DNA of 64,000 nucleotides from Henriciella sp. (GTDB taxonomy: Bacteria > Pseudomonadota > Alphaproteobacteria > Caulobacterales > Hyphomonadaceae). Every line of letters starts with the position of its first letter. Within the stretch, counting starts at the first letter, position 1. The stretch spans positions 1-64,000 of the forward strand of contig JASJAO010000003.1 in NCBI GenBank assembly GCA_030066975.1, written 5' to 3'. The notes under the pieces are model-generated. The model did no database searches. It saw nothing but the letters and a program-made list of their open reading frames with translations, and was not told where the DNA came from. A program made the translations under genes and the position numbers. Positions 1 to 64,000 of this stretch are shown here, piece after piece.

Positions 1-108
1 ACCGTGCGGCCTCACTCATCACTCGGCTATCGTCCGCCGGCACCGGAAACCAAATCACCCTTCCAAATCCAGACGCAAAACACTACTCAGAAACTGGCTG
101 CGCTATAG
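1..108 (+). CDS. IS3-family transposase, C-terminal end (runs off left edge)
   Basis: The frame is open from base 1 and ends at TAG 106-108, giving 35 residues. They begin T-V-R-P-H-S-S-L-G-Y-R-P-P-A-P-E, the signature at the very end of the rve/DDE transposases (OrfB) of IS3-family elements of the IS407/IS51 type. The catalytic domain lies outside the window. The stop falls about 10 bases before the presumed insertion-sequence end, as is usual for this family. Seen: frame and motif. Known: this motif is diagnostic for IS3-type OrfB. Inferred: exact subgroup. Confidence 0.85.
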   Translation, partial: TVRPHSSLGYRPPAPETKSPFQIQTQNTTQKLAAL

Positions 109-118
109 GGGCGGGTCA
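1..118 (+). mobile_element. Right end of an IS3-family insertion sequence
   Basis: Read on the minus strand from 118, the DNA starts TGACCCGCCCCTATAGCG. This fits IS3-family terminal repeats, which begin TGA and carry a C-rich stretch. At exactly this point the integrase reading frame on the minus strand stops making sense, and the TGA of the repeat serves as its stop codon. The flanking bases from 119 (TTCG) would be one copy of the 3-4 bp target duplication. The left end of the element and the second copy are off the window. The boundary is inferred from these two coincident signals, not from an aligned element. Confidence 0.7.
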
Positions 119-679
119 TTCGATCGACGTTCGCTTGGTTTTCTCCCACGACCGTCTTTGAGCGTCCGACTTGTTATATTGGTCGTCGAAGGCGATCTTT
201 GAGACATATAGCCCGAAGGCCTCTGACACCGTGGTTTTGTCCTCTGGCTCGGGTGCGCCTCCAAGCATCGCCTCGGCTTTCGCTTCTGTTGGCGCCTTGC
301 CCTTATCAGCAGCCTGCAAGCGCTCAACAATCTCTTCGATGTCCGGCAACGTCGCGAGTTCGTGTATTGGTCGGTATACGAACCCCATAGCCATGGCTCT
401 TGCAACGGCTCCCTGATATCGACGGTCCGCGATCTTCCAGGCCTGCCCAGCTGGCTCGCCGCCTGATAATTCGAGAGCCCGCGCATTCCAGAGCGCACCG
501 TCCGCTTCGGATAGAGCATCGCGTCTCATCATTGCAATCTCGAGGGATTGCGTGAGCAAAGCGACCTGTATCCAGTCGCGATCATCAATCGCGGCGAAGC
601 ATTTTGGCACCCGGCGCACATAGTGCCACCAACCACCACGACTCTTTAGATATTTTGTAGACTGAACATCATGCTTCAT
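116..679 (-). pseudogene. Tyrosine integrase, 5' fragment cut by an insertion sequence
   Basis: About 187 residues resemble the N-terminal part of alphaproteobacterial phage-type integrases: a DUF6538-like start (K-Y-L-K-S-R-G-G-W-W-H-Y-V-R-R-V-P) and then the beginning of the SAM-like core-binding domain (T-V-S-E-A-F-G-L-Y through W-E-K-T-K-R-T-S-I). Family members are about 400-500 residues long and have a catalytic R...HxxR...Y domain, which is entirely missing here. The break coincides with the end of the IS3 element, whose terminal TGA closes the frame, so this is an insertional knockout. The start codon faces the 3' end of tRNA-Asp about 130 bp away, the usual layout for an integrase at its attachment site. 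The rest of the gene may survive to the left of the element, outside the window. Confidence 0.85.
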
Positions 680-685
680 TGGCCT

Positions 686-719
686 CTGTAGTGCAAAAAG
701 TGTGCAAACTGTAGTGCAA
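686..719 (-). repeat. Three GTGCAA direct repeats, candidate integrase arm sites
   Basis: CTGTAGTGCAA occurs at 686-696 and again at 709-719, with a shorter GTGCAA at 702-707 between them. The three cores are spaced 11 and 12 bp apart, about one helical turn. They sit between the integrase start codon and the tRNA-Asp 3' end, where tyrosine integrases have arm-type binding sites that also allow autoregulation. The repeats are seen directly; the binding role is inferred. Confidence 0.45.
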
Positions 720-807
720 CAACCCGCGTCGACCCTGAAAATGCGTTACGCCAATTTCAAAACACCAATGATATCAATGTGTTGATTGAATTTTTGATGA
801 AGAGAAA
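720..807. other. Short spacer between island edge and tRNA-Asp
   Basis: No gene is seen. An interrupted inverted repeat (AACAC at 761-765, GTGTT at 779-783) lies just past the tRNA 3' end. On the minus strand it is followed by a short T run, so it may be a weak tRNA terminator. The attachment core is expected in the tRNA 3' half next to it, but the second att copy is not in the window. Confidence 0.35.
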
Positions 808-884
808 TGGCGCGAGTGACGGGGCTCGAACCCGCGACCTCCGGCGTGACAGGCCGGCACTCTAACCAGCTGAGCTACACCCGC
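808..884 (-). tRNA. tRNA-Asp (GTC)
   Basis: The minus strand from 884 to 808 folds as a 77-nt tRNA. The acceptor stem is GCGGGTG paired with CACTCGC, followed by discriminator G and an encoded CCA. The D-arm contains AGCTGGTTAGAG, the anticodon stem-loop is CCGGC-CTGTCAC-GCCGG with anticodon GTC, and the T-arm contains GGTTCGAGCC. The G discriminator agrees with aspartate identity. Its 3' end borders the disrupted integrase, so this tRNA is the probable integration target of the element to its left. A promoter sits about 30 bp upstream. Confidence 0.97.
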
Positions 885-918
885 GCATTTCCGGTCACTG
901 CGTTTGCAGCGAAGCGGT

Positions 919-947
919 GATTTAGACAGTGGATTTCAGCCGGTCAA
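919..947 (-). promoter_or_regulatory. Promoter of tRNA-Asp
   Basis: On the minus strand TTGACC (947-942) and TAAATC (924-919) are separated by exactly 17 bp, which fits a housekeeping sigma-70 promoter. Transcription would start near 912, about 28 nt before the mature tRNA 5' end at 884. No experimental support is available; the call rests on spacing and position. Confidence 0.6.
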
Positions 948-1021
948 GCCGCAATTGCCATGACTTTGACACGAGAAGCACATATGAGCAGTACAAACAG
1001 ATAAAACTGAATGAGACTCCC

Positions 1022-3541
1022 ATGAAACGCATCGCTCTGATTATTGGTGGATTGTTTGCTGTCTTGCTCGCGGCATTGATCATTGTCCCAAATCTGATCC
1101 CATCTTCTGTCTACAAAACCCAGATTGAGCAGGCTGCCAGCACGGCGCTTGACCGGGAGGTCACGCTGCTTGGCGATGCGAGCCTATCGCTCTTCCCAAG
1201 CATCTCTGCCAAGATCGATGGGGCCCAGGTGGCCAATCCGGAAGGGTTTGAGGGCGACTATATGATCGAAGCCGGAGAGCTGGTCGGCAAAGTGAAACTG
1301 TTGCCGCTGCTGACAGGCAAAGTGGAGATCAGTCAGGTCGGCCTGCGCGACACGCGGATCCGCCTGGAACAACTCGCCGATGGGCAGGCCAACTGGGTGG
1401 TTGGCCGCGCTTCTGAGACAGAAGAGACAACAGGCGGGTTTGAAACCGGGATCGATCGGGCCTTTATCGACAATGCTTCGATTTCCTTCATTAATCGACA
1501 GACCGGGGATCAGTATGAGCTGAGCGACTTCAACGCGGAAGCGCGCCTGACGGCCCTGGACAAACCGTTTTCATCCAGCGGAGATGGGCGGATCAATGGG
1601 CAAGCCTTTGCTTATGACGTTGCATTGAGCACGATCGACACTTTACTCAACCAAAGCCCCGCGGACCTAACCGTCGAACTCGACACCGATTATGGACGGG
1701 TTTCCTATGATGGCGCCCTTACGCTCGGCGAGGTGCCGGTTGTCGACGGCACGTTTGATGTCCGGTCGGACACACTTGGTCCGATCATCGAGTTCATCGG
1801 TGCTGAACTTCCCTTCAATGGCAATGAGATCAGATCCCTGATCGCAAGAGGTGAGGTTTCAGGAGCTGCGACGACGCCGAAAATCGATTTTTCGAGGATG
1901 CGTTTCGAAGCAACAGGTATCGAACTTGACGTTACAGGCGGATTTGACCTCGGCGAAGCGCAATCGATCAGCGCCTCGGTTGACCTCAAGACCGATCGGA
2001 TCGAGCGGTTTCTGGCGCTCGATCCTGCAATGATGACCGCCATTTCCGCGCTCGGGGAAGTCGATTTGCAGGCCGACCTGTCGGGCACATTGTCCAGTCC
2101 GAACCTGACGAATATCAGGCTTGAACAGGACAGTCCTGTTCTGCGCACCCTGTTCTCGGGCGGGTTATCGCTCGGAGGAGGACAGACTCTGGATGGAGCG
2201 CTGGAGGTCTCAAGCCGCAATCTGCGGGGGCTTATGAATCAGCTTGGCGTGGAATTGCCGGAGGGAGAGCAGCTGGAGACTTTCTCAATTGAAGGCCAGA
2301 CCCAAGGCTCATTGTCCAACCCTGCTCTGAACCAGGCCACTTTGCAGCTGGATGATCAAACGGCCACAGGATCGATCGGTGCCGATCTGTCGGGCGCGCG
2401 GCCAAAGGTGGAAGCCGATCTGACCACTGGCGAACTTGATCTGACACCGTTCCTGGGTGGTGAGGCGGCCGCAGATACCGAACCCTCTCTGAACGAGGAC
2501 TGGAGCGACGACCCGCTGGCGCTGGACAGCTTGACCCTGGTCGACGCGGATGTTCGCGTCTCCGCGCAATCGGTTAAACTGAACCAAATCACATTGAATG
2601 ACGCGCTACTCGATGCCGAACTGGTCAGCGGGCGTTTGAATGCGTCCTTTGAGCAGGAAAATGACAAGCCGGGATTTCGGGCTTTTGATGGCGATTGGGC
2701 TGGATCACTGGAACTGGATGCGAGCAAGCCTACGCCGCATCTTGAAGTCGATGCGGGCGCAACGGGGATCGCTGCGCAGAAGCTGCTATCTGCCTTCACC
2801 GGTTATGGTGGTATGACGGGGATCGGTGGAGTCAGCCTGAACCTCTCGTCAAACGGCAACAGTTTGAAAGCGCTCGTCAACGATCTTGATGGTACGTTCG
2901 ACACTGAACTGGCAGAAGGCGCCGTTGCGGGTGTGAACCTCGCACAATGGGCGCGGACGGCGCAGAACCTGAGCACGCTGGATCTCAACAATCTCAGTCT
3001 GGACGCGTTTTCCAGTGCGCTGTCGCCCGGATCAGAGACCGACTTTTCAAGTTTTCTGGGCGATCTTGAGTTCGTCAATGGGGTCGCGACGATTGACCAG
3101 TTGAGCCTCAACAATCCGGTTGTATCTGTGGCCGGCAGCGGATCCATCGACCTTGGCGCGAGGACACTGAATATCCGGCTCGTGCCATCGGTAGATATCA
3201 ATGCCGCCGGACAAGGCAGCAGCGTCGCCGTGAATGATATTCCGATCCCGGTTCTGATTTCGGGGTCCTGGACCAGCCCGACAATCGGCCCTGACTATGA
3301 TATGATATCGACCATTGTGGCAGACCAGGCAAAGGCACGCGTTGCTGACGAGATTACCAGCCGTGTCGAAGGCCCGATCGGTTCAATCCTCGGCGACGTG
3401 ATCGCCCCCGGTAGCACCCAGGAAGGCGAAGAGGGCGAGGCAACCGATCTGGAATCACAACTTCGCGACGAAGCCAACAGCGCGCTTGGGTCTCTGTTTG
3501 GGCGAAGCCGAGACAGTGACGACGAAACAGAAGAGGACTGA
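1022..3541 (+). CDS. AsmA family outer-membrane biogenesis protein
   Basis: A protein of 839 residues with one N-terminal membrane helix (about residues 4-22), then a long beta-rich AsmA-like region. Typical features are the early S-L-S-L-F-P-S-I-S-A-K-I-D-G-A-Q-V segment and a C-terminal AsmA_2-like part (about 600-770, with N-D-I-P-I-P-V-L-I-S-G-S-W-T-S-P). AsmA/TamB/YhdP-type proteins are thought to be inner-membrane anchored bridges that carry phospholipid to the outer membrane. The ATG at 1022 is preferred because the membrane helix follows it at once; the frame is open for 31 more codons upstream, but those look non-coding and run toward the tRNA promoter. A TTGACA at 966-971 is a possible -35 element. 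The C-terminus is short and acidic. It is convergent with the aminopeptidase, 17 bp apart. Confidence 0.85.
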   Translation: MKRIALIIGGLFAVLLAALIIVPNLIPSSVYKTQIEQAASTALDREVTLLGDASLSLFPSISAKIDGAQVANPEGFEGDYMIEAGELVGKVKLLPLLTGKVEISQVGLRDTRIRLEQLADGQANWVVGRASETEETTGGFETGIDRAFIDNASISFINRQTGDQYELSDFNAEARLTALDKPFSSSGDGRINGQAFAYDVALSTIDTLLNQSPADLTVELDTDYGRVSYDGALTLGEVPVVDGTFDVRSDTLGPIIEFIGAELPFNGNEIRSLIARGEVSGAATTPKIDFSRMRFEATGIELDVTGGFDLGEAQSISASVDLKTDRIERFLALDPAMMTAISALGEVDLQADLSGTLSSPNLTNIRLEQDSPVLRTLFSGGLSLGGGQTLDGALEVSSRNLRGLMNQLGVELPEGEQLETFSIEGQTQGSLSNPALNQATLQLDDQTATGSIGADLSGARPKVEADLTTGELDLTPFLGGEAAADTEPSLNEDWSDDPLALDSLTLVDADVRVSAQSVKLNQITLNDALLDAELVSGRLNASFEQENDKPGFRAFDGDWAGSLELDASKPTPHLEVDAGATGIAAQKLLSAFTGYGGMTGIGGVSLNLSSNGNSLKALVNDLDGTFDTELAEGAVAGVNLAQWARTAQNLSTLDLNNLSLDAFSSALSPGSETDFSSFLGDLEFVNGVATIDQLSLNNPVVSVAGSGSIDLGARTLNIRLVPSVDINAAGQGSSVAVNDIPIPVLISGSWTSPTIGPDYDMISTIVADQAKARVADEITSRVEGPIGSILGDVIAPGSTQEGEEGEATDLESQLRDEANSALGSLFGRSRDSDDETEED

Positions 3542-3558
3542 GCCTGCAGCTCTTTGCT

Positions 3559-6270
3559 TTAGCGGTCTTGGAAATAGGCCCGGACGCTGTCGCCCCTCGC
3601 CCGGTTCAGCGCGATGCAAAGCTGCAGTCTTTCCTTCGTCTGTTCCAGTGATCGCTCATACCCCGGTACAAGGTCGGCCTTGGCGGCAAACAGGGTTTCC
3701 AGTTCATCGATACGGTCCTGCTCACACAGGTTGACCGCGAGGCTGGGCGTCGCAAATCGCCTCTGCCGCGGAATCACATCGACAAAAGCGTCGAAATTCT
3801 CACGTAGCCAGTCCCAGGTCTCTGCCCGGGTTTCAGGTTGCGCCATCTGGCCTCGAACCAGCGTGAGGCTCTCGCGAGATCCCAATGTGCCGTTCAGGGC
3901 CAGGTCAAGAATGCGCAGTGTCAGCGCGGGATCGCGGTTTTCGCCAATGGCGTAGGCAATGGCGAGTTCCAGTGCCGGGTCGTCGAATTCGGTTCGGGCC
4001 GTCAGCGACGCCTCCAGCATCGGTGCGCCGCGGTCCTGGATCGCAATCGCGAACGCGGTTGAGAAATTGTCACTGGTCAGCACAGGTGCGGCGTCGCTGG
4101 TCGCGTCGGTGACATAGAGCAGCGCCGCATCTGCCAGAATCTCCCGGCGTACGGGATCTTCTGCAACTTCGACCATGACGCGTTCCAGCGCGGTACGCAG
4201 GATGGCCTCGTTCTCACCATCGCCGCCATGCTGTTCGAGCGCGGTGAGACGGTCGCTGAAAATATCGGCGATCTGAGCTTTGTATCCGGCAAACGCATCC
4301 GGATCGTTTTCAACCAACGGCTTGAGCCGCTCTGCCTGACGGATGGCGGCTGAGACGACACGGCGTTCATCTGCTCTCGCCGCCTCATCAATGAAGCGCC
4401 AGACGGTGTCGACATCGATACGGCCTGCAGCGAACTCCGCCCCAATGCTGTCGAGGGTCGACATTTGCTCGCCGGGCGTGAGTAGATCGAAAGCTTGGCC
4501 TAGCTCCTGCCATTGCTCCGCATTAAGCGAAAAGCGGTAATATCCGGTGCCTTCCGCGTTCGGCATGACCCAGGTCGGACAAGCTGCATTGTCTTCGGCG
4601 CGATGCAACAACACTTCCCAACCGGCATCGTTCAACATATGGCACTTGCGTTCAATTCCATCAGCCGAGCCGACTTTCATACAGATTGGAATGGTCCACT
4701 CGCGGTCATTTTTGAGATCACTGCCAATCGGGCGATAGCGGTCCTGCATCAAAAGAATGGATGACAGGCCATCTTCGCGGCAGCGATGGTTCGCGGTAAT
4801 CAGCGGTAATCCGTTCTGCTCAACGAAACTTTGGAACGCTTCTGTCAGGTCAGGCTCGCCGGTGACGTCGCCAATGATGTCAAAGAATTGCGGACTGTCG
4901 GCGATGCTGTCTTCGTAGGCTTCGACATATTTGCCGAGGGCCGGGCGAAACACATCGGCGCCGAAATAGGCATCGACCATGCCAATCACTGCAAGGCCCT
5001 TATAGTAGGTAATGGCATCGTAGGCGCTGCGAATGGTTTCGCTGCGTGTGATCGGCTCCCGGACCGCGCGGGCGCTCGACAGACTGTCGAGTTCCATGGC
5101 GCGGATGCCGTCAGCGATTGCATCGAGCTCATAGCGACCTTCAGGCTCGAGCACAGACAAGCTGGCCCCCTCACCCCAGCTGGCAAAGGCTTCCTTGAGC
5201 CAGAGATCATCCCACCAGGGTGGGGTCACCAAGTTACCGAACCACATATGCCCGACCTCGTGCGCATGGATAGCGAGCAGCGACCTCCGGGCGGCTGGCC
5301 CCATATCCGGACCGGCCAAAATGCGGCTTTCACGATAGGTTAGCGCGGCCGCAAGCTCGGTCGCCCCGGACGGCCATTGCGGCGCCGCGACAATGTCGAG
5401 CTTCTTGTAGGGATAGGGCACCTGCAGCGCTTCTTCGAATATGCGGACAAGTTCTGGCGCGGTTTCGAGCGCGTAGGCGAGGTCTGGCCCTTTGCCGCGC
5501 CGGGCAAAACCACGCAAGGGGATCGGCTCTGAGCGTACCTCATTTGGTGGCAGTTCACCGGCTTCCACCACATCAAAACTGCCGACGGCAAGCGAGAGTA
5601 GATAGGTCGGCAGCGGCCGTGTGACCTCGAACGTGATGCGCTCATGCCCACTGCCGGTGAGGTGACGCTCTGCTTCCAATGTATTGGTAATCGCCTCCAT
5701 GCCTTCCGGAATGGTCAGGGTCGTTGTGACAGGCGCTTTGAAGGCCGGTTCATCAAAGCCCGGCATAAACCGACGGGCCTGAATACTCTCAGATTTGGCA
5801 AGGGCATAGGCGTCGCCCTGCTCTGTCACTTTGAACAGACCGGAGAGATTGACGTCAAACGCGGTGGAATAATCGATCGCGACAGAGACGATGCCTGGCC
5901 CCATCATCTGTGGAAATTGGACCCAGGCCACACCGGTCTCGTGTACGTCATACCAGGTGCCCGGGACGGTCGCTTCTCCTGTGCTGAGCATCACGGACGC
6001 GACATCGAGATCCCGCCCATGCAGATAGAAGCCACTGGACGGCATGTCGAAGTGAACGTCGATTGTAACGACACCGCCAAAGCGCGCCTCCCGCGGGTCC
6101 ACAAAGAGATCAACCGTATAGGCGGTCGGATAAGGTGAACTTGGCAAGCGTCCCGCAGGCGCGGCCTCCCGCATTGCAAGTTCAGACACAGGCACAATCT
6201 CGGTGACCTCAAGCGGAGGTGAGCAAGCGGTCAGGGCAAATCCTATCAGGGCACAAAGCCAATCGCGCAT
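3559..6270 (-). CDS. M1 family metallo-aminopeptidase, lipoprotein
   Basis: A protein of 903 residues. It has a lipoprotein signal (M-R-D-W-L-C-A-L-I-G-F-A-L-T-A-C, Cys about residue 16), an M1 N-terminal beta domain, the gluzincin core HEVGH at 337-341 with the third zinc ligand E360 after 18 residues, and a long alpha-helical ERAP1-like C-terminal domain. It should remove N-terminal residues from peptides in the periplasm or at the outer membrane. The ATG at 6270 follows GGAGAAAGAG; a longer frame to 6321 lacks a signal peptide at its start. The exopeptidase motif normally GAMEN reads G-A-T-E-L at 302-306, keeping the glutamate but changing its neighbours. It is divergent from the luciferase-like gene, with only 49 bp for both promoters. 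Confidence 0.88.
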   Translation of the reverse strand: MRDWLCALIGFALTACSPPLEVTEIVPVSELAMREAAPAGRLPSSPYPTAYTVDLFVDPREARFGGVVTIDVHFDMPSSGFYLHGRDLDVASVMLSTGEATVPGTWYDVHETGVAWVQFPQMMGPGIVSVAIDYSTAFDVNLSGLFKVTEQGDAYALAKSESIQARRFMPGFDEPAFKAPVTTTLTIPEGMEAITNTLEAERHLTGSGHERITFEVTRPLPTYLLSLAVGSFDVVEAGELPPNEVRSEPIPLRGFARRGKGPDLAYALETAPELVRIFEEALQVPYPYKKLDIVAAPQWPSGATELAAALTYRESRILAGPDMGPAARRSLLAIHAHEVGHMWFGNLVTPPWWDDLWLKEAFASWGEGASLSVLEPEGRYELDAIADGIRAMELDSLSSARAVREPITRSETIRSAYDAITYYKGLAVIGMVDAYFGADVFRPALGKYVEAYEDSIADSPQFFDIIGDVTGEPDLTEAFQSFVEQNGLPLITANHRCREDGLSSILLMQDRYRPIGSDLKNDREWTIPICMKVGSADGIERKCHMLNDAGWEVLLHRAEDNAACPTWVMPNAEGTGYYRFSLNAEQWQELGQAFDLLTPGEQMSTLDSIGAEFAAGRIDVDTVWRFIDEAARADERRVVSAAIRQAERLKPLVENDPDAFAGYKAQIADIFSDRLTALEQHGGDGENEAILRTALERVMVEVAEDPVRREILADAALLYVTDATSDAAPVLTSDNFSTAFAIAIQDRGAPMLEASLTARTEFDDPALELAIAYAIGENRDPALTLRILDLALNGTLGSRESLTLVRGQMAQPETRAETWDWLRENFDAFVDVIPRQRRFATPSLAVNLCEQDRIDELETLFAAKADLVPGYERSLEQTKERLQLCIALNRARGDSVRAYFQDR

Positions 6271-6319
6271 CTCTTTCTCCGGTCTTGTGCTTCGAATCTC
6301 TATCGACCAGAAGGCTTGC

Positions 6320-7315
6320 ATGAAACCTGTTCTGTCAATCCTCGACCCCTCGCCGATCTTTGAGTCGCGAACGGCTGAGGAGGCTCTGCAACAAACGCGT
6401 GATCTGGCGGTGGCTGCGGACGCTATGAGGTACCGGTCCTACTGGGTTCAGGAACATCACAACACCGCCAGTTTTGCGAGTACCGTACCGGAAGTGTTGA
6501 TCGCCGATCTTGCCGGGCGTACATCACGCCTGACGATCGGATCAGGTGGCATCATGCTGCCGAACTATTCACCTCTGAAAGTGGCCGAGATCGCCAATAC
6601 GCTGAGCGCACTTCATCCCGGAAGAACAGAGATTGGCCTTGGCCGAGCCACCGGAGCGGACCCGCGCGCTTCGGCGGCCTTGCTGGGACCAGGCGCGCAG
6701 TCTTTCCCGCAAATGCTGCGCATGATGCTGGATTGGGTGCTTGATTCGAGCGGACACACCGCCCTGCCCGATGATCACAGGGCCCGAGGCATCGGCGCGA
6801 GACCGAACGCCGCTTTGCCAGAGATTTGGATGCTGTGTTCGTCTCTGGAGTCTGCAGCGTTTGCAGGCTCGATGGGACTGAAGCTTGCCTTCGCAGATTT
6901 TCTGAACCCTGGCGGGGCTGCAGCCGCACTCACAGCCTATCGCTCCGCCTTCACGCCCTCGCCTTTCGCGGCAGAGCCTTGGGGAGCGATCGGACTGGCT
7001 GCCCTCGCCGCCGAAACGGATGAGCGAGCACAGCACCTAGCCAGTTCCATGATGGCCTGGACCCTGCGCCGTGCCGCGGGACATTTCCTGCCGTATCAAT
7101 CCGCGGATGCTGCACGTCAGTATCTTGAGGAGGCGCCGCTGACGCCGCCATCCCGCGCCGTGGTGGGCGAGGCTTCCGATGTCGCCAAGCGTCTGTACAC
7201 GCTCGCGGCGGACGCCAAAGCGGATGAGTTGTTCATCTTGTCAATCACAGAGACGACCGCGTCACGGATTGAGAGCTACCGCCTGCTCGATCAGGCCTGG
7301 TCCGCCCTTATCTGA
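6320..7315 (+). CDS. LLM class flavin-dependent oxidoreductase (MsnO8-like)
   Basis: A protein of 331 residues with the bacterial-luciferase-like TIM barrel. Seen are the early L-D-P-S-P-I, Y-W-V-Q-E-H-H-N (flavin or substrate loop), G-S-G-G-I-M-L-P-N-Y-S-P-L and G-L-G-R-A-T-G-A-D segments that mark the MsnO8-type group of the family. Such enzymes are FMN- or F420-dependent monooxygenases, and the substrate cannot be read from sequence. The start at 6320 was chosen because the family begins directly before the L-D-P-S-P motif; the frame extends further upstream only into the aminopeptidase 5' end. The 3' end overlaps the convergent carboxypeptidase by 8 bp. Confidence 0.85.
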   Translation: MKPVLSILDPSPIFESRTAEEALQQTRDLAVAADAMRYRSYWVQEHHNTASFASTVPEVLIADLAGRTSRLTIGSGGIMLPNYSPLKVAEIANTLSALHPGRTEIGLGRATGADPRASAALLGPGAQSFPQMLRMMLDWVLDSSGHTALPDDHRARGIGARPNAALPEIWMLCSSLESAAFAGSMGLKLAFADFLNPGGAAAALTAYRSAFTPSPFAAEPWGAIGLAALAAETDERAQHLASSMMAWTLRRAAGHFLPYQSADAARQYLEEAPLTPPSRAVVGEASDVAKRLYTLAADAKADELFILSITETTASRIESYRLLDQAWSALI

Positions 7316-8444
7316 GATCTGGTAAAACGGTCAGGATCGCATCAATCACGTTCGCGCCGAGCCGTTTGGAGCGCGGCGGCGACCAGCCAAAGCGCTCGTC
7401 CGGCAGTTCCGCGTTGTCCTTAAACGGCATTTCCAACGTCATCGCGAGGCAATCGAACTTTTCAGCAACCGCATTATTGCAAATGGTCAGATTGGCCTGA
7501 CCTGGCTTATTTTTGGGATAGCCATACTTGGTTTGAAACTCGCCGCCGCTTGACGCCACATAAGCGTGACTGAACCCGTTGAGCAGCGCGGCCTGTTTGT
7601 CCGTCCAACTCGGAATGCCCTCCGTACCGGCTATGAAATTGTACGGTATGGCCTCGTCGCCATGCACATCCAACGCGAAATCAACGCCGTTCTTCTTCAT
7701 CTCTTCAAGCACCAAAAAGACTTCGGGGCTTTTCTCCATGCTTGGCGACTGCCACTCGCGATTGAGATTGACGCCTGCCGCATTGGTCCTCAAGTGCCCG
7801 CGCGCGCTGCCGTCCGGGTTCATGTTTGGGACCACGTAGAGCACGGCCTGTTCGCGCAATTTCATCGCCATCTCATCGGTGAGATCAAGCAGACGTTCGA
7901 GAAAGCCTTCCATCCACCACTCAGCCATCGTTTCACCCGGGTGCTGGCGCGCCGTAATCCAGAGGGTCGGTTTGCCCTCTGCCGGTTCGCCGATTGTGAT
8001 CAGATCAAGGTCACGGCCATCGAGCGTTTGGCCAAGAATGCTAACCTTCGCCGCGCCGCTGCTTTGCGCGCCTGCGACAAGCTGGGCGTGACGATCACTC
8101 GGATACGGCGCGAAATAGGCTAAGTAGACGGCGTCCCGGCTGAGCGTCGTTTCGATGGTGAGTGCCTGTCCGTCATAACGCGTCGGCACCCGCTTCCATT
8201 CCATCAGATCATACGACACGACAGCGTTGTAATCGTCCCAGCCTTTCGGGTAAGCGGCGCCACCGGCGTTTTCAATGATCAGGCGAATATCCTGCCCACG
8301 CTCGCCTGTGACGCGAAAATAGAACCATTGATAGAAATCGGACTCGTTGTCTTTGCGGATTTCGAGGCGAACGTTTGATGGGTCGGACGCATCCTTCACC
8401 AGGATGTTGCCGCCATCAAAAGCGGACGAAATGTTCAGGGTCAT
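7308..8444 (-). CDS. M14 zinc carboxypeptidase, cytosolic CCP-like
   Basis: A protein of 378 residues. The N-terminal ~130 residues form the beta-sandwich pre-domain typical of the M14D (cytosolic carboxypeptidase/AGBL) group. The peptidase domain follows with H-P-G-E (zinc His and Glu), the N-M-N-P-D-G and N-L-N-R-E-W substrate-side loops, D-V-H-G-D (third zinc His) and the catalytic glutamate in T-L-E-M-P-F. There is no signal peptide, so it is probably cytoplasmic. Bacterial members are often annotated as carboxypeptidases of unknown substrate. Its ATG overlaps the stop of the upstream flavin oxidoreductase in an ATGA, so the two are translationally coupled. Confidence 0.88.
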   Translation of the reverse strand: MTLNISSAFDGGNILVKDASDPSNVRLEIRKDNESDFYQWFYFRVTGERGQDIRLIIENAGGAAYPKGWDDYNAVVSYDLMEWKRVPTRYDGQALTIETTLSRDAVYLAYFAPYPSDRHAQLVAGAQSSGAAKVSILGQTLDGRDLDLITIGEPAEGKPTLWITARQHPGETMAEWWMEGFLERLLDLTDEMAMKLREQAVLYVVPNMNPDGSARGHLRTNAAGVNLNREWQSPSMEKSPEVFLVLEEMKKNGVDFALDVHGDEAIPYNFIAGTEGIPSWTDKQAALLNGFSHAYVASSGGEFQTKYGYPKNKPGQANLTICNNAVAEKFDCLAMTLEMPFKDNAELPDERFGWSPPRSKRLGANVIDAILTVLPDLR

Positions 8445-9757
8445 GCAGGCTGTCTCTCTTTCAGAGCCGCCTGATAGGCTTTCGCCATTTTGCTGTCGAG
8501 CCCCTGCATTTTAAGGAAGGCACTGATCAGTCCGAGTTTGCGGTTCGGGCCTTCCCCATCCGCGATCCTGTGGAGTTGATGATAAAACCAGCCTTGCATG
8601 CCGAAGCCGTTCATCGCTTTAAACAGGCCAATGGAGGAATTTGGGCCAAACACGCCTGGGCCAATGCGCAGAATTTTCTCCCAGCTTGTCAGCTCGGTCA
8701 GCTCACCTGACAGCAACTGTTTGGGTGCATCAACGTCGACACAGAGCGGACGCCCAAGCCCGATCAAGTCGGCTTCACCGTCAGACAAGGCCGTATTCAT
8801 CGCCTCCACCGTTCTGAAGCCGCCCGTGACCATGAGCGGCATGGTCGCCACGCCCTGCACGTCGCGGGCATAGTCCAGAAAATAGGCTTCACGTTTGCGG
8901 GTACTTTCGCGGACCGGTTGGGCCTCACTGGGCTGAAGGCCTTCCATATCCATCATCTTTGGCTGCTCATAATTGCCGCCGGAGATCTCAACAAAGTCGA
9001 GATCCAGATCGTTGAGCATACCGATGACGGCCATGCTGTCTTCGCGGGAAAATCCGCCTTTCTGGAAGTCTGTAGAGTTGAGTTTGACCGAGACCCCAAA
9101 GCCCGGTCCGGCTTCGGCCTGAGCGGCGCGGATCGTTTCCAGCAGCAATCGGGCACGGTTTTCCAGCGGGCCGCCCCACTTATCGGTACGCTGATTCACA
9201 CGAGGGGTCAGAAACTGGGACATCAGATAGCCATGCGCCGCGTGGATCTGCACGCCGTCAAACCCGGCTTCACGAGCCGCGCGGGTGGCAATCGCAAAGC
9301 GGCCGATCAGCGCCTTGATATCATCGCCTGTCATGGCGCGTGGGGTCCCAAATTGTCCGCCGGGGAGTTCGACGGGCACAGCGCTCGGCGCATCCGGCTG
9401 TGGATTGATCATTTTCATGGTCTGACGCCCGGCATGCGACAGCTGCATCACCACTTTGCCGCCGGATGATTTGCACACCTCCGCCCAGCGCGACAGCATC
9501 GCCGCTTGCTCATTCGAGGGCTTGGCGTCGATCACAACATTGCCGGGCGCTTCGAGATTGCGCCGATCAACCTGCACATTTCCAGTGATCTGCAATCCGA
9601 TTCCGCCGTCGGCCCAGGCCTTATACAGTTTGAGGTGTCGTTCAGTGACATTGTTGTGCGGATCGGCGAGGCGTTCGGTCATCGCGGCTTTGACGAGGCG
9701 ATTGGGAATTTCAACGCCAGAACGGAGAGTTAATGACGTATTAATCATACTCGTCAT
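8441..9757 (-). CDS. NADH:flavin oxidoreductase, Old Yellow Enzyme family
   Basis: A protein of 438 residues with an FMN-binding TIM barrel. Seen are the N-terminal P-N-R-L-V-K-A-A-M-T-E, Q-L-S-H-A-G-R-Q, the H-A-A-H-G-Y-L-M-S-Q-F-L active-site segment, R-T-D-K-W-G-G-P-L-E-N-R-A-R-L, and the late T-G-G-F-R / G-L-G-R-P-L phosphate-binding motifs. These fix it as an OYE-type ene reductase or 2,4-dienoyl-CoA reductase-like enzyme; the FadH flavodoxin-like C-terminal part is absent. The ATG at 9757 follows AAGGAC; the upstream 63 codons overlap the parE promoter region and are not family-like. Substrate unknown; enone reduction is the family reaction. It is first in a two-gene unit with the carboxypeptidase. 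Confidence 0.88.
   Translation of the reverse strand: MTSMINTSLTLRSGVEIPNRLVKAAMTERLADPHNNVTERHLKLYKAWADGGIGLQITGNVQVDRRNLEAPGNVVIDAKPSNEQAAMLSRWAEVCKSSGGKVVMQLSHAGRQTMKMINPQPDAPSAVPVELPGGQFGTPRAMTGDDIKALIGRFAIATRAAREAGFDGVQIHAAHGYLMSQFLTPRVNQRTDKWGGPLENRARLLLETIRAAQAEAGPGFGVSVKLNSTDFQKGGFSREDSMAVIGMLNDLDLDFVEISGGNYEQPKMMDMEGLQPSEAQPVRESTRKREAYFLDYARDVQGVATMPLMVTGGFRTVEAMNTALSDGEADLIGLGRPLCVDVDAPKQLLSGELTELTSWEKILRIGPGVFGPNSSIGLFKAMNGFGMQGWFYHQLHRIADGEGPNRKLGLISAFLKMQGLDSKMAKAYQAALKERQPA
9730..9744. promoter_or_regulatory. Candidate CtrA-type box TTAA-N7-TTAA upstream of parE
   Basis: TTAATGACGTATTAA matches the full CtrA consensus of Caulobacterales (TTAA-N7-TTAA). It lies 68 bp before the parE start and inside codons 5-9 of the divergent flavin oxidoreductase. 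A GANTC methylation motif (GAATC) follows at 9772-9776. The match is exact, but one such short site can arise by chance and CtrA is not encoded in the window. Confidence 0.3.
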
Positions 9758-9812
9758 GATGGAAGTCCTTGGAATCAGTGGGCGAATGGGCTTACGGGGG
9801 AAGGAAACCACT

Positions 9813-11813
9813 ATGGGCGCTGCAAAGCAAACGAACCTTTTCGACGATATGACACCTGACGCTTCTGGATATTCGGCCAAGGATATTGAAGTCCTTGAAG
9901 GCCTTGAGCCCGTCCGCAAACGGCCGGGCATGTATATTGGCGGCACCGATGAGCGGGCCTACCACCACCTGTTTGCCGAGATTCTCGACAATGCCATGGA
10001 TGAAGCCGTGGCCGGTCACGCTTCACGCATTGAAGTTGACGTCGAAGCAGACGGCTATGTCAGCGTGACCGACAATGGCCGTGGTATTCCGGTTGGCGAG
10101 CACCCGAAATATCCAGGCAAGTCTGCGCTGGAAGTCATCATGACGACCCTGCATGCGGGCGGGAAGTTCTCCAACAAGGCCTATCAGACCGCTGGCGGTT
10201 TGCATGGTGTCGGCTCCTCGGTGGTGAATGCGCTGTCCGAACGTATGGACGTTGAGGTCGCCCGCGACCGGAAGCTGTACTTCCAGGCGTTTGAACGCGG
10301 CGTCGTGGTTGGACCACTGGAGCTGAAAGGCGCGGCCCCGAACCGGCGCGGCACAACGGTCCGGTTCAAGCCTGACTATGAGATTTTCGGCGAGAAACTG
10401 CGCTTCAAGCCGCAGCGCCTGTTCCAGATGACACGCTCCAAGGCGTATCTTTATCGCGGCGTCGAAGTGCGCTGGACCTGCGCCCCGGAATTGTTGCCGG
10501 AGGACTCCAAAGTTCCGGCCGAAGCCACCCTGTCCTATCCCAACGGCCTCGCCGATCAGCTGGATGAAGTGTTCAAGGGCAAGGCCACGATTACCGAACA
10601 GCACTTTAGTGGTTTGGTCGAAACAGATGAAGGCAAAGTCGAGTGGGCGATTGCCTGGACCGCAGCCGGTTTCGGTGAAAATGACGGGTTTTCACGCTCT
10701 TACTGTAACACCATCCCGACGCCCGATGGCGGCACGCACGAAGCCGGTTTTCGCTCTGCGATCACCAAGGCGATGCGCAACTATGCGGATCTGACCGGCC
10801 AGAAAAAAGGCACGTCGATCACCGCTGACGACATTATGGGCCATTCGGGCCTGCTCCTGTCAGTTTTCATCAGCAATCCGGAATTCGTAGGTCAAACCAA
10901 GGACAAGCTTTCAACCACGGCGGCGTTCCGGCTGATCGAGAACGCTGTGCGCGACCGGTTTGATCACTGGCTTGCTGGCAGCCCGAAAGAGGCTGATAAA
11001 CTGCTCGTCTGGGCGATCGAGCGCGCCGATGAACGCGCGAAACGGCGGAAGGCGAAAGAGATTTCGCGCAAATCGGCGACCAAGCGCCTGCGCCTGCCGG
11101 GAAAACTCGCGGACTGCTCCAATCCGGGGCCGGACGGCACAGAGATTTTCTTTGTGGAAGGGGACTCCGCGGGCGGCACGGCGAAACAGGCGCGCGATCG
11201 CAAGACCCAGGCCATCCACCCGCTACGCGGGAAAATCCTGAATGTCGCCTCGGCGACAGCTGAAAAGATGGAAGCCAATCAGGAATTGTCCGACTTGTTG
11301 CTCGCACTCGGCGTCGGCACAGGTGCCAGGTTCAACCTCGATGATCTGCGCTATGAAAAAGTGATCATCATGACCGATGCGGACGTTGACGGGGCCCACA
11401 TCGCGGCCCTGCTGATCACGTTCTTCTTCAAGATGATGCCGGGTTTGATCGAAAGCGGCCGCCTGTTCATGGCATTGCCACCGCTCTATCGCCTCTCCTA
11501 CAAAGGCAAGATTGTCTATGCGATGGATGATGAGGAGAAAGAACTTTTGCTGGAGCTGGAGTTCAAACCCAACCAGGCGGTGGAAATTGGCCGGTTTAAG
11601 GGTCTCGGTGAGATGAATGCGAGCCAGCTCAAAGACACCACAATGAACCCCGAAACCCGCACTCTGGCCCGGATCACAGTCCCGGACAGCATTGATGAGC
11701 TGACCGAAGTGAAGCCTGCGCAGCTGATTGACACGCTGATGGGCAAAAAAGCGGAGCACCGTTTCAAGTTCATTCAAGAGAATGCCCATTTTGCTGACGA
11801 GTTGGACATCTAA
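9813..11813 (+). CDS. parE: DNA topoisomerase IV subunit B
   Basis: A protein of 666 residues, the ATPase subunit of topoisomerase IV, which with ParC decatenates replicated chromosomes. Domains in order are the GHKL ATPase (E-I-L-D-N-A-M-D-E-A, then Q-T-A-G-G-L-H-G-V-G near residues 125-134), the transducer domain, the TOPRIM domain (E449 of E-G-D-S-A-G-G and D-A-D-V-D-G-A-H) and the C-terminal R-F-K-G-L-G-E-M-N segment. The ~665-residue length and the lack of the extra GyrB insert point to ParE rather than GyrB. The ATG at 9813 sits behind a purine-rich GGGGGAAGGAAA. The last 32 bp overlap the next gene. A candidate CtrA box and a GANTC site lie upstream. Confidence 0.93.
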   Translation: MGAAKQTNLFDDMTPDASGYSAKDIEVLEGLEPVRKRPGMYIGGTDERAYHHLFAEILDNAMDEAVAGHASRIEVDVEADGYVSVTDNGRGIPVGEHPKYPGKSALEVIMTTLHAGGKFSNKAYQTAGGLHGVGSSVVNALSERMDVEVARDRKLYFQAFERGVVVGPLELKGAAPNRRGTTVRFKPDYEIFGEKLRFKPQRLFQMTRSKAYLYRGVEVRWTCAPELLPEDSKVPAEATLSYPNGLADQLDEVFKGKATITEQHFSGLVETDEGKVEWAIAWTAAGFGENDGFSRSYCNTIPTPDGGTHEAGFRSAITKAMRNYADLTGQKKGTSITADDIMGHSGLLLSVFISNPEFVGQTKDKLSTTAAFRLIENAVRDRFDHWLAGSPKEADKLLVWAIERADERAKRRKAKEISRKSATKRLRLPGKLADCSNPGPDGTEIFFVEGDSAGGTAKQARDRKTQAIHPLRGKILNVASATAEKMEANQELSDLLLALGVGTGARFNLDDLRYEKVIIMTDADVDGAHIAALLITFFFKMMPGLIESGRLFMALPPLYRLSYKGKIVYAMDDEEKELLLELEFKPNQAVEIGRFKGLGEMNASQLKDTTMNPETRTLARITVPDSIDELTEVKPAQLIDTLMGKKAEHRFKFIQENAHFADELDI

Positions 11814-12726
11814 GGCCGGTCTGCTCGCGGCGATAACCACGGCGCTGTCAGGCTGCGCTGTCGCACCGCAGTCCCATGCCGAGCCCCAAACCTGTCTGGA
11901 GCCGGGATCGGTGCAGGATCAGGCCAAACTATATCGCGAAAATAGCTATGAGCCGCTTGGCGACGAAGGCTATGCGGGCGTCGCAAATCTGCTCGTATCG
12001 TGTCTTGGCGCGCCGGACCCGGACGTTCGGGACGGGATCGGATATGAAGGATTGAGCGCGCTGCTTCGCGGCGAAAAGCTAATCGTGCCAGAGGTTCAAA
12101 ATCTTCGCTCAACGCTGATCGAGACGCTGTCTGAGGACACGCCTGACCCAGCCGGATACTTGAAACCGTTCGCTGTTCTGGCACTGTCAGAGGTCATCCG
12201 GGTCCACCGTATCGAGCCCTATATGTCAGAGCCCGAGAAAGCCAAGACGCTCAGCGCCGTCTTGGACTATCTTGACGGGATCACGGATTTCAGGGGATTC
12301 GATGATGTTGAGGGCTGGCGCCACGGTGTCGCGCACGCGGCAGATGCCTTGCTGCAAGTCAGCCTCGCGCCGGACTTCACCGCAGAGGATCACGCGCGTA
12401 TCCTTGATACGATTGGTCGAAAGGTAGTGCTTTCCGACCATGCTTATGTCTTCGGGGAAGGCGAGCGGTTGGCTCGACCGCTCTTCTATATCGCGCGCGC
12501 CGGCAAAGTCTCCGACGAGACGTGGCGCTCATTCTTTGAAACCCTGTCTGACCCGGCGCCGCTGGACACCTGGGGCGAGGCGTTCAAGTCGCGCAAAGCT
12601 CTGACCCGTCTGCACAATACGAAACAGGCACTGAAGACGCTGTATCTGTTCACCATTGCGGCACAGAACCGGGAAAATCCGCTTGAAATCCCGGGTCTTG
12701 AAGCGGCTTTGCAACAATTGCCTTAA
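11782..12726 (+). CDS. DUF2785 domain lipoprotein
   Basis: A protein of 314 residues. The N-terminus reads as a weak lipoprotein signal ending L-S-G-C (Cys about residue 25). The rest is mostly helical and carries the G-W-R-H-G-V-A-H-A-A-D-A-L-L-Q motif of the DUF2785 family, whose function is unknown. It starts inside the 3' end of parE (32 bp overlap, different frame) and probably depends on parE transcription and translation. A start a few codons further in cannot be excluded, because the signal would still be partly present. Exported location is inferred. Confidence 0.7.
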   Translation: MPILLTSWTSKAGLLAAITTALSGCAVAPQSHAEPQTCLEPGSVQDQAKLYRENSYEPLGDEGYAGVANLLVSCLGAPDPDVRDGIGYEGLSALLRGEKLIVPEVQNLRSTLIETLSEDTPDPAGYLKPFAVLALSEVIRVHRIEPYMSEPEKAKTLSAVLDYLDGITDFRGFDDVEGWRHGVAHAADALLQVSLAPDFTAEDHARILDTIGRKVVLSDHAYVFGEGERLARPLFYIARAGKVSDETWRSFFETLSDPAPLDTWGEAFKSRKALTRLHNTKQALKTLYLFTIAAQNRENPLEIPGLEAALQQLP

Positions 12727-12813
12727 ACCCTTTGAAAGTCGCGTACGGTATGCACGTTGCATAGATCAGATGCATTGCAGACCTATTCTGTGCTGTAGGA
12801 GTGAGATCTTTAC

Positions 12814-13719
12814 GTGACTGTCACCTGGCCTCAGAACGCCAAACTTCGATTTGGCAAGCACATCCTTGAGGCGACCCATGACCTGGGTTCGCTGCCGGTC
12901 TTCTCGGATGATGGCCTTGCCGCGCTGCTGGATGCCTATCCCCGTGAGAGCCTTGGCGTCTGGACGTTTGGGACTCATGGCGAGGGGGAAGCGCCAGCGA
13001 TACGAGGCCGCGCGGACGATTTAAGCGGCGCAGAGATCATGGACGCGGTGCGGCGCGGACAGATTTGGCTCAATCTGCGCGAAGCGAATTTGAAGCTGCC
13101 GAAGCTGCAGCCCATTGCGTCAGAGATCTTTGGCAGTCTCGAAGCCGCCGCGTTCCGCAAGCTGCGCAAACAGGATATGGGGCTGCTGATCTCCTCGCCG
13201 CATGTGCACGTCCATTATCATCTCGACATTCCGCTTGTCGCGCTGTTGCAGCTGCGGGGGGAAAAACGGATCTGGCTCTATCCGGCGGAGGAAAGTTTCG
13301 CGCCTAGCTCCATGATCGAAGACATGGTTCATATGCGCAAGGAGGAAGGTCTGCATTTCGAGGCGCAGTTCGATGAGCACGCCGCGGTCGTCGACCTCAA
13401 ACCCGGCATGGGTTTGACCTGGCCGCAAATGGCCCCGCACCGCGTTCAGAACGCAGATTGTGTCAATGTCTCGCTCTCTTGCGAATATATGACTGTTGGC
13501 GCGCTGATCGAAGCCAATGCCATCTATACAGACCGGTTCACGCGAACTCATTTCAGGCAATCGCCTGAGCGCGCCGCCACGCCGCTACCGGTCAAAGCCG
13601 GCAAGGCCGCTCTGGCGCGGGCGATCAAGGCCGTTCACAGAACCGCTCGACCAACCTCACCAACGGCGATCACGTTCGAAGTCGACCCGCTGCAGCAAAA
13701 CTGCATCCGCCTGCTTTAA
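12814..13719 (+). CDS. JmjC/cupin-like domain protein
   Basis: A protein of 301 residues. The centre contains H-V-H-V-H-Y-H-L-D-I-P followed by a K-R-I-W-L-Y-P segment and, about 75 residues later, W-P-Q-M-A-P-H-R-V. This is the His-x-Asp...His arrangement of the cupin_8/JmjC fold that can hold Fe(II) for a 2-oxoglutarate-dependent hydroxylase. Whether the protein is a hydroxylase or a regulator is not known. The start is GTG at 12814 with AGGAG about 12 nt before it, a rather long spacing. No signal peptide is visible. It stands alone between the DUF2785 gene (87 bp gap) and the amidohydrolase operon. Confidence 0.6.
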   Translation: MTVTWPQNAKLRFGKHILEATHDLGSLPVFSDDGLAALLDAYPRESLGVWTFGTHGEGEAPAIRGRADDLSGAEIMDAVRRGQIWLNLREANLKLPKLQPIASEIFGSLEAAAFRKLRKQDMGLLISSPHVHVHYHLDIPLVALLQLRGEKRIWLYPAEESFAPSSMIEDMVHMRKEEGLHFEAQFDEHAAVVDLKPGMGLTWPQMAPHRVQNADCVNVSLSCEYMTVGALIEANAIYTDRFTRTHFRQSPERAATPLPVKAGKAALARAIKAVHRTARPTSPTAITFEVDPLQQNCIRLL

Positions 13720-13789
13720 GCCGTTCTGCTCACTTGCTAAGCCTTGAAAAACCACCAAACTGAGTGGTGAATGAGGGATTGGGAGACTG

Positions 13790-15211
13790 ATGAAGAATTC
13801 AATATGGCTAAAAGGTGCCTTGGCGGGATTGCTCGTATCGCTCGCTGCCTGCGGCGATAGCGGATCAGACAGCGAGGCTGCGTCCAACGGCGAGAGAGTT
13901 GAAATCAACCTCAATCCGTTTCCATCAACCTACGCGCCCTATCCCTCTGACACGGTATTGCTGCAAGGTGCCACTGTGCTCGACGGCATTGGCGGTTTGA
14001 TCGAGAATGGCGACGTCTTGCTTGTCGAGGGCAAGGTTGCAGAAATCGGCACCGGTCTGACGGCACCAGATGGCGCGACTGTGATTGATGCGGCCGGCCG
14101 TTGGGTGACACCAGGCATCATCGACAATCATTCTCATCTGGGGGTCTATCCGAGCCCGAATGTCGACGCCCATGGCGACGGCAACGAAATCTCCGGCGCG
14201 GTTACAGCTGAAGTCTGGGCGGAGCATGGCATCTGGCCGCAGGATCCCGGCTTCTCTCGCGCGCTGGCAGGCGGCATCACATCGCTGCAGATTCTGCCAG
14301 GGTCGGCGAACCTGTTTGGTGGGCGCGGCGTCATTCTGAAGAACGTTCCGAGCCGCACGGTTCAGGGCATGAAATTCCCTGGCGCGCCGTATACGCTGAA
14401 GATGGCCTGTGGCGAGAACCCGAAGCGTGTTTACGGCTATGGCGGCGGGCGTTTCCCAGGCGGTGCGCCTTACTCGCGCATGGGTAATGTCGCGGGGTAT
14501 CGCATGGCCTGGGCCCGAGCCGTCGAGTACAAGCGTAAATGGGACAAATACGCCGAAGACGGCGGCGACCCGCCGACCCGCGATCTTGAGCTGGACACGC
14601 TGATGGGTGTCCTGAACGGCGAAATTCTGGTCCACATGCACTGCTACCGCGCCGATGAGATGGCGCAGATCATGGATCTGTCAGAGGAGTTTGGCTACAA
14701 AGTCACCAGTTTTCACCACGCGGTTGAGAGCTACAAGATTGCTGACCTGCTCGCCGAGTATGGCGCCTGTTCCGCCATGTGGGCGGATTGGTGGGGCTTC
14801 AAAATGGAAGCCTACGACGGCGTGCGGGAAAATATTCCGATGGTTCACAAGGCCGGGGCCTGCGCGATTGTTCACTCTGACGATGATATCGGCATTCAAC
14901 GGCTAAATCAGGAAGCCGCCAAAGCCCTCGCCGATGGTCGCCGGGCCGGGATCGATATCTCGAAAGCTGACGCCTGGCAGTGGCTGTCGGCCAATCCGGC
15001 GAAGTCGCTCGGTGTTTTTGAGCAGACCGGGTCGCTGGAACCCGGTAAGGACGCCGACGTCGTTGTCTGGTCAGCGGACCCGTTCAGCGTCTACGCCAAA
15101 GCTGATCTTGTGATGGTTGATGGCGCGGTGATGTATGAACGCGGCAATCCCGACAATATCCCCGTTATGGATTTCGAGCTCGGCCAACCCGGTGAAGGAG
15201 ACGTCAAATGA
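13790..15211 (+). CDS. Amidohydrolase lipoprotein (imidazolonepropionase-like), metal ligands present
   Basis: A protein of 473 residues with a lipoprotein signal (L-A-A-C, Cys about 21), so it is periplasmic or outer-membrane attached. The amidohydrolase barrel begins G-I-I-D-N-H-S-H-L-G with the first metal pair at H114/H116. Later ligand candidates are H284 (M-H-C-Y-R-A-D), H309/H310 (F-H-H-A-V-E) and H362 with D364 (H-S-D-D-D). This is the imidazolonepropionase-like/prolidase-like branch, hydrolysing cyclic amides or X-Pro type bonds; the real substrate is unknown. The ATG at 13790 follows GGGAG. Its stop overlaps the start of the next amidohydrolase in an ATGA, so the two are coupled and may form a complex. 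Confidence 0.85.
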   Translation: MKNSIWLKGALAGLLVSLAACGDSGSDSEAASNGERVEINLNPFPSTYAPYPSDTVLLQGATVLDGIGGLIENGDVLLVEGKVAEIGTGLTAPDGATVIDAAGRWVTPGIIDNHSHLGVYPSPNVDAHGDGNEISGAVTAEVWAEHGIWPQDPGFSRALAGGITSLQILPGSANLFGGRGVILKNVPSRTVQGMKFPGAPYTLKMACGENPKRVYGYGGGRFPGGAPYSRMGNVAGYRMAWARAVEYKRKWDKYAEDGGDPPTRDLELDTLMGVLNGEILVHMHCYRADEMAQIMDLSEEFGYKVTSFHHAVESYKIADLLAEYGACSAMWADWWGFKMEAYDGVRENIPMVHKAGACAIVHSDDDIGIQRLNQEAAKALADGRRAGIDISKADAWQWLSANPAKSLGVFEQTGSLEPGKDADVVVWSADPFSVYAKADLVMVDGAVMYERGNPDNIPVMDFELGQPGEGDVK

Positions 15212-16479
15212 TCCGCACACTTTCACTTACGGCTGTCTCGGCGTTCGCGTTCACACTCGGTGCCGCCGCCCAGGATTTTGCCATCGTCAATGCGAAGGTC
15301 TGGACCGGGACCAGCGCCGGAACGCTGGAGAGTGCCACCGTGATTATCTCTGACGGCGAGATTTCAGGCGTCGGGATCAATCTGGCTCCACCCAGCGGCA
15401 TGGAAACACTGGATGCCGAAGGCAAATGGGTCACACCCGGCATTATCTCGGCCTTCTCTCGCGTCGGGACGGTCGAAGTCGGTGCCGAAGGCGCGAGCAA
15501 TGATACCAGTGCAGCTGCCTCTCCTCTTTCAGTCGCCCTTGAAGCCTCTGACGGGTTCAACCCGGCCGCGACCAATGTCGCGGTGACCCGCATCGAAGGC
15601 GTGACCCGTATGGCGGTCGCCCCAGCCAATGGCGCAAACATGTTTGCGGGTCAGGGCTTTCTCGCGGATACGAGCGGGAAAGCAGACTCCGTCACGATGG
15701 AACGCGCCTTTGTCTATGTCGACCTCAGCGAAGGGGGCGCAGATCTCGCCGGTGGGTCGCGTCCAGCGGCGTGGGCCGCTTTGCGCGGTGCGTTTGCGGA
15801 TGCAAGGGGGTATCCGGGACGCTTCATCACGCACAATGAAGGTGATACGCTGACCCGCAATGACGCCCAAGCCTTCGGTCCGGCGGTTCGCGGCCAGCAA
15901 TTGATGATGATCAACGCCTCCCGGGCCAGCGACATTCGCAAAGTGATCGCGCTGAAAGCTGAAAACCCGCTTCTGAACTTGGTCATCGTCGATGCGGACG
16001 AGGCCTGGATGGTGGCCGACGAGCTCGCAGCCGCAGATATTCCGGTCATCATTGACCCGTTTGACAATCTGCCGACCAGCTTTGCGACGCTGGGGGCGAC
16101 ATCACGCAACGCAGAGCGCCTGCTGGCCGCTGACGTTACCACAGCTTTTGCGCATCTTGGCAATAGCGGGCACCAAACCCGCCTCGTGCTGCAGAGCGCT
16201 GGTAATGCGGTCGCGAATGGCGTGAGTTTTGATGACGCACTGGCCTCCATCACGACGACACCAGCTGACCTGCTTGGGCTCGAGGGTTTAGGCCGCCTGA
16301 CCCCCGGTGCGGTGGCCGATCTGGTGATGTGGGATGGTGATCCGCTGGAAGTGATGAGCGCGCCGGAATTGGTCGTGATCAACGGACAACGTCAGTCGCT
16401 GGAGTCGCGCCAGACCAAACTGCGCGATCGGTATCTCGACCTCGACGAAAGCGAGCAGCCTTTGGCTTTCAAACGCTAG
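15208..16479 (+). CDS. Amidohydrolase-like protein lacking the metal-binding histidines
   Basis: A protein of 423 residues with a cleavable signal peptide (about 1-21, ...G-A-A-A-Q). It keeps the family frame (G-K-W-V-T-P-G-I-I near 72-80; G-R-L-T-P-G-A-V-A-D-L-V-M-W-D-G-D-P near the end). However, the HxH pair of its neighbour is replaced by S-A-F-S-R at 81-85, M-H-C-Y-R-A-D by M-I-N-A-S-R-A-S-D, and H-S-D-D-D by A-H-L-G-N. It therefore looks catalytically dead and could be a structural partner of the preceding enzyme. SD GAAGGAG precedes the ATG, and the start overlaps the upstream stop. Only 3 bp separate its end from the convergent desaturase. Confidence 0.85.
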   Translation: MIRTLSLTAVSAFAFTLGAAAQDFAIVNAKVWTGTSAGTLESATVIISDGEISGVGINLAPPSGMETLDAEGKWVTPGIISAFSRVGTVEVGAEGASNDTSAAASPLSVALEASDGFNPAATNVAVTRIEGVTRMAVAPANGANMFAGQGFLADTSGKADSVTMERAFVYVDLSEGGADLAGGSRPAAWAALRGAFADARGYPGRFITHNEGDTLTRNDAQAFGPAVRGQQLMMINASRASDIRKVIALKAENPLLNLVIVDADEAWMVADELAAADIPVIIDPFDNLPTSFATLGATSRNAERLLAADVTTAFAHLGNSGHQTRLVLQSAGNAVANGVSFDDALASITTTPADLLGLEGLGRLTPGAVADLVMWDGDPLEVMSAPELVVINGQRQSLESRQTKLRDRYLDLDESEQPLAFKR

Positions 16480-16482
16480 GGG

Positions 16483-17559
16483 TCATTCCGCAGGAGCCGG
16501 ACCGGTTTTAGCCGACCGGCCCTGATTGGCGGCAAACGCGTATTCGGACTTGTAGACTTCGCGTCCGTCATCGGGCTCGACGAAGTGGCAGGCGATCAGG
16601 CTGCGAACGAAATCAAACACAACGAAGCGATCTGATTTCAGATACCGCTCTCCCAGGACCGGTTTGATCGCCTCAGTCGCTTCTTTCAGGTGGTAGTGCG
16701 GGATCTTTGGAAACAGATGATGCACGACGTGATAATTGCCGGTATTATGCGTTAGCCAGTTGAAGGGACCATAGTAGCGATCAACCGAGCACAGCGCCCC
16801 TTTGAGAAACGTCCAGTCCTTCGCCGTGTAGACCGGCACCTCTTCGGACACGTGCTGCATCCAGGTCATGAAGGTCAGCCAGACGCCGTAGATCAGATAG
16901 GGTGCGAGGATGTATTTCGCGACAAAGCCCCAGCCATAGGCAAAGCCAAGCGCGATGTAGATCCCGAGGAACACCGCATTTACGGCAATGCTCGCGAGCC
17001 AAGACCAATGAATGCCGCGATTGTAAAGCTGGCTGGTGGTCAGATAGTGACTGCCGCTGATCGGGCTATAGGTGCCGATATTGCGGAAGCCGAGCTTGTA
17101 CATAGGCCAGCCGAGAAAGAGAAATATGCCTGAGCGAAACAGGATCTTCCGAAACAGCCGATCATCTTCGAGGCGACAAGCGCGAAACACTTCCTCGCGG
17201 TCGAAATGCCCCGTCCCCGCGTGATGCAACGCATGAGAGCGTTGCCAGCCCCGAAACGGCACCAGCAATGGCCCATGCGTGATCAATCCAGCAATCGTGT
17301 TGCCGATCTTGGTTTTGGCGAAAGCGCCATGTCCGGCATCATGTCCGAGCACGAACAGGGACCAGCAGAACGTCCCAATCAGGAAGATCACCGGCCATTC
17401 AATGTACCAGACCGATGTGTTCGCCAGAACAAAATAGCAAATTATTATACAGGCAAAGTCGAACACCAGATAGGCCCAAGCGCGCAACGGATTAACGTTG
17501 AAACACTTGGCCGGGATCGCCGCCTTGAGGCGGTCCAGAGTTAAACTGTCCTCAGCCAA
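16483..17559 (-). CDS. Membrane fatty acid desaturase (delta-12-like)
   Basis: A protein of 358 residues of the membrane di-iron desaturase family. The three histidine boxes are present: H-D-A-G-H, H-A-L-H-H and V-V-H-H-L-F-P, with a further H-Y-H shortly after. Hydrophobic stretches before and between them give about four membrane helices. The pattern resembles the FAD2/DesA-type acyl-lipid desaturases that introduce a second double bond; exact regiospecificity cannot be read. The start is uncertain: a TTG at 17559 follows AGGAGAAGG with good spacing and is preferred, while another TTG at 17619 has no clear SD. No ATG is available in this region. It may respond to temperature or lipid supply, but no regulatory site is evident. 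Confidence 0.85.
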   Translation of the reverse strand: MAEDSLTLDRLKAAIPAKCFNVNPLRAWAYLVFDFACIIICYFVLANTSVWYIEWPVIFLIGTFCWSLFVLGHDAGHGAFAKTKIGNTIAGLITHGPLLVPFRGWQRSHALHHAGTGHFDREEVFRACRLEDDRLFRKILFRSGIFLFLGWPMYKLGFRNIGTYSPISGSHYLTTSQLYNRGIHWSWLASIAVNAVFLGIYIALGFAYGWGFVAKYILAPYLIYGVWLTFMTWMQHVSEEVPVYTAKDWTFLKGALCSVDRYYGPFNWLTHNTGNYHVVHHLFPKIPHYHLKEATEAIKPVLGERYLKSDRFVVFDFVRSLIACHFVEPDDGREVYKSEYAFAANQGRSAKTGPAPAE

Positions 17560-17678
17560 GACCTTCTCCTGTCTGAACGGTCGCGCCTTAGTCCTATGCG
17601 TGAAAGCCAGTACTCTCAATACTGCAAAACATTAAAGCAGCATTGATTTACAAAAAGTCTATTCAGTTCAACTTGAGA

Positions 17679-18491
17679 CTATTTCCGAACCACGTTTGCA
17701 ACTCTACCTAGTGGTTCGATGGATTGGATATAAGCCGCTTCTTTCGGAATGTGCAGGCAGGGTTCCCCCTTCTCATCCTCGCCAACAACCGGCAGGACTG
17801 TGACGACCTGTTCGTCGGAGAACCGTGACACTGCGGCGTTCACATCTGTCACCTCAGCCAGCTTTCCGAGATTCATGCGTGTTGGAAAAATGATTGTCGC
17901 TTCACCGGCCTCTTCCATATCCAGCGCCTGTTGCGCGCCCAGCCAAACCGCATCGGTGGTTTCGCGTCCGTCGAACTCGGCGACCTGGTCCGGCGGTGTT
18001 GGCGCGAGATAGAAGTGGGTATCGAAGCGTTTCGGCATCAGGGTGGGCGTGATCCAATGACCGAAGTGAACCAGCGTATCGAGTGCGAGGACGAGATCGT
18101 GCTTCTGGATCAGTTCCAGAAAACTCGCTTCCTGCCGATCGACGGCGGCTCGCATCGGGTCAAGCGCCTTGGCAATATCCGGTCCAACCAGAGCCCCTCT
18201 TGCGCCGCGATCCTGTTGGTGCCGGGCGAGGATGATGCCCGCTTCCTCATACGCTTCGCGGACCGCAGCAATGCGGGCGGTACGGTCTTTCCCGGCGCTG
18301 CCGCCGTCACAGAAGTCATCCCAGGCCGGGTCGGCGTCTTCGTCATTGGATTTCCCGCCTGGAAAGACGAGCGCGCCAGCGGCGAAATCAATCTGATAGT
18401 GCCGCTTAACCATCAGAACCTGAAGGTCCGGTGCATCGCGCAGCAGCAGAACAGTGGCTGAAAGGCGAGGCTCTGGGATGGGTTTACTCAT
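17679..18491 (-). CDS. Nudix hydrolase, NUDT19/RP2p-like
   Basis: A protein of 270 residues. The Nudix box is split: G-G-K-S-N-D-E gives the G-x5-E half, then about 25 inserted residues, then R-E-A-Y-E-E-A-G-I. That insertion is known from the NUDT19/RP2p group, some members of which cleave the diphosphate of CoA and acyl-CoA. Given the many acyl-CoA genes in the window, a CoA-diphosphatase role is a reasonable inference but not shown. The ATG at 18491 has AGGA seven bases upstream; a start five codons earlier lacks an SD. A gap of 119 bp separates its stop from the desaturase start. Confidence 0.75.
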   Translation of the reverse strand: MSKPIPEPRLSATVLLLRDAPDLQVLMVKRHYQIDFAAGALVFPGGKSNDEDADPAWDDFCDGGSAGKDRTARIAAVREAYEEAGIILARHQQDRGARGALVGPDIAKALDPMRAAVDRQEASFLELIQKHDLVLALDTLVHFGHWITPTLMPKRFDTHFYLAPTPPDQVAEFDGRETTDAVWLGAQQALDMEEAGEATIIFPTRMNLGKLAEVTDVNAAVSRFSDEQVVTVLPVVGEDEKGEPCLHIPKEAAYIQSIEPLGRVANVVRK

Positions 18492-18604
18492 GAGGGGTCC
18501 TGCCAAACTAAATCAAATTTGTCGAAAATCCGCGCCTCGATATGCGCGTGATCTCAATCTGACTGGCGTACATGCACCCCTTAACCCAGCGTTACGGAAG
18601 CAGA

Positions 18605-19291
18605 ATGCCTCAGTCATACTCCCCCTCCCCTTCAACACCTCAGACACCGGCCTTTCGCTTTGCCCCGGTCGTGCACTTACAAACAGGTGAAACGGCAAAC
18701 CTGTATGTTGAAACGGAACGGCGATTTGAAGATCGGGCGGTCTTCGGCCCGCGGGCGCAAGCCTTGTTCGGCGCGATCGAAGAGGACCGGTCCCCCGCAG
18801 TCTGGCTGAGCCAGCACCTGGAAACGGTGGCCAACGAGGCTCATGAGCGCACGATCGAACGCCCGGTCATCGTCTCCGCACCGCTCGCCAGCTTGATCCA
18901 TCCCGACACAGCCATGCTGTGTGATGCGGCCATCAGTCGGACCCGGCTCTGCCCACAGGAAATCTGTCTGGAAGTGTCCGACGCCGCCCTCGCCCTGCCG
19001 TCCAAAGCGGCACAAACGGGGATCGAAGCGCTTCGCCGGTGTGGCTTTCGTGTGTCGGTTGATCTGACCCGGTCATGGACGGCCCCGCTTGGGTCCAGTC
19101 TGCGTCTTCTGCTCGACAGTCTGCGGATCGATGCGCGCCGCCTCAATGAAGCGCCCGAACTCAACAAACGCGTCGAAGCGGCAAATGCCAGCGGTATGTA
19201 TGTGATCGCAGAGAACGCGCCCTGGCGCGATGGCGACTATCTCGCCTCTCTCGGCGTGGATTACGGCATTCGCCCGCGGGCAGACGCCTAA
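18605..19291 (+). CDS. Degenerate EAL-domain protein, probably non-catalytic
   Basis: A protein of 228 residues that follows the outline of an EAL domain: F-A-P-V-V-H-L-Q-T-G-E at the start, E-I-C-L-E-V-S-D near the middle, G-F-R-V-S-V-D-L-T-R where active enzymes have a D-D-F-G loop, then L-R-I-D-A. The EAL signature itself reads V-E-T-E-R-R and the metal-binding Asp pair is lost, so it should not hydrolyse c-di-GMP. It could bind the nucleotide or a protein partner. No membrane helix or extra domain is present. The ATG at 18605 follows ACGGAAG. A TTAA-N7-TTAC sequence at 18581-18595 overlaps this leader. Confidence 0.65.
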   Translation: MPQSYSPSPSTPQTPAFRFAPVVHLQTGETANLYVETERRFEDRAVFGPRAQALFGAIEEDRSPAVWLSQHLETVANEAHERTIERPVIVSAPLASLIHPDTAMLCDAAISRTRLCPQEICLEVSDAALALPSKAAQTGIEALRRCGFRVSVDLTRSWTAPLGSSLRLLLDSLRIDARRLNEAPELNKRVEAANASGMYVIAENAPWRDGDYLASLGVDYGIRPRADA

Positions 19292-19297
19292 GATCCT

Positions 19298-20446
19298 CTA
19301 AGCTGCTGACTCGTCGCGGCGTTTGGCCTGCTCGGCATAGGCATCGAGCTTTTCAAGCAGATAGTCGAGATCTTCTTTCGGGATCGCTTGGAACTGGGTC
19401 AGGACGCGTTCAATCATCCGCATTCTGAACCGGGCACGGTCATTGTCTTCGCCATCCAGTTCAAGTTCGTGAAATACTTTCACTGCCGCGCGGAAGGCCG
19501 GAAGCAGTTTGCGATGCAAGCCGGCCCGGTCAAAAATGGCCTGCAGCCCGAGCGGGCCGGCATCATGGATCATCAGCCAGACCCGTGTGTGCGGCACACC
19601 GGACAGTTCGGCCAAAGCATGCTCAACAAATGACATGTGGCCAACGCACAGAGCGCGCATAATCAGCGAATGGGTCAATCTCCCGTTCAGCGCGAGCTGC
19701 TGCACAAAGCGCGGCATATCGGTGGTGCGACCGGCTTGCTCGACCAAATCAATCGTCGCGCGCTCGCGCGCGCCTGCGGCAAGATCAATCGCCATCTGGG
19801 CCGGCAGTTCATGCCGATTGATTAGCATGTCAAACACTTCGCCGGAGACCAAAGAGACCATCTTCTCGGCAATATGGATCGGTACATGATTGCGCAGGAC
19901 GATGGCTTCCTGAACCGACGGATTGGTCGGGAAGCGGGAAATTGTGTCGTCAAACGCCTTATCGGTCAGCTCAGCACCGCTATTGGCCGTGACCGCCTCA
20001 ACAGCATTCTCACCCGCATACTCACAAATGACCTCTGCCAGTGCGCCGGAAACCGTTGCACGCGATGCAATCGCGGTTTGTTTCGCACTGCTGACAGCCA
20101 GCACCAGCTCGATAAGATCCTCTTCGGTGAAGACCGGAGAGTGTTCCAGCAGCGGAATGGCAACCGATTCCACGTCCTGAGCCAGTTGCAGCGCCACTTC
20201 GCGCGGCAGGCGTGGTGAGTTGCGCAGCGTGACAGACAGGGTGCGGCGTACGAGTTCAGCGGTGTCTCGCGCCAGAATGGAGATGATCTCGTCGGCATAG
20301 CCGCGCTCTTCTTCGCTCAATACATCAATGGCGATGCGGCGACAGACCCGATGCGCGACGGTTGCACGCTCCTCAGAAGTTTCCCCCTTCATCAGGCGGA
20401 CAATGTCGTTTTCGCTCAGTTCCGGACGCATGCTCTGAACGGTCAT
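19298..20446 (-). CDS. DUF2336 domain protein
   Basis: About 382 residues, all helical, with the repeat-like organisation of DUF2336 proteins of alphaproteobacteria. Seen are a first segment with R-L-M-K-G-E-T-S-E-E-R-A-T-V-A-H-R-V and later R-N-H-V-P-I-H-I-A-E-K-M-V-S-L-V-S. The function of the family is unknown; HEAT/ARM-like helical packing is plausible. The start is uncertain: ATG 20446 with a weak GAGAG upstream is used here. ATG 20464 and a longer frame to 20581 are alternatives, but the longest would overlap the divergent CoA-transferase start. Between 20447 and 20558 lies the shared promoter region. Confidence 0.7.
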   Translation of the reverse strand: MTVQSMRPELSENDIVRLMKGETSEERATVAHRVCRRIAIDVLSEEERGYADEIISILARDTAELVRRTLSVTLRNSPRLPREVALQLAQDVESVAIPLLEHSPVFTEEDLIELVLAVSSAKQTAIASRATVSGALAEVICEYAGENAVEAVTANSGAELTDKAFDDTISRFPTNPSVQEAIVLRNHVPIHIAEKMVSLVSGEVFDMLINRHELPAQMAIDLAAGARERATIDLVEQAGRTTDMPRFVQQLALNGRLTHSLIMRALCVGHMSFVEHALAELSGVPHTRVWLMIHDAGPLGLQAIFDRAGLHRKLLPAFRAAVKVFHELELDGEDNDRARFRMRMIERVLTQFQAIPKEDLDYLLEKLDAYAEQAKRRDESAA

Positions 20447-20558
20447 TTCGCGGGCTCTCTTCATTGCCAGATACAATTCGTCGACAGTTGCCTGTTTCGG
20501 GTTAATACCTAGTTTACCAACCGGCGCTGTAGAACGCCAAACAATATTGGAGGACCAG

Positions 20559-21758
20559 ATGCTGGATGGGATCCGCGTCATTGAGCACGCAACCTATATG
20601 GCTGCGCCCGGCGCGGGCAGCATTTTGAGCGATTGGGGCGCCGACGTGATCAAGATCGAGCCACCCGGCGGGGACCCGATTCGCAATTTTTTCTCGACCA
20701 TTGGAACCGATATTGCGGATAATCCCGTGTTCGATTTCGATAATCGCGGAAAGAAGTCGATTGTGCTCGACACGCGCACGCCAGAAGGCGTGAAAATCCT
20801 GCGTCAACTGGCTGGAGATGCAGATGTTTTCCTGACCAATGTCCGCCCCGGCGGCCTGGAGCGGGCTGGCCTCGACTATGCCACCCTGATGGCGGCCAAT
20901 CCGAAGCTCGTTTACTGCACACTGACGGGATATGGCCTTGAAGGTCCGGATGCGAACCGGCCAGGTTTTGATGTCGCCTCCTTCTGGTCGCGCGCGGGTG
21001 TCGGTGCCCTCACCGTACCAAAAGGTCAGGACCCGTTTGCCCTGCGTACCGCGTTTGGCGATCACACGACCAGCATGGCGGCGGCTGCAGGCATATGCGC
21101 CGCTCTAGTCAAAGCTGCGCGCACCGGCGAGGGCCAACTGGTCGAGGCGTCACTGCTGCGCGCCGCCCTGTTCGCGCTTGGGTCAGACTTTGCGATCCAG
21201 TTGTTCTTTAACCGGATCGGGTCGACCAAATCACGTCATGAGCAAATCCAGCCTTTGATGAATTTCTTTAAAACCAGTGACGGCGCCTGGATCTGTATTG
21301 TGTCGCGGCAGGGAGATGTCGATTGGCCCCCGATCTGTCGAGCCGCGGGGCTCGACCATTTGATCGAGGATGAGCGGTTCATGAAAGCCAAAGGGCGCCG
21401 CGCCAATTCAGCAGAGCTTGTCACACTGCTCGACGAAGCCTTCGGGGCGTTCACCAAGGCCGAGCTGTCAGAACGCCTGGACGCAGAAGCGCTCGCCTGG
21501 GCCCCGGTGCAGACGCTGGCCGAAGTCGCCAAAGACCCGCAAGTGATGGCGGCGGGCGGGATCACGCAAGTGCCGAGCGCCAGCGGCGATGGCTCGAGCT
21601 TTGCCTCGCCCGCCTCGCCGATCCGCTTTCCCGGCGCCGATGATGGTCCCAAGGGCCCGTCCCCACGCATGGGCGAGCACTCCCGTTCGGTTTTGGAAAG
21701 CCTCGGCTATGCCGGGTCGGATATCGATCAGTTGCTGGAGGCCGGTGTGGTCGCCTGA
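20559..21758 (+). CDS. CaiB/BaiF family (class III) CoA transferase
   Basis: A protein of 399 residues of the family III CoA transferases, which move CoA between acyl acids. Typical segments are the N-terminal L-D-G-I-R-V-I-E, the S-D-W-G-A-D-V-I-K-I-E-P-P-G-G-D-P-I-R strand-loop, N-R-G-K-K-S-I-V-L-D and the G-Y-G-L-E-G-P-D-A loop. The catalytic aspartate is expected in the A-F-G-D-H-T-T-S segment near residue 170. The start at 20559 has a strong GGAGG. Substrate is unknown, and the alpha-methylacyl-CoA racemase subgroup shares the same fold. Its last 31 bp overlap the convergent membrane-protein gene. Confidence 0.85.
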   Translation: MLDGIRVIEHATYMAAPGAGSILSDWGADVIKIEPPGGDPIRNFFSTIGTDIADNPVFDFDNRGKKSIVLDTRTPEGVKILRQLAGDADVFLTNVRPGGLERAGLDYATLMAANPKLVYCTLTGYGLEGPDANRPGFDVASFWSRAGVGALTVPKGQDPFALRTAFGDHTTSMAAAAGICAALVKAARTGEGQLVEASLLRAALFALGSDFAIQLFFNRIGSTKSRHEQIQPLMNFFKTSDGAWICIVSRQGDVDWPPICRAAGLDHLIEDERFMKAKGRRANSAELVTLLDEAFGAFTKAELSERLDAEALAWAPVQTLAEVAKDPQVMAAGGITQVPSASGDGSSFASPASPIRFPGADDGPKGPSPRMGEHSRSVLESLGYAGSDIDQLLEAGVVA

Positions 21759-22618
21759 TCGACGGGGCCCAGACGCTGATACAGCACAGCGACAAGGCAA
21801 GCGCTAAGCCAAATCTGAGGCGCGATGAACACGTTTACAACAAGCGCACCAAATACGTACCGGGCTGCAGAGTACGGACGCTCAGATGCGTCGCCCCAGT
21901 TCAGCACGATGGCGAAGTCGGAATGCAGACCAATTGTGTAGCTTACCCACTCTCCGAGAAACCAGAGCCCGAGAAATGTGGAAACCGAAAACACAAGTCC
22001 GGACAATGCGATTGGTACAAAGTTTCCTTTCGTCATAGACCAAGTCCTGAAGACTAAGACTTGTCCTTGAACCACGGTTGCAGGGCCGTAGAGGACCAGC
22101 CGGACAGCTAACCAGCCGAGCCCAACGCCGCATAGTGTCAACAAACCGACCAAAGGCCAAATTGCTCCGCTCTCGACCAACGCTGAAATCGATCCATCGA
22201 CATCAGATGGCTCAACTGTAGACGGATCGTAGCCGGAAACGGTTATTAGGATCACACTGAATATGATCAGAAAAAGGGCCCCAATAAATACCACGATCAG
22301 TGTCACTAGCATGACTGCCAAAGTCGCGAACCAATGGTTCGCAGCAGCACGGGGGAACGACGTTTCCACTTGAGGCACCAATAGGTGTCTATAGGCAACT
22401 ACATAAACTAGCCCGGTGGTAAAAATGGTGAGAAGATACACGCAGAAGCCGACGGAAGTGAGCACGCTGCCACCAGGTGAGTACGCGTCAAACCCGATCT
22501 GAAAACTGTTCACAAGGACGGATAAAAGCAGCCAAGGAAGAACCGGTTTGAAAGCGGACTTCGCGCCGCTCAGCGTATCCGAACAAATATCGTTGAACCC
22601 GAGCTCTATTTTAGTCAT
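21728..22618 (-). CDS. Six-helix hypothetical membrane protein
   Basis: A protein of 296 residues with about six hydrophobic helices (near 27-45, 55-75, 95-120, 150-175, 200-222 and 255-280). The overall shape resembles the glycerophosphodiester phosphodiesterase membrane-domain or DUF975-type proteins, but no decisive motif is seen. It has no visible catalytic residues. Codon usage looks somewhat less GC-rich than its neighbours, which may hint at a different history. It overlaps the CoA transferase at its 3' end and is followed upstream by a MAPEG gene in the same direction (6 bp gap), so it is probably co-transcribed with it. Confidence 0.6.
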   Translation of the reverse strand: MTKIELGFNDICSDTLSGAKSAFKPVLPWLLLSVLVNSFQIGFDAYSPGGSVLTSVGFCVYLLTIFTTGLVYVVAYRHLLVPQVETSFPRAAANHWFATLAVMLVTLIVVFIGALFLIIFSVILITVSGYDPSTVEPSDVDGSISALVESGAIWPLVGLLTLCGVGLGWLAVRLVLYGPATVVQGQVLVFRTWSMTKGNFVPIALSGLVFSVSTFLGLWFLGEWVSYTIGLHSDFAIVLNWGDASERPYSAARYVFGALVVNVFIAPQIWLSACLVAVLYQRLGPVDQATTPASSN

Positions 22619-22624
22619 GCCCGC

Positions 22625-23011
22625 CTAGCTAAAGGCGAGATATAAAAGCGCAACCGCCAAGCTCACCAAAACAATCCAGGACAGCAGAATCCCGAGTTGT
22701 CGAAACAGGATCGGGCCACCTGACATGCCGATCGGATGCAGCAGTCTGGCAACCGTCAGCGTCACGCCGACCGCGTGAATCATCCACACCGGCGCAGCCA
22801 GAAGCGCCAGCAAGACAAGGCCTATAAGCCCAGCGGGAATGTACTCGGTCGCATTCCCATGAATACGAATGGCGACAGCCAGGTCTTCCGACCCACCATC
22901 GCCAATCGAGATCCTCCCCTTGAACCGGCGCTGCACAACGCGAAACGCCAGCCAGACCAAGATCAATATATTCGCTGCAACATAAACAGCAGCAGTCTGC
23001 AATTCACTCAT
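22625..23011 (-). CDS. MAPEG family membrane protein
   Basis: A protein of 128 residues with four membrane helices and the MAPEG signature R-I-H-G-N-A-T-E-Y-I-P in the loop after helix 1. Bacterial MAPEG proteins are related to microsomal glutathione transferases and eicosanoid enzymes, and many have unknown substrates. Length and topology match the family. It lies in a run of small membrane genes on the minus strand, 6 bp before the six-helix protein and 23 bp after the 95-residue protein. Confidence 0.82.
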   Translation of the reverse strand: MSELQTAAVYVAANILILVWLAFRVVQRRFKGRISIGDGGSEDLAVAIRIHGNATEYIPAGLIGLVLLALLAAPVWMIHAVGVTLTVARLLHPIGMSGGPILFRQLGILLSWIVLVSLAVALLYLAFS

Positions 23012-23034
23012 CTTGGCCCTTCAAAAATGGATAT

Positions 23035-23322
23035 CTAGTCGTCACGCCGGGCGTCAGGAAGCCGGTCATTGATATCATCGCGAATGTCCAGCAAGGTCAC
23101 AATCAGGCCCGCAACGACACTGGCGACAACCCAGCCGCCGACAGCAAAAAAGACGAAAGTCAGAATTTGCCCCATCTGTCCGGAAATCTGGAAAACCTCT
23201 TCCATGAATGCGCCCTTGTGGACGACACCATTGAAGTAGGCCAAACCCAGTCCGACCACGATCGTCGCGATATACGCTACATAAACCATCAGACGGAAGC
23301 TGTTGATAATAAAGAATTTCAT
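23035..23322 (-). CDS. Small two- or three-helix membrane protein
   Basis: A protein of 95 residues that I do not recognise. It has hydrophobic segments at about 10-28 and 52-77 and an acidic, charged tail (R-D-D-I-N-D-R-L-P-D-A-R-R-D-D). The start codon has a reasonable AT-rich leader, and the gene is in line with the MAPEG and six-helix genes, so a common transcript is likely. Function unknown. Confidence 0.55.
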   Translation of the reverse strand: MKFFIINSFRLMVYVAYIATIVVGLGLAYFNGVVHKGAFMEEVFQISGQMGQILTFVFFAVGGWVVASVVAGLIVTLLDIRDDINDRLPDARRDD

Positions 23323-23406
23323 CGTTCTAATCCCTAATCTACAAGGCCTGTTCTTGGCCCAGACCGATCACTCGGCATCCCCTATATATCGACCATGCAG
23401 CGACGG

Positions 23407-23721
23407 TTAACCCGACACTTCGCAGGTTGTCATAGCACCCATCATTACGGTCATGAACTGAGTTTGTTGCTCCGGCGACAGGTCTGCCATGATCGCCATC
23501 ATCGCTGCATCGCTGTCTTCTGCTTCTGAGGCATCGACCATCTTCACCAGCAAATCGCGGTCCAGACCATCAACGGCAGCCTTGGTCATACATTCACACT
23601 GTTCTGCGGTTGCGCTCCCATCTTCCAGACAAGATGCCGTGAGCTTCGCTTCCAGATTGCCGCCACCACCGCAAGCAGCCAAAGTGAATGCTGCAACGGA
23701 AGCAAGAATGACATTTTTCAT
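23407..23721 (-). CDS. Small hypothetical lipoprotein
   Basis: A protein of 104 residues with a clear lipoprotein signal (M-K-N-V-I-L-A-S-V-A-A-F-T-L-A-A-C, Cys at 17) followed by a G-rich linker. The mature part has four cysteines (S-C-L, Q-C-E-C, T-T-C) and many methionines near the end (A-A-M-M-A-I-M-A, M-T-V-M-M-G-A-M). The cysteines may form disulfides or bind metal; this is inference. The ATG at 23721 follows AAGGAAGGGG. No family recognised. Confidence 0.65.
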   Translation of the reverse strand: MKNVILASVAAFTLAACGGGGNLEAKLTASCLEDGSATAEQCECMTKAAVDGLDRDLLVKMVDASEAEDSDAAMMAIMADLSPEQQTQFMTVMMGAMTTCEVSG

Positions 23722-23795
23722 TTGCGAACCCCTTCCTTTATCGTTTCGCCCGGGCAAGGTTTCACGAATCTCGCACGGTTGCCAGCAAAAATCCC

Positions 23796-24491
23796 TTATT
23801 CCCGGCGAAGGACGCGATCGAGTGAGAGTTTCGCTGCGCGCGTTTTCAGAAAGTCCTGCTTCACGGCTTCGCGATCATAACCGGTTTGAAGCCAGTCTTC
23901 GAAGGCGAGCGCCTGCTTTGCGTTTGCGTCGAGATAGGCTTCGAAGAACGCATCCAGCAACCCGGTCTTGCCTTCGCGCAGGTGAAGATATTTTTTTGAC
24001 AATTGCTGTTTGGCCACCGCCACCAGCTGCTGCTTGCGGAAGATCATGTAGAGGGCGCTCATAATCCCGGCCCGGTCTGCGCCGGACTTACAATGCATCA
24101 ACGCCGGGTACTCGATCGTCTCGAACAGGTCGCGCGCCGCCAGAACCATGTCCACGGTTGGAGTGTCGCGGGAATAGACCTGAAAATCGATCAGTTCGAG
24201 GCCTAGGGTTTCGCAGGCCTCCTTTTCAAGTAGATAATAGCCGCGTGTGCTCGGTCCGCGCAGATTAAGGATCGTCTTGATCCCACGCATTTGAGCATGC
24301 TCGGCAATCTGACGCGGATTAGGCTGGTTTGAGCGCCACATCTCCTCGCTGATCGGGTGCAGGTTCTGAAACCCCTCCCGCAGGAACCCGTGATCACCGA
24401 GGATCAACTCGCGTTCAGCGCGAGCCCGTCCCGGAACCGAGTTCAGATCCGCGGCGACATGCTTGTGTCGTTTCTTACCGAATAATTTCAT
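23796..24491 (-). CDS. Tyrosine/dual-specificity protein phosphatase
   Basis: A protein of 231 residues. The P-loop H-C-K-S-G-A-D-R-A-G carries the C-x5-R catalytic motif. The preceding strand I-L-N-L-R-G and the aspartate in V-Y-S-R-D-T-P are consistent with the general-acid loop of the DSP/PTP fold. It probably dephosphorylates a protein or a phospho-metabolite in the cytoplasm, since no signal peptide is seen. Related alphaproteobacterial proteins are annotated as tyrosine phosphatases next to lipid A or polysaccharide genes, but no such neighbours are here. The ATG at 24491 follows GAGGCG. Confidence 0.82.
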   Translation of the reverse strand: MKLFGKKRHKHVAADLNSVPGRARAERELILGDHGFLREGFQNLHPISEEMWRSNQPNPRQIAEHAQMRGIKTILNLRGPSTRGYYLLEKEACETLGLELIDFQVYSRDTPTVDMVLAARDLFETIEYPALMHCKSGADRAGIMSALYMIFRKQQLVAVAKQQLSKKYLHLREGKTGLLDAFFEAYLDANAKQALAFEDWLQTGYDREAVKQDFLKTRAAKLSLDRVLRRE

Positions 24492-24619
24492 CCGCTCGCC
24501 TCTAATCCAGCCCGAGCTGGCTCGCAAGCGGTCGGTATGGTTTGGAAACCCCTCAGTAACCCTGATGAGCTAGGCCTAACGGCAGATTGAGTTGAATGTC
24601 TTCAAGGAACCCGCCGACG

Positions 24620-25492
24620 ATGCGATTTATCAACGCCCTGAAATCTGGACTTATTGCTTCTGCACTCGTGTTTACTGCAGCGCCTGCCAATGGATTCGGC
24701 ATTGGCCTTCAGCCTACCACGGTCGAAATGACCGTTGAGCCAGGCGAACGTCAGCGCCAGATCGTCAATCTCGGCAATGTTCATCAGGAGCAGAAAATCT
24801 CACTCACCATCGGTCTCGCTGATTGGACTTTGGATGAGGAGGGCCAGATCGAGCTGGCGCCGCCCGGAGAAAGCGAAGACTCTGCGTCTGAATGGGTGCG
24901 TTTCAGCCCTGCTTTTGTGACACTTGAACCTGGTGAGACCCAGCAGGTGGTGGTCGACATGTCCGCGCCGATGCGCACGACACGTGAAGGCGATTTCCGC
25001 TTCGCGCTTATCGCGTCGACAATCCTGCCGGAGGAGCGCTCCGGACAGTCCGGCGTCTGGAAAAAGTACCAGATCGCCAGCCTGTTTTATCTCACGATGG
25101 GTGATGCTGAGAGCAGACCGGAAATCACGGCAGCGAACTTATCCCTCGACGAGGAAGGTGCCCCTGCGCTTGACCTGGTCTTCGAGAATGACGGCAACGC
25201 CCACGCTCGCCTGCGCGGTGAGGTGGAGATCACCGGCGACAATGGCGATCCGATTGTCATGCCGATCAACAATCTGGTCGTCCTGAACGATGGCAAACGC
25301 GATTTCACGATGCCACTGAGCGGCGAACTGCCTGCCAATCCAACCGTAAAGATCGCGCTGGACAATATCTTTGCCCCGCAGAACTCAAGCGGCATGGTGG
25401 CACTGCAAACCTATGAAGCGCCATTGGTGCTGAAAGAGGCCGGTGTGGACGTGGCGCCGATGGGAACAGATGACGGCACCACACTGGAATAA
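24620..25492 (+). CDS. Periplasmic pilus-chaperone-like protein
   Basis: A protein of 290 residues with a signal peptide (about 1-25, ...A-A-P-A-N-G) and two immunoglobulin-like domains in the manner of the FimC/PapD (COG3121) chaperones. Seen are an N-terminal G-L-Q-P-T-T-V-E-M strand, the V-T-L-E-P-G-E-T-Q-Q-V-V-V edge and a second domain from about 165. Such proteins hold secreted subunits by donating a beta strand, but no usher gene is visible. The C-terminal 23 bp overlap the next gene, which encodes a secreted protein that may be its client. The ATG at 24620 is used because the signal peptide starts there; an ATG at 24596 adds eight polar residues. Confidence 0.65.
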   Translation: MRFINALKSGLIASALVFTAAPANGFGIGLQPTTVEMTVEPGERQRQIVNLGNVHQEQKISLTIGLADWTLDEEGQIELAPPGESEDSASEWVRFSPAFVTLEPGETQQVVVDMSAPMRTTREGDFRFALIASTILPEERSGQSGVWKKYQIASLFYLTMGDAESRPEITAANLSLDEEGAPALDLVFENDGNAHARLRGEVEITGDNGDPIVMPINNLVVLNDGKRDFTMPLSGELPANPTVKIALDNIFAPQNSSGMVALQTYEAPLVLKEAGVDVAPMGTDDGTTLE

Positions 25493-26354
25493 GCTGCCCG
25501 GCTTCACGGCGCGTTTGATCCGTTTTCTTGCGGCGCTAGCCTGCTGCGCGCTTGTTGCACTCCCCGCCCATGCCTCCTGGCTGGATTCGGACTTTTACTG
25601 CCGCAACTATGGCTGCGTCGTGGTGCATGATGGCGTCAGCTTTGATGTCTATGACAACTATGTCTTCGCAACTGGCGGCCGCGTGCCGGTCGGTGGACGC
25701 ATGATCCCGTGGACCGGCAATCCGTTTCAGGGCACGGGTGAAGTAAACCCCGTCATCACCGGCACCATCACCGAAGGCTTCACCACAGCGCCGCTGGAGG
25801 ATCAGAGCGTCATGCTCGGCATCGACACCAATGGTGACGGCGTCCCTGACATCTTGCCCGCTGACCTAAATAACAGCGGTTTTCTGGACGCAGGCGACGC
25901 CATGGATCCATTCAACCTCAGCGTCAGTACGGATCTGGTTGCGGTGAATACGTCAGCCCAGCGTAGTTTCTACATCTCTTCGACGACGGACTTTTATCTC
26001 ACCGCCGAAGCGATTGGCGCAAGCACCGGCTTCGGCTCTGTGTCGGATCTTGCCGGTGTGTCACTGAATTACAGCGTCAGTCGCCGCGGAACGGATGCGG
26101 GCATGGCCTATGGCAGCAATACCCGCAACGGCAACTATATTCGTGACATCTCCAACGCTTCGAGCCTGGCGGATCTATTCGGCGGGCCGGTACGCATCAT
26201 GGAGTTTCGTAACTCCATCCGGTTCAGAGACGATCCGAGCCTGCCCTCACAGTCGGTTCGGTTCGATTATGTCTACGGATTTGGCAATTACGATTTGTCG
26301 ATGGGGAGAGGCGATCTCCAGTACGAATTGGAATTCGACTTCTACAACCGATAA
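25470..26354 (+). CDS. Secreted protein with calcium-loop-like motifs, unknown family
   Basis: A protein of 294 residues that I do not recognise. It has a signal peptide ending A-H-A-S near residue 37, a cysteine pair early in the mature part (F-Y-C-R-N-Y-G-C), two loops rich in Asp/Asn/Gly (D-T-N-G-D-G-V-P-D and D-L-N-N-S-G-F-L-D-A-G-D) that look like dockerin or EF-hand calcium sites, and a beta-rich C-terminus ending L-E-F-D-F-Y. The start is inside the upstream chaperone-like gene (23 bp overlap), suggesting coupled translation and that this is the chaperone's partner. The 3' end overlaps maf by 13 bp on the other strand. Confidence 0.6.
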   Translation: MTAPHWNKLPGFTARLIRFLAALACCALVALPAHASWLDSDFYCRNYGCVVVHDGVSFDVYDNYVFATGGRVPVGGRMIPWTGNPFQGTGEVNPVITGTITEGFTTAPLEDQSVMLGIDTNGDGVPDILPADLNNSGFLDAGDAMDPFNLSVSTDLVAVNTSAQRSFYISSTTDFYLTAEAIGASTGFGSVSDLAGVSLNYSVSRRGTDAGMAYGSNTRNGNYIRDISNASSLADLFGGPVRIMEFRNSIRFRDDPSLPSQSVRFDYVYGFGNYDLSMGRGDLQYELEFDFYNR

Positions 26355-26914
26355 CCCTGACCGCGCAGCAGGCTGAGCGTTTCAAACAGAGGCAAACCGA
26401 CGATGCCGGTATAGCTGCCGCTGATTTGTTTGATGAAGCCCCCAGCCAGCCCCTGGATGCCGTAACCACCCGCTTTGCCGATCCCTTCGCCACTATCGCA
26501 ATAGTCTTCGATTTCGCGATCAGACAGCCGTTTGAGAATAACCCGTGTGTCATTGAGGCGCTCGGAAACCTGCCCCTCGGGCCCGATCAGGCAAACCGAT
26601 GTCATCACATGATGAGCCCGCCCGGACATCAGCTCCAGACACGCGCGCACCTCTTCTGCGCTCTCAGCCTTCGGCAGAATGCGTCGTCCTACAGAAACAA
26701 CCGTATCGCCGGCGAGCGTGTACTGTCCCGGTACATGCACCGCTTCTGCTTTTTGCCGCCCCATTCGGATGGCATACACACGTGGCAGTTCGCCTTTGAG
26801 CGGCGTCTCGTCGATATTGGCGGGTTTGATCTCATCGGGCGTGATCCCGACCTGGGCCAGCAATTGCTGTCTGCGCGGGGACGCGCTGGCAAGGACCAGT
26901 GGCGCATCTGCCAT
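26342..26914 (-). CDS. Maf family nucleotide pyrophosphatase
   Basis: A protein of 190 residues. It has the S-A-S-P-R-R phosphate-binding start, the I-D-E-T-P segment, A-G-D-T-V-V (catalytic Asp) and a conserved K-A-G-G-Y-G-I-Q-G near residue 148. Maf proteins hydrolyse dTTP/UTP or modified nucleotides to monophosphates and can inhibit septation. The gene is on the minus strand after infA and a thioesterase, an arrangement common in alphaproteobacteria. Its start and the thioesterase stop share one base (TAATG), showing coupled translation. Which Maf subgroup (YhdE-like or YceF-like) is not certain. Confidence 0.88.
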   Translation of the reverse strand: MADAPLVLASASPRRQQLLAQVGITPDEIKPANIDETPLKGELPRVYAIRMGRQKAEAVHVPGQYTLAGDTVVSVGRRILPKAESAEEVRACLELMSGRAHHVMTSVCLIGPEGQVSERLNDTRVILKRLSDREIEDYCDSGEGIGKAGGYGIQGLAGGFIKQISGSYTGIVGLPLFETLSLLRGQGYRL

Positions 26915-27336
26915 TAGAGGATTTTGAACGTAGCGTTGGCCATGGCGACCGGCGTGTCGTCAGCATGGATGAGCGCCCGCGCAAAGCAGATGGACCCACC
27001 TGTTTTCACAGGCTCCGGATCAATCTGAAGCCATTGGCCAAGCTTTGCGCTGCCGAAATAATCGACGCCGAGCGATACAGTGACCAGGCCTTTGCTGGCG
27101 TCTCGCCCGCCAGCCATCAGCGCGCCCACACAGGTCAGGCCCATCGCATTGTCCGACAGCGCTGCGATCACGCCGCCATGCACCAGACCGCGCGAGTTAC
27201 AGTGCGCTTCGGCAAGCACGAGCCCCATCTGGAGCGAAGTATCAGTTTTTCGGGAATAAAGGGGTTCCCAGGGATCGGTGACCGCAGAGCGACGAAAGTG
27301 CCGCTCAAAACCGTCGGGAACCTGCTGGTCGCTCAC
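26914..27336 (-). CDS. PaaI-type hotdog thioesterase
   Basis: A protein of 140 residues of the PaaI/YbgC-like hotdog fold. The H-C-N-S-R-G-L-V-H-G-G-V-I-A-A-L-S-D segment contains the conserved H-G-G on the central helix. It should hydrolyse an acyl-CoA thioester in the cytoplasm; acyl specificity is not readable. It is 9 bp downstream of infA and overlaps maf by one base, so it sits in the middle of an infA-thioesterase-maf operon. Confidence 0.8.
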   Translation of the reverse strand: MSDQQVPDGFERHFRRSAVTDPWEPLYSRKTDTSLQMGLVLAEAHCNSRGLVHGGVIAALSDNAMGLTCVGALMAGGRDASKGLVTVSLGVDYFGSAKLGQWLQIDPEPVKTGGSICFARALIHADDTPVAMANATFKIL

Positions 27337-27345
27337 GCGGCCAGC

Positions 27346-27564
27346 CTATTTGAAGCGATAGGTAATGCGACCTTTGGTCAGGTCATAGGGGGTCATTTCG
27401 ACCAGAACCTTGTCACCGGTCAGGATCCGAATACGATTTTTGCGCATCTTTCCAGCCGTGTAGCCGATGATTTCATGCTCATTTTCGAGCTTCACTCGAA
27501 ACGTGGCATTCGGCAGGAGTTCGACGATCGTCCCGTTGAACTCGAGTATCTCTTCTTTTGACAT
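27346..27564 (-). CDS. infA: Translation initiation factor IF-1
   Basis: A protein of 72 residues that matches bacterial IF-1 along its full length: M-S-K-E-E at the start, the S1/OB-fold segments [14 protein letters not shown] and [19 protein letters not shown], and the [12 protein letters not shown] end. IF-1 binds the ribosomal A site during initiation and is essential. The SD GGAGACAGG lies directly before the ATG. A strong hairpin with a short T run ends about 18 nt before the start codon in the leader (27582-27601), an odd place for a terminator. Confidence 0.96.
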
Positions 27565-27573
27565 CCTGTCTCC

Positions 27574-27601
27574 ATTTAAAACGGCGCGCGATGCCGCGCC
27601 G
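27574..27601 (-). terminator. Hairpin with U-run in the infA leader, terminator or attenuator
   Basis: The minus strand has a perfect 7-bp stem, CGGCGCG / CGCGCCG (27601-27595 and 27588-27582), with a 6-nt loop, followed by TTTTAAAT. Its end is about 10-18 nt before the infA ATG, so a terminator of the upstream deaminase gene here would leave no room for a separate infA promoter. It may act as a leader attenuator or hide the SD. The structure is seen; the function is inferred. Confidence 0.5.
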
Positions 27602-27678
27602 CTGCAGATATGGGGTGCTTCGTAGCTTTCGTCACCCTGTGGCGCAAGCTGCTATATCTGTAACGCTGCGTTCAACAC

Positions 27679-29139
27679 TTATTCTGCCGCGATCCGGTCA
27701 GTTGCATTCACAATATGGAGAGGTGGCTGGGTCGCCCAATCAGCAACCTGCTCAAGGTCGTAATATCGGCAGGCCTCCATCAGGATGCGAACCTCGGTCC
27801 ACATGTCACCATCCACAATCGGCATAAACAGGTCATTGATATTGTCGATACCGAGATAAGTCCGCACACCAGCCTCTTTCAGCTTCACAAAAGGCCCAAT
27901 CGAGTTGTGCAGCGGCGCCGTCATCGGCAATTGCTTCATGCTAAGCGCTGCAGACGGACAGATCACGATGCCGACATCGGCTTCCTTACAGAGCGCCGCG
28001 ATACGGTTCTGCTCGCTTTCATCCTTCGCCGAGACGGAGATGGAATGGATGCCATAAACCCGTCCCTGCATACCGTGTTCAATCGTCTTCAAACATAGCA
28101 ACTCGGTCTCGTTCTGATAAGGATTGTTTTCCTGATCGACATGAACCTCAACCATCTTGCCCAGCTCTTTGGCCGTGTTCATGACAATATCGAGATGCTT
28201 TTCCTCTTGCGGACGGTCGCGTGACGGCAGTCCGCCACAGAAATCCGCGAGCTTACAGGCTTCGATATATTGAGCCCGGGAGGCTTCATCGAGTACGCCT
28301 TCAAGCGGCTGCACGCCGATCTCGAAATTGATCTTGTGCTTGAACCGCTCTTTGACCTCGACCGCGGCATGGATCGGTTTCAGGCCGATAATGCTGTCGG
28401 CATCGACCATGGTCCGGCAGTATTGCGAGCCCTGATCGACCACGGTCTGCAGCGCGCGAGAAATCCGCTCAACCAGATCTTCGTGCGTGTAATTCTCCTT
28501 CAAGTGCCGATAGAGTTCCCACTTCTTCTCCATATCGGCAAAGCCGAGCGCCAGGTTCTCTGGAGAGATCAGATAGGCTTTGTCAAAGTGCCCATGATGG
28601 TTGGAAAAACCACCGCGCTCTCGCACCAGTTCGAGGAACCGGGCCTTCAGGTCCCACGGGCTGTCCTCAGAGCGGATTTTGTAGCTATAGGTCCCCGCCT
28701 CGACATCTTTGAGGACCAATTCGATCGTTTCGCGAGCCACCTCGCGATCAGTATAAAGCGGGATGCCATGTTTGACGGATAGCGAGCGAATACCGGCAGC
28801 ATCAGAGGCTTCATCATAGGTCGTGTCGCCGGTCAGAATATTGACCACAAAATCGACTTTACCGTCGGTGATCAGCGTCTGAATGTTCGGCTCTTCACCG
28901 CTCGAAATCTTGCGAGCGGCGACGGACTCGACCCCGTTTTCCTTGAGGTAGCGATGGGTCCCGGGCGTGGCATAGAGACCAACCCCGATGGCCGCCATTT
29001 TCTGACAGACCTCCAATAGATAGGCCTTGTCTTCCATCGACCCCGCGCTGATCAGAAGCGAGCGTTTATGCCCCTTCGCCAGCATTTTTAGGTTGAAGCC
29101 AATCAGATCAATTTTCGAGTATGGATCCTGTGCCGCCAT
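27679..29139 (-). CDS. MGS-like domain fused to a cytosine-deaminase-like amidohydrolase
   Basis: A protein of 486 residues in two parts. Residues about 25-150 follow the MGS-like fold of CarB and PurH C-termini: L-Y-A-T-P-G-T-H near 56-62, then P-N-I-Q-T-L-I, F-V-V-N-I-L-T-G-D and G-I-P-L-Y-T-D. Residues about 175-486 are an amidohydrolase with H-H-G-H-F-D-K (H182/H184), V-H-V-D (H333), G-I-H-S (H365) and G-I-D-N-I-N-D-L-F (D432), the ligand set of CodA-type cytosine or isoguanine deaminases. The MGS part in CarB senses nucleotides, so regulation by a purine or pyrimidine nucleotide is a fair inference. The substrate is unknown. SD AGGAGGG precedes the start. It is upstream of infA on the same strand. 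Confidence 0.8.
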   Translation of the reverse strand: MAAQDPYSKIDLIGFNLKMLAKGHKRSLLISAGSMEDKAYLLEVCQKMAAIGVGLYATPGTHRYLKENGVESVAARKISSGEEPNIQTLITDGKVDFVVNILTGDTTYDEASDAAGIRSLSVKHGIPLYTDREVARETIELVLKDVEAGTYSYKIRSEDSPWDLKARFLELVRERGGFSNHHGHFDKAYLISPENLALGFADMEKKWELYRHLKENYTHEDLVERISRALQTVVDQGSQYCRTMVDADSIIGLKPIHAAVEVKERFKHKINFEIGVQPLEGVLDEASRAQYIEACKLADFCGGLPSRDRPQEEKHLDIVMNTAKELGKMVEVHVDQENNPYQNETELLCLKTIEHGMQGRVYGIHSISVSAKDESEQNRIAALCKEADVGIVICPSAALSMKQLPMTAPLHNSIGPFVKLKEAGVRTYLGIDNINDLFMPIVDGDMWTEVRILMEACRYYDLEQVADWATQPPLHIVNATDRIAAE

Positions 29140-29539
29140 CAGTCTGCCCTCCTGTCAGTGCCGCTTGCCACCGCCGCCGAGTGGCCAAACGCTCAGAACA
29201 TTGGTTGATTCCGTTCAACGCGAAACCGGCCAATTCCGTTTTTCATTCGAAATTTTTCTGCTGAGCAAATCTCGAACCATTTCGGCGCCTTAAAAGCAAG
29301 GCTTAGAGTTAACTATGACTGCAGTTTTGCAAACGCGTCCTGTAGCAAAAAAACTCTCCACTGACGGGAAATCCGGTCTGACTCTGCGCCGATTGGCGTA
29401 AATCTTGCTGAGAATCTGGCAATTTCTGGCCATAGATCGGCAGATACGTTCAGCAGCTCTTCAGCCAAACCTGGTATAACGTCTTTGAAATGAAACAATT
29501 CCTCGCAATTTCGCCACGCTCTGGTGTATAGAGAAGATT
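29140..29539. other. 400-bp divergent intergenic region
   Basis: This holds the promoters of the divergent deaminase (minus) and coiled-coil (plus) genes. Short frames exist, for example a 61-codon minus-strand frame at 29313-29498 starting TTG and a 28-codon plus-strand frame at 29315, but neither has a well-spaced SD or a recognisable family. I see no RNA gene or repeat here. The region is A/T-richer than the genes around it. Confidence 0.5.
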
Positions 29540-31450
29540 ATGAGTGAAGTAGAAAATCCCGTCGTTCATCGCCCCCAGCAAACGATCAAGCAGCTCGATC
29601 AGGCGCGATCGCAATCAAGCTGGCTCGTCTGGTTTGGTATCGGTCTGGCCGTGCTTTGGTGGGCCGCCGGAATTGCCGGCACGCTTTCGCTATTTGGCTG
29701 GCCAACACTTTCTGCCGCTGCTCCCACAGCTCTGGTCGCGGGTGGTTTCGCATTGTTCATTCCCGGTGCCATGCTGACGATGGCTGGCTTCATGGCGCAT
29801 GAGCATAAGAAAGCGGCGGAAACCAATGCGGTCGTTCTGGAAGCCGCCGCGCGGCTGCTCACGCCCGCAGAGCGGGCTGGCGACGGCGCGCAGGCCTTTG
29901 CGGATCAGATGGTCCAGGCGACAGCTGAGGTCGACCGCGCCATGGGACATGCCCTGTCGGCGATGAAAGCCATGGCAGGGGAAATCGGTGACGAACGCCA
30001 AAGACTGGAATCGGTGACTTATGCCAGCGCAGACAATGCGCGTGACCTCGCTGTTCGCTTGGAACTGGAGCGTACCGGTCTGGAGAAACTCGCCAAGGAT
30101 CTGCGGGAGCAAGCCAATCTGATCAATGATGCGATCCCGCGTCAGTCTGAACAAATGGTCGAATCCGCCAAGGCGGCCGCCAATGAAGTGGCACGCGCCG
30201 AGAGCGGACTTGAGCACCGCCTGAATACGCTGGATCAGACGGGTCGGTCACTGGCACAGAAAATCGCGGCCATGGATACGCTTGCCGCCGAAGCAGGTCA
30301 GCGCAACGAAACACTTCTGTTCGCCATTGCGCGCATGGAAGAGAAGCTGGAGCAATCGCGTAAAACTGTTGAAACCGCCTCACGCGCCGGGGAACTGGCC
30401 GCAGCGGCAGCGGGCACGACGGGTGATCGCCTGTTGGAAGCTGTGCGAACCGCGCTGGATGGCGCCCGTGAAGCCAGCGCTGAAATCCAGAAACGTACGC
30501 TCGAATCCTCTGAAGCTGCTGCCAAATCTCTGGCGGGCTTGAAGGATGCCGGAAAGCAGGCCGCCGCCGCGGTTCGCGCCGCAGGCATGGCCGCTCGCGC
30601 AGAGATGGATATTGCCGAACGCCGCGCCTATGTCGCGTCAAACCCGAATGTCGGCAATCCTCCATCGCCGCAACGCCCGGTCGTTCGGTCTTCTGAACCG
30701 GTTGCGGAAGACAAAGCGGAGCCAAGCGTCAGTTTCGTATCGGCACCGAAGAAGCCGGTAGCCGAAGCGTCCAAGCCAGAAGAGACGGAGATTGAAGCCA
30801 CGCCGCCTGTGTCACCGTCTCAGGCTGTCGAGGATGATCTGTTTGAGATGGGCGCCGACAGAATGGCTCAAGCCATGCTGCAGACAGCTGAAGATGAGTT
30901 GAAGGCCGAGCGGGCTGAGCCAGTCGACGTCAACGCTGCTGAGGACAATGCAGACATTGAAATTCAGGATGCAGTCTTCGATGAGATCGTCGATGAGCCG
31001 GAAGAAGTGGATGTACTGGATGGTGGCCCGCTGCCGCCGCTGCTGAAGACCAACGGAAACTCCCTCAGCGAGATTATCGCCGACATGGAGCGCGAGGAAC
31101 GCCCCACTCTGTCACGCGAAGAAACCGCCGAAGGCCTCGTCACTCGCCTGGAAGATTCCGGTATCCGCCTGACAGAAGTGTTCCGCCCCCGCGACAAGAA
31201 ACGGGTCGCTGCCGCCGCACGCAAGGGTGAGGTCCAGCGCAAGACCGCGATCAATCAGACCGTTGGACGTCAAGTTGATCGTGTCCGCAAACGGCTCGCC
31301 ACGGATAGCGAACTGATGCTGCTGGCGCGTGATTTTCTGGCGTTGGAAGAGTCTGATGCGTTGAACGCGTTGGAGAATACCTATGCCTCAAACAAGAATG
31401 CCAGCGCCCGTCTGGCAACCTATTTGCTGATTGATGCGGCCTTGAACTAG
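29540..31450 (+). CDS. Membrane-anchored coiled-coil protein, TipN-like candidate
   Basis: A protein of 636 residues. Two membrane helices lie near 28-50 and 58-84. A long alanine/glutamate-rich coiled coil follows (about 90-365), then a proline- and acid-rich linker (about 370-500). A compact C-terminal helical part (about 510-636) ends L-A-R-D-F-L-A-L-E-E-S-D-A-L ... S-A-R-L-A-T-Y-L-L-I-D-A-A-L. Two N-terminal helices plus a coiled coil recall TipN, the new-pole landmark protein of Caulobacterales, but the protein is shorter and I cannot align it. The function is therefore inferred from architecture only. The gene stands alone, and the toxin-antitoxin module follows after 67 bp. Confidence 0.55.
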   Translation: MSEVENPVVHRPQQTIKQLDQARSQSSWLVWFGIGLAVLWWAAGIAGTLSLFGWPTLSAAAPTALVAGGFALFIPGAMLTMAGFMAHEHKKAAETNAVVLEAAARLLTPAERAGDGAQAFADQMVQATAEVDRAMGHALSAMKAMAGEIGDERQRLESVTYASADNARDLAVRLELERTGLEKLAKDLREQANLINDAIPRQSEQMVESAKAAANEVARAESGLEHRLNTLDQTGRSLAQKIAAMDTLAAEAGQRNETLLFAIARMEEKLEQSRKTVETASRAGELAAAAAGTTGDRLLEAVRTALDGAREASAEIQKRTLESSEAAAKSLAGLKDAGKQAAAAVRAAGMAARAEMDIAERRAYVASNPNVGNPPSPQRPVVRSSEPVAEDKAEPSVSFVSAPKKPVAEASKPEETEIEATPPVSPSQAVEDDLFEMGADRMAQAMLQTAEDELKAERAEPVDVNAAEDNADIEIQDAVFDEIVDEPEEVDVLDGGPLPPLLKTNGNSLSEIIADMEREERPTLSREETAEGLVTRLEDSGIRLTEVFRPRDKKRVAAAARKGEVQRKTAINQTVGRQVDRVRKRLATDSELMLLARDFLALEESDALNALENTYASNKNASARLATYLLIDAALN

Positions 31451-31469
31451 CGCTGAAAGCGAGATCATC

Positions 31470-31498
31470 TTGAATTCGGCACACTTTGGTGGCATATT
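31470..31498 (+). promoter_or_regulatory. Promoter of the toxin-antitoxin module
   Basis: TTGAAT (31470-31475) and CATATT (31493-31498) are separated by 17 bp, a good sigma-70 layout, ending 19 bp before the antitoxin start codon. The -10 element lies inside the palindrome described next, so a bound repressor would block it directly. Confidence 0.5.
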
Positions 31499-31508
31499 GC
31501 CACCAAAG
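31484..31508. promoter_or_regulatory. Perfect palindrome, operator of the toxin-antitoxin operon
   Basis: CTTTGGTGGCA (31484-31494) and its exact complement TGCCACCAAAG (31498-31508) flank the 3-nt centre TAT. The 25-bp palindrome covers the -10 element and ends just before the antitoxin SD. Ribbon-helix-helix antitoxins autoregulate through such sites, so this is the likely operator of the following gene pair. The palindrome is seen; the binding is inferred. Confidence 0.7.
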
Positions 31509-31517
31509 GACATTCGA

Positions 31518-31883
31518 ATGGCACGCTCAATCAAAATACCTGACGAAGAAATGGACATTCTGCGCCGCGAGGCGGAGCTGTCCAGTCGCTCTCTGTCTGG
31601 ACAGGTGGTGCACTGGCTGCGGATTGGTCGCTCGATCGAGCAATCTCCGCAATTCACCTATAGCCATGTTCGCGAGGCCCTGGCGGCCTTGCGCAGTCCC
31701 GACGCACTGACCCCCGAAGAACAAGATGTGTTCATCGATGATCTCCTCGGCGCAGCCGCAGATGGTACGCCTGAGCAGCAGGCCACGTTTGCAGCGCGCA
31801 AACGTAAGGGGCTCGGCGTTGGCCTGAGCCCAGAGGGTGAGACCCTCTACGAAGCAGCTGACGCCACTGACGACGCTGCCTGA
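31518..31883 (+). CDS. ParD-like antitoxin
   Basis: A protein of 121 residues. The N-terminal ~50 residues (A-R-S-I-K-I-P-D-E-E-M-D-I-L-R-R-E-A, then S-G-Q-V-V-H-W-L-R-I-G-R) match the ribbon-helix-helix ParD-like antitoxin family, with a beta strand and two helices for DNA binding. The rest, up to an acidic tail (E-A-A-D-A-T-D-D-A-A), likely wraps the toxin. It starts at ATG 31518 with SD AAAGGA. Its last 47 bp overlap the zeta-type toxin gene, the classic coupled antitoxin-first order. It replaces the epsilon antitoxin found in plasmid epsilon-zeta systems. Confidence 0.78.
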   Translation: MARSIKIPDEEMDILRREAELSSRSLSGQVVHWLRIGRSIEQSPQFTYSHVREALAALRSPDALTPEEQDVFIDDLLGAAADGTPEQQATFAARKRKGLGVGLSPEGETLYEAADATDDAA

Positions 31884-32487
31884 ACCGTCGCCGCTTCTGT
31901 TCGTCATTGCCGGCCCGAATGGTGCAGGCAAAACGACGTTTTATGAAACAGTTCTAAAGCCCCGCATACAGGCGCCTTTTATCAACGCGGACCTGATCCA
32001 GAGAGATGAGCTGGCCGAGCCATCTATGAAAGCCTCGTACGAGGCTGCCCGGTTGGCTGAGACCCGGCGACAGGACCTGATCGCCGCTCAAAAAAGCTTC
32101 GTCACGGAAACCGTCTTCTCTCATCCTTCCAAACTTGATCTCCTGACCACGGCCCGCGCGAGCGGTTATCGTCTGGTCGTGTTTCACCTGAACGTTCGCC
32201 ATCCGGACCTTTCCGTAGCGCGCGTCGAAGAACGCGTCAAAGAGGGCGGGCATCCTGTTCCGGAAGACAAGATCCGCGGTCGCTATGAGCGAAACCAGTC
32301 GCTGATCCGCACCGCGATAATGATGGCGGATCGCGGCGGCGTGTATGATTCAAGCGCCCTGAACGCGCCGCCTGTCGAGCTGCTCAGATTTACAGCTGGT
32401 GTGATCATGCGGGCCGAGCCGGACCTGCCGGACTGGTGCGAAGCGCTTTATGCGGCGTCGCTGAAACGGTTCAGAGCCGGGCTCTAA
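31837..32487 (+). CDS. Zeta-family toxin kinase
   Basis: A protein of 216 residues. Walker A is G-P-N-G-A-G-K-T-T at 26-34. The segments F-I-N-A-D-L-I-Q (substrate-side Asp), E-T-V-F-S-H-P and H-P-V-P-E-D-K-I-R-G-R-Y-E-R match the chromosomal zeta/COG4185 kinases. Plasmid zeta toxins phosphorylate UDP-N-acetylglucosamine and poison wall synthesis; chromosomal relatives are less well understood. The start is GTG 31837, overlapping the antitoxin gene by 47 bp, so translation is coupled. The stop overlaps the convergent crotonase by 4 bp. Confidence 0.82.
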   Translation: MRPSTKQLTPLTTLPEPSPLLFVIAGPNGAGKTTFYETVLKPRIQAPFINADLIQRDELAEPSMKASYEAARLAETRRQDLIAAQKSFVTETVFSHPSKLDLLTTARASGYRLVVFHLNVRHPDLSVARVEERVKEGGHPVPEDKIRGRYERNQSLIRTAIMMADRGGVYDSSALNAPPVELLRFTAGVIMRAEPDLPDWCEALYAASLKRFRAGL

Positions 32488-33389
32488 TTGCCGATCCACT
32501 TGAACTCCGGGTCCTCCCACCAGGGGAAGAACTCCGGCATGCCGTCAGAGACTTTGACCGGATAGACGGGTTTCCGCTTTTCGAGGAAGCTCATCACACC
32601 TTCGCGCGCATCCTCTGTCTGACCGCGCGAATAGATCGCCGCACTATCGACAATATGCGCGTCCATCGGATGGCTTGCCCCGAGCATCCGCCACATCATA
32701 TGGCGGGTCAGCGCGGTTGAGACCGCCGCGGTATTGTCGGCAATCTCAGTCGCCATGGCTTTTGCGACATCCATCAACTCGGCTTGAGGGTGGATGGAAT
32801 GGATCAAGCCGCCTTTGAGGGCCTCTTCGGCGGGAAACACACGGCCCGAATAACACCATTCCAAAGCCTGCTGAATGCCGACCAGACGCGGCAGGAACCA
32901 GCTTGAGGCGGCTTCGGGATTGATGCCGCGTCGATTAAAGACAAAGCCGAACCGGGCATTATCTGACGCGATCCGGATATCCATGGGCAGCTGCATCGTC
33001 ACACCAACCCCGACAGCCGCGCCGTTGATCGCCCCGATCACCGGTTTAAGGCTTTCAAAGATGCGCAGGGTCAGACGCCCGCCCCCATCGCGCTGAATAT
33101 CGATCTTGTCGGTACGACCGACCTCGCCCATGTCTGCGCGCTTTTCATAATCGAATGTCTTGGCCCCTTCTGAAAGGTCCGCGCCTGCGCAAAACGCCCG
33201 ATCACCCGCACCGGTCACGATCACAGCGCGGATGTCATCGTTGGCGTCTGTTTTATCAAACGCATCGATCATTTCGTACATCATCTTGCCGGTGAAGGCG
33301 TTCATCTTGTCCGGCCGGTGCAGCGTCAGAACCGCTATCGCCCCATCTTGCTCAAGCTTGATATGGTCATAATCACCGAGGCTATTCAT
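32484..33389 (-). CDS. Enoyl-CoA hydratase/isomerase (crotonase) family protein
   Basis: A protein of 301 residues. The crotonase signature blocks are seen: A-V-L-T-L-H-R-P-D-K-M-N-A-F-T, then D-R-A-F-C-A-G-A-D-L-S (oxyanion-hole Ala/Gly region), K-P-V-I-G-A-I-N-G-A-A-V-G-V-G, and a later G-I-N-P-E-A-A-S-S-W-F-L-P glutamate loop. It should hydrate or isomerise enoyl-CoA in fatty-acid or sterol side-chain breakdown. The ATG at 33389 follows GGAGGG. The overlap with the zeta toxin end is 4 bp. It lies near the other acyl-CoA genes but points away from the hydroxylase. Confidence 0.86.
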   Translation of the reverse strand: MNSLGDYDHIKLEQDGAIAVLTLHRPDKMNAFTGKMMYEMIDAFDKTDANDDIRAVIVTGAGDRAFCAGADLSEGAKTFDYEKRADMGEVGRTDKIDIQRDGGGRLTLRIFESLKPVIGAINGAAVGVGVTMQLPMDIRIASDNARFGFVFNRRGINPEAASSWFLPRLVGIQQALEWCYSGRVFPAEEALKGGLIHSIHPQAELMDVAKAMATEIADNTAAVSTALTRHMMWRMLGASHPMDAHIVDSAAIYSRGQTEDAREGVMSFLEKRKPVYPVKVSDGMPEFFPWWEDPEFKWIGN

Positions 33390-33500
33390 AACGCCCTCCT
33401 GCTGTCTGTTTAGGGACAGGAAGCGGAGTCTGCCCCCACCCGTCAAGCGCTAACGCAGCGTCGGTCTTTGCGCACTGGAAACGACATGGCATGAAACGGC

Positions 33501-34418
33501 ATGTTATCCGATTTACCAATCGAAGCCTTGTTCGCACCGGTGTTCGTGTTGCTGGTCGCGATTGAATGGTGGTCTGTGAAATCGGGCCGCGCCAAAGGCC
33601 GCTACGAGACGGCGGATGCGGTTACCAGCATGACCATGGGACTTGGCAATGCCATTGTCGGCACGCTGACGGGTGTTGCCGCGCTTTGGATCCTGATGCT
33701 GGTCTGGCCGTACCGGGTGATGACGGTGCCGCAAACCTGGTGGAGTTTCCTGATCCTGTTTGTGCTCTACGACTTCATCTACTACTGGAAGCATCGCTTC
33801 GCGCACCGGATACGCTGGTTCTGGATGGAGCATGTCACCCATCATTCCAGTCGCCACTACAATCTGACCACGGCGCTGCGTCAGCCCTGGTTCGGACCAT
33901 TTACCGGCCTGATTGCGCTCAGCTGGCCATTGGTCCTGCTGGGGTTCCATCCGATCTTTATAGGCGTCGCTGGCGGGATCAATCTGGTCTACCAGTTCTG
34001 GATCCATACTGAAGCGATTGACCGGATGCCGCGATGGTTCGAAGCGGTGTTCAACACGCCCAGCCATCACCGCGTGCATCATGCCACCAATCCACGCTAT
34101 CTTGATGCCAACTATGCCGGGGTATTCATCGTCTGGGACAGGATGTTTGGCTCCTTTGTCGCTGAGCAAGCCGAGGACAGGCCGGATTACGGCATTGTGA
34201 AACCGCTCAACTCCTACAACCCCATCCGAGTGGCCTATCACGAATTTGCCTCGCTTATCGCCGATTGCTGGCGGGATGGTCTAAGGCCACTGCGCTGGAT
34301 TAGACGCGCGGTGAATGCCCCTGGCTGGAGCCCAGATGGCAATCATCAACGGACTCGGGAAATACAAGCCGCCTGGCATGCATCTCAACAAGACGCCCTC
34401 TCGCGAAGTCAGCAATAG
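33501..34418 (+). CDS. Sterol desaturase/fatty-acid hydroxylase family protein
   Basis: A protein of 305 residues with four or five membrane helices and the eight-histidine di-iron pattern: H-R-F-A-H, H-V-T-H-H and H-H-R-V-H-H, with a single H in W-I-H-T. The family hydroxylates or desaturates sterols, fatty acids and related lipids, and bacterial members are mostly uncharacterised. The ATG at 33501 follows two other ATGs in different frames, and no strong SD is visible. It is divergent from the crotonase (111 bp), and the acyl-CoA synthetase follows after 75 bp on the same strand. Confidence 0.85.
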   Translation: MLSDLPIEALFAPVFVLLVAIEWWSVKSGRAKGRYETADAVTSMTMGLGNAIVGTLTGVAALWILMLVWPYRVMTVPQTWWSFLILFVLYDFIYYWKHRFAHRIRWFWMEHVTHHSSRHYNLTTALRQPWFGPFTGLIALSWPLVLLGFHPIFIGVAGGINLVYQFWIHTEAIDRMPRWFEAVFNTPSHHRVHHATNPRYLDANYAGVFIVWDRMFGSFVAEQAEDRPDYGIVKPLNSYNPIRVAYHEFASLIADCWRDGLRPLRWIRRAVNAPGWSPDGNHQRTREIQAAWHASQQDALSRSQQ

Positions 34419-34493
34419 ACTTCACCGGCCCCGCAGCTAGGCTTGGCTTCATCACAGAACTGCCAAAGAGCAGTCATCGGAGGACGCCAGACC

Positions 34494-36041
34494 ATGCACC
34501 CGTGCCATCACGCGAAAACCCACCCAGACAAGCCGGCCTATATCATGAATGGCAGCGGTGAGACGGTGACCTTCTCAGAACTTGATCGCCGCTCCAACCA
34601 AATCGCACATGCGTTTCGCGCACTCGGTCTAAACCATGGCGACACGCTGGCCATTTTTGCTGAGAATTCAGCCCGCTATTTTGAGATCTGCTGGGCGGCT
34701 CAACGCGCGGGTCTGTATTATGTCTGCATCTCTTCGAGGCTGACCACTCCCGAAGTCGAATATATTCTTGGCAATTCCGGCGCTCGTCTCTTGATCGCCT
34801 CGCACGGTCTGCGGGACGTAGCCAGTGACGTGGCAGCCAAAACCAAGCTTGATGCCTACTGGTCCATTGATGGTGCGATAGACGGGTATACGGCGCTAGA
34901 AAATCTGCGTTCCACCTATCCTGAAACCCCAATTGCAGATGAGCGCGCCGGTGCGGATATGCTGTATTCCTCCGGCACGACAGGCACACCAAAAGGTATT
35001 CGAGCGCCACTACCGCAAGACCCCGCGATCGATTCCACCAATGCCATGACGATGATTGCGCAAGCTCTATTCAAGACCAGTGCGGACGGCATCTATCTGT
35101 CACCTGCGCCGCTCTATCATGCTGCACCGCTACGCTGGTGTATGGCGATGACCAAGTTCGGCATGACCCTGATCATCATGGAGAAGTTTGACGCGGAGGC
35201 GTTCCTCGCCGCCATCGAGACACACAAGGTCACACACACACAGCTCGTCCCGACCATGTTCGTAAAGATGCTGAAACTCCCGGAAGAGGTGCGCACCAAA
35301 TACGATGTGTCGAGCCTGGTCGCAGCCGTCCATGCTGCAGCCCCCTGCCCGATCCCGGTCAAGGAACAAATGATCGACTGGTGGGGGCCTGTGATTGAGG
35401 AATATTATGCCGGGTCTGAAGGCAATGGCATGACCTGGGCCAATTCAGAGCAATGGCTCGCCCATAAGGGTACGGTCGGTATTCCGATTTATGGCGAGTT
35501 GCACGTCTGCGACGAAAACGGCGACGAAGTCCCCACTGGTGAGGAAGGACAGATCTATTTTGGCGGCACGCCCGCACCGACCTATCACAACGATCCGGAG
35601 AAGACGAAAGGCGCTCTCAATCCAAAACACACCGATTGGTCTTCGCTGGGCGATGTCGGCAAAGTCGACGAAGATGGATTCCTGTATTTGACTGACCGCA
35701 AGGCTTTCATGATCATCTCTGGCGGGGTCAACATTTACCCGCAAGAAGCCGAGAATATCCTGATCACGCATCCATCCGTGGCCGATGTCGCTGTCATTGG
35801 AGTGCCGGATGAGGAGTTTGGCGAAGCTGTTAAAGCCGTCGTGCAACCGATGCCGGGCGTCACGCAATCCGACGAACTCGCGGATGATATTCTTGAGTAT
35901 TGCCGGGCCCGATTGGCCAAGATCAAGTGCCCGAAAAGCGTCGATTTCGATCCGGAGCTTCCGCGTCACCCGACCGGGAAGCTCTATAAACGGCTCGTTC
36001 GGGACCGATATTGGGGCAATAAGAACAGCCGAATTGTGTAA
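34494..36041 (+). CDS. AMP-binding acyl-CoA synthetase
   Basis: A protein of 515 residues of the ANL family. The P-loop-like A10-type motif Y-S-S-G-T-T-G-T-P-K-G is near 165, the adenylate Y-A-G-S-E-G-N segment near 310, the D-R-K-A-F-M-I-I-S-G-G-V-N hinge near 410 and the catalytic lysine region P-T-G-K-L-Y-K-R near 500. It makes acyl-CoA from an acid, ATP and CoA; the chain class is not readable. The ATG at 34494 is preceded by GGAGG with ~10 bp spacing. The N-terminal H-P-C-H-H stretch is unusual but harmless. Confidence 0.88.
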   Translation: MHPCHHAKTHPDKPAYIMNGSGETVTFSELDRRSNQIAHAFRALGLNHGDTLAIFAENSARYFEICWAAQRAGLYYVCISSRLTTPEVEYILGNSGARLLIASHGLRDVASDVAAKTKLDAYWSIDGAIDGYTALENLRSTYPETPIADERAGADMLYSSGTTGTPKGIRAPLPQDPAIDSTNAMTMIAQALFKTSADGIYLSPAPLYHAAPLRWCMAMTKFGMTLIIMEKFDAEAFLAAIETHKVTHTQLVPTMFVKMLKLPEEVRTKYDVSSLVAAVHAAAPCPIPVKEQMIDWWGPVIEEYYAGSEGNGMTWANSEQWLAHKGTVGIPIYGELHVCDENGDEVPTGEEGQIYFGGTPAPTYHNDPEKTKGALNPKHTDWSSLGDVGKVDEDGFLYLTDRKAFMIISGGVNIYPQEAENILITHPSVADVAVIGVPDEEFGEAVKAVVQPMPGVTQSDELADDILEYCRARLAKIKCPKSVDFDPELPRHPTGKLYKRLVRDRYWGNKNSRIV

Positions 36042-36142
36042 CGTGTTTGACTTACAATTAACGCCTCTCTGCTAACTCAGTCCTTCGTATGAGCATGTCA
36101 AACTAGATTCGTGCTCAATAAGGCGGGCGAGATTTATTGAAC

Positions 36143-37885
36143 ATGCTGAAGTTCTGGAAGCTGATCAGTATTGTCGTGTTCTTTACTGCGGGCTTCCCAA
36201 TGACGGGATTGGCCCAATCTATTGGGTTGAACGATCAGACTTGTGCGCTTGCAAATGACGGGACCGTCTCCATCGCAGATGCACTTGCCGCGCCGGCGTC
36301 GTTCGATTGCGACAAGGGCAAATTCGAAACGCCGGCGAGGCACTATTGGGTTAAGGCAGATATCGAGGCTGCAGCCACGGCGATCACAGACCCCGTCCTG
36401 CGCGTTCGGATCGCCCGGCATGGTGACCTTACACTCCGGGTTGAGTATCACGACGCCGAGCCAAGGCTCTTCCACTACACGTCAGATGACATCAAAGCGA
36501 ACTGGCGTGGACCGTCGCACACCGCGTTTCAACTGACCGGGCCGAACGGCGAACCGCCGGTCTCCCTCCTACTCGGCGTCGAGCGCCCGTGGGATCCGTG
36601 GAACCTCGCAGATCTGACCCTTTGGGAGAGCGCCGAAGATAAAGCGCTGGATGCCAGAACGTATTTGTCAGATGCCGTGTTCAGCGCCATGCTGCTGGCG
36701 CCCTTTGTGCTGCATCTGGTATTCTGGTTCCTGTTGCGCATCCGTTTCATCATGTTCCACCTGATTGGCATCGCAGCGATGTTGGTGACTCAAATCCTGT
36801 GGGGTGGGATCATCTTTGACATCATTCCCGCCATGACAATCGAGCTGCGATCGATCCTGGCGCACATGTCAATTGCCATCCTGACCTGCATGGCCTGTCT
36901 TCTGATCCGCGACCTGTGCGAGCCAGACAAGCTCGGACGGTTTGCACATAAAGCTCTGCTCTGGGCCGGGATTACTCCACTGGTTTTGACCAGTGCGGTG
37001 TTGTTGATCTCGCCCGGTCTGCCAGTCTATGGGTCGCTCATCTTTCACTTCGGTATCTTGATCGCTGTTGTAGCGTGTGTCGGCAGCCTGATCCTGGCCG
37101 CCTTCCGTAAGAGTTGGATTGCACGCGCGCTGCTGCTCGGCACATCCGGCTTTGTCATGATCGCGATCATGCGCATTCTCAACTCAACAGGCCTGTTCGT
37201 TGGTTTGCCGACCTTCGACTTTGAGTTCTACGCCGCTGCCTTCATCGACTCGATCATTATGAGCGTTGTGGTAGTCCACAGAGCGCTGCTGCTGCGCAAA
37301 GAACGTGACGTGGCAATGACGGAGAACGCCCTGCTGTTCAAGACATCCCGCACCGATGTGCTGACGGGATTGCTGAACCGCCGGGCTTTGCATGAAGCGT
37401 TCACAGAGCTAACGGAGCAACCCGAGCGTCGTCGGAAAATCTGGAGCCTGGTCGCCTTTGACATTGATCACTTCAAGTCGATCAACGATGAGTATGGACA
37501 CGATGTTGGAGACCTCTGTCTGCAACAGTTCAGCGCGATCTTGAAGCGCAAGTGCCGCAGCGGGGACAGCTGTGCCCGGTTCGGCGGCGAAGAGTTCATT
37601 GTTCTGGTTGCAACAGACAGTCGATCTGAAGTCCTCAATTTCGCCGAACGGATTCGCACAGCCACCGAAAACGAGACCTTCGGTGACGCGGATCGGATTG
37701 TCAGCGCGATGACAGTGTCGATCGGTATTTCCTACATCCCAAGATCAGGGCCTGTCTCCTTCGAAGAGGTCTATAAGAAAGCCGACCAGGCGCTCTATCG
37801 GGCCAAGTCCGACGGCCGCAACCGCGTTATGATCGCTAACTCTGCCGTTGAGTCAGCCTTGGACAAGCTCAGTCTCTCCGCCTGA
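36143..37885 (+). CDS. Diguanylate cyclase with 7TMR-DISM-like sensor
   Basis: A protein of 580 residues. A signal peptide or first helix (about 1-24) is followed by a periplasmic beta-rich domain to about 165, then seven hydrophobic helices (about 172-390) in the style of 7TMR-DISM receptors, and a GGDEF domain at about 405-570. G-G-E-E-F at 481-485 and D-I-D-H-F-K-S-I-N-D are intact, so it should make c-di-GMP. An RxxD inhibitory site is not obvious. It probably senses a periplasmic ligand and signals inward. The ATG at 36143 is taken; a TTG two codons upstream is possible. Confidence 0.85.
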   Translation: MLKFWKLISIVVFFTAGFPMTGLAQSIGLNDQTCALANDGTVSIADALAAPASFDCDKGKFETPARHYWVKADIEAAATAITDPVLRVRIARHGDLTLRVEYHDAEPRLFHYTSDDIKANWRGPSHTAFQLTGPNGEPPVSLLLGVERPWDPWNLADLTLWESAEDKALDARTYLSDAVFSAMLLAPFVLHLVFWFLLRIRFIMFHLIGIAAMLVTQILWGGIIFDIIPAMTIELRSILAHMSIAILTCMACLLIRDLCEPDKLGRFAHKALLWAGITPLVLTSAVLLISPGLPVYGSLIFHFGILIAVVACVGSLILAAFRKSWIARALLLGTSGFVMIAIMRILNSTGLFVGLPTFDFEFYAAAFIDSIIMSVVVVHRALLLRKERDVAMTENALLFKTSRTDVLTGLLNRRALHEAFTELTEQPERRRKIWSLVAFDIDHFKSINDEYGHDVGDLCLQQFSAILKRKCRSGDSCARFGGEEFIVLVATDSRSEVLNFAERIRTATENETFGDADRIVSAMTVSIGISYIPRSGPVSFEEVYKKADQALYRAKSDGRNRVMIANSAVESALDKLSLSA

Positions 37886-37957
37886 CCTTCGGGAAGTCCT
37901 TGCCGAACCGCATTCAGACTGCAAAACTGAATACAAACAAGGCAAGAGGAACACAGA

Positions 37958-38413
37958 ATGGCTAATCCAATGAAAGTCGCATTTGACGATCTTGAATCTC
38001 TGGCAGGCAAGGAGGTTGGCGTGTCCGACTGGCACACGATCGACCAGGACCGTGTCAACATGTTCGCCGAGGCGACGGGCGATCACCAATGGATCCATGT
38101 CGACGTTGAGCGGGCAACAAAGGAAATCGGCAGTCCGATTGTACATGGCTACCTGACCCTCTCGCTTCTGCCGATGCTGGGACCGGAAGTGATGCATGTG
38201 ACGGGCACGACCCGCGGCATCAATTACGGGGCAAACAAGGTCCGGTTTACCAACATGGTCCCGGTCGGGTCCAAACTGCGCATGCGCCAGAAAGTCAAAG
38301 AGGTGAATGAAAAAGCTGGCGGAAAGCAGATGATTTCAGAATGTACGATCGAAATCGAAGGGCAGGACCGACCAGCCTGCGTCGCTGAGACGATTACCGT
38401 CCTCTACGGATAG
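37958..38413 (+). CDS. MaoC-like (R)-enoyl-CoA hydratase
   Basis: A protein of 151 residues with a single hotdog domain. The hydratase motif A-E-A-T-G-D-H-Q-W-I-H-V-D carries the catalytic Asp and His, and S-P-I-V-H-G-Y-L-T-L-S-L-L is the following conserved helix. It should hydrate 2-enoyl-CoA to (R)-3-hydroxyacyl-CoA, as in polyhydroxyalkanoate supply or beta-oxidation. SD AGAGGA precedes the ATG. It is monocistronic between the diguanylate cyclase (72 bp) and msrB (87 bp). Confidence 0.88.
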   Translation: MANPMKVAFDDLESLAGKEVGVSDWHTIDQDRVNMFAEATGDHQWIHVDVERATKEIGSPIVHGYLTLSLLPMLGPEVMHVTGTTRGINYGANKVRFTNMVPVGSKLRMRQKVKEVNEKAGGKQMISECTIEIEGQDRPACVAETITVLYG

Positions 38414-38500
38414 ATCCGTTTATCCCAGGCTCTCGGTTGTCGTGGCATTTTTACGATCGAGAGCCTATATTGCTGACACGACCTTGTCAGGAGCCACATC

Positions 38501-38929
38501 ATGATCGCACCTATGCCAAAACCGAACGTGAAACGTATTCAGCGTTCTGATGAAGAGTGGCGGAACCTGCTGACGCCCGAACAATATCGTGTCGGCGTCA
38601 AAGAAGGCACCGAACGCGCTTTTTCGCCGGGCAATTTCAACGATGAAAAACGCGATGGCACCTACCATTGCGTCGGTTGTGGGACACCGCTCTGGTCTTC
38701 TGAACACAAGTTCGACAGCGGCACGGGCTGGCCGAGCTTCTGGCAGCCGATCCGTGAAAGCGCGGTCGAGACCAAGACCGATTTCAAACTCGTCTATCCG
38801 CGCAAGGAATGTCATTGCGCGACCTGCGGACTGCATATGGGACATGTCTTCAAGGATGGTCCAGACCCCACCGGTCAGCGTTGGTGTATCAACGGCGTTG
38901 TGCTCGAATTTCGGGTCGCCGGACAGTAA
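38501..38929 (+). CDS. msrB: Peptide-methionine (R)-S-oxide reductase
   Basis: A protein of 142 residues that matches MsrB throughout: F-D-S-G-T-G-W-P-S-F-W, two zinc CxxC pairs (C-V-G-C and C-A-T-C), G-H-V-F-K-D-G-P and the catalytic Cys129 in R-W-C-I-N-G. The common form of the last motif is R-Y-C-I-N-S, so Trp and Gly are modest variants. It repairs methionine R-sulfoxide in proteins and has no signal peptide, so it is cytoplasmic. SD AGGAG precedes ATG 38501. MsrA is not in the window. Confidence 0.95.
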   Translation: MIAPMPKPNVKRIQRSDEEWRNLLTPEQYRVGVKEGTERAFSPGNFNDEKRDGTYHCVGCGTPLWSSEHKFDSGTGWPSFWQPIRESAVETKTDFKLVYPRKECHCATCGLHMGHVFKDGPDPTGQRWCINGVVLEFRVAGQ

Positions 38930-39005
38930 ACCGCAATCCAAGACTGGACAGATGACGCAGACCAATTAACCCAGTTACGTGCGTAACTTTGAGGGTTGTT
39001 TTGAT

Positions 39006-41261
39006 ATGCGTCTCTTTCCGCTTTTGGCTTCCGCCGTGACACTAACATTGATCTCGGCATGCACTTCGCTAGATCCATCCACACCGCAAACGGCTGCCCC
39101 TCTCACGGATCCCTCTGATATGCCTGACAGTTTAGATGTTTCGACATTGACCACACCCACACCCCCGGTCGCTGATCGGATTCCAGAGACGATTGAGCAG
39201 GTGGGCCGCACACGCACCGACTATTATCACTGGATGAAAGACGATAACTGGCAGGCAGTGATGAAGGATCCATCTGTCCTGCGCGCAGACATTCGAACCT
39301 ATCTGGAAGCCGAGAACGCCTACACCAAGGCGGTACTGGAAGAGCCCACCAAGGCGCTGCAGGAAGAGTTGTTCCAGGAAATGCGTGGACGGATCAAGGA
39401 AGATGACAGTTCCCTACCCTCAATCGATGGCCCTTATGCCTATCTGACGCGGTATCGCACCGGCGGCGAATACCCTATCCTGGCCCGCAAACCGGCGGCA
39501 GACATTTATAACACCGAGGCTGAGGATGAGATCCTGCTCGATGGCGACGTGCTCGGTAAAGACAAGGCCTATTTCAGTTTTGGCGAGGTCGCCCACAGCC
39601 CCGACCACAAGATCATCGCTTACAGCGTCGACGAACAGGGCAGTGAATTCTACGATATTCGCTTCAAGAATCTCGAGACCGGCGAGCTGCTTCCAGATCT
39701 GATTGAAAAAACCTATGGCGATTTTGTCTGGGGGGCAAAATCGGATCGGATTTTCTGGGTTGAGCGCAACGAAGAAGGTCGCCCGGCCGCGATCCATCAA
39801 TACAAACTCGGCGACACGGACTCGACGGAATTGTATCGCGAGCCCGATCCTGGTTTCTTCATCGGCGTCAGCGAAAGCCAGTCTGGTGAGTACATCTTCC
39901 TGCGCGCCTCTAGCCATACAACATCTGAGTATCGCTTCTTCAAAGCCGATGAGGATGAGCCGACGCCGGTACTGATCGCAGAGCGCGAGACCAGTGTTGA
40001 ATACACGCCCGAACACTGGGGCGACAATCTTGTAATTTCGACCAATGAGGGCGGCGCCGTCGACTTCAAGATCGTAACCGCGCCATTGACCGCGCCGGGA
40101 CGCGAAAACTGGACCGAACTCGTACCGCATGAGGCCGGGACGCTGATCCTGGGCATGGATGCGCTGAAAGGACACCTGATCCGGTTGGAGCGTCACGAAG
40201 GTCTGCCTCGGATCGTCGTTCGCGAAGCCGCATCTGGCGAAGAGACGACCATCGAGTTTGACGAGGCGGCCTATGATCTCGGCACGTCGGTTGGCTATCG
40301 CTACGACACGACGGAAATGCGGATCAACTATTCGTCCCCATCCACGCCCAGCCAGGTGTTTGACTATGATCTGGCGACCGGTGAACGGATCCTGCGCAAA
40401 GAGCAGGAAGTGCCGTCTGGTCATGACCGGACCGACTATGTCGTAGAACGTCTGATGGCCCCGGCGCGGGATGGCGTGACGGTCCCTGTCACCATTCTCC
40501 GCCACAAGGACACGCCGGTTGATGGCAGTGCGCCGATGTTGCTTTACGGCTACGGCTCGTACGGGATCACGATATCCGCGCGCTTCCGGACCACGCCTTT
40601 GGCATTGGTTGAACGCGGCATGGTGTATGCGACGGTTCATCCACGTGGATCGATGGCCAAAGGCTATCAATGGTATCTGGATGGCAAGCTGGAGAAGAAA
40701 GAAAACACATTCAACGATTATGTCGACGCGGGGCGTTACTTGATCGCCGAAGGCTATTCCAGACAGGGCAATGTGGTTGGCATGGGCGGGTCGGCTGGCG
40801 GACTGCTAATGGGCGCGGCCGTCAATCAGGCTCCGGAAATGTTTGCCGGGATCATCGCAGCAGTGCCCTTCGTGGATGTCATCAATACCATGTCGGATGA
40901 GAGTCTGCCGCTCACGCCACCTGAGTGGCCGGAATGGGGCAATCCGCTTATCAGCGCCGAAGACTATGACACGATGATGGCTTACAGCCCGTATGAAAAT
41001 GTCGGCGACAAGCCTTACCCGGCCATGTTGATCACCGGCGGTCTGTCAGACCCGCGTGTGACCTATTGGGAACCAAGCAAGTGGGCCGCCCAATTGCGGC
41101 ATGAGGCCCCGGACGCAGGCCCCTACTTCCTTCGGATCAATATGGAAGCCGGACATGGCGGCGCGTCAGGGCGTTTTGAGGGCCTCAAGGAGACCGCTCT
41201 CGAATTTGCGTTCGCGCTTGCGGCTGTGGGCAAAGCTGAGGCCCTCGATCTCACGGATTAA
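39006..41261 (+). CDS. Prolyl oligopeptidase (S9A) lipoprotein
   Basis: A protein of 751 residues with a lipoprotein signal (M-R-L-F-P-L-L-A-S..., L-I-S-A-C, Cys about 18). A seven-bladed beta-propeller (about 110-480) is followed by the alpha/beta hydrolase domain. The catalytic Ser596 lies in G-M-G-G-S-A-G-G, the Asp in S-D-P-R-V and His717 in E-A-G-H-G-G. It cleaves short peptides, normally after proline, here probably at the cell envelope. A start nine codons upstream (GTG) exists, but the signal peptide begins at 39006. Confidence 0.92.
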   Translation: MRLFPLLASAVTLTLISACTSLDPSTPQTAAPLTDPSDMPDSLDVSTLTTPTPPVADRIPETIEQVGRTRTDYYHWMKDDNWQAVMKDPSVLRADIRTYLEAENAYTKAVLEEPTKALQEELFQEMRGRIKEDDSSLPSIDGPYAYLTRYRTGGEYPILARKPAADIYNTEAEDEILLDGDVLGKDKAYFSFGEVAHSPDHKIIAYSVDEQGSEFYDIRFKNLETGELLPDLIEKTYGDFVWGAKSDRIFWVERNEEGRPAAIHQYKLGDTDSTELYREPDPGFFIGVSESQSGEYIFLRASSHTTSEYRFFKADEDEPTPVLIAERETSVEYTPEHWGDNLVISTNEGGAVDFKIVTAPLTAPGRENWTELVPHEAGTLILGMDALKGHLIRLERHEGLPRIVVREAASGEETTIEFDEAAYDLGTSVGYRYDTTEMRINYSSPSTPSQVFDYDLATGERILRKEQEVPSGHDRTDYVVERLMAPARDGVTVPVTILRHKDTPVDGSAPMLLYGYGSYGITISARFRTTPLALVERGMVYATVHPRGSMAKGYQWYLDGKLEKKENTFNDYVDAGRYLIAEGYSRQGNVVGMGGSAGGLLMGAAVNQAPEMFAGIIAAVPFVDVINTMSDESLPLTPPEWPEWGNPLISAEDYDTMMAYSPYENVGDKPYPAMLITGGLSDPRVTYWEPSKWAAQLRHEAPDAGPYFLRINMEAGHGGASGRFEGLKETALEFAFALAAVGKAEALDLTD

Positions 41262-41376
41262 GGCGCGGGCAAGTCCTGCCGATTGGTTAATTTCGCCCTC
41301 GAATATCGCGGTCTGGTTCAGCGGTATCTGAACACAGTTCCTGTAAGCAAGCATGCAGATCTTGCAGGAAGCAGAT

Positions 41377-42111
41377 ATGCACGTTCAAGAAGAACACATT
41401 AGAGAGACGGCGATTTTCTTCGCGATTGTGGCGATGACGGCGATTACGCTGTCATTCCTGTTTTCACTGGTCATGTACCGGTTGGGACTGCCGGAGCATC
41501 CGCAGCGGTTTATCGCAACCAGCCTGTATATCGCCTCCTGTGTCGGTATCCCGACCGCCGTGATTGCATCTCAGGAACATATTCGGCTGATCTCCCATCG
41601 CGAGGTGCTTGAGGAACTGGCTTCGACCGACCTGCTGACCGGCCTGCAAAACCGACGCTTCTTCTCGCTCGCGGCCAATGAAGAAATTGCGCGCATGGCG
41701 CGAACCGAGTCGACCGCTGGCTTGATGCTGTTCGACATTGATCGTTTCAAAAGCTTTAATGATACGAACGGGCATAGTTTCGGCGATGAGGTCTTAAAGC
41801 AAATTGCGCAGATCACGCATGACGAGTTGCGTGGACCGTTCGACCGCATCGGGCGATGGGGCGGGGAAGAATTTGTGGTTCTTCTGCATGATGTGACAGC
41901 AGAGCAGGTCGATCTGGTCGCCGAACGGATACGCCGACGGATTGGGTCGACAACGGTACATCATGAGGGGCGATCAGCGCGGGTGACCGCGAGTTTCGGC
42001 ATCACACTTATGACCAAGGATACGCCGTTTAACTACGCGCTCAGCCAGGCTGACAAGGCGCTTTATCTCGCCAAGAGTCTCGGCCGAGACCGCGTGGAGT
42101 TTGGTGTCTAG
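41377..42111 (+). CDS. Membrane diguanylate cyclase (GGDEF)
   Basis: A protein of 244 residues with two membrane helices (about 10-35 and 45-65), a short coiled linker and a GGDEF domain from about 80. G-G-E-E-F at 162-166 and D-I-D-R-F-K-S-F-N-D are intact, so it should be an active cyclase without a large sensor. The ATG at 41377 has AGGAAG upstream; an upstream frame from 41353 is open but has no better SD. It is convergent with the thiolase, with a hairpin between them. Confidence 0.87.
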   Translation: MHVQEEHIRETAIFFAIVAMTAITLSFLFSLVMYRLGLPEHPQRFIATSLYIASCVGIPTAVIASQEHIRLISHREVLEELASTDLLTGLQNRRFFSLAANEEIARMARTESTAGLMLFDIDRFKSFNDTNGHSFGDEVLKQIAQITHDELRGPFDRIGRWGGEEFVVLLHDVTAEQVDLVAERIRRRIGSTTVHHEGRSARVTASFGITLMTKDTPFNYALSQADKALYLAKSLGRDRVEFGV

Positions 42112-42119
42112 AAAGACGA

Positions 42120-42143
42120 AACCCGCCTCTTTCGAAGCGGGTT
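42120..42143 (-). terminator. Hairpin between the GGDEF and thiolase genes
   Basis: AACCCGC (42120-42126) and GCGGGTT (42137-42143) form a 7-bp stem with a 10-nt loop. On the minus strand it is followed by TTTCGTCTTTC, so it terminates the thiolase transcript. It could also serve the convergent GGDEF gene, although that side has a poor T run. Confidence 0.7.
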
Positions 42144-42167
42144 CCAGTTCAGAAATCGCGGATGGCG

Positions 42168-43376
42168 TTAGCTGTAGATTTCAAACAGCCCGGCAGCGCC
42201 CATACCCCCGCCAATGCACATGGTGACAACACCCCACTTCGCTCCGCGGCGTTTGCCTTCAAGCAAGAGTGACCCGGTGCAACGCGCGCCTGTCATCCCG
42301 AAAGGGTGGCCAATCGAAATCGATCCGCCATTCACGTTGTACTTCTCTGGATCGATGCCAAGGCGATCACGAGAATAAAGACATTGAGACGCAAACGCCT
42401 CATTGAGTTCCCAAAGATCAATATCGTCAACGGTCAGGCCATGACGCTCCAACAGGCGTGGAACAGCAAAAACCGGGCCGATGCCCATTTCGTCCGGGTC
42501 GCATCCGGCGACGTTGAACCCGGCAAAGCGACCCAGTGGTTCGATGTTCCGGCGAGCGGCTTCCTCGGCTTCCATCACGACCACGGCTGCGGCGCCGTCT
42601 GATAGCTGCGACGCGTTGCCGGCGGTGATATACTTACCTTCTTTGACGACTTGGCCCCCTTTAAAGACGGGCTTCAGACCAGCCAGAGTCTCTGCGGTCG
42701 TGCCAGGACGGTTACACTCATCCCGATCACAGACAACTTCCTGGAACGTCTCTTCACCGGTCTCTCTGTTGACCAATTTCATTGTGGTTTTCAGGGGAAC
42801 GATTTCCTCGGCCATATAGCCTTTTTCCTGGAAGATCGCCGTACGGCGCTGGCTCTCTGCGGAATACTCGTCCTGATACTCGCGAGACACATTATAGCGT
42901 TCCGCCACGATCTCAGCGGTCTCGATCATCGCCATCCAGATTGCCGGGTGCGTTTTCATCAACTCCGGTTCTGTGATGTGATGGGTGTTCATATGACCGG
43001 AATGAGAGACCAGAGACAGGCTTTCCACGCCGCCGCCCACAGTGACCGGGGCACCTTCATTGATAACCGTCTGCGCGGCATTTGCGATCGCCTGCAGACC
43101 GGAAGAACAGAACCGGTTGATCGTCGCGCCGGAGGTCGTGGTTGGGCAACCGGCCCATAGCGCCGCATTGCGTGCGACGTTCATCCCGGTCGCCCCTTCA
43201 GGCTGCGCTGCACCGAGGAAAACATCTTCAACCGCTTCGGCCTCGACGCCCGCCCGCTCCAGCGCACCTTTGATGGCATGACCCGCCATCGTGATACCGT
43301 GTGTATTGTTCAGCGATCCGCGGCTAGCCTTGGCCAGGCCTGTCCGCGCGGTGGATACGATGACTGCTTCACGCAT
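42168..43376 (-). CDS. Acetyl-CoA C-acyltransferase (thiolase)
   Basis: A protein of 402 residues. The nucleophile Cys90 lies in N-R-F-C-S-S-G-L-Q. The histidine [10 protein letters not shown] motif and the second cysteine [10 protein letters not shown] at the end are present. This is the beta-oxidation thiolase layout (FadA-like), and a biosynthetic (PhaA-like) role cannot be ruled out. It has no partner FadB gene next to it. SD AGGAG precedes the ATG at 43376. A terminator hairpin follows the stop. Confidence 0.92.
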
Positions 43377-43536
43377 TGGAAACTCCTGTTTGTGCGAGAT
43401 TTGGCGGCACTCTACTGGCCCGTGCGTATTGCGGCTAGGGGTGACGTTGACGTAAACAGGAAGGACGTCGCGGAAACCTCTTTCAGTTTACCCGGAAATC
43501 CGTATGCTGCGCAGTAGCAAAGGGAGATTCAGGCTG

Positions 43537-43995
43537 ATGAGCATATTCAAATTCGCAAAAACCAAGGGCAAAGAGCTGATCGCAGCGCGTGATCGTGTTG
43601 CCGAGGCGGCGATCAAGAAAGAAGTCGACACACTCGGCCTCGGTGATGATCTCGGCGGGGACTTCCGCGTTCTCGTTGACGGTCCGAAAGTCAAACTTGA
43701 AGGCAAGGTTCCCGATCAGGCAACCAAGGAAAAAATCATCCTGGCGGCCGGCAATGTCAGTGGCATCAGCGAAGTCGAAGACACGATGAAAATGAAATCT
43801 CGCAAGGGTGCGGGTGATCCGGTTTTCTATACTGTCCGTTCCGGCGACAGCCTGTCCAAAATTGCTAAGAAAATGTACGGAGATGCGATGCGCTATCCGG
43901 ATATTTTTGAAGCCAATACGCCGATGCTGACACATCCCGACAAGATCTATCCCGGCCAGGTTCTACGCATCCCGGGGGCCAAGGCGAAGGCCTAA
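43537..43995 (+). CDS. kbp: BON and LysM domain protein (Kbp/YgaU-like)
   Basis: A protein of 152 residues. A BON domain (about 25-90, with L-E-G-K-V-P-D-Q-A-T-K-E-K) is followed by a LysM domain (about 100-148: Y-T-V-R-S-G-D-S-L-S-K-I-A ... I-Y-P-G-Q-V-L-R-I-P). This order and length match E. coli Kbp/YgaU, a cytoplasmic potassium-binding protein that supports growth at high potassium; many databases call such proteins LysM. There is no signal peptide, consistent with Kbp. The ATG at 43537 follows GGGAG. The potassium role is known only for the family. Confidence 0.8.
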   Translation: MSIFKFAKTKGKELIAARDRVAEAAIKKEVDTLGLGDDLGGDFRVLVDGPKVKLEGKVPDQATKEKIILAAGNVSGISEVEDTMKMKSRKGAGDPVFYTVRSGDSLSKIAKKMYGDAMRYPDIFEANTPMLTHPDKIYPGQVLRIPGAKAKA

Positions 43996-44120
43996 GCCTC
44001 ACTGACCAGAGAACGATCTCAGTGTATCGTTAAGTCTTACTCACAGCACGCTTGACCCGATCCACCATTGTCGATCTGAGCGGACTTCTACATGGCTTCT
44101 CAAATGGAGAGGTCTCGACG

Positions 44121-44864
44121 ATGAAAAAGAGTATTCTGGCAGCTGCCATTTCCGCAGCCTTGCTTTCGGCTTGCAGTCCTGAGAGCGCGGAAACGGAAGC
44201 GGCTGTAAGTGCCGCCACGACTGAAGCAAGTGTCGATGACCATACACCACCACCGCTCGCGGAAGGCGAGATCGCGGCAACCGGGTTTGTGACAGCCGCC
44301 TCGATCGCTATCCCTGATAGCGCCGATCTCAGCCGTGGTGACGTCCCGCGCGACAGCTATGGCCGCCCCTTCACATATGAATATTTGGGTGAGGTCCTGC
44401 CCGCCTTTTCTGGAACCATGGCGACCGGCGACAGCTTCAGCTCAGACTCGCTTGCAGATAGATGGGTGGTGATCGATGTCTGGGGCTTGTGGTGCGGTGA
44501 CTGTATGAGAGACGCGAAATACGTCGCCGCGCTTTCAGTGGCTTTGGAACAGGATCCAGATTTGGAATTTCTGTCTATCCACACCCCGCCGAGCGCCGCG
44601 CGAGCCGACGAAGCCTACAAGAAATATGAGTCCGTGCCGGCCTATTTCGAAGAGGTCGGCTACAGCTACCCGACGCTCATCGATACAGATGCGTCGATCC
44701 GCGACACACTGAAAGTTCGCTGGACACCGTCTTACCTCCTGCTCGCGCCAGATGGCACGGTACAAGGATTCAGAACCGAATTCGCTGCTGCTGATGGCGA
44801 GCCTGTGAGGGACTTTCTGCGTGATATTGCCGAGGTGCGCGAAACCTGGACGCCACTGAATTAG
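44121..44864 (+). CDS. TlpA-like thioredoxin-fold lipoprotein
   Basis: A protein of 247 residues with a lipoprotein signal (L-L-S-A-C, Cys about 18) and a thioredoxin-like domain from about 95. The active site W-G-L-W-C-G-D-C-M is CxxC, and the cis-proline region is W-T-P-S-Y. It probably acts as a periplasmic thiol-disulfide exchange protein. The CGDC pair is not the CVPC/CPPC of TlpA or ResA, so its redox potential may differ. SD GGAGAGG precedes ATG 44121. Confidence 0.82.
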   Translation: MKKSILAAAISAALLSACSPESAETEAAVSAATTEASVDDHTPPPLAEGEIAATGFVTAASIAIPDSADLSRGDVPRDSYGRPFTYEYLGEVLPAFSGTMATGDSFSSDSLADRWVVIDVWGLWCGDCMRDAKYVAALSVALEQDPDLEFLSIHTPPSAARADEAYKKYESVPAYFEEVGYSYPTLIDTDASIRDTLKVRWTPSYLLLAPDGTVQGFRTEFAAADGEPVRDFLRDIAEVRETWTPLN

Positions 44865-45054
44865 AAGTCAGAGCCGGGTTCGAAACCATCACACTTTCTC
44901 AGAATCGAGATAATCGCACAGCTGTACGAATCATTTTGTCCAAAACTGCAGAATAACCAGAAATTCATTCAGTTTTGCGGAGTCAGGGCTTTGATCCCTC
45001 GCCTTCGACGCGGTAAACCCTTGGTCGACTTCTATCATAAGGTGGACCCTCCCA

Positions 45055-46902
45055 ATGCTGCACCCTTCGACAAAGAAATTGATCGACAGACTGTCAGAAA
45101 TGACAGCGCGCGGAAAACTGACCTGGCAAGAAGGCGAGGCAGAGTCGGTTATCTATTCCACAGAAGGCTATGCTGTGGCGCTCAGCGCGCCGCCGCATGA
45201 GCTGATCATTACCAGCAAAGACGGCAAGGAGCTTGAGCGCGCCACGGCCGAGGAACTCGCCGCGACGCCGCTAGAAAGCGGCGGTGCCTATACGGATGCG
45301 ATTGCCAGTATGCGCGCTCAGGCGGTCCGCATTGCGCGGGGGACCGAGACGGCCATTTCCTCTCTACTGGCCGGCATTGATCTGGATGGCGACAGCCCCG
45401 TAGAGGAAGAGGCGCCCGCGGCGGTCGAGACAGCAGCGCCGCCTCCGGCTGAGGCGACCATTGAAGACCCAGCCGACGAAACAACCGCCCAATCCATTTT
45501 CACAGCGGCACCAACACCAGTTGAAGACACTTCCGCATCCGCTTCCCCGAAAGCCACACCTGAGGCGGAACCTGACATGACCGAGGCGGTCGCGCGGCTG
45601 GCGGATGAGGTCAACACGCGCGAACAATCATCCGAACCGCGCCTTGCATCTGGACGCCTCACCGCCGCAGCGACCGATCTGGCCGTGTCCGTCGCCTTGG
45701 CAGAGCGCAGCGATAATGGCACTCTGACCGAGACGATCGAACCGCAAGCCGAGGCGGTTGCTGAACCCGATACAAGTACAGAGCCGACCAGCAGCGAAGT
45801 GTCCGATGAGACCATTGAGACCGTGGAAGCAGAAGAGACTGCGAGCTTCGAGGCCCCCTCAATTGCTGCAACCCCCACCGAAACAGAGTCGGTTGAACCA
45901 GCCGAAACTGTAGAAGCGGAGACGCCTGCAGCCGATGCGACAGCGCCTGTTGAGCCCGCTGACACCACACCCGATTATTTCGCCTCATCCTCCGAGACCA
46001 GCGCTGTACTTCAAACACCAGCAGAAACCGCCGTCGAAGACCCAGACCCGGCGGAGGCTGAAATGGAGGCATCCGCCCAAGCGACGGCCACCGATGCCGA
46101 GCCGGTCGAAACCAGTGAGCCGGAGACCCAGACGGCGTCCACCGCACCAGCTTATGTCCCATTTGGAGTGACCGAAACAACATCAGAACCAGCGGATGAG
46201 CCGACGCCGGAACTCGGTGTCGAGGATGAGCCGCAACCTGCCCCTACAACTGAGGCATCGACCGAGACTGATCAGGATCAGGCTGTGGCGGATGAGAGAC
46301 CAGACCTTCCCTTTGCCATCGCTGCGACAGACCCCGTTGACGAAAGTCCCGATAGCAATGACCCGATCACGACTCCCCTGACCTTCGGCGCGGTCGACGA
46401 AACGTCCTCGTCAGAGCCGTCACCACAACTCGCAGAAACGTCAGAGACTGAGCCGATGGAAACGACGAGCACCCCGGATACCTCATCCGCGCAAGATGAT
46501 CCCGTGGCTGACTCCGATGTATCTGCGCCAGACCCTGCGCCGTCTCGGTCCTACAGCCTGAGCGGCATTGGCGCCGGATTTGGCCTCGGCGCGATGACAT
46601 CCAGTGTCGGCGCGACAGGTGGCCCCAATACAACAGCGACATCAAGCTCAGAGAAGATCATCATCGACGCCACCGATGAGGTTCCCTTGTCAGACGCTGT
46701 AGCGGACCCGCAACCAGAGACCACCGCCGCTATTGCTGAAGTTGAAACGGCTCCGGAGGTTTCACCTGCACCGGCTGCTGATCCAGCACCACCAGCAGAC
46801 GCGCCTGCCGAAAGCGCAGAGGCGAGCGAAGCCGAAGACGAAACGCCCAAAGAAGAGGTCAGCCTGACCACACCGCGAACCCGGTTCAATCCCTGGAGCT
46901 AA
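45055..46902 (+). CDS. Very acidic, low-complexity protein of unknown function
   Basis: A protein of 615 residues. The first ~105 residues look like a folded domain (L-I-D-R-L-S-E-M-T-A-R-G, then S-T-E-G-Y-A-V-A-L-S-A-P-P-H-E-L-I-I, then R-I-A-R-G-T-E-T-A-I-S-S-L-L). After this come about 430 residues dominated by Glu, Ala, Thr, Pro, Ser and Asp, with almost no hydrophobic core, then a glycine-rich hydrophobic stretch (G-I-G-A-G-F-G-L-G-A-M) near 510. No signal peptide is visible, so it is probably cytoplasmic or a polar/structural protein. I do not recognise it. The gap before it is 190 bp. The RND operon is convergent with 13 bp between. Confidence 0.65.
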   Translation: MLHPSTKKLIDRLSEMTARGKLTWQEGEAESVIYSTEGYAVALSAPPHELIITSKDGKELERATAEELAATPLESGGAYTDAIASMRAQAVRIARGTETAISSLLAGIDLDGDSPVEEEAPAAVETAAPPPAEATIEDPADETTAQSIFTAAPTPVEDTSASASPKATPEAEPDMTEAVARLADEVNTREQSSEPRLASGRLTAAATDLAVSVALAERSDNGTLTETIEPQAEAVAEPDTSTEPTSSEVSDETIETVEAEETASFEAPSIAATPTETESVEPAETVEAETPAADATAPVEPADTTPDYFASSSETSAVLQTPAETAVEDPDPAEAEMEASAQATATDAEPVETSEPETQTASTAPAYVPFGVTETTSEPADEPTPELGVEDEPQPAPTTEASTETDQDQAVADERPDLPFAIAATDPVDESPDSNDPITTPLTFGAVDETSSSEPSPQLAETSETEPMETTSTPDTSSAQDDPVADSDVSAPDPAPSRSYSLSGIGAGFGLGAMTSSVGATGGPNTTATSSSEKIIIDATDEVPLSDAVADPQPETTAAIAEVETAPEVSPAPAADPAPPADAPAESAEASEAEDETPKEEVSLTTPRTRFNPWS

Positions 46903-46915
46903 GCAGTCGGCGTCC

Positions 46916-49900
46916 TTATTCGGCCGGGACCTGTGCCGGATGCTGCCATCCCCGTCCGCGCATCATCGCCCACGCGCGACTGATGGGGCGCATCGTCATG
47001 ATCCGGAACACAGCGGGCGTAAACGTCAGCGCCAGAAGCGCTGATCCGGCGACCCCGCCGAACACGGCACCTGCAAGCGGCATCCAGAAACTGTCACCCG
47101 TCAGGATGATCGGAATGAAGCCACCCATGGTCGTAAGCGTCGTCGCAATGATGTGACGTGAGGCGGCAACCACGACTTCTCGCTGAGCGATGACATCATC
47201 CGCCAACGCGCGCGGATTGCCCTGCAGCAATGAAAGCACGACAATCGAGCCGTTGATCGCAATCCCCAACAGGCCAAGCGCGCCGACAATCGCGTTGAAG
47301 CCAAGCGGCAGGTTGAACATCCAGACCCCGCCGAAGGCCAGTCCCATCGACATGCCCCCGACGGACATGATCAACAAGGCCATGCGGAACGAGTTAAACA
47401 CCAGTGCGATCGCGCCTGCCATGATCAAGACGAGCGGTACAGCCAGGCCCAGCAGGTTCGCCATCGCATCGGCTTGTGTGCTGGCGGTGCCGCCGATGAT
47501 GATGTCGTAGCCCGGGGGCAGCTCAAACCCTTCGGCTTCAAGCCTTGCCTGGAAGTCTGCGAAAATCGGATCTGGCAATGCAAACGGCTCAACGTAACCG
47601 AAGATCTCATTGACACGTTGACCGTTCAGGCGGCCAATCAGAGCAGTCTGGGGATCCAGTGTGATGTCACCGAATGCGGAGATCGGCGCCCCGGCCCCAT
47701 CCGGTCCATTACTGACGGTCTTTGATCGCAAATTGGTCAGACTCGTGCGCCGGTCTTCTGGCGCGATCACCCGAACCGGGACTTCCTCTATGCCTTCAAG
47801 GATCGATCCGGCGGAAACACCTTCCATTTCTGAACGTATATCCGCCGCAAGACCTGCCAGTCTTTGACCAGAATACGCCGCAGCGGTTTCGTCAGCCCGT
47901 ATCGTGACGGTCGGAGCCCCCAGCTGCAGCCTGGACGTAGTGAATGTCACGCCCGGCGTTGACGCCAAAATCCGCCGCGCCTCGTTGCCTAGATCATTCA
48001 GCACCTCGAAATTGTCACCACTGATGAAGAAGGCAATCGGTGCAGGCACCGGTGGGCCTTGCTCGAACGGCGTTGCCAGAACCTGGGCCTCAGGAAACGT
48101 TGCGCGCAGGTCGGCCTGAATCGTGCCGACCATACGGCGCGCCGCTTCACTCGAGTTGAGTTGAACGAACCCCGAGGCCAGCCCCGCCACACCGCGTGTG
48201 GTGTTGAACGAGTTATAGTAGACGCGCGGGCCAGGTTCTCCGACGGCAAAGTGCACGCTTTCAACACCTTCATACCCCCTGATGATTTCCGTTGCCCGTT
48301 GGGCCGCCTTTTCCGCCTCAACAATGGTCGACTGTGGGGGCAGCGTGATTTCCACCTGGAACTGATCCCGTTCAGTCGACGGGAAGAATTGGGTTGGCAA
48401 GGTACCGGCGAGCACAAATCCCAGGTAGACCGGAAAAATGCCAATAATCAGTCCATACAACGGAAAACGGAGAATGCGCTCAATCCCCCATCGATAGCCG
48501 TCGGTTACGACATCGATTTTGATCCCATCTCTCCAGAATTTCGAGGCTTCACCGGGAACCCTCGGCCGGTCCAACCAGCCAGCGACGGCTGGAATAACGG
48601 TCATGGCAATCATAAAGGACATCACGACAGAGAAAATTACCGACGTTCCGATCATGCCGATAAACTCGCCCGCAGATCCCGGGAGCATTGCTATGGGCGC
48701 GAACGCAAGGGCGGTGGTCAGAGTGGACGCAAACAGCGGACCAAACAGCTTGCCAAGCGAGTGTTCGATCGCTTCAAGAATGGACCGGCCACCGTTGCGT
48801 TCGTGATCGTATTCATCGACAACAACGATGGCATTATCGATCAAAAGCCCCAGCGAGATCACCAGCCCCGTAACCGACATCTGATGCAGGGGATAATCGA
48901 ACATACGGAACAGCATCAATACCAGCGCGATGGTCAACGGCAGCGCCAGGCCGACAACCAGGGCCGACCGCCATCCCATGACCAGGAACAGCACGGCAAA
49001 CACAATGAGCGCCGAATAGGCAAGGTTTCTCGCCAGACCATTCAATCGCGTGTCAGTATAGCCACTTTGATCAAAGATCGTGTCGATCGCGATGTCGGCA
49101 GGGACGCCCTGTTCGAAGTCAGCAACAATCTCACGCGCCGCTGCGGCCCACCTGTCTACGCGTTGATTCGATTCAATATACGCGGCGACGAGTACCGTCC
49201 GTTTTCCGTCGCTGAGAACCATACTGGTCAGTGGATCTTCAATGCCTTTGACAACATCGGCGACATCTCCAACGCGCAACGCGCGACCATCAGGGCGCTG
49301 CAGCAACGGAACCGACCGGATGCGCGCAATGCCATCAAATTCACCACCAATTTCCAAGCCCAGATCGGACCGATCGCCGCGCAGGTTTCCCGCTGGCGCC
49401 TTCGCGTCAGCCGCCTGGATCAAGTCTGCGGCTTCGGTCAAAGACAGTCCCGCCGCCGCCAAAGCTTCCGGATCCGCGATCACGCGGACTTCCTCACGCG
49501 GCAAGCCAATAATCTCGGTTAACTCAGTCGATGGCAGATTGGACAGCCGATCCTCAAGGGAACGAGACAGGCGCGACATAACCGCTTCAGGCGGCGCGCC
49601 CTCCCCTTCCCAAACCAGTCCGACGACCAAAGTCGCCGCGCCGACAAAAGATCTCTCGACAAACGGCACCGACGCACCAGCTGGCAGATCGGCTTCCGCA
49701 AGGCCGACTTGCTGTCGAACCAGCGTCCACGCATTGTCAACTTCTGCCTCACTGAGATCCTCGCGGATATCGATATTGATTTGCGAAACGTTGGCGCGCG
49801 AACTCGACTTGATCTCTTCGATCTCAGGCAATTCCAGAAGACGTTGCTCAATAGGATCGGTGATGGTTGCTTCGATCCGCTCCGCATCCGCGCCAGGCAG

Positions 49901-50044
49901 TTGCGTGAGGACATATCCGAACCGCTCGACAAGCGTTGGATCTTCTTGTCGGCCCAGCGTCAGGATGGCGAAAAACCCGCTGACAAAGGCCACAATGATG
50001 GCGAGCAGAGTCAGTCGAGGGAGACGGTAAAACAGAGTTGCCAT
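46916..50044 (-). CDS. RND efflux transporter permease
   Basis: A protein of 1042 residues, close to the usual 1030-1050, with the RND layout of two sets of helices and large periplasmic loops. TM4 reads G-L-L-I-D-N-A-I-V-V-V-D with D403-N404 where AcrB has two aspartates, and TM10 reads I-A-I-N-G-S-I-V-V with I930 where AcrB has lysine 940. Thus two of the three proton-relay residues differ. It should still export small molecules, as close relatives do, but by a modified relay. It is the last gene of a TetR-MFP-RND operon, 4 bp after the adaptor. No outer-membrane channel gene is nearby. Confidence 0.9.
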   Translation of the reverse strand: MATLFYRLPRLTLLAIIVAFVSGFFAILTLGRQEDPTLVERFGYVLTQLPGADAERIEATITDPIEQRLLELPEIEEIKSSSRANVSQINIDIREDLSEAEVDNAWTLVRQQVGLAEADLPAGASVPFVERSFVGAATLVVGLVWEGEGAPPEAVMSRLSRSLEDRLSNLPSTELTEIIGLPREEVRVIADPEALAAAGLSLTEAADLIQAADAKAPAGNLRGDRSDLGLEIGGEFDGIARIRSVPLLQRPDGRALRVGDVADVVKGIEDPLTSMVLSDGKRTVLVAAYIESNQRVDRWAAAAREIVADFEQGVPADIAIDTIFDQSGYTDTRLNGLARNLAYSALIVFAVLFLVMGWRSALVVGLALPLTIALVLMLFRMFDYPLHQMSVTGLVISLGLLIDNAIVVVDEYDHERNGGRSILEAIEHSLGKLFGPLFASTLTTALAFAPIAMLPGSAGEFIGMIGTSVIFSVVMSFMIAMTVIPAVAGWLDRPRVPGEASKFWRDGIKIDVVTDGYRWGIERILRFPLYGLIIGIFPVYLGFVLAGTLPTQFFPSTERDQFQVEITLPPQSTIVEAEKAAQRATEIIRGYEGVESVHFAVGEPGPRVYYNSFNTTRGVAGLASGFVQLNSSEAARRMVGTIQADLRATFPEAQVLATPFEQGPPVPAPIAFFISGDNFEVLNDLGNEARRILASTPGVTFTTSRLQLGAPTVTIRADETAAAYSGQRLAGLAADIRSEMEGVSAGSILEGIEEVPVRVIAPEDRRTSLTNLRSKTVSNGPDGAGAPISAFGDITLDPQTALIGRLNGQRVNEIFGYVEPFALPDPIFADFQARLEAEGFELPPGYDIIIGGTASTQADAMANLLGLAVPLVLIMAGAIALVFNSFRMALLIMSVGGMSMGLAFGGVWMFNLPLGFNAIVGALGLLGIAINGSIVVLSLLQGNPRALADDVIAQREVVVAASRHIIATTLTTMGGFIPIILTGDSFWMPLAGAVFGGVAGSALLALTFTPAVFRIMTMRPISRAWAMMRGRGWQHPAQVPAE

Positions 50045-50048
50045 CGCT

Positions 50049-51227
50049 CTAACCTGTCTCGCGCGCGGATGCAGTTTGGTTGTTCAGATCAGGGATTACC
50101 CGCTGGCCTGGCGTGACGCGCTGAAGCCCATCTCTTATGACGAGGTCCCCGTCCCGAACGGCACCGCGGACGTAGACCCGTTCCCCCTCGGAGTGGACAA
50201 TCTCAACTGTTCCGGGCGCTGTGATCCAGTGGTCGCCATCGCGGCGCACAACGTAGACAGACCAAAGACCGCGCTCGCCTTCCACCAGGGCTGTCACAGG
50301 CAGCCACAAACCGCGTTCCTCAAGCGTCTGTTCCAGCGCGATCCGCACCACAGCGCCGGGCGCAACGCTGCGCGCGTCTTCAATATCGAACACGGTTGTC
50401 ACGGTGCGCTGACCGGTATCAATCACCCCGGTTTTTGCGCGCAGCACCGCCGACACCTCGCCGGATGAGGTCAAAAGCCGATAAGTTTCACCTTCGACCA
50501 GCCGAGCCGCGAGCGGTTCCGTCAGACCGATACGGGCCTCTAGAGCGCCGCTTTCAACCAGTTCGAAGACCGGCTGTCCGGGGCTCGCAATCGCGCCTTC
50601 GTCCGCCATACGGTTGGTAACCGTTCCACTGAACGGCGCGTCAATCGCGGACAAATCAATCTGTACATTCAGGGCCTGAACGTTGGCTTCCGCCGCGCGG
50701 ATTCGAGCCATCGCCGTGTTGGCCTGGGCTGAGGCTTCATCGACTTGTTGTTCGGACACGTGTCCTTTTTCCTGCAGCGCGATCTGCCGCTTGACGGTGA
50801 CCAGAGCCAGTTTGTGTGAGGCTTCGGCCTCGTTCACAGAAGCGATGGCCGCATCCCGCTGCGCCCGCAACCCCCGTGTATCGAGGACGCCGAGCCGCTG
50901 TCCCTGTCTCACCGCATCACCGACATCGACCGTTAAGGTCTGGATACGCCCGCTCGACGAAAACCCAAGCTGGCTGGTTCGACGGGCCGACGCCAGACCG
51001 GTAAACGCTTCGTCAATCTTGAACCGATCCTGCAATCTGGCGGTTGTTACATTGACCTGTAAAGGCAGAGGCTCAGTTTCAACGACAAGCGGGCCCTCCA
51101 CCGAACGGTTCTGCATGACGAAAAAGCCCAGAACCGCCAGGATCGCGATGAGGACGAGGAAAAAGACCCCACCCTTCCAGGCCGCAGGACTGGGCTCTTT
51201 ATGCGGCATAGATTCCATATCTGTCAT
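50049..51227 (-). CDS. RND efflux periplasmic adaptor (MFP)
   Basis: A protein of 392 residues with one N-terminal membrane helix (about 18-38), a barrel-sandwich lipoyl half near 85-105 (S-S-G-R-I-Q-T-L-T-V-D-V-G-D-A-V), an alpha-helical hairpin (about 110-175), the second lipoyl half, a beta-barrel domain and a membrane-proximal domain. It links the pump to an outer-membrane channel. Its start overlaps the stop of the TetR gene in an ATGA, and it ends 4 bp before the pump start, so all three genes are coupled. Confidence 0.9.
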   Translation of the reverse strand: MTDMESMPHKEPSPAAWKGGVFFLVLIAILAVLGFFVMQNRSVEGPLVVETEPLPLQVNVTTARLQDRFKIDEAFTGLASARRTSQLGFSSSGRIQTLTVDVGDAVRQGQRLGVLDTRGLRAQRDAAIASVNEAEASHKLALVTVKRQIALQEKGHVSEQQVDEASAQANTAMARIRAAEANVQALNVQIDLSAIDAPFSGTVTNRMADEGAIASPGQPVFELVESGALEARIGLTEPLAARLVEGETYRLLTSSGEVSAVLRAKTGVIDTGQRTVTTVFDIEDARSVAPGAVVRIALEQTLEERGLWLPVTALVEGERGLWSVYVVRRDGDHWITAPGTVEIVHSEGERVYVRGAVRDGDLVIRDGLQRVTPGQRVIPDLNNQTASARETG

Positions 51228-51877
51228 GATCGAAACTCCAGGCCGCGTACGACCAAATCTGCATGAAATTCAGTAAACTTCTCAGGTGAAATCGTTGTCT
51301 TATTCGGGTTCAGTGACGGAAATGACGGGGCATGGACCCGCATCATAGCCAGTCCGTGACACGAAGCCCAAATCGATTTGGCGGCAAGAGACGCATTCAG
51401 GTCAGGCCGGAAGTGGCCGTCGTCAATGCCTTCCTGAACCATCTTCTTTAGAACAGAGAAGGCCAAACCCTTCTTCGTATCCTGAAAGCCTGGCTCATCC
51501 TCGCTCGGCCCAGTTTCGGCGATCTGGCCAGCGAACGCGGCCGCGTAGTGATGCGGCTTGTCGACCGCGATTTCAACATAGGTTGCGACGCAATCTCGGG
51601 CACGAACGTGAAACGGTGTCTGCTTATCGACGATGTGATCAATCCGTTCGAGGATTTTCTCGAAAAAGGCTTCCTTGAGCTCAAACACAAGCTCATCCTT
51701 TGACCCGAAATACTTGTAGATCGCAGACGGCGAGTAATCGATCTTCTCCGCCAAACGCCGAATCGACAAACCGTCAACGCCGTCAGAGGCAAGCACGGTT
51801 TCGGCAGCCGACAAGATCCGCGTGCGCACCTTGTGGCGACGACGTTCGGCAGGAGAAGTGGGAGGAAAGGCTGTCAT
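51224..51877 (-). CDS. TetR-family repressor of the efflux operon
   Basis: A protein of 217 residues. The N-terminal helix-turn-helix is seen in I-L-S-A-A-E-T-V-L-A-S-D-G-V-D-G-L-S-I-R-R-L-A then I-D-Y-S-P-S-A-I-Y-K-Y-F-G-S-K-D-E-L, the TetR signature. The C-terminal ligand-binding part is variable, as usual. Being first in its operon, it probably represses the pump genes and itself and is released by a pump substrate. A 15-bp near-palindrome lies 52 bp upstream. The ATG at 51877 was chosen because the HTH region starts soon after it; a longer frame to 51967 has no good SD. Confidence 0.88.
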   Translation of the reverse strand: MTAFPPTSPAERRRHKVRTRILSAAETVLASDGVDGLSIRRLAEKIDYSPSAIYKYFGSKDELVFELKEAFFEKILERIDHIVDKQTPFHVRARDCVATYVEIAVDKPHHYAAAFAGQIAETGPSEDEPGFQDTKKGLAFSVLKKMVQEGIDDGHFRPDLNASLAAKSIWASCHGLAMMRVHAPSFPSLNPNKTTISPEKFTEFHADLVVRGLEFRS

Positions 51878-51928
51878 GCGCTCATTATTTTTTGCGTCAC
51901 GACTCGAAATAGTACAGCCGTTCAAAAA

Positions 51929-51943
51929 GTAAACACTGTTCAC
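51929..51943. promoter_or_regulatory. Candidate TetR operator
   Basis: GTAAACACTGTTCAC is an imperfect palindrome: arms GTAAACA and TGTTCAC match 6 of 7 around a single central C. It lies in the 112-bp gap between the divergent TetR and nitroreductase genes, the usual place for a self-regulating TetR site. The motif is seen; the binding protein is inferred. Confidence 0.4.
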
Positions 51944-51989
51944 CCAATTTCTTTCTGTAACTTTCACCCTTCGGGCCTACATAGGGCGC

Positions 51990-52628
51990 ATGTCCATCTC
52001 GTTTCCCACCGCACCCGCCATTGGCACGCCCATGTCGGCGACCAATGCCAGCGACGCTGCCCGCCGTCTCATCGCCCTTCGCCGATCCGTCAGCAAACGC
52101 GGCCTCACCACCCCCGGACCAAACGAAGACGAGTTGGATACTCTTCTTACGGTCGCGACCCGCGTTCCGGATCACCGACGCCTGAGCCCTTGGCGATTCA
52201 TTGTCTTTGAAGGCGATCGGCGCCGTGAAATCGGGCCAGCGCTCGTCGACATTCAGAAGCAGGAAAATCCCGAGGCGACCGAGACCATGCTCGCCGACAC
52301 AGCGGGCTATTTCTTGCGCGCGCCTGTCGTGGTGGGAGTCGTTTCAAGCCCGGACTATGAGCACAAGACCCCTGTCTGGGAACAGGAACTTTCGGCAGGT
52401 GCCCTCTGCCTGAACCTATTGCTGGCGGCCAATGCTAGTGGTTGGGCGGGCTGCTGGCTGACGGAATGGATCAGTTTCAGCCCGGGGGTGAACCGTCTAT
52501 TCAACTTGTCCGATACGGAACGCTTTGCCGGTTTCCTGTATCTTGGAACCGCAAGTGGTGATCCTCAAGAGCGGTTGAGACCCGACGCACAGCCGCTCAT
52601 TCAACGCTGGTCATCGCAAAACAGCTAG
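51990..52628 (+). CDS. Nitroreductase family protein
   Basis: A protein of 212 residues of the FMN-dependent nitroreductase fold. Features are R-R-S-V-S-K-R near the start, P-D-H-R-R-L-S-P-W-R-F-I-V-F (flavin/phosphate loop) and G-W-A-G-C-W-L-T-E near residue 150. Such enzymes reduce nitro groups, quinones or flavins using NAD(P)H. It is divergent from the TetR gene and may be co-regulated with the pump, giving a detoxification neighbourhood. ATG 51990 or 52032 could be the start. The 3' end overlaps the acyl-CoA dehydrogenase by 4 bp. Confidence 0.82.
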   Translation: MSISFPTAPAIGTPMSATNASDAARRLIALRRSVSKRGLTTPGPNEDELDTLLTVATRVPDHRRLSPWRFIVFEGDRRREIGPALVDIQKQENPEATETMLADTAGYFLRAPVVVGVVSSPDYEHKTPVWEQELSAGALCLNLLLAANASGWAGCWLTEWISFSPGVNRLFNLSDTERFAGFLYLGTASGDPQERLRPDAQPLIQRWSSQNS

Positions 52629-54394
52629 GAAATCCCGAACAGCGCCTCACTCTCGGCGAGCATCGCTTCGCCGCCACGTGTGATACTCGCAACCGCACCG
52701 CGCGCTGAGCTCAGGCTCGTCTCGGCAAAGAAGCCGGCCATGGCCGTCATTCGACCCCGGGTCTGGGCATCTTTGGCGCGGGCCGCAACCGCACCCTTGG
52801 TTAGGAAATGCCCGCCAATCACGTCCCCCGCCAAGGCCAGATAGGCCGTCGCGCCTGCCAATGCGGTTTCACGGTTCGATTTCATCGCGTCCTGCATCCA
52901 TGTCGTCGCCTCACGCAGCGCGGCATTTGCTTCGACCAAACGCTCGGCAATCTGCACCATGATCGGATCGTTGGTTTCTCGAGCCGAGCGTGCCGTCACT
53001 TCAATCTCAGCCAACATATCCTGCATCGCTTTGCCGCCGGCCATGGACAGTTTTCGACCAACGAGATCAATCGCCTGGATGCCGTTTGTGCCTTCATAGA
53101 TCGGTGCGATCCGCGCATCTCTGTACAGTTGGGCCGCGAGCGTCTCATCCATGAAGCCCATGCCGCCATGCACCTGTACACCAAGGCTTGCTACCTCGAC
53201 CCCCATATCGGTCGACCAGGCTTTGGCGATCGGCGTCAGCAGTTCTTCGCGCAGCCGCGCGTCCTGTCTGGTCTCTTCCGTTTCGGCAGATTCGGCGAGA
53301 TCGGCCGCGACCCCGCAGGCATAACAAATCGCCCGCGCGGCCATCACTTTGGACCGCATCGTCGTCAACGTGCGGCGAATGTCTGCGTGATGCAGAATAG
53401 GCGCCGCACCTGCCACACCGCTGGCTTTGCCCTGCTTGCGCTCCTGAGCATAAGCAAAGGCGGTTTGCCAGGCGGCTTCGCCAACGCCAACCCCCTCCAT
53501 GCCGACATTCACCCGCGCCGAGTTCATCATCGTGAACATGCACGCGAGGCCCTTGTTCGGGGCGCCGATCAGCCAGCCGCGCGCGCCGTCATACTCCATG
53601 ACGCAAGTCGGTGAGGCATGAATGCCGACCTTCTTTTCAAGGCCGATGCACCGCACGTGATTGCGCGCGCCCAGCGTCCCATCCGCCTCAACCTCATATT
53701 TCGGCACAACAAATAGAGACACACCCTTCGACCCCTCCGGCGCGTCGGGAAGGCGCGCGAGCACGAGATGAATGATGTTCTCCGCAATGTCGTGATCGCC
53801 CCAGGTGATGTAGATTTTCTGGCCTGTGACGGCATAGGATCCGTCGCCATTTGGCACCGCTTTTGATTTCAGCGCGCCGACATCAGACCCGGCCTGCGGC
53901 TCCGTCAGGTTCATGGTCCCGGTCCACTCACCGGAGACAAGTTTCGGCAGATAAGTCGACTTCTGCTCATCGGTGCCATGCGCCAGCAGGGCTTCAATCG
54001 CCCCGAAGCTCAGCATGGGCGCGAGGCCAAATGCCATGTTCGCGCTATGGAACATCTCCATCACAGCCAGAGCCAGCGCTTTCGGCAGGCCCTGCCCGCC
54101 CCATTCCTCAGGCGCGGCCAGTCCCATCCAGCCGCCTTCCTGAAACGCGGCATAGGCCTCTGCGAAGCCAGGTGCGGCCACGACACCGTTTTCTCCTAAC
54201 GTCGCCCCCGCTTTGTCGCCCGTCTGATTCAACGGCGCCAGGACATCGCGTGCCAGTTTCCCAGCCTCCTCCAGGATCGGCTCAAGCAGCTCAGCGTCAT
54301 AGGCCTCAAACCCTGCTACTGTCTCGAACTGATCGAGCTCAGCCATGTCTGAAAGGGCGAACGCAATGTCTGAGACAGGGGCCTGGTAGGACAT
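52625..54394 (-). CDS. Acyl-CoA dehydrogenase
   Basis: A protein of 589 residues of the long, FadE-like type. Seen are M-N-L-T-E-P-Q-A-G-S-D (flavin loop), the Y-I-T-W-G-D-H region, the catalytic glutamate in Y-E-G-T-N-G-I-Q-A-I-D near residue 430 and V-H-G-G-M-G-F before it. It oxidises acyl-CoA to enoyl-CoA with electrons passed to ETF. A C-terminal ~100-residue helical extension is typical of this subgroup. The ATG at 54394 follows GGAG; the frame continues for 83 codons upstream but only into the divergent YceI gene leader. It is 111 bp from the YceI operon on the other strand. Confidence 0.9.
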   Translation of the reverse strand: MSYQAPVSDIAFALSDMAELDQFETVAGFEAYDAELLEPILEEAGKLARDVLAPLNQTGDKAGATLGENGVVAAPGFAEAYAAFQEGGWMGLAAPEEWGGQGLPKALALAVMEMFHSANMAFGLAPMLSFGAIEALLAHGTDEQKSTYLPKLVSGEWTGTMNLTEPQAGSDVGALKSKAVPNGDGSYAVTGQKIYITWGDHDIAENIIHLVLARLPDAPEGSKGVSLFVVPKYEVEADGTLGARNHVRCIGLEKKVGIHASPTCVMEYDGARGWLIGAPNKGLACMFTMMNSARVNVGMEGVGVGEAAWQTAFAYAQERKQGKASGVAGAAPILHHADIRRTLTTMRSKVMAARAICYACGVAADLAESAETEETRQDARLREELLTPIAKAWSTDMGVEVASLGVQVHGGMGFMDETLAAQLYRDARIAPIYEGTNGIQAIDLVGRKLSMAGGKAMQDMLAEIEVTARSARETNDPIMVQIAERLVEANAALREATTWMQDAMKSNRETALAGATAYLALAGDVIGGHFLTKGAVAARAKDAQTRGRMTAMAGFFAETSLSSARGAVASITRGGEAMLAESEALFGIS

Positions 54395-54505
54395 GATATG
54401 CAACTCCAGCATAAAAGTTATATCGTTGGCAGCCATATATATCGACTGGCCAAGGTCAAAACTAGCATTACGTTTATGTCGCAACCTTAAAGACGGAGCC
54501 TCCCA

Positions 54506-55126
54506 ATGCGCAATCTCTTCTTCGCCGCCAGTGCCCTCGCACTCGTTTTGCCCGCCACCGCACAGCCAACGCTCGAAGGTGCAGCCAGCGGCCTGTATGA
54601 GCTTGAGAAGAACCACGCCTTCCTGACCTGGACGGTCGGCCATGGCGGCGGCCTGTCTGGCTATACAGTTAATTTCACGGACTTTGATGCCGCGATAGAT
54701 TTCGACCCAGAGAATCCTGAGGCGTCTTCAATTGAGGTTTCCATCAACCCCATGGCTTTGCAGACCAATTATCCCGATCCAGAGGAAAAAGTTGAGTGGG
54801 AAACCAAGCTCAGCACGGATACGAACTTCTTCAACGCCAATGAGTTTCCGGCGATCACCTTTGTCTCTACGGGCGCCACTCTGACGGGCGAATTCGAAGG
54901 CGAAGTAACCGGCGATCTGACCTTCATCGGCGTGACGCAACCGGTAACCCTTAACGTGACTTACAATGGCGTCGGCAACTTCCCATGGTTCGGTCAGCGC
55001 GATGTGATCGGCTTTGATGCGACAACGACCATCAAACGCTCTGAGTTCGGTCTCGACAACATGATCCCGAATATCTCTGACGAGGTCGTGATTGAATTCT
55101 CAGGCGAATTTCTTCAAGCAGAATAA
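54506..55126 (+). CDS. YceI family periplasmic protein
   Basis: A protein of 206 residues with a signal peptide (about 1-20, ...P-A-T-A). The YceI domain starts Y-E-L-E-K-N-H-A-F-L-T-W and includes F-T-D-F-D-A, then T-G-D-L-T-F-I-G-V-T and the F-G-Q-R-D-V-I-G-F-D-A-T motif, ending F-S-G-E-F-L-Q-A-E. The fold is a lipocalin-like barrel that binds isoprenoid lipids such as quinones. It is the first of three YceI-domain genes in a row, 27 bp before the next. Confidence 0.93.
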   Translation: MRNLFFAASALALVLPATAQPTLEGAASGLYELEKNHAFLTWTVGHGGGLSGYTVNFTDFDAAIDFDPENPEASSIEVSINPMALQTNYPDPEEKVEWETKLSTDTNFFNANEFPAITFVSTGATLTGEFEGEVTGDLTFIGVTQPVTLNVTYNGVGNFPWFGQRDVIGFDATTTIKRSEFGLDNMIPNISDEVVIEFSGEFLQAE

Positions 55127-55153
55127 CCAATAAAGCAAGCAGGGGTTGGTCTC

Positions 55154-55846
55154 ATGACATCACTCAAATCCGTCGCCATTGGCATGGCAGGTCTGGCATT
55201 GGCAGGGTGTAGCGCGCCCGTCTCGGACGAGACAGAGACCACCCCCGTTGCAGAGCCTGAGTTCGCCCCGCTGGAAGGCATTACGGCTGCAGACTATGCG
55301 CTGGAAAAGAACCATGCCTTCCTGACGTTCAAAGTCGGCCACGGCGGCGGTCTTTCGCAATACCGCGTCAGCTTTACCGATTTTGATGCCAATCTCAGCT
55401 TCGATCCGGCTGACCCGGAGGCCGCGAGCCTGAGCGTGTCCATCAATCCGCTATCGGTGGAAACCAACTATCCCGGCGATTACAAAGCGAGCCACGCTGA
55501 CAGCCCCTATGAGACCTGGAATGAGGATCTCGGGCGCAATCCGCAATGGCTGAACGGCGACGAATTCCCGGCGATTGAGTTTGTGTCCACAGGGATCGAG
55601 AGAAGCTCTGACACGGCCGGAACGGTGACGGGCGATCTGACATTCCTTGGTCAGACAAACCCGGTCACCCTGGACGTGACCTATAATGGCGTCGGCAGAG
55701 CCCCCTGGTTTGGAGAGCGGGACCTGATCGGCTTTGATGCGTCAACGACGATCACCCGGTCGGAATGGGGCATGGGGGCCTACCTGCCAATGATTGGTGA
55801 CGAGGTTGAAGTCACGTTCTCCGGTGAATTCCTGCAAGCAGAATAG
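55154..55846 (+). CDS. YceI family lipoprotein
   Basis: A protein of 230 residues, a paralogue of the preceding gene (A-L-E-K-N-H-A-F-L-T-F-K-V-G-H-G-G; same ending F-S-G-E-F-L-Q-A-E), but with a lipoprotein signal (A-G-L-A-L-A-G-C, Cys about 19) instead of a simple signal peptide. It is thus membrane-tethered where its neighbour is soluble. An inserted Y-P-G-D-Y-K-A-S-H loop is the main difference. It is 2 bp upstream of the cytochrome gene, so the two are tightly co-translated. Confidence 0.93.
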   Translation: MTSLKSVAIGMAGLALAGCSAPVSDETETTPVAEPEFAPLEGITAADYALEKNHAFLTFKVGHGGGLSQYRVSFTDFDANLSFDPADPEAASLSVSINPLSVETNYPGDYKASHADSPYETWNEDLGRNPQWLNGDEFPAIEFVSTGIERSSDTAGTVTGDLTFLGQTNPVTLDVTYNGVGRAPWFGERDLIGFDASTTITRSEWGMGAYLPMIGDEVEVTFSGEFLQAE

Positions 55847-55848
55847 CC

Positions 55849-57057
55849 ATGGCTGAAACAAGCTCGCGATATACCAGCGTGGCCATCACGCTGCATTGGC
55901 TGATCGCCCTCGCTATCCTGGGGATGATCTTTGGCGGCTGGTATATGAGCGATCTGCCGGACGGTGCCCCGGGGCAATACTTCCTGTATCAGATGCACAA
56001 GTCGATCGGGATTACGATCCTATTGCTCACCGTGGCCCGTATCCTGTGGCGGGTGATGAACCCGCCTCCGCCCCTGCCGGACGATATGAACGGTCTTGAG
56101 AAAACCGCCAGCCATCTCGTCCATGTCGGTTTCTATGCACTGATGATCGCGATGCCACTAACAGGCTGGCTGTACAGCTCTGTCAGTATCAGGCTGGATG
56201 TTCCAACGGTGCTGTTTAGGGTTATCAGCTGGCCCGATATCCCCTTCGTCAGTGGATTGAAAACCGAAGCTGGTAGTGGCGCAGTCAATTTCGTTCACTC
56301 AAAACTTGCCTGGGCGACACTGGGATTGCTGGCGTTGCATGTGGCTGGCGCCCTGAAGCATGAATTCAGTGCCGAAGAAGGCGTCTTGAAGCGGATGCTG
56401 CCCGGCCTGTTCGGCAAGACAGCCAAACCGGCCCTTCCCGCCCGCGGCGCGCTTGTCGCGTTTGGAAGTGCCGTCGGCCTATTGGTGCTCATTGCCGGGA
56501 CGCCGCCCCTGCTCAGCGCCGTGACTAACGGCACTACAGCAACCACAACAGCGGCTTTCACTCCCAACTGGACGATCGATTACGGCGCGTCCTCTATCCG
56601 TTTTTCCGGGATCCACGATGGCAACCCGTATTCAGGCAGTTTCAACGACTGGCAGGCCGCTATCGATTTCAACTCCGACGACCCAGAACAGGGACGGGCT
56701 GAGATCTCGGTCAACACAGGGTCGGCAGCCGCGAACCAACGACTTTACACAGACAGTCTGAAATCGGCAGAATGGTTCAACATTGCCGAGTTTCCTCTCG
56801 CCACCGTCGAAGTGTCGAACATGCGGGCGGGTCCAACCGGTTATATCGCAACCGCGCGGCTGACCCTGAAGGATCTCAGCGTTGACGCGCCGTTTGAATT
56901 CGAGCTGGAATTTGACGGGGATCAGGTGGTGATGACAGGCCAAACACAGTTCCAGCGCACCCCTCTGGATCTCGGCCAGGACTCAGACCCCGGGGCCGAT
57001 TGGGTCGCAGAGGACGTTCAGGTCGATGTTGTTGTAGAGGCCTCGCGCACGAACTAA
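55849..57057 (+). CDS. Cytochrome b561-YceI fusion protein
   Basis: A protein of 402 residues. Residues about 1-190 are a four-helix cytochrome b561 domain with heme-ligand candidates H16 (T-L-H-W), H50 (M-H-K-S), H143 (H-S-K) and H160 (L-H-V). A further hydrophobic segment near 200-220 leads into a periplasmic YceI domain at about 235-400 (I-D-Y-G-A-S-S-I-R-F-S-G-I-H ... F-N-D-W-Q-A-A-I-D-F). It may pass electrons between membrane quinone and a quinone held by YceI; this is inference from the fusion. It is the third gene of the YceI operon. Confidence 0.9.
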   Translation: MAETSSRYTSVAITLHWLIALAILGMIFGGWYMSDLPDGAPGQYFLYQMHKSIGITILLLTVARILWRVMNPPPPLPDDMNGLEKTASHLVHVGFYALMIAMPLTGWLYSSVSIRLDVPTVLFRVISWPDIPFVSGLKTEAGSGAVNFVHSKLAWATLGLLALHVAGALKHEFSAEEGVLKRMLPGLFGKTAKPALPARGALVAFGSAVGLLVLIAGTPPLLSAVTNGTTATTTAAFTPNWTIDYGASSIRFSGIHDGNPYSGSFNDWQAAIDFNSDDPEQGRAEISVNTGSAAANQRLYTDSLKSAEWFNIAEFPLATVEVSNMRAGPTGYIATARLTLKDLSVDAPFEFELEFDGDQVVMTGQTQFQRTPLDLGQDSDPGADWVAEDVQVDVVVEASRTN

Positions 57058-57077
57058 ACCCGTGCTAGGCGCGCGGC

Positions 57078-58016
57078 ATGACCGCCTCCATTCTTCCGCC
57101 AACACCGGACGCGATCGCACGCGCGGTCAGCATCCTGCGCGACGGTGGTCTTGTCGTGATGCCCACGGAAACCGTGTACGGTCTCGCCGCAGACGCCTCC
57201 AATGCCATCGCGGTGGCGAAACTCTATGAGGCGAAGGAACGGCCGCGTTTTAATCCCCTGATCGCGCACGTGGCTTCTTTTGATCAGGCACAAACCGAAG
57301 GTGTGTTTAATCCCAAAGCGATCGCGCTTGCCCGCGCCTTCTGGCCCGGTCCGCTCACCCTGGTAGTTGATGTCAATCCCGATGGAAATGTGTGTTCATT
57401 GGCGCGGGCTGGACTGCAAACCCTGGCGCTGCGTGTCCCTGCGCATCCGGTCGCGCATTCATTGCTGCAGGCTTTTGACGGGCCGCTCGCTGCCCCATCC
57501 GCCAACCCATCCGGGCAGATGAGCCCAACCGAGGCCATGCACGTTCAGGCCGACATGGGGGATCGTGTTGATTTGATCCTGGATGGCGGGCCCTGTAATA
57601 TCGGCCTGGAATCGACCATTATCGATGTGCGCGCAGACACCCCTACTTTGTTGCGCTACGGCGCGATTACACAAGCGCAGATCGAGGCGATCTGGCCGGG
57701 TGTACGCCTGTCAGACGGCAATCCCGAGGCCCCTTCCGCACCGGGTCAGTTGCTCCGCCACTATGCGCCCAAAGCGCGTCTCCATCTCAATCGCGAGCAG
57801 GCCAATCCGGGCGGCAGCTTGCTCGGCTTTGGCGCGGTTGATGGGACCCTCAACCTGTCGCCGCAAGGCGAATTGATCGAAGCAGCCGCGAACCTCTTCT
57901 CCATGCTCCGCCAACTCGATGCGCAGTTTGAAGATATCAGCGTTGCGCCCATCCCGGAAACTGGACTTGGGCTGGCCATCAATGACCGCCTTCGCCGCGC
58001 CGCAGCAGATCGATGA
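57078..58016 (+). CDS. tsaC: L-threonylcarbamoyladenylate synthase
   Basis: A protein of 312 residues. The YrdC domain shows G-G-L-V-V-M-P-T-E-T-V-Y-G-L-A, K-E-R-P-R-F-N-P-L-I-A-H-V and the S-A-N-P-S-G-Q loop. The extra C-terminal part (from about 200, H-Y-A-P-K-A-R) makes it the long Sua5 form. It makes threonylcarbamoyl-AMP for the t6A37 modification of tRNAs reading ANN codons, together with TsaB/D/E, which are not in the window. It is 20 bp after the YceI operon and may share its transcript. Confidence 0.93.
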   Translation: MTASILPPTPDAIARAVSILRDGGLVVMPTETVYGLAADASNAIAVAKLYEAKERPRFNPLIAHVASFDQAQTEGVFNPKAIALARAFWPGPLTLVVDVNPDGNVCSLARAGLQTLALRVPAHPVAHSLLQAFDGPLAAPSANPSGQMSPTEAMHVQADMGDRVDLILDGGPCNIGLESTIIDVRADTPTLLRYGAITQAQIEAIWPGVRLSDGNPEAPSAPGQLLRHYAPKARLHLNREQANPGGSLLGFGAVDGTLNLSPQGELIEAAANLFSMLRQLDAQFEDISVAPIPETGLGLAINDRLRRAAADR

Positions 58017-58076
58017 CCGCCTTGGCGACGGCGTCCCGAACGGGTATCCCGGACACGGCACGACCAGAGGCATGTT

Positions 58077-59495
58077 ATGACTTATCCCGACCTGCATCCT
58101 GAATTCCGGGACCGCGCAGAGAAGCTGCTCGGCCCAAAAGGCTTCAGGACCGATGATGAGACCCGAGATGCGGTATCGGCCCCCTGGCGCGGGACTTATC
58201 AAGGGCATACGCCACTGGTGGCGCGCCCAAACTCGACGGAAATGTGCGCCGCTTTTGTCAGACTCTGCGCCGAGTACGGCGTGGCGGTCACCCCGCAAGG
58301 CGGGAATACGGGACTTGTCGACGCTGGCACGCCGCATGGTGAAGTCACGCTATCCATGGGTCGCATGACCGAGGTGCGAGCGGTTGATGCGATCAATAAC
58401 TCCCTGACGATCGAAGCCGGTGCCCCGCTGGTCCGCGCGCAGGAAGCGGCCGATCAGCACAATCGACTGTTTCCTCTATCACTGGGGTCGGAAGGCACGG
58501 CAACGATTGGGGGTCTGATCTCCACCAATGCGGGCGGGGTTGCCGTCTTACGCTATGGTATGATGCGCGACCTGTTGCTGGGACTTGAAGTCGTTCTTGC
58601 CAATGGCGAGATCTGGGACGGCCTGTCCGGCCTGCGGAAAAACAATACCGGCTATGACTTGAAACACGTCTTCGCCGGGGCGGAAGGCACGCTTGGCATT
58701 ATCACGGCGGCGACCCTGAAACTGTTTCCGAAAGTGGCCAAGTCGACCGCCTGGATCAGTTGTGAGACCGCGCAGCATGTCGTCGATCTGCTGGCACTTG
58801 TGCGCGACCATGCAGGCGACACCGTCACCAGCTTTGAGATGATCCCCGCCAATGCGATCGAGATGATCTGCGCTGAAAACCTGGCCATCCGCGACCCCAA
58901 TCCTTCGCCGCTGGCCTGGCGGGTCTTGTGCGAGATCTCGATGGCGCGGGAAGATCATGCAAGAGAGGTTCTGGAAACCGCGCTGGCTGCAGCCTTTGAG
59001 CACGGCCTGGCGAGCGACGCCGTGATTGCGGAAAATCTGACCCAGGCCCGGTCCTTCTGGACCATTCGCGAAACCATTCCCCTGTCCAAACGGGCTTATG
59101 GCACAGCCGTGAATCACGATGTTTCTGTGCCGGTGTCACATATTCCAGATTTCCTGGCTCAAACCGAAACGGAGATCTGCAACGCGTTCCCAGGATCTGA
59201 GATCATTGCCTTTGGTCACGTCGGCGATGGCAATCTGCACTACTCCGCCTGTGAACCGAAATCGGCAACCATGCCGGTGCTCGCCAATCATGAGCGCGCC
59301 ATCACCGACATCGTTCACCGTCAGGCCATGTCGCATGACGGATCGATCAGCGCCGAGCACGGAGTCGGCCGCCTGAAACGCGATGAGTTGGCGAGCCTTC
59401 GATCCCCCGCCGCGACACAAGCTATGAAAGCAATCAAGCGGGCTCTGGATCCGCAAGGTCTGATGAATCCAAATCGGGTTGTGTCGATGGACTGA
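58077..59495 (+). CDS. FAD-binding dehydrogenase, D-2-hydroxyacid type
   Basis: A protein of 472 residues of the FAD-linked oxidase/VAO family. The FAD-binding part shows P-Q-G-G-N-T-G-L-V, G-S-E-G-T-A-T-I-G-G-L-I-S-T-N-A-G-G and G-Y-D-L-K-H. The C-terminal part has F-G-H-V-G-D-G-N-L-H and S-A-E-H-G-V-G, the metal-binding motifs of D-2-hydroxyglutarate/D-lactate dehydrogenases (GlcD/D2HGDH-like). The substrate is a D-2-hydroxyacid of some kind. The 3' end overlaps the convergent zinc-ribbon gene by 62 bp, the longest overlap in the window. Confidence 0.87.
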   Translation: MTYPDLHPEFRDRAEKLLGPKGFRTDDETRDAVSAPWRGTYQGHTPLVARPNSTEMCAAFVRLCAEYGVAVTPQGGNTGLVDAGTPHGEVTLSMGRMTEVRAVDAINNSLTIEAGAPLVRAQEAADQHNRLFPLSLGSEGTATIGGLISTNAGGVAVLRYGMMRDLLLGLEVVLANGEIWDGLSGLRKNNTGYDLKHVFAGAEGTLGIITAATLKLFPKVAKSTAWISCETAQHVVDLLALVRDHAGDTVTSFEMIPANAIEMICAENLAIRDPNPSPLAWRVLCEISMAREDHAREVLETALAAAFEHGLASDAVIAENLTQARSFWTIRETIPLSKRAYGTAVNHDVSVPVSHIPDFLAQTETEICNAFPGSEIIAFGHVGDGNLHYSACEPKSATMPVLANHERAITDIVHRQAMSHDGSISAEHGVGRLKRDELASLRSPAATQAMKAIKRALDPQGLMNPNRVVSMD

Positions 59496-60612
59496 CCCGT
59501 CCGCGAACCCCATACAATAGAAGCAGACAGACCATCGCAATGCTGGTGCCTTGAGAGGAAAACACTTCAAGCATCAAGGCAAAGAACCAGGCAGGCAGCG
59601 TCTGTTTGACAATGCCACTGTCGCTTACACCGGCCGCGCTGTCCTGACGCAACATGTCCCGCCCCTGCGCAATCTGAGCCTCAAGGTGTGCCCGCCGCTT
59701 GGCAAGGCCAAGCTCATTCTGAGCGTCACGATAAGGTTTCTGATGGGTCAGGCCGACTTTCTCCACCCCGGCAAGATAGGCTTCCAAACCTTCGACCGAA
59801 CGGGTTTGCGGCGGGATCCCGCGCAACTGATAGGTCCAGTCATCGATCTGAGCTTGCGTAAGGGTCCGATCAGCGACGAGGCGTTGCGCCTGTACCTCTT
59901 GTTCGGTCTGGTTGTTGCTCATGAACATGGCTGTTCCGGCCAGACTCGTTGCCGCCCCAGCCAAGGCAAAGATCAAAGACCTCGCGCTTTCCTTCCAACG
60001 TTTGGCTGAGGCATGCCACCAGAAAAAGGTGAAGCCTCCGAAAGAGCAGATTGAAGCAATCACACCGCTCCAACCCCAGATACGTGCTTGCACCGGGTCA
60101 CCGACACTTTCACTGAAGGCCTGATAATTGGCAAACCCGGACAAGCCTGCCGCCGCCAGTCCCGCCAGAAGAAACACTGAGGCCAGCAGCGTCATAATCA
60201 CGCGCTCGCCCAGGCGCGCGGCCGCCTCCGGATCTTTGGGACGGGGCGGTTTGGTTGGTTTCACCTCTGGAACAATCGGCTCAAGCACAGGTTCAATCGG
60301 TTCTTCCAAATCATGGGAGCGTGCCACAACCGGAGTCAGGATCGGAATGATCTCGGCCTCAACACAGGGTTCTGGTTCGGGCTCCAGTTCAATCCCCTCG
60401 GCCCGTTCGCGCAGATAGGTCAGAAGCGGACCTTCCATTCCGCAAAAAGAGCATTGCACACGCTCCGTGCGCAGGCTTAATCGCAGCGTTCGCTTCTGGC
60501 GACAGGCTGGGCAGTCGTCATAAGCGACCGAGTCCGACCGAAACTTCTCTTCCAGCCCAGCGGCCTGCATGGCATCAAACAATACATCATTCTCAGCATC
60601 GAGCGCGTTCAT
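59434..60612 (-). CDS. Zinc-ribbon membrane protein, unknown function
   Basis: A protein of 392 residues. The N-terminal part has two CxxC pairs (D-C-P-A-C and Q-C-S-F-C) 23 residues apart, a zinc-ribbon as in DNA primase or topoisomerase fingers. A proline/acid-rich linker follows to about 135. Hydrophobic helices lie near 145-170, 185-207 and 220-240, then a helical hairpin with the conserved-looking Q-L-R-G-I-P-P segment, and a last helix near 350-375. No family recognised. It is divergent from zur (127 bp), which invites a zinc link, but no Zur box could be identified. The overlap with the FAD gene is 62 bp. Confidence 0.6.
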   Translation of the reverse strand: MNALDAENDVLFDAMQAAGLEEKFRSDSVAYDDCPACRQKRTLRLSLRTERVQCSFCGMEGPLLTYLRERAEGIELEPEPEPCVEAEIIPILTPVVARSHDLEEPIEPVLEPIVPEVKPTKPPRPKDPEAAARLGERVIMTLLASVFLLAGLAAAGLSGFANYQAFSESVGDPVQARIWGWSGVIASICSFGGFTFFWWHASAKRWKESARSLIFALAGAATSLAGTAMFMSNNQTEQEVQAQRLVADRTLTQAQIDDWTYQLRGIPPQTRSVEGLEAYLAGVEKVGLTHQKPYRDAQNELGLAKRRAHLEAQIAQGRDMLRQDSAAGVSDSGIVKQTLPAWFFALMLEVFSSQGTSIAMVCLLLLYGVRGRVSPSTQPDLDSSDLADPEPA

Positions 60613-60739
60613 GATCTTACCTTGATCCGTTTTTGTTCTTATTATGTTTCTGCGCACTCTTCGTCAAGACAAGATTTCCGATGCAGAATTGAACGGGTCT
60701 TCACTCGACGATTCCACGGTCACATCGTATAAGTTCTAC

Positions 60740-61333
60740 ATGAACAGACTTCGCAAAACATCCCCCGCGAGCGGTCAACGTCGGCTCCACCGCCGTCGCT
60801 GGCGCAATCCAGGCCAGCCGAAGCCCACGACTGCCGATCTGATCCAGGCGGCAAGCGAAGAAGCTCAGCTGGAAGGCAAGTCGCTGACACACATCCGCAA
60901 ACACGTTCTGCAAGTGCTGTTGAACGCGGCCCGCCCGTTGACCGCCTATGAGGTTCTGGACGCGCTGGAAGGTGTCGGGTCGTCATCGCCGCCGACCGCC
61001 TACCGCGCCTTGGATTTTCTCACCGAACTGGGTTTTGTGAAGCGGATAGAGAGCCTGAACGCCTATCTGGCCCTGGAACAAGGCCCCAGCGACGCACCGA
61101 TTGCTCTATTCATTTGCGACACGTGCGGACAAGCCAAGGAAATATCTACCGTTGGTGTGGCCGAAGCTTTGGCTGGCGCCGCAATCACAGAAGGGGTGTC
61201 AGTGCGGCAAGTGTCGGTTGAGATTCGAGGGTCCTGCCAGGGCGAGTTGGGATGCCCGAGCGCACAGCCCCGGATCGCCTCCGGCGCCGACACACCGGAC
61301 TCAGCTCCGGTCGACCAGCACAGCCACAAATAG
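60740..61333 (+). CDS. zur: Fur-family zinc uptake regulator Zur
   Basis: A protein of 197 residues. The winged-helix part reads P-L-T-A-Y-E-V-L-D-A-L then P-P-T-A-Y-R-A-L-D-F-L-T-E-L-G-F-V-K-R-I-E-S-L-N-A-Y, very close to Zur rather than Fur or PerR. The zinc-binding C-x-x-C follows in F-I-C-D-T-C-G, and two late cysteines (G-S-C, G-C-P) fit the second pair. Zur represses zinc uptake genes when zinc is plentiful, but none are seen nearby. The start is uncertain; ATG 60740 is used, and the frame is open to 60644. The arginine-rich N-terminus is unusual for the family. It overlaps the convergent cupin gene by 33 bp. Confidence 0.8.
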   Translation: MNRLRKTSPASGQRRLHRRRWRNPGQPKPTTADLIQAASEEAQLEGKSLTHIRKHVLQVLLNAARPLTAYEVLDALEGVGSSSPPTAYRALDFLTELGFVKRIESLNAYLALEQGPSDAPIALFICDTCGQAKEISTVGVAEALAGAAITEGVSVRQVSVEIRGSCQGELGCPSAQPRIASGADTPDSAPVDQHSHK

Positions 61334-61852
61334 CGCGGGTTCATCGCCCTCCACCGCCCAAGCGTGATTCGTCGCGCGTTGGATCACGACATCTCCGGGT
61401 CCAATCACGGTCTCATCCTTGTCCAGGATCAGACGGACCTGACCTTTGACGAGAATGATCGCGTCAATCGTATGCGTGGTGTGCATCGCGGGATGACGAC
61501 TTGTATCGGGTTGGTGGTCTCCGGCTCCGATGGCGACAAAGGCCTGCCGGGTCAGGTCAGCAATCATTTCTGGCGGCGCGCCTTCCGGCGTCGGTCCAGC
61601 CGTAAACCAGCGGATCTTCACTTTGCCTTTGTCGGGAGAGAGCAGCGCAGTCCCGGCCCCTTTGTCTTCGCATGGCGATGGATCCAGCGGGCCGGACACA
61701 TCATCGTGCCAGATTTCCAACAAGCCGCCGAGGTCTCCGGTTCGAAACTCCGCCGCCGGGCCGCCATCTATCATGATGTGGGATTTACCGTCTGAATCAT
61801 TGGCGGTGACGATGCGGCGCAATCCACTCAGCATCTCATTCATCTTGCTCAT
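61301..61852 (-). CDS. Cupin domain protein
   Basis: A protein of 183 residues with two beta-barrel halves. The C-terminal one contains the cupin motif H-T-T-H-T-I-D-A-I-I-L-V-K-G-Q-V-R-L and G-P-G-D-V-V-I-Q-R-A-T-N-H-A-W, where the histidines can hold a metal. The role is unknown; such proteins include small regulators and dioxygenases. The ATG at 61852 follows AAGGAG. The gene overlaps zur by 33 bp at the 3' ends. The 206-bp gap upstream carries the promoters of this gene and the second desaturase. Confidence 0.78.
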   Translation of the reverse strand: MSKMNEMLSGLRRIVTANDSDGKSHIMIDGGPAAEFRTGDLGGLLEIWHDDVSGPLDPSPCEDKGAGTALLSPDKGKVKIRWFTAGPTPEGAPPEMIADLTRQAFVAIGAGDHQPDTSRHPAMHTTHTIDAIILVKGQVRLILDKDETVIGPGDVVIQRATNHAWAVEGDEPALFVAVLVDRS

Positions 61853-62058
61853 TCTAGTCTCCTTGCTGTCGAGCAAGCTATGCCAGCCCGGCTTACGTGC
61901 GCAAGCAATAAGCATCTCTGCCGCTTGATGTGCCTTCGACACAGCAAGGCGTAACAATTACAGTGAACGGCATTTCTTTGTTGCGAACGAGTCTTAACTG
62001 AATAGAAGGGCTAAGGCATGAACACTGCGCCCAACGCATTTAATCTGGAGACGACAGA
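61853..62058. other. Divergent promoter region between cupin and desaturase genes
   Basis: 206 bp with no coding frame that looks real. A GANTC motif (GAGTC) lies near 61990 and A/T-rich stretches near 61965-62000. I cannot assign a definite promoter or operator. Confidence 0.35.
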
Positions 62059-62949
62059 ATGATCCCTCGCTCAAAAGCGATCCCTAAAAATTGGTCGACC
62101 TTTAACTTTGCGAGCTTCTTCTCTGCAGTTCTGTATCCGGTGCTCGGTCTGGCTATGCTGATCACGATGATTGTGCTTGGGTTTGCGCTCTCGGGTCTAA
62201 CCTTGCGTTGGTATTATCTGCCGCTTGGCCTCGGCATCGTGGCCTTGTCGATCTTTGTCTGCAATGCGGGCATCGGTCCGCTGCACAGGATCATTCAGCA
62301 CCGCGCCGGAGAGTTGAAGGCGCCCGCGCAAGTTCTAACCATGATCAACCTGATGATCGCGATGCAGGGCACTGTCAGAGACTGGGTGAACTATCACAGC
62401 CAGCACCATCGCTTCTCGGACAAGCCGGGGGATCCGCATAACCCGTTTGAATCCAAGCGCTGGGCCTGGGTCGGCTGGATCCTGTTTCGCGATGCAAAGG
62501 ATATGATGCGGCCCATGCCGCTGTGGCTGAAGCGTCAGCCTATCGTTGTCTGGATGGATGAGTTCTACAACTCCCTGTCGCTGGTCCTGCACCTGCTCAT
62601 CCCAGCCGCGATCTATCTGATTGTCTGGGCCGCTGGCGGATCCTTGATTCTGACCGCTATCTGTCATGCCTGTTTTGTGATCGGGCGCGCCATACAATTC
62701 CACGCAACCACCTATGGCATCAATGTGCTGGGGCACCTTAAGACACCGGTCTGGGCCGATCACCTGGTTGGACTTCTCACTGGCGGCGAGGCGTTTCACG
62801 ACCATCACCATGATGAACCGCAAAGCGCGCTCCATCGTCCGCGCAAAGGGGTCTGGAACCGGATTGTTGACTATAATGGCACCATCCTGCTTGTTTATGA
62901 GAAGCTCGGTTGGGTGAAGAACCTGAAAATCGCGCCGCAATTCGCTTAG
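62059..62949 (+). CDS. Acyl-CoA/acyl-lipid desaturase (delta-9-like)
   Basis: A protein of 296 residues with four membrane helices and the histidine boxes H-R-I-I-Q-H, H-S-Q-H-H and H-D-H-H-H-D, the stearoyl-CoA desaturase pattern. It probably introduces the first double bond into a saturated acyl chain, in contrast to the delta-12-like enzyme at 16483. The ATG at 62059 follows GGAGACGACAG. It is followed after 21 bp by a serine hydrolase gene on the same strand. Confidence 0.88.
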   Translation: MIPRSKAIPKNWSTFNFASFFSAVLYPVLGLAMLITMIVLGFALSGLTLRWYYLPLGLGIVALSIFVCNAGIGPLHRIIQHRAGELKAPAQVLTMINLMIAMQGTVRDWVNYHSQHHRFSDKPGDPHNPFESKRWAWVGWILFRDAKDMMRPMPLWLKRQPIVVWMDEFYNSLSLVLHLLIPAAIYLIVWAAGGSLILTAICHACFVIGRAIQFHATTYGINVLGHLKTPVWADHLVGLLTGGEAFHDHHHDEPQSALHRPRKGVWNRIVDYNGTILLVYEKLGWVKNLKIAPQFA

Positions 62950-62970
62950 CAGACAGACAGGCTCGTCCTC

Positions 62971-64000
62971 ATGTTCAAATGGAAACCCCTTGCTGCACTG
63001 GCCCTCGCTTGTGCGGGTCTTAGCGCTTGCGCCGTAGAGACGTCAGCGCCGGTGATCGCCACTCAACCCACAGAGGAGGCGTTTGATCCGGCACCCGTGG
63101 ATCAGTTCCTGTCATCCGCGGTCGAAGCGAACCGCACCGTTGGGATGTCTGCTCTCATCTATTTTGAAGGCGAAGAGATTTATTTTGGCGCGCAAGGGTT
63201 TGCCGATCGAGAGGCCGCCCGTCCGATGGCGAGAGATACGCTGGTCAATATCTACTCCATGACCAAACCGGTGACCGGGGTCACGCTGATGACGCTGTAC
63301 GAGGACGGCCTGTTCGAACTGGATGATCCTCTATCAGACTACCTTCCAGAATTTGCAGACGCACGCGTGTTCAAGGGCGTGAATGCAGACGGCAGTTTTC
63401 CGACTGAGCCGGTCAATCGCCCCATCACCGTCATGGATGTCATGCGCCACACAGCCGGCCTCGGTTATGGCTGGGAAGGCGGCCCGCTCGCTGAAGCAAT
63501 GGTGGAAAAGGATTTGTTCAATCCGGACTCAACGCTGGAACAGTTCAGTCAGGATGTCGCCAGCCTACCCTTGTTCTTTCAGCCTGGCACGCGCTGGCAA
63601 TACAGCATTGGCGTTGATATTCAGGCGCGCCTTGCCGAAGTGCTCAGCGGTCAACCATTCGAGGAGTTGATGCATGAGCGGGTGTTGGACCCGCTCGGCA
63701 TGTCGGAGACCGGCTTTCACGCCCCAAATGACCAGAAGGCGCGGGTCTCAGCGATCTATGTTCGCGATGAGGACGGCAATCTGGAACGCGAGCCTGACGA
63801 ACTGGTCTACGGCTTTGCCGCGGAAGCGCCCTCCCTCACCATGGGTGGATCGGGTCTGGTCTCAACCCTCGATGACTACATGACCTTCGCTTTGATGCTG
63901 CAGAACGAGGGGACGCATAATGGCGCAGAGATCCTGAAACCGGAAACCATTGCCCTGATGGCTACTGATCACTTACCTGCAGAGGTTGAGGACAGAGCCT
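62971..64000 (+). CDS. Serine hydrolase (class C beta-lactamase-like) lipoprotein, runs off right edge
   Basis: 343 codons are visible, open to the end of the window. The signal peptide ends L-S-A-C (Cys about 20), so it is a lipoprotein. The active serine is S96 in S-M-T-K (S-x-x-K). The second motif is W-Q-Y-S-I-G-V-D, the Tyr-Ser variant common in esterase-type members, and the H-x-G triad is not yet reached. The domain is the penicillin-binding-protein/beta-lactamase class C fold found in esterases, D-aminopeptidases and EstB-like enzymes, so beta-lactam hydrolysis should not be assumed. It is in line with the desaturase and may be its operon partner. Confidence 0.85.
   Translation, partial: MFKWKPLAALALACAGLSACAVETSAPVIATQPTEEAFDPAPVDQFLSSAVEANRTVGMSALIYFEGEEIYFGAQGFADREAARPMARDTLVNIYSMTKPVTGVTLMTLYEDGLFELDDPLSDYLPEFADARVFKGVNADGSFPTEPVNRPITVMDVMRHTAGLGYGWEGGPLAEAMVEKDLFNPDSTLEQFSQDVASLPLFFQPGTRWQYSIGVDIQARLAEVLSGQPFEELMHERVLDPLGMSETGFHAPNDQKARVSAIYVRDEDGNLEREPDELVYGFAAEAPSLTMGGSGLVSTLDDYMTFALMLQNEGTHNGAEILKPETIALMATDHLPAEVEDRA

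Follow-up and report, generated by a model that had tools for sequence, protein, structure and literature searches.

An MGS-amidohydrolase fusion predicted to be UMP-regulated and to replace PyrB and PyrC by making dihydroorotate from argininosuccinate

A stretch of 64,000 nucleotides from a Henriciella sp. contig (JASJAO010000003.1; hereafter, the window) encodes a fusion of an MGS domain and an amidohydrolase, which we propose is a UMP-regulated enzyme that replaces PyrB and PyrC by converting argininosuccinate to dihydroorotate and ornithine. We infer the substrate, products, and effector from gene content, operons, conserved residues, and fold, and put the probability of this reading at roughly 0.7. 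Any organism that makes uridine nucleotides is assumed to have PyrB and PyrC, whose reactions are the first two committed ones in pyrimidine synthesis. To our knowledge, no pathway makes dihydroorotate without them, and we therefore count the argininosuccinate route as new, even though the fold and domains are familiar. If true, the reaction would be new to enzymology and would connect arginine directly with pyrimidines in biochemical terms; the apparent lack of pyrimidine steps in several groups of bacteria would have an explanation, and metabolic models that call the carriers auxotrophs would need correcting.

The fusion is one open reading frame on the minus strand, complete from ATG to stop, with exactly the boundaries given in the original prediction (Table 1). 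Both halves match Pfam families above their cut-offs. The MGS domain predicted at the N-terminus was recovered with PF02142 (E 5.8e-18, 65.3 bits versus a cut-off of 24.1), while the hydrolase half is barely above threshold for Amidohydro_1 (27.5 bits versus 25). A much stronger match is to NCBIfam NF005365/PRK06886 (cut-off 340 bits), a family named only “hypothetical protein.” We modeled the protein with AlphaFold2 from 45 sequences (mean pLDDT 85), replacing an earlier model from 16 sequences (pLDDT 72). The N-terminal half of the model matches the MGS domain of human CPS (2yvq). The modeled hydrolase half matches cytosine deaminases and AtzC, which is consistent with the CodA-type fold originally proposed; among solved structures, 5-methylcytosine deaminase and CodA are the nearest in fold. 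The metal and catalytic ligands named in the original prediction (H182, H184, H333, H365, and D432) are all present and are invariant across 45 homologues.

Table 1. Positions of the fusion gene, its domains and predicted functional residues in the window, and of related features in a Euryhalocaulis MAG
Feature	Position	Strand	Evidence or remarks
CDS, MGS-amidohydrolase fusion, 486 aa	27679..29139	-	full-length orthologues in Hyphomonadaceae, Hirschia, Hyphomicrobium, Desulfobulbaceae
MGS-like nucleotide-binding domain, aa 41-130 by Pfam	28750..29019	-	PF02142, 65.3 bits; model matches 2yvq
Predicted nucleotide-phosphate ligand positions K38, T58, T61, K77, N100	28840..29028	-	phmmer alignment with 1a9x (E. 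coli CarB)
Amidohydrolase domain, PRK06886/NF005365, aa 164-477	27709..28650	-	513.6 bits; CodA/AtzC fold
HxH metal ligands H182 and H184, then D186 and K187 (AtzC Lys65 position)	28579..28596	-	alignment of 45 homologues
Metal ligand H333 with D335-Q336 (position of CodA Glu217 / AtzC His219)	28132..28143	-	comparison with CodA and AtzC; alignment of 45 homologues
Catalytic H365 (CodA His246 / AtzC His249)	28045..28047	-	comparison with CodA and AtzC; alignment of 45 homologues
Metal ligand D432 and N433 (AtzC Asp303-Asn304; CodA Asp313-Asp314)	27841..27846	-	comparison with CodA and AtzC; alignment of 45 homologues
Euryhalocaulis MAG, degenerate PyrB and frameshifted fusion copy	L066 (G060:C22:36800-40300), L033:6001-7468		

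Full-length fusions occur in the Hyphomonadaceae, Hirschia, Hyphomicrobium, another alphaproteobacterium, and the Desulfobulbaceae, including cable bacteria. All of these fusions form one clade in the phylogenetic tree (support 100/99). Because the fusion is kept in several lineages and is a single clade, it is genuine and not an assembly artefact. Homologues in the Patescibacteria consist of the hydrolase without the MGS domain, and phages and plasmids yielded only distant CodA-like proteins and no orthologues. In keeping with the original prediction, we found no characterized protein that joins an MGS domain to a deaminase-like enzyme. Open-licence papers, which leave room for prior publication elsewhere, contained nothing on PRK06886, an MGS-argininosuccinate synthase fusion, pyrimidine gaps in Patescibacteria, or an argininosuccinate route to dihydroorotate.

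With one exception, described below, genomes that carry the fusion lack PyrB and class-I PyrC. We compared 25 genomes of the window's genus, 12 with the fusion and 13 without, counting OTCase-family genes by PF02729 and searching for dihydroorotase by TIGR00857, which covers class-I PyrC only. Every carrier (12/12) has exactly one OTCase-family gene and no full-length PyrC by TIGR00857, while every non-carrier (13/13) has at least two OTCase-family genes and a full dihydroorotase scoring above 300 bits. Based on HPCQ, SMG, and HCLPAHRG-type motifs, the single OTCase-family gene is ArgF in every carrier fetched (G000, G003, G007, G013, G024, Hirschia, G043, two Hyphomicrobium, and two Desulfobulbaceae). 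In two fetched non-carriers, the extra OTCase-family gene is PyrB, with a PyrC-like gene adjoining it. Outside the genus, the carriers G042-G049 and G065 likewise never exceed one OTCase-family gene, and TIGR00857 detects no PyrC in them. PyrD, kept by carriers and non-carriers of the genus alike, was present in 36 of 37 genomes tested, the exception being one incomplete carrier MAG, and the proteobacterial carriers tested keep CarB, ArgG, and ArgH, save for gaps in the smallest, incomplete MAG.

The genomes of the window's genus cannot be read as 25 independent points, a treatment that we rejected on the basis of the PyrD tree: the non-carriers form one clade (97/88), so the 12 versus 13 contrast represents a single switch. 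On the alphaproteobacterial PyrD tree, carriers require at least two changes, and the Desulfobulbaceae add another. One exception to PyrB loss is the Euryhalocaulis MAG G060. Its PyrB is degenerate, with the carbamoyl phosphate and catalytic motifs STRT, VKKGE, and HPTQ all missing, and the assembled fusion gene of this MAG contains a frameshift. Taken together, these patterns of gene content make it very likely that the fusion protein replaces PyrB and PyrC in the genomes that carry it.

The Patescibacteria homologues point to the substrate. We surveyed 380 Patescibacteria genomes; 20 of them, from across the phylum, have a family member scoring at least 296 bits, and in all 20 of these sampled carriers the hydrolase adjoins ArgG or ArgH or lies one gene away. 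Whenever ArgG occupies such a position, an MGS domain forms its C-terminal end. Several operons also include genes for later pyrimidine steps: L032 reads hydrolase, ArgH, ArgG-MGS, PyrD, PyrK, PyrE, PyrF, with the first six each above a curated cut-off, and L153 reads ArgG-MGS, hydrolase, PyrD, PyrE, two other genes, PyrF. Carriers reached through their loci are mostly without CarB, any transcarbamylase, or PyrC (TIGR00857). In nine such genomes (G050, G051, G052, G054-G057, G061, and G062), ArgH is present while ArgG, CarB, transcarbamylase, and PyrC are all missing; in G053 and G064, ArgG is present and ArgH was not detected. ArgG makes argininosuccinate from citrulline and aspartate, and ArgH running in reverse makes it from arginine and fumarate. 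Since ArgH occurs without ArgG in the nine ArgH-only genomes, argininosuccinate could be formed there only from arginine and fumarate. From this known enzyme chemistry, we infer that argininosuccinate is the only metabolite common to all of the gene settings.

The sampled Patescibacteria carriers differ in whether PyrB is retained. It is also encoded in nine of the 20, all with the hydrolase linked to ArgH (G110, G241, G281, G290, G349, G358, G374, G425, and G433); another nine have no transcarbamylase, and of the remaining two, one has an ArgF-like gene alone and the other a divergent transcarbamylase. None of the nine carriers with ArgG-MGS linkage has an ordinary PyrB. The Nomurabacteria carrier G058 has carAB-pyrB-pyrC. 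We interpret the ArgG-MGS type as the principal route and regard the ArgH-only type as in some cases an auxiliary, arginine-consuming one, or possibly one with another function; in the ArgH-linked carriers that keep PyrB, the hydrolase is either an addition or serves some other purpose. We dropped PyrD without a transcarbamylase as a marker of the route in Patescibacteria: the pattern proves nothing alone, since many non-carriers also show PyrD and no transcarbamylase.

A few other genes at these loci deserve mention. In L156, a DDAH/arginine dihydrolase-like gene (8224-9027, minus strand) lies between ArgG-MGS and the hydrolase and is a possible source of citrulline, and L164 includes an aspartate ammonia-lyase-like gene. 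A SLOG/LOG-like protein recurs inside the Patescibacteria pyrimidine operon (L153:10232-10807; L024:9368-9937, the latter identified by eye). In G427, an ArgH-hydrolase pair is followed by CarB and CarA (L163:5991-13356), and no transcarbamylase was found in that genome.

Some conserved residues of the hydrolase resemble those of AtzC (N-isopropylammelide isopropylaminohydrolase; 2qt3, 4cqb), an enzyme that cleaves an alkylamine off a ring carbon and differs from CodA at Lys65 (CodA Thr66) and Asn304 (CodA Asp314) (PMC4577212). The two proteins share a fold (Foldseek E 5e-16, TM to target 0.64) and metal ligands, and AtzC Lys65 and Asn304 correspond to K187, which is K or R in 45/45 homologues, and N433, which is N in 42/45. 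However, identity is only ~25%, AtzC acts on a xenobiotic triazine and lacks a regulatory domain, and its Gln160 and His219 are not kept in the fusion family, which has L279 and D335/Q336 instead. The family also has its own invariant residues, K206, W207, Q336, N338, H411, N412, and S413, which we consider candidates for binding a polar substrate.

A mechanism can be proposed on these grounds. In argininosuccinate, the free guanidino nitrogen would attack the beta-carboxylate of the aspartate part, and a six-membered cyclic form of the argininosuccinic anhydride type would arise, either on the enzyme or spontaneously. We take one argininosuccinate anhydride to be the six-membered ring that this mechanism requires. 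Formation of anhydrides from argininosuccinate is itself documented (named in PMC3488504). Metal-bound hydroxide would then attack C2 of the ring and expel the delta-amine of ornithine, much as AtzC expels isopropylamine from N-isopropylammelide, and dihydroorotate would pass to PyrD, PyrE, and PyrF. Ornithine would return through ArgF in the proteobacteria or leave the cell in Patescibacteria living on arginine. The mass balance is exact: the atoms of argininosuccinate (C10H18N4O6) are those of dihydroorotate (C5H6N2O4) and ornithine (C5H12N2O2) combined, and arginine and fumarate likewise add up to argininosuccinate. The original suggestion of a two-step reaction may thus hold, in the form of this proposed cyclization and hydrolysis.

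The MGS domain suggests how the step would be controlled. Positions K38, T58, T61, K77, and N100 align by phmmer with E. coli CarB K954, T974, T977, K993, and N1015; they are invariant in 16 fusions, and the MGS domains examined from ArgG-MGS, AsnS-like-MGS, and CarB proteins have the same five residues without exception. CarB K954, T974, and N1015 contact the nucleotide phosphate, as do the other two. Thr977 and Lys993 are crucial for UMP binding and UMP inhibition of E. coli CarB (PMC6245113). Nucleotide feedback, one of the roles originally suggested for this domain, thus appears likely from the retained ligands, and UMP is probably the effector, while the bound nucleotide could instead be IMP or another. 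Apart from the fusion, the only MGS domain that a search with the whole protein found in the window's genome lies in an ~1100-aa frame, about the size of CarB. The fusion resembles CarB in its ligands and in the logic of feedback at the head of pyrimidine synthesis, but its MGS domain is N-terminal and joined to a hydrolase, not a synthetase. The domain moves between partners, sitting on the hydrolase in the fusions and on ArgG in Patescibacteria, and we interpret each partner as the committed step in its setting. Binding of UMP or a similar nucleotide would throttle the first committed step, which would be the hydrolase where ArgG is shared with arginine synthesis and ArgG where it is dedicated to the pyrimidine pathway. 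If true, this is a clear case of a regulatory domain relocating to the committed step.

MGS domains also occur on other partners in Patescibacteria. The same operons include an AsnS/AsnA-like catalytic domain with a C-terminal MGS domain that keeps the nucleotide ligands (L161:10471-11970, L168:8180-9598). In a non-carrier Patescibacterium (L189, G083:C40), a 454-aa PyrB-type ORF also matches MGS and is possibly a PyrB-MGS fusion, again placing the domain on a committed step.

The original prediction of a cytosine, isoguanine, guanine, or similar nucleobase deaminase under nucleotide control is not supported by this comparison, and we regard it as extremely improbable. CodA and 5-methylcytosine deaminase (1k6w, 4r7w) do share the fold and the complete, conserved set of metal ligands, but at 21-23% identity, and CodA has no MGS domain. 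In place of the CodA proton shuttle Glu217 and the base-reading Gln156 and Asp314, the family has Gln336, Leu279, and Asn433 with near-complete conservation, and the NCBIfam cytosine deaminase cut-offs are missed widely (84.9 versus 438 bits and 70.3 versus 483 bits). Comparative genomics places the gene with argininosuccinate and the de novo synthesis of pyrimidines rather than with nucleobase salvage, and a salvage enzyme would leave both the loss of PyrB and PyrC and the ArgG/ArgH operons unexplained. The protein also falls outside dihydroorotases as defined by TIGR00857, with no match to that model and HGHFDK at the position of the HxHxR motif. That motif difference also counts against a bifunctional enzyme making dihydroorotate from carbamoyl phosphate and aspartate, with carbamoyl phosphate in the MGS phosphate site and the amidohydrolase acting as dihydroorotase. 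Such an enzyme would fit the loss of both PyrB and PyrC while proteobacterial carriers keep CarB, as well as the binding of phosphate groups by MGS domains. However, the nucleotide ligands of CarB are retained in the MGS domain, the Patescibacteria homologues are MGS-less and CarB is absent from most of the genomes tested, and the hydrolase sits with ArgG/ArgH, all of which make it very unlikely.

Two further alternatives accept a link to argininosuccinate or arginine. In one, the enzyme replaces only PyrB, hydrolyzing argininosuccinate to N-carbamoyl-aspartate and ornithine, with ring closure left to another, unrecognized dihydroorotase. Guanidine hydrolysis would suffice for this, the formulas balance with one water, our PyrC search covered class I (TIGR00857) as distinct from class II (the E. 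coli type), and carriers have other amidohydrolase-like proteins with short and weak TIGR00857 matches. Yet no fusion carrier has a dihydroorotase above the TIGR00857 cut-off, operon L032 lacks one although all later steps are present, and the nearest relatives of the enzyme act on rings, so we consider this version unlikely. In the other, the enzyme is a catabolic arginine or argininosuccinate hydrolase with no role in pyrimidine metabolism, and carriers without PyrB and PyrC are pyrimidine auxotrophs. While the ArgH-linked copies in the nine PyrB-keeping Patescibacteria genomes and the dihydrolase-like gene in L156 would suit catabolism, carriers keep PyrD, several Patescibacteria operons place PyrD/E/F directly with the hydrolase, and the MGS domain has pyrimidine-effector residues; we judge this highly doubtful.

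Conversion of argininosuccinate to dihydroorotate would thus define a de novo pyrimidine pathway in which one enzyme bypasses the joining of carbamoyl phosphate and aspartate to carbamoyl-aspartate. On balance, we also favor the broader view that some Patescibacteria without carbamoyl phosphate synthetase and any transcarbamylase build pyrimidines by this pathway from arginine, with fumarate or via citrulline and aspartate, and that a UMP sensor sits on the first committed step of each organism. The fusion would share with PyrB plus PyrC its product and place in the pathway, but it has no sequence relation to PyrB, is only a distant superfamily relative of PyrC, and would use argininosuccinate instead of carbamoyl phosphate and aspartate. 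The arginine synthetase route of Thermococcus kodakarensis similarly feeds arginine/citrulline carbon into pyrimidines without carbamoyl phosphate synthetase; however, carbamoyl phosphate remains an intermediate there, and the canonical PyrB and PyrC act on it in the usual way (PMC13260591).

Within the window, comparison with reference proteins identified no pyr or arg gene, and the fusion gene stands alone. The neighbors conserved across the genus are an enoyl-CoA hydratase-like gene and one for a 636-aa protein, neither with an obvious connection to the fusion, and a TPR protein encoded upstream in the Desulfobulbaceae looked unrelated. Elsewhere in the window (31470-32487), a small ORF is followed by an ORF for a zeta-toxin-like P-loop kinase, which by eye is possibly a toxin-antitoxin pair.
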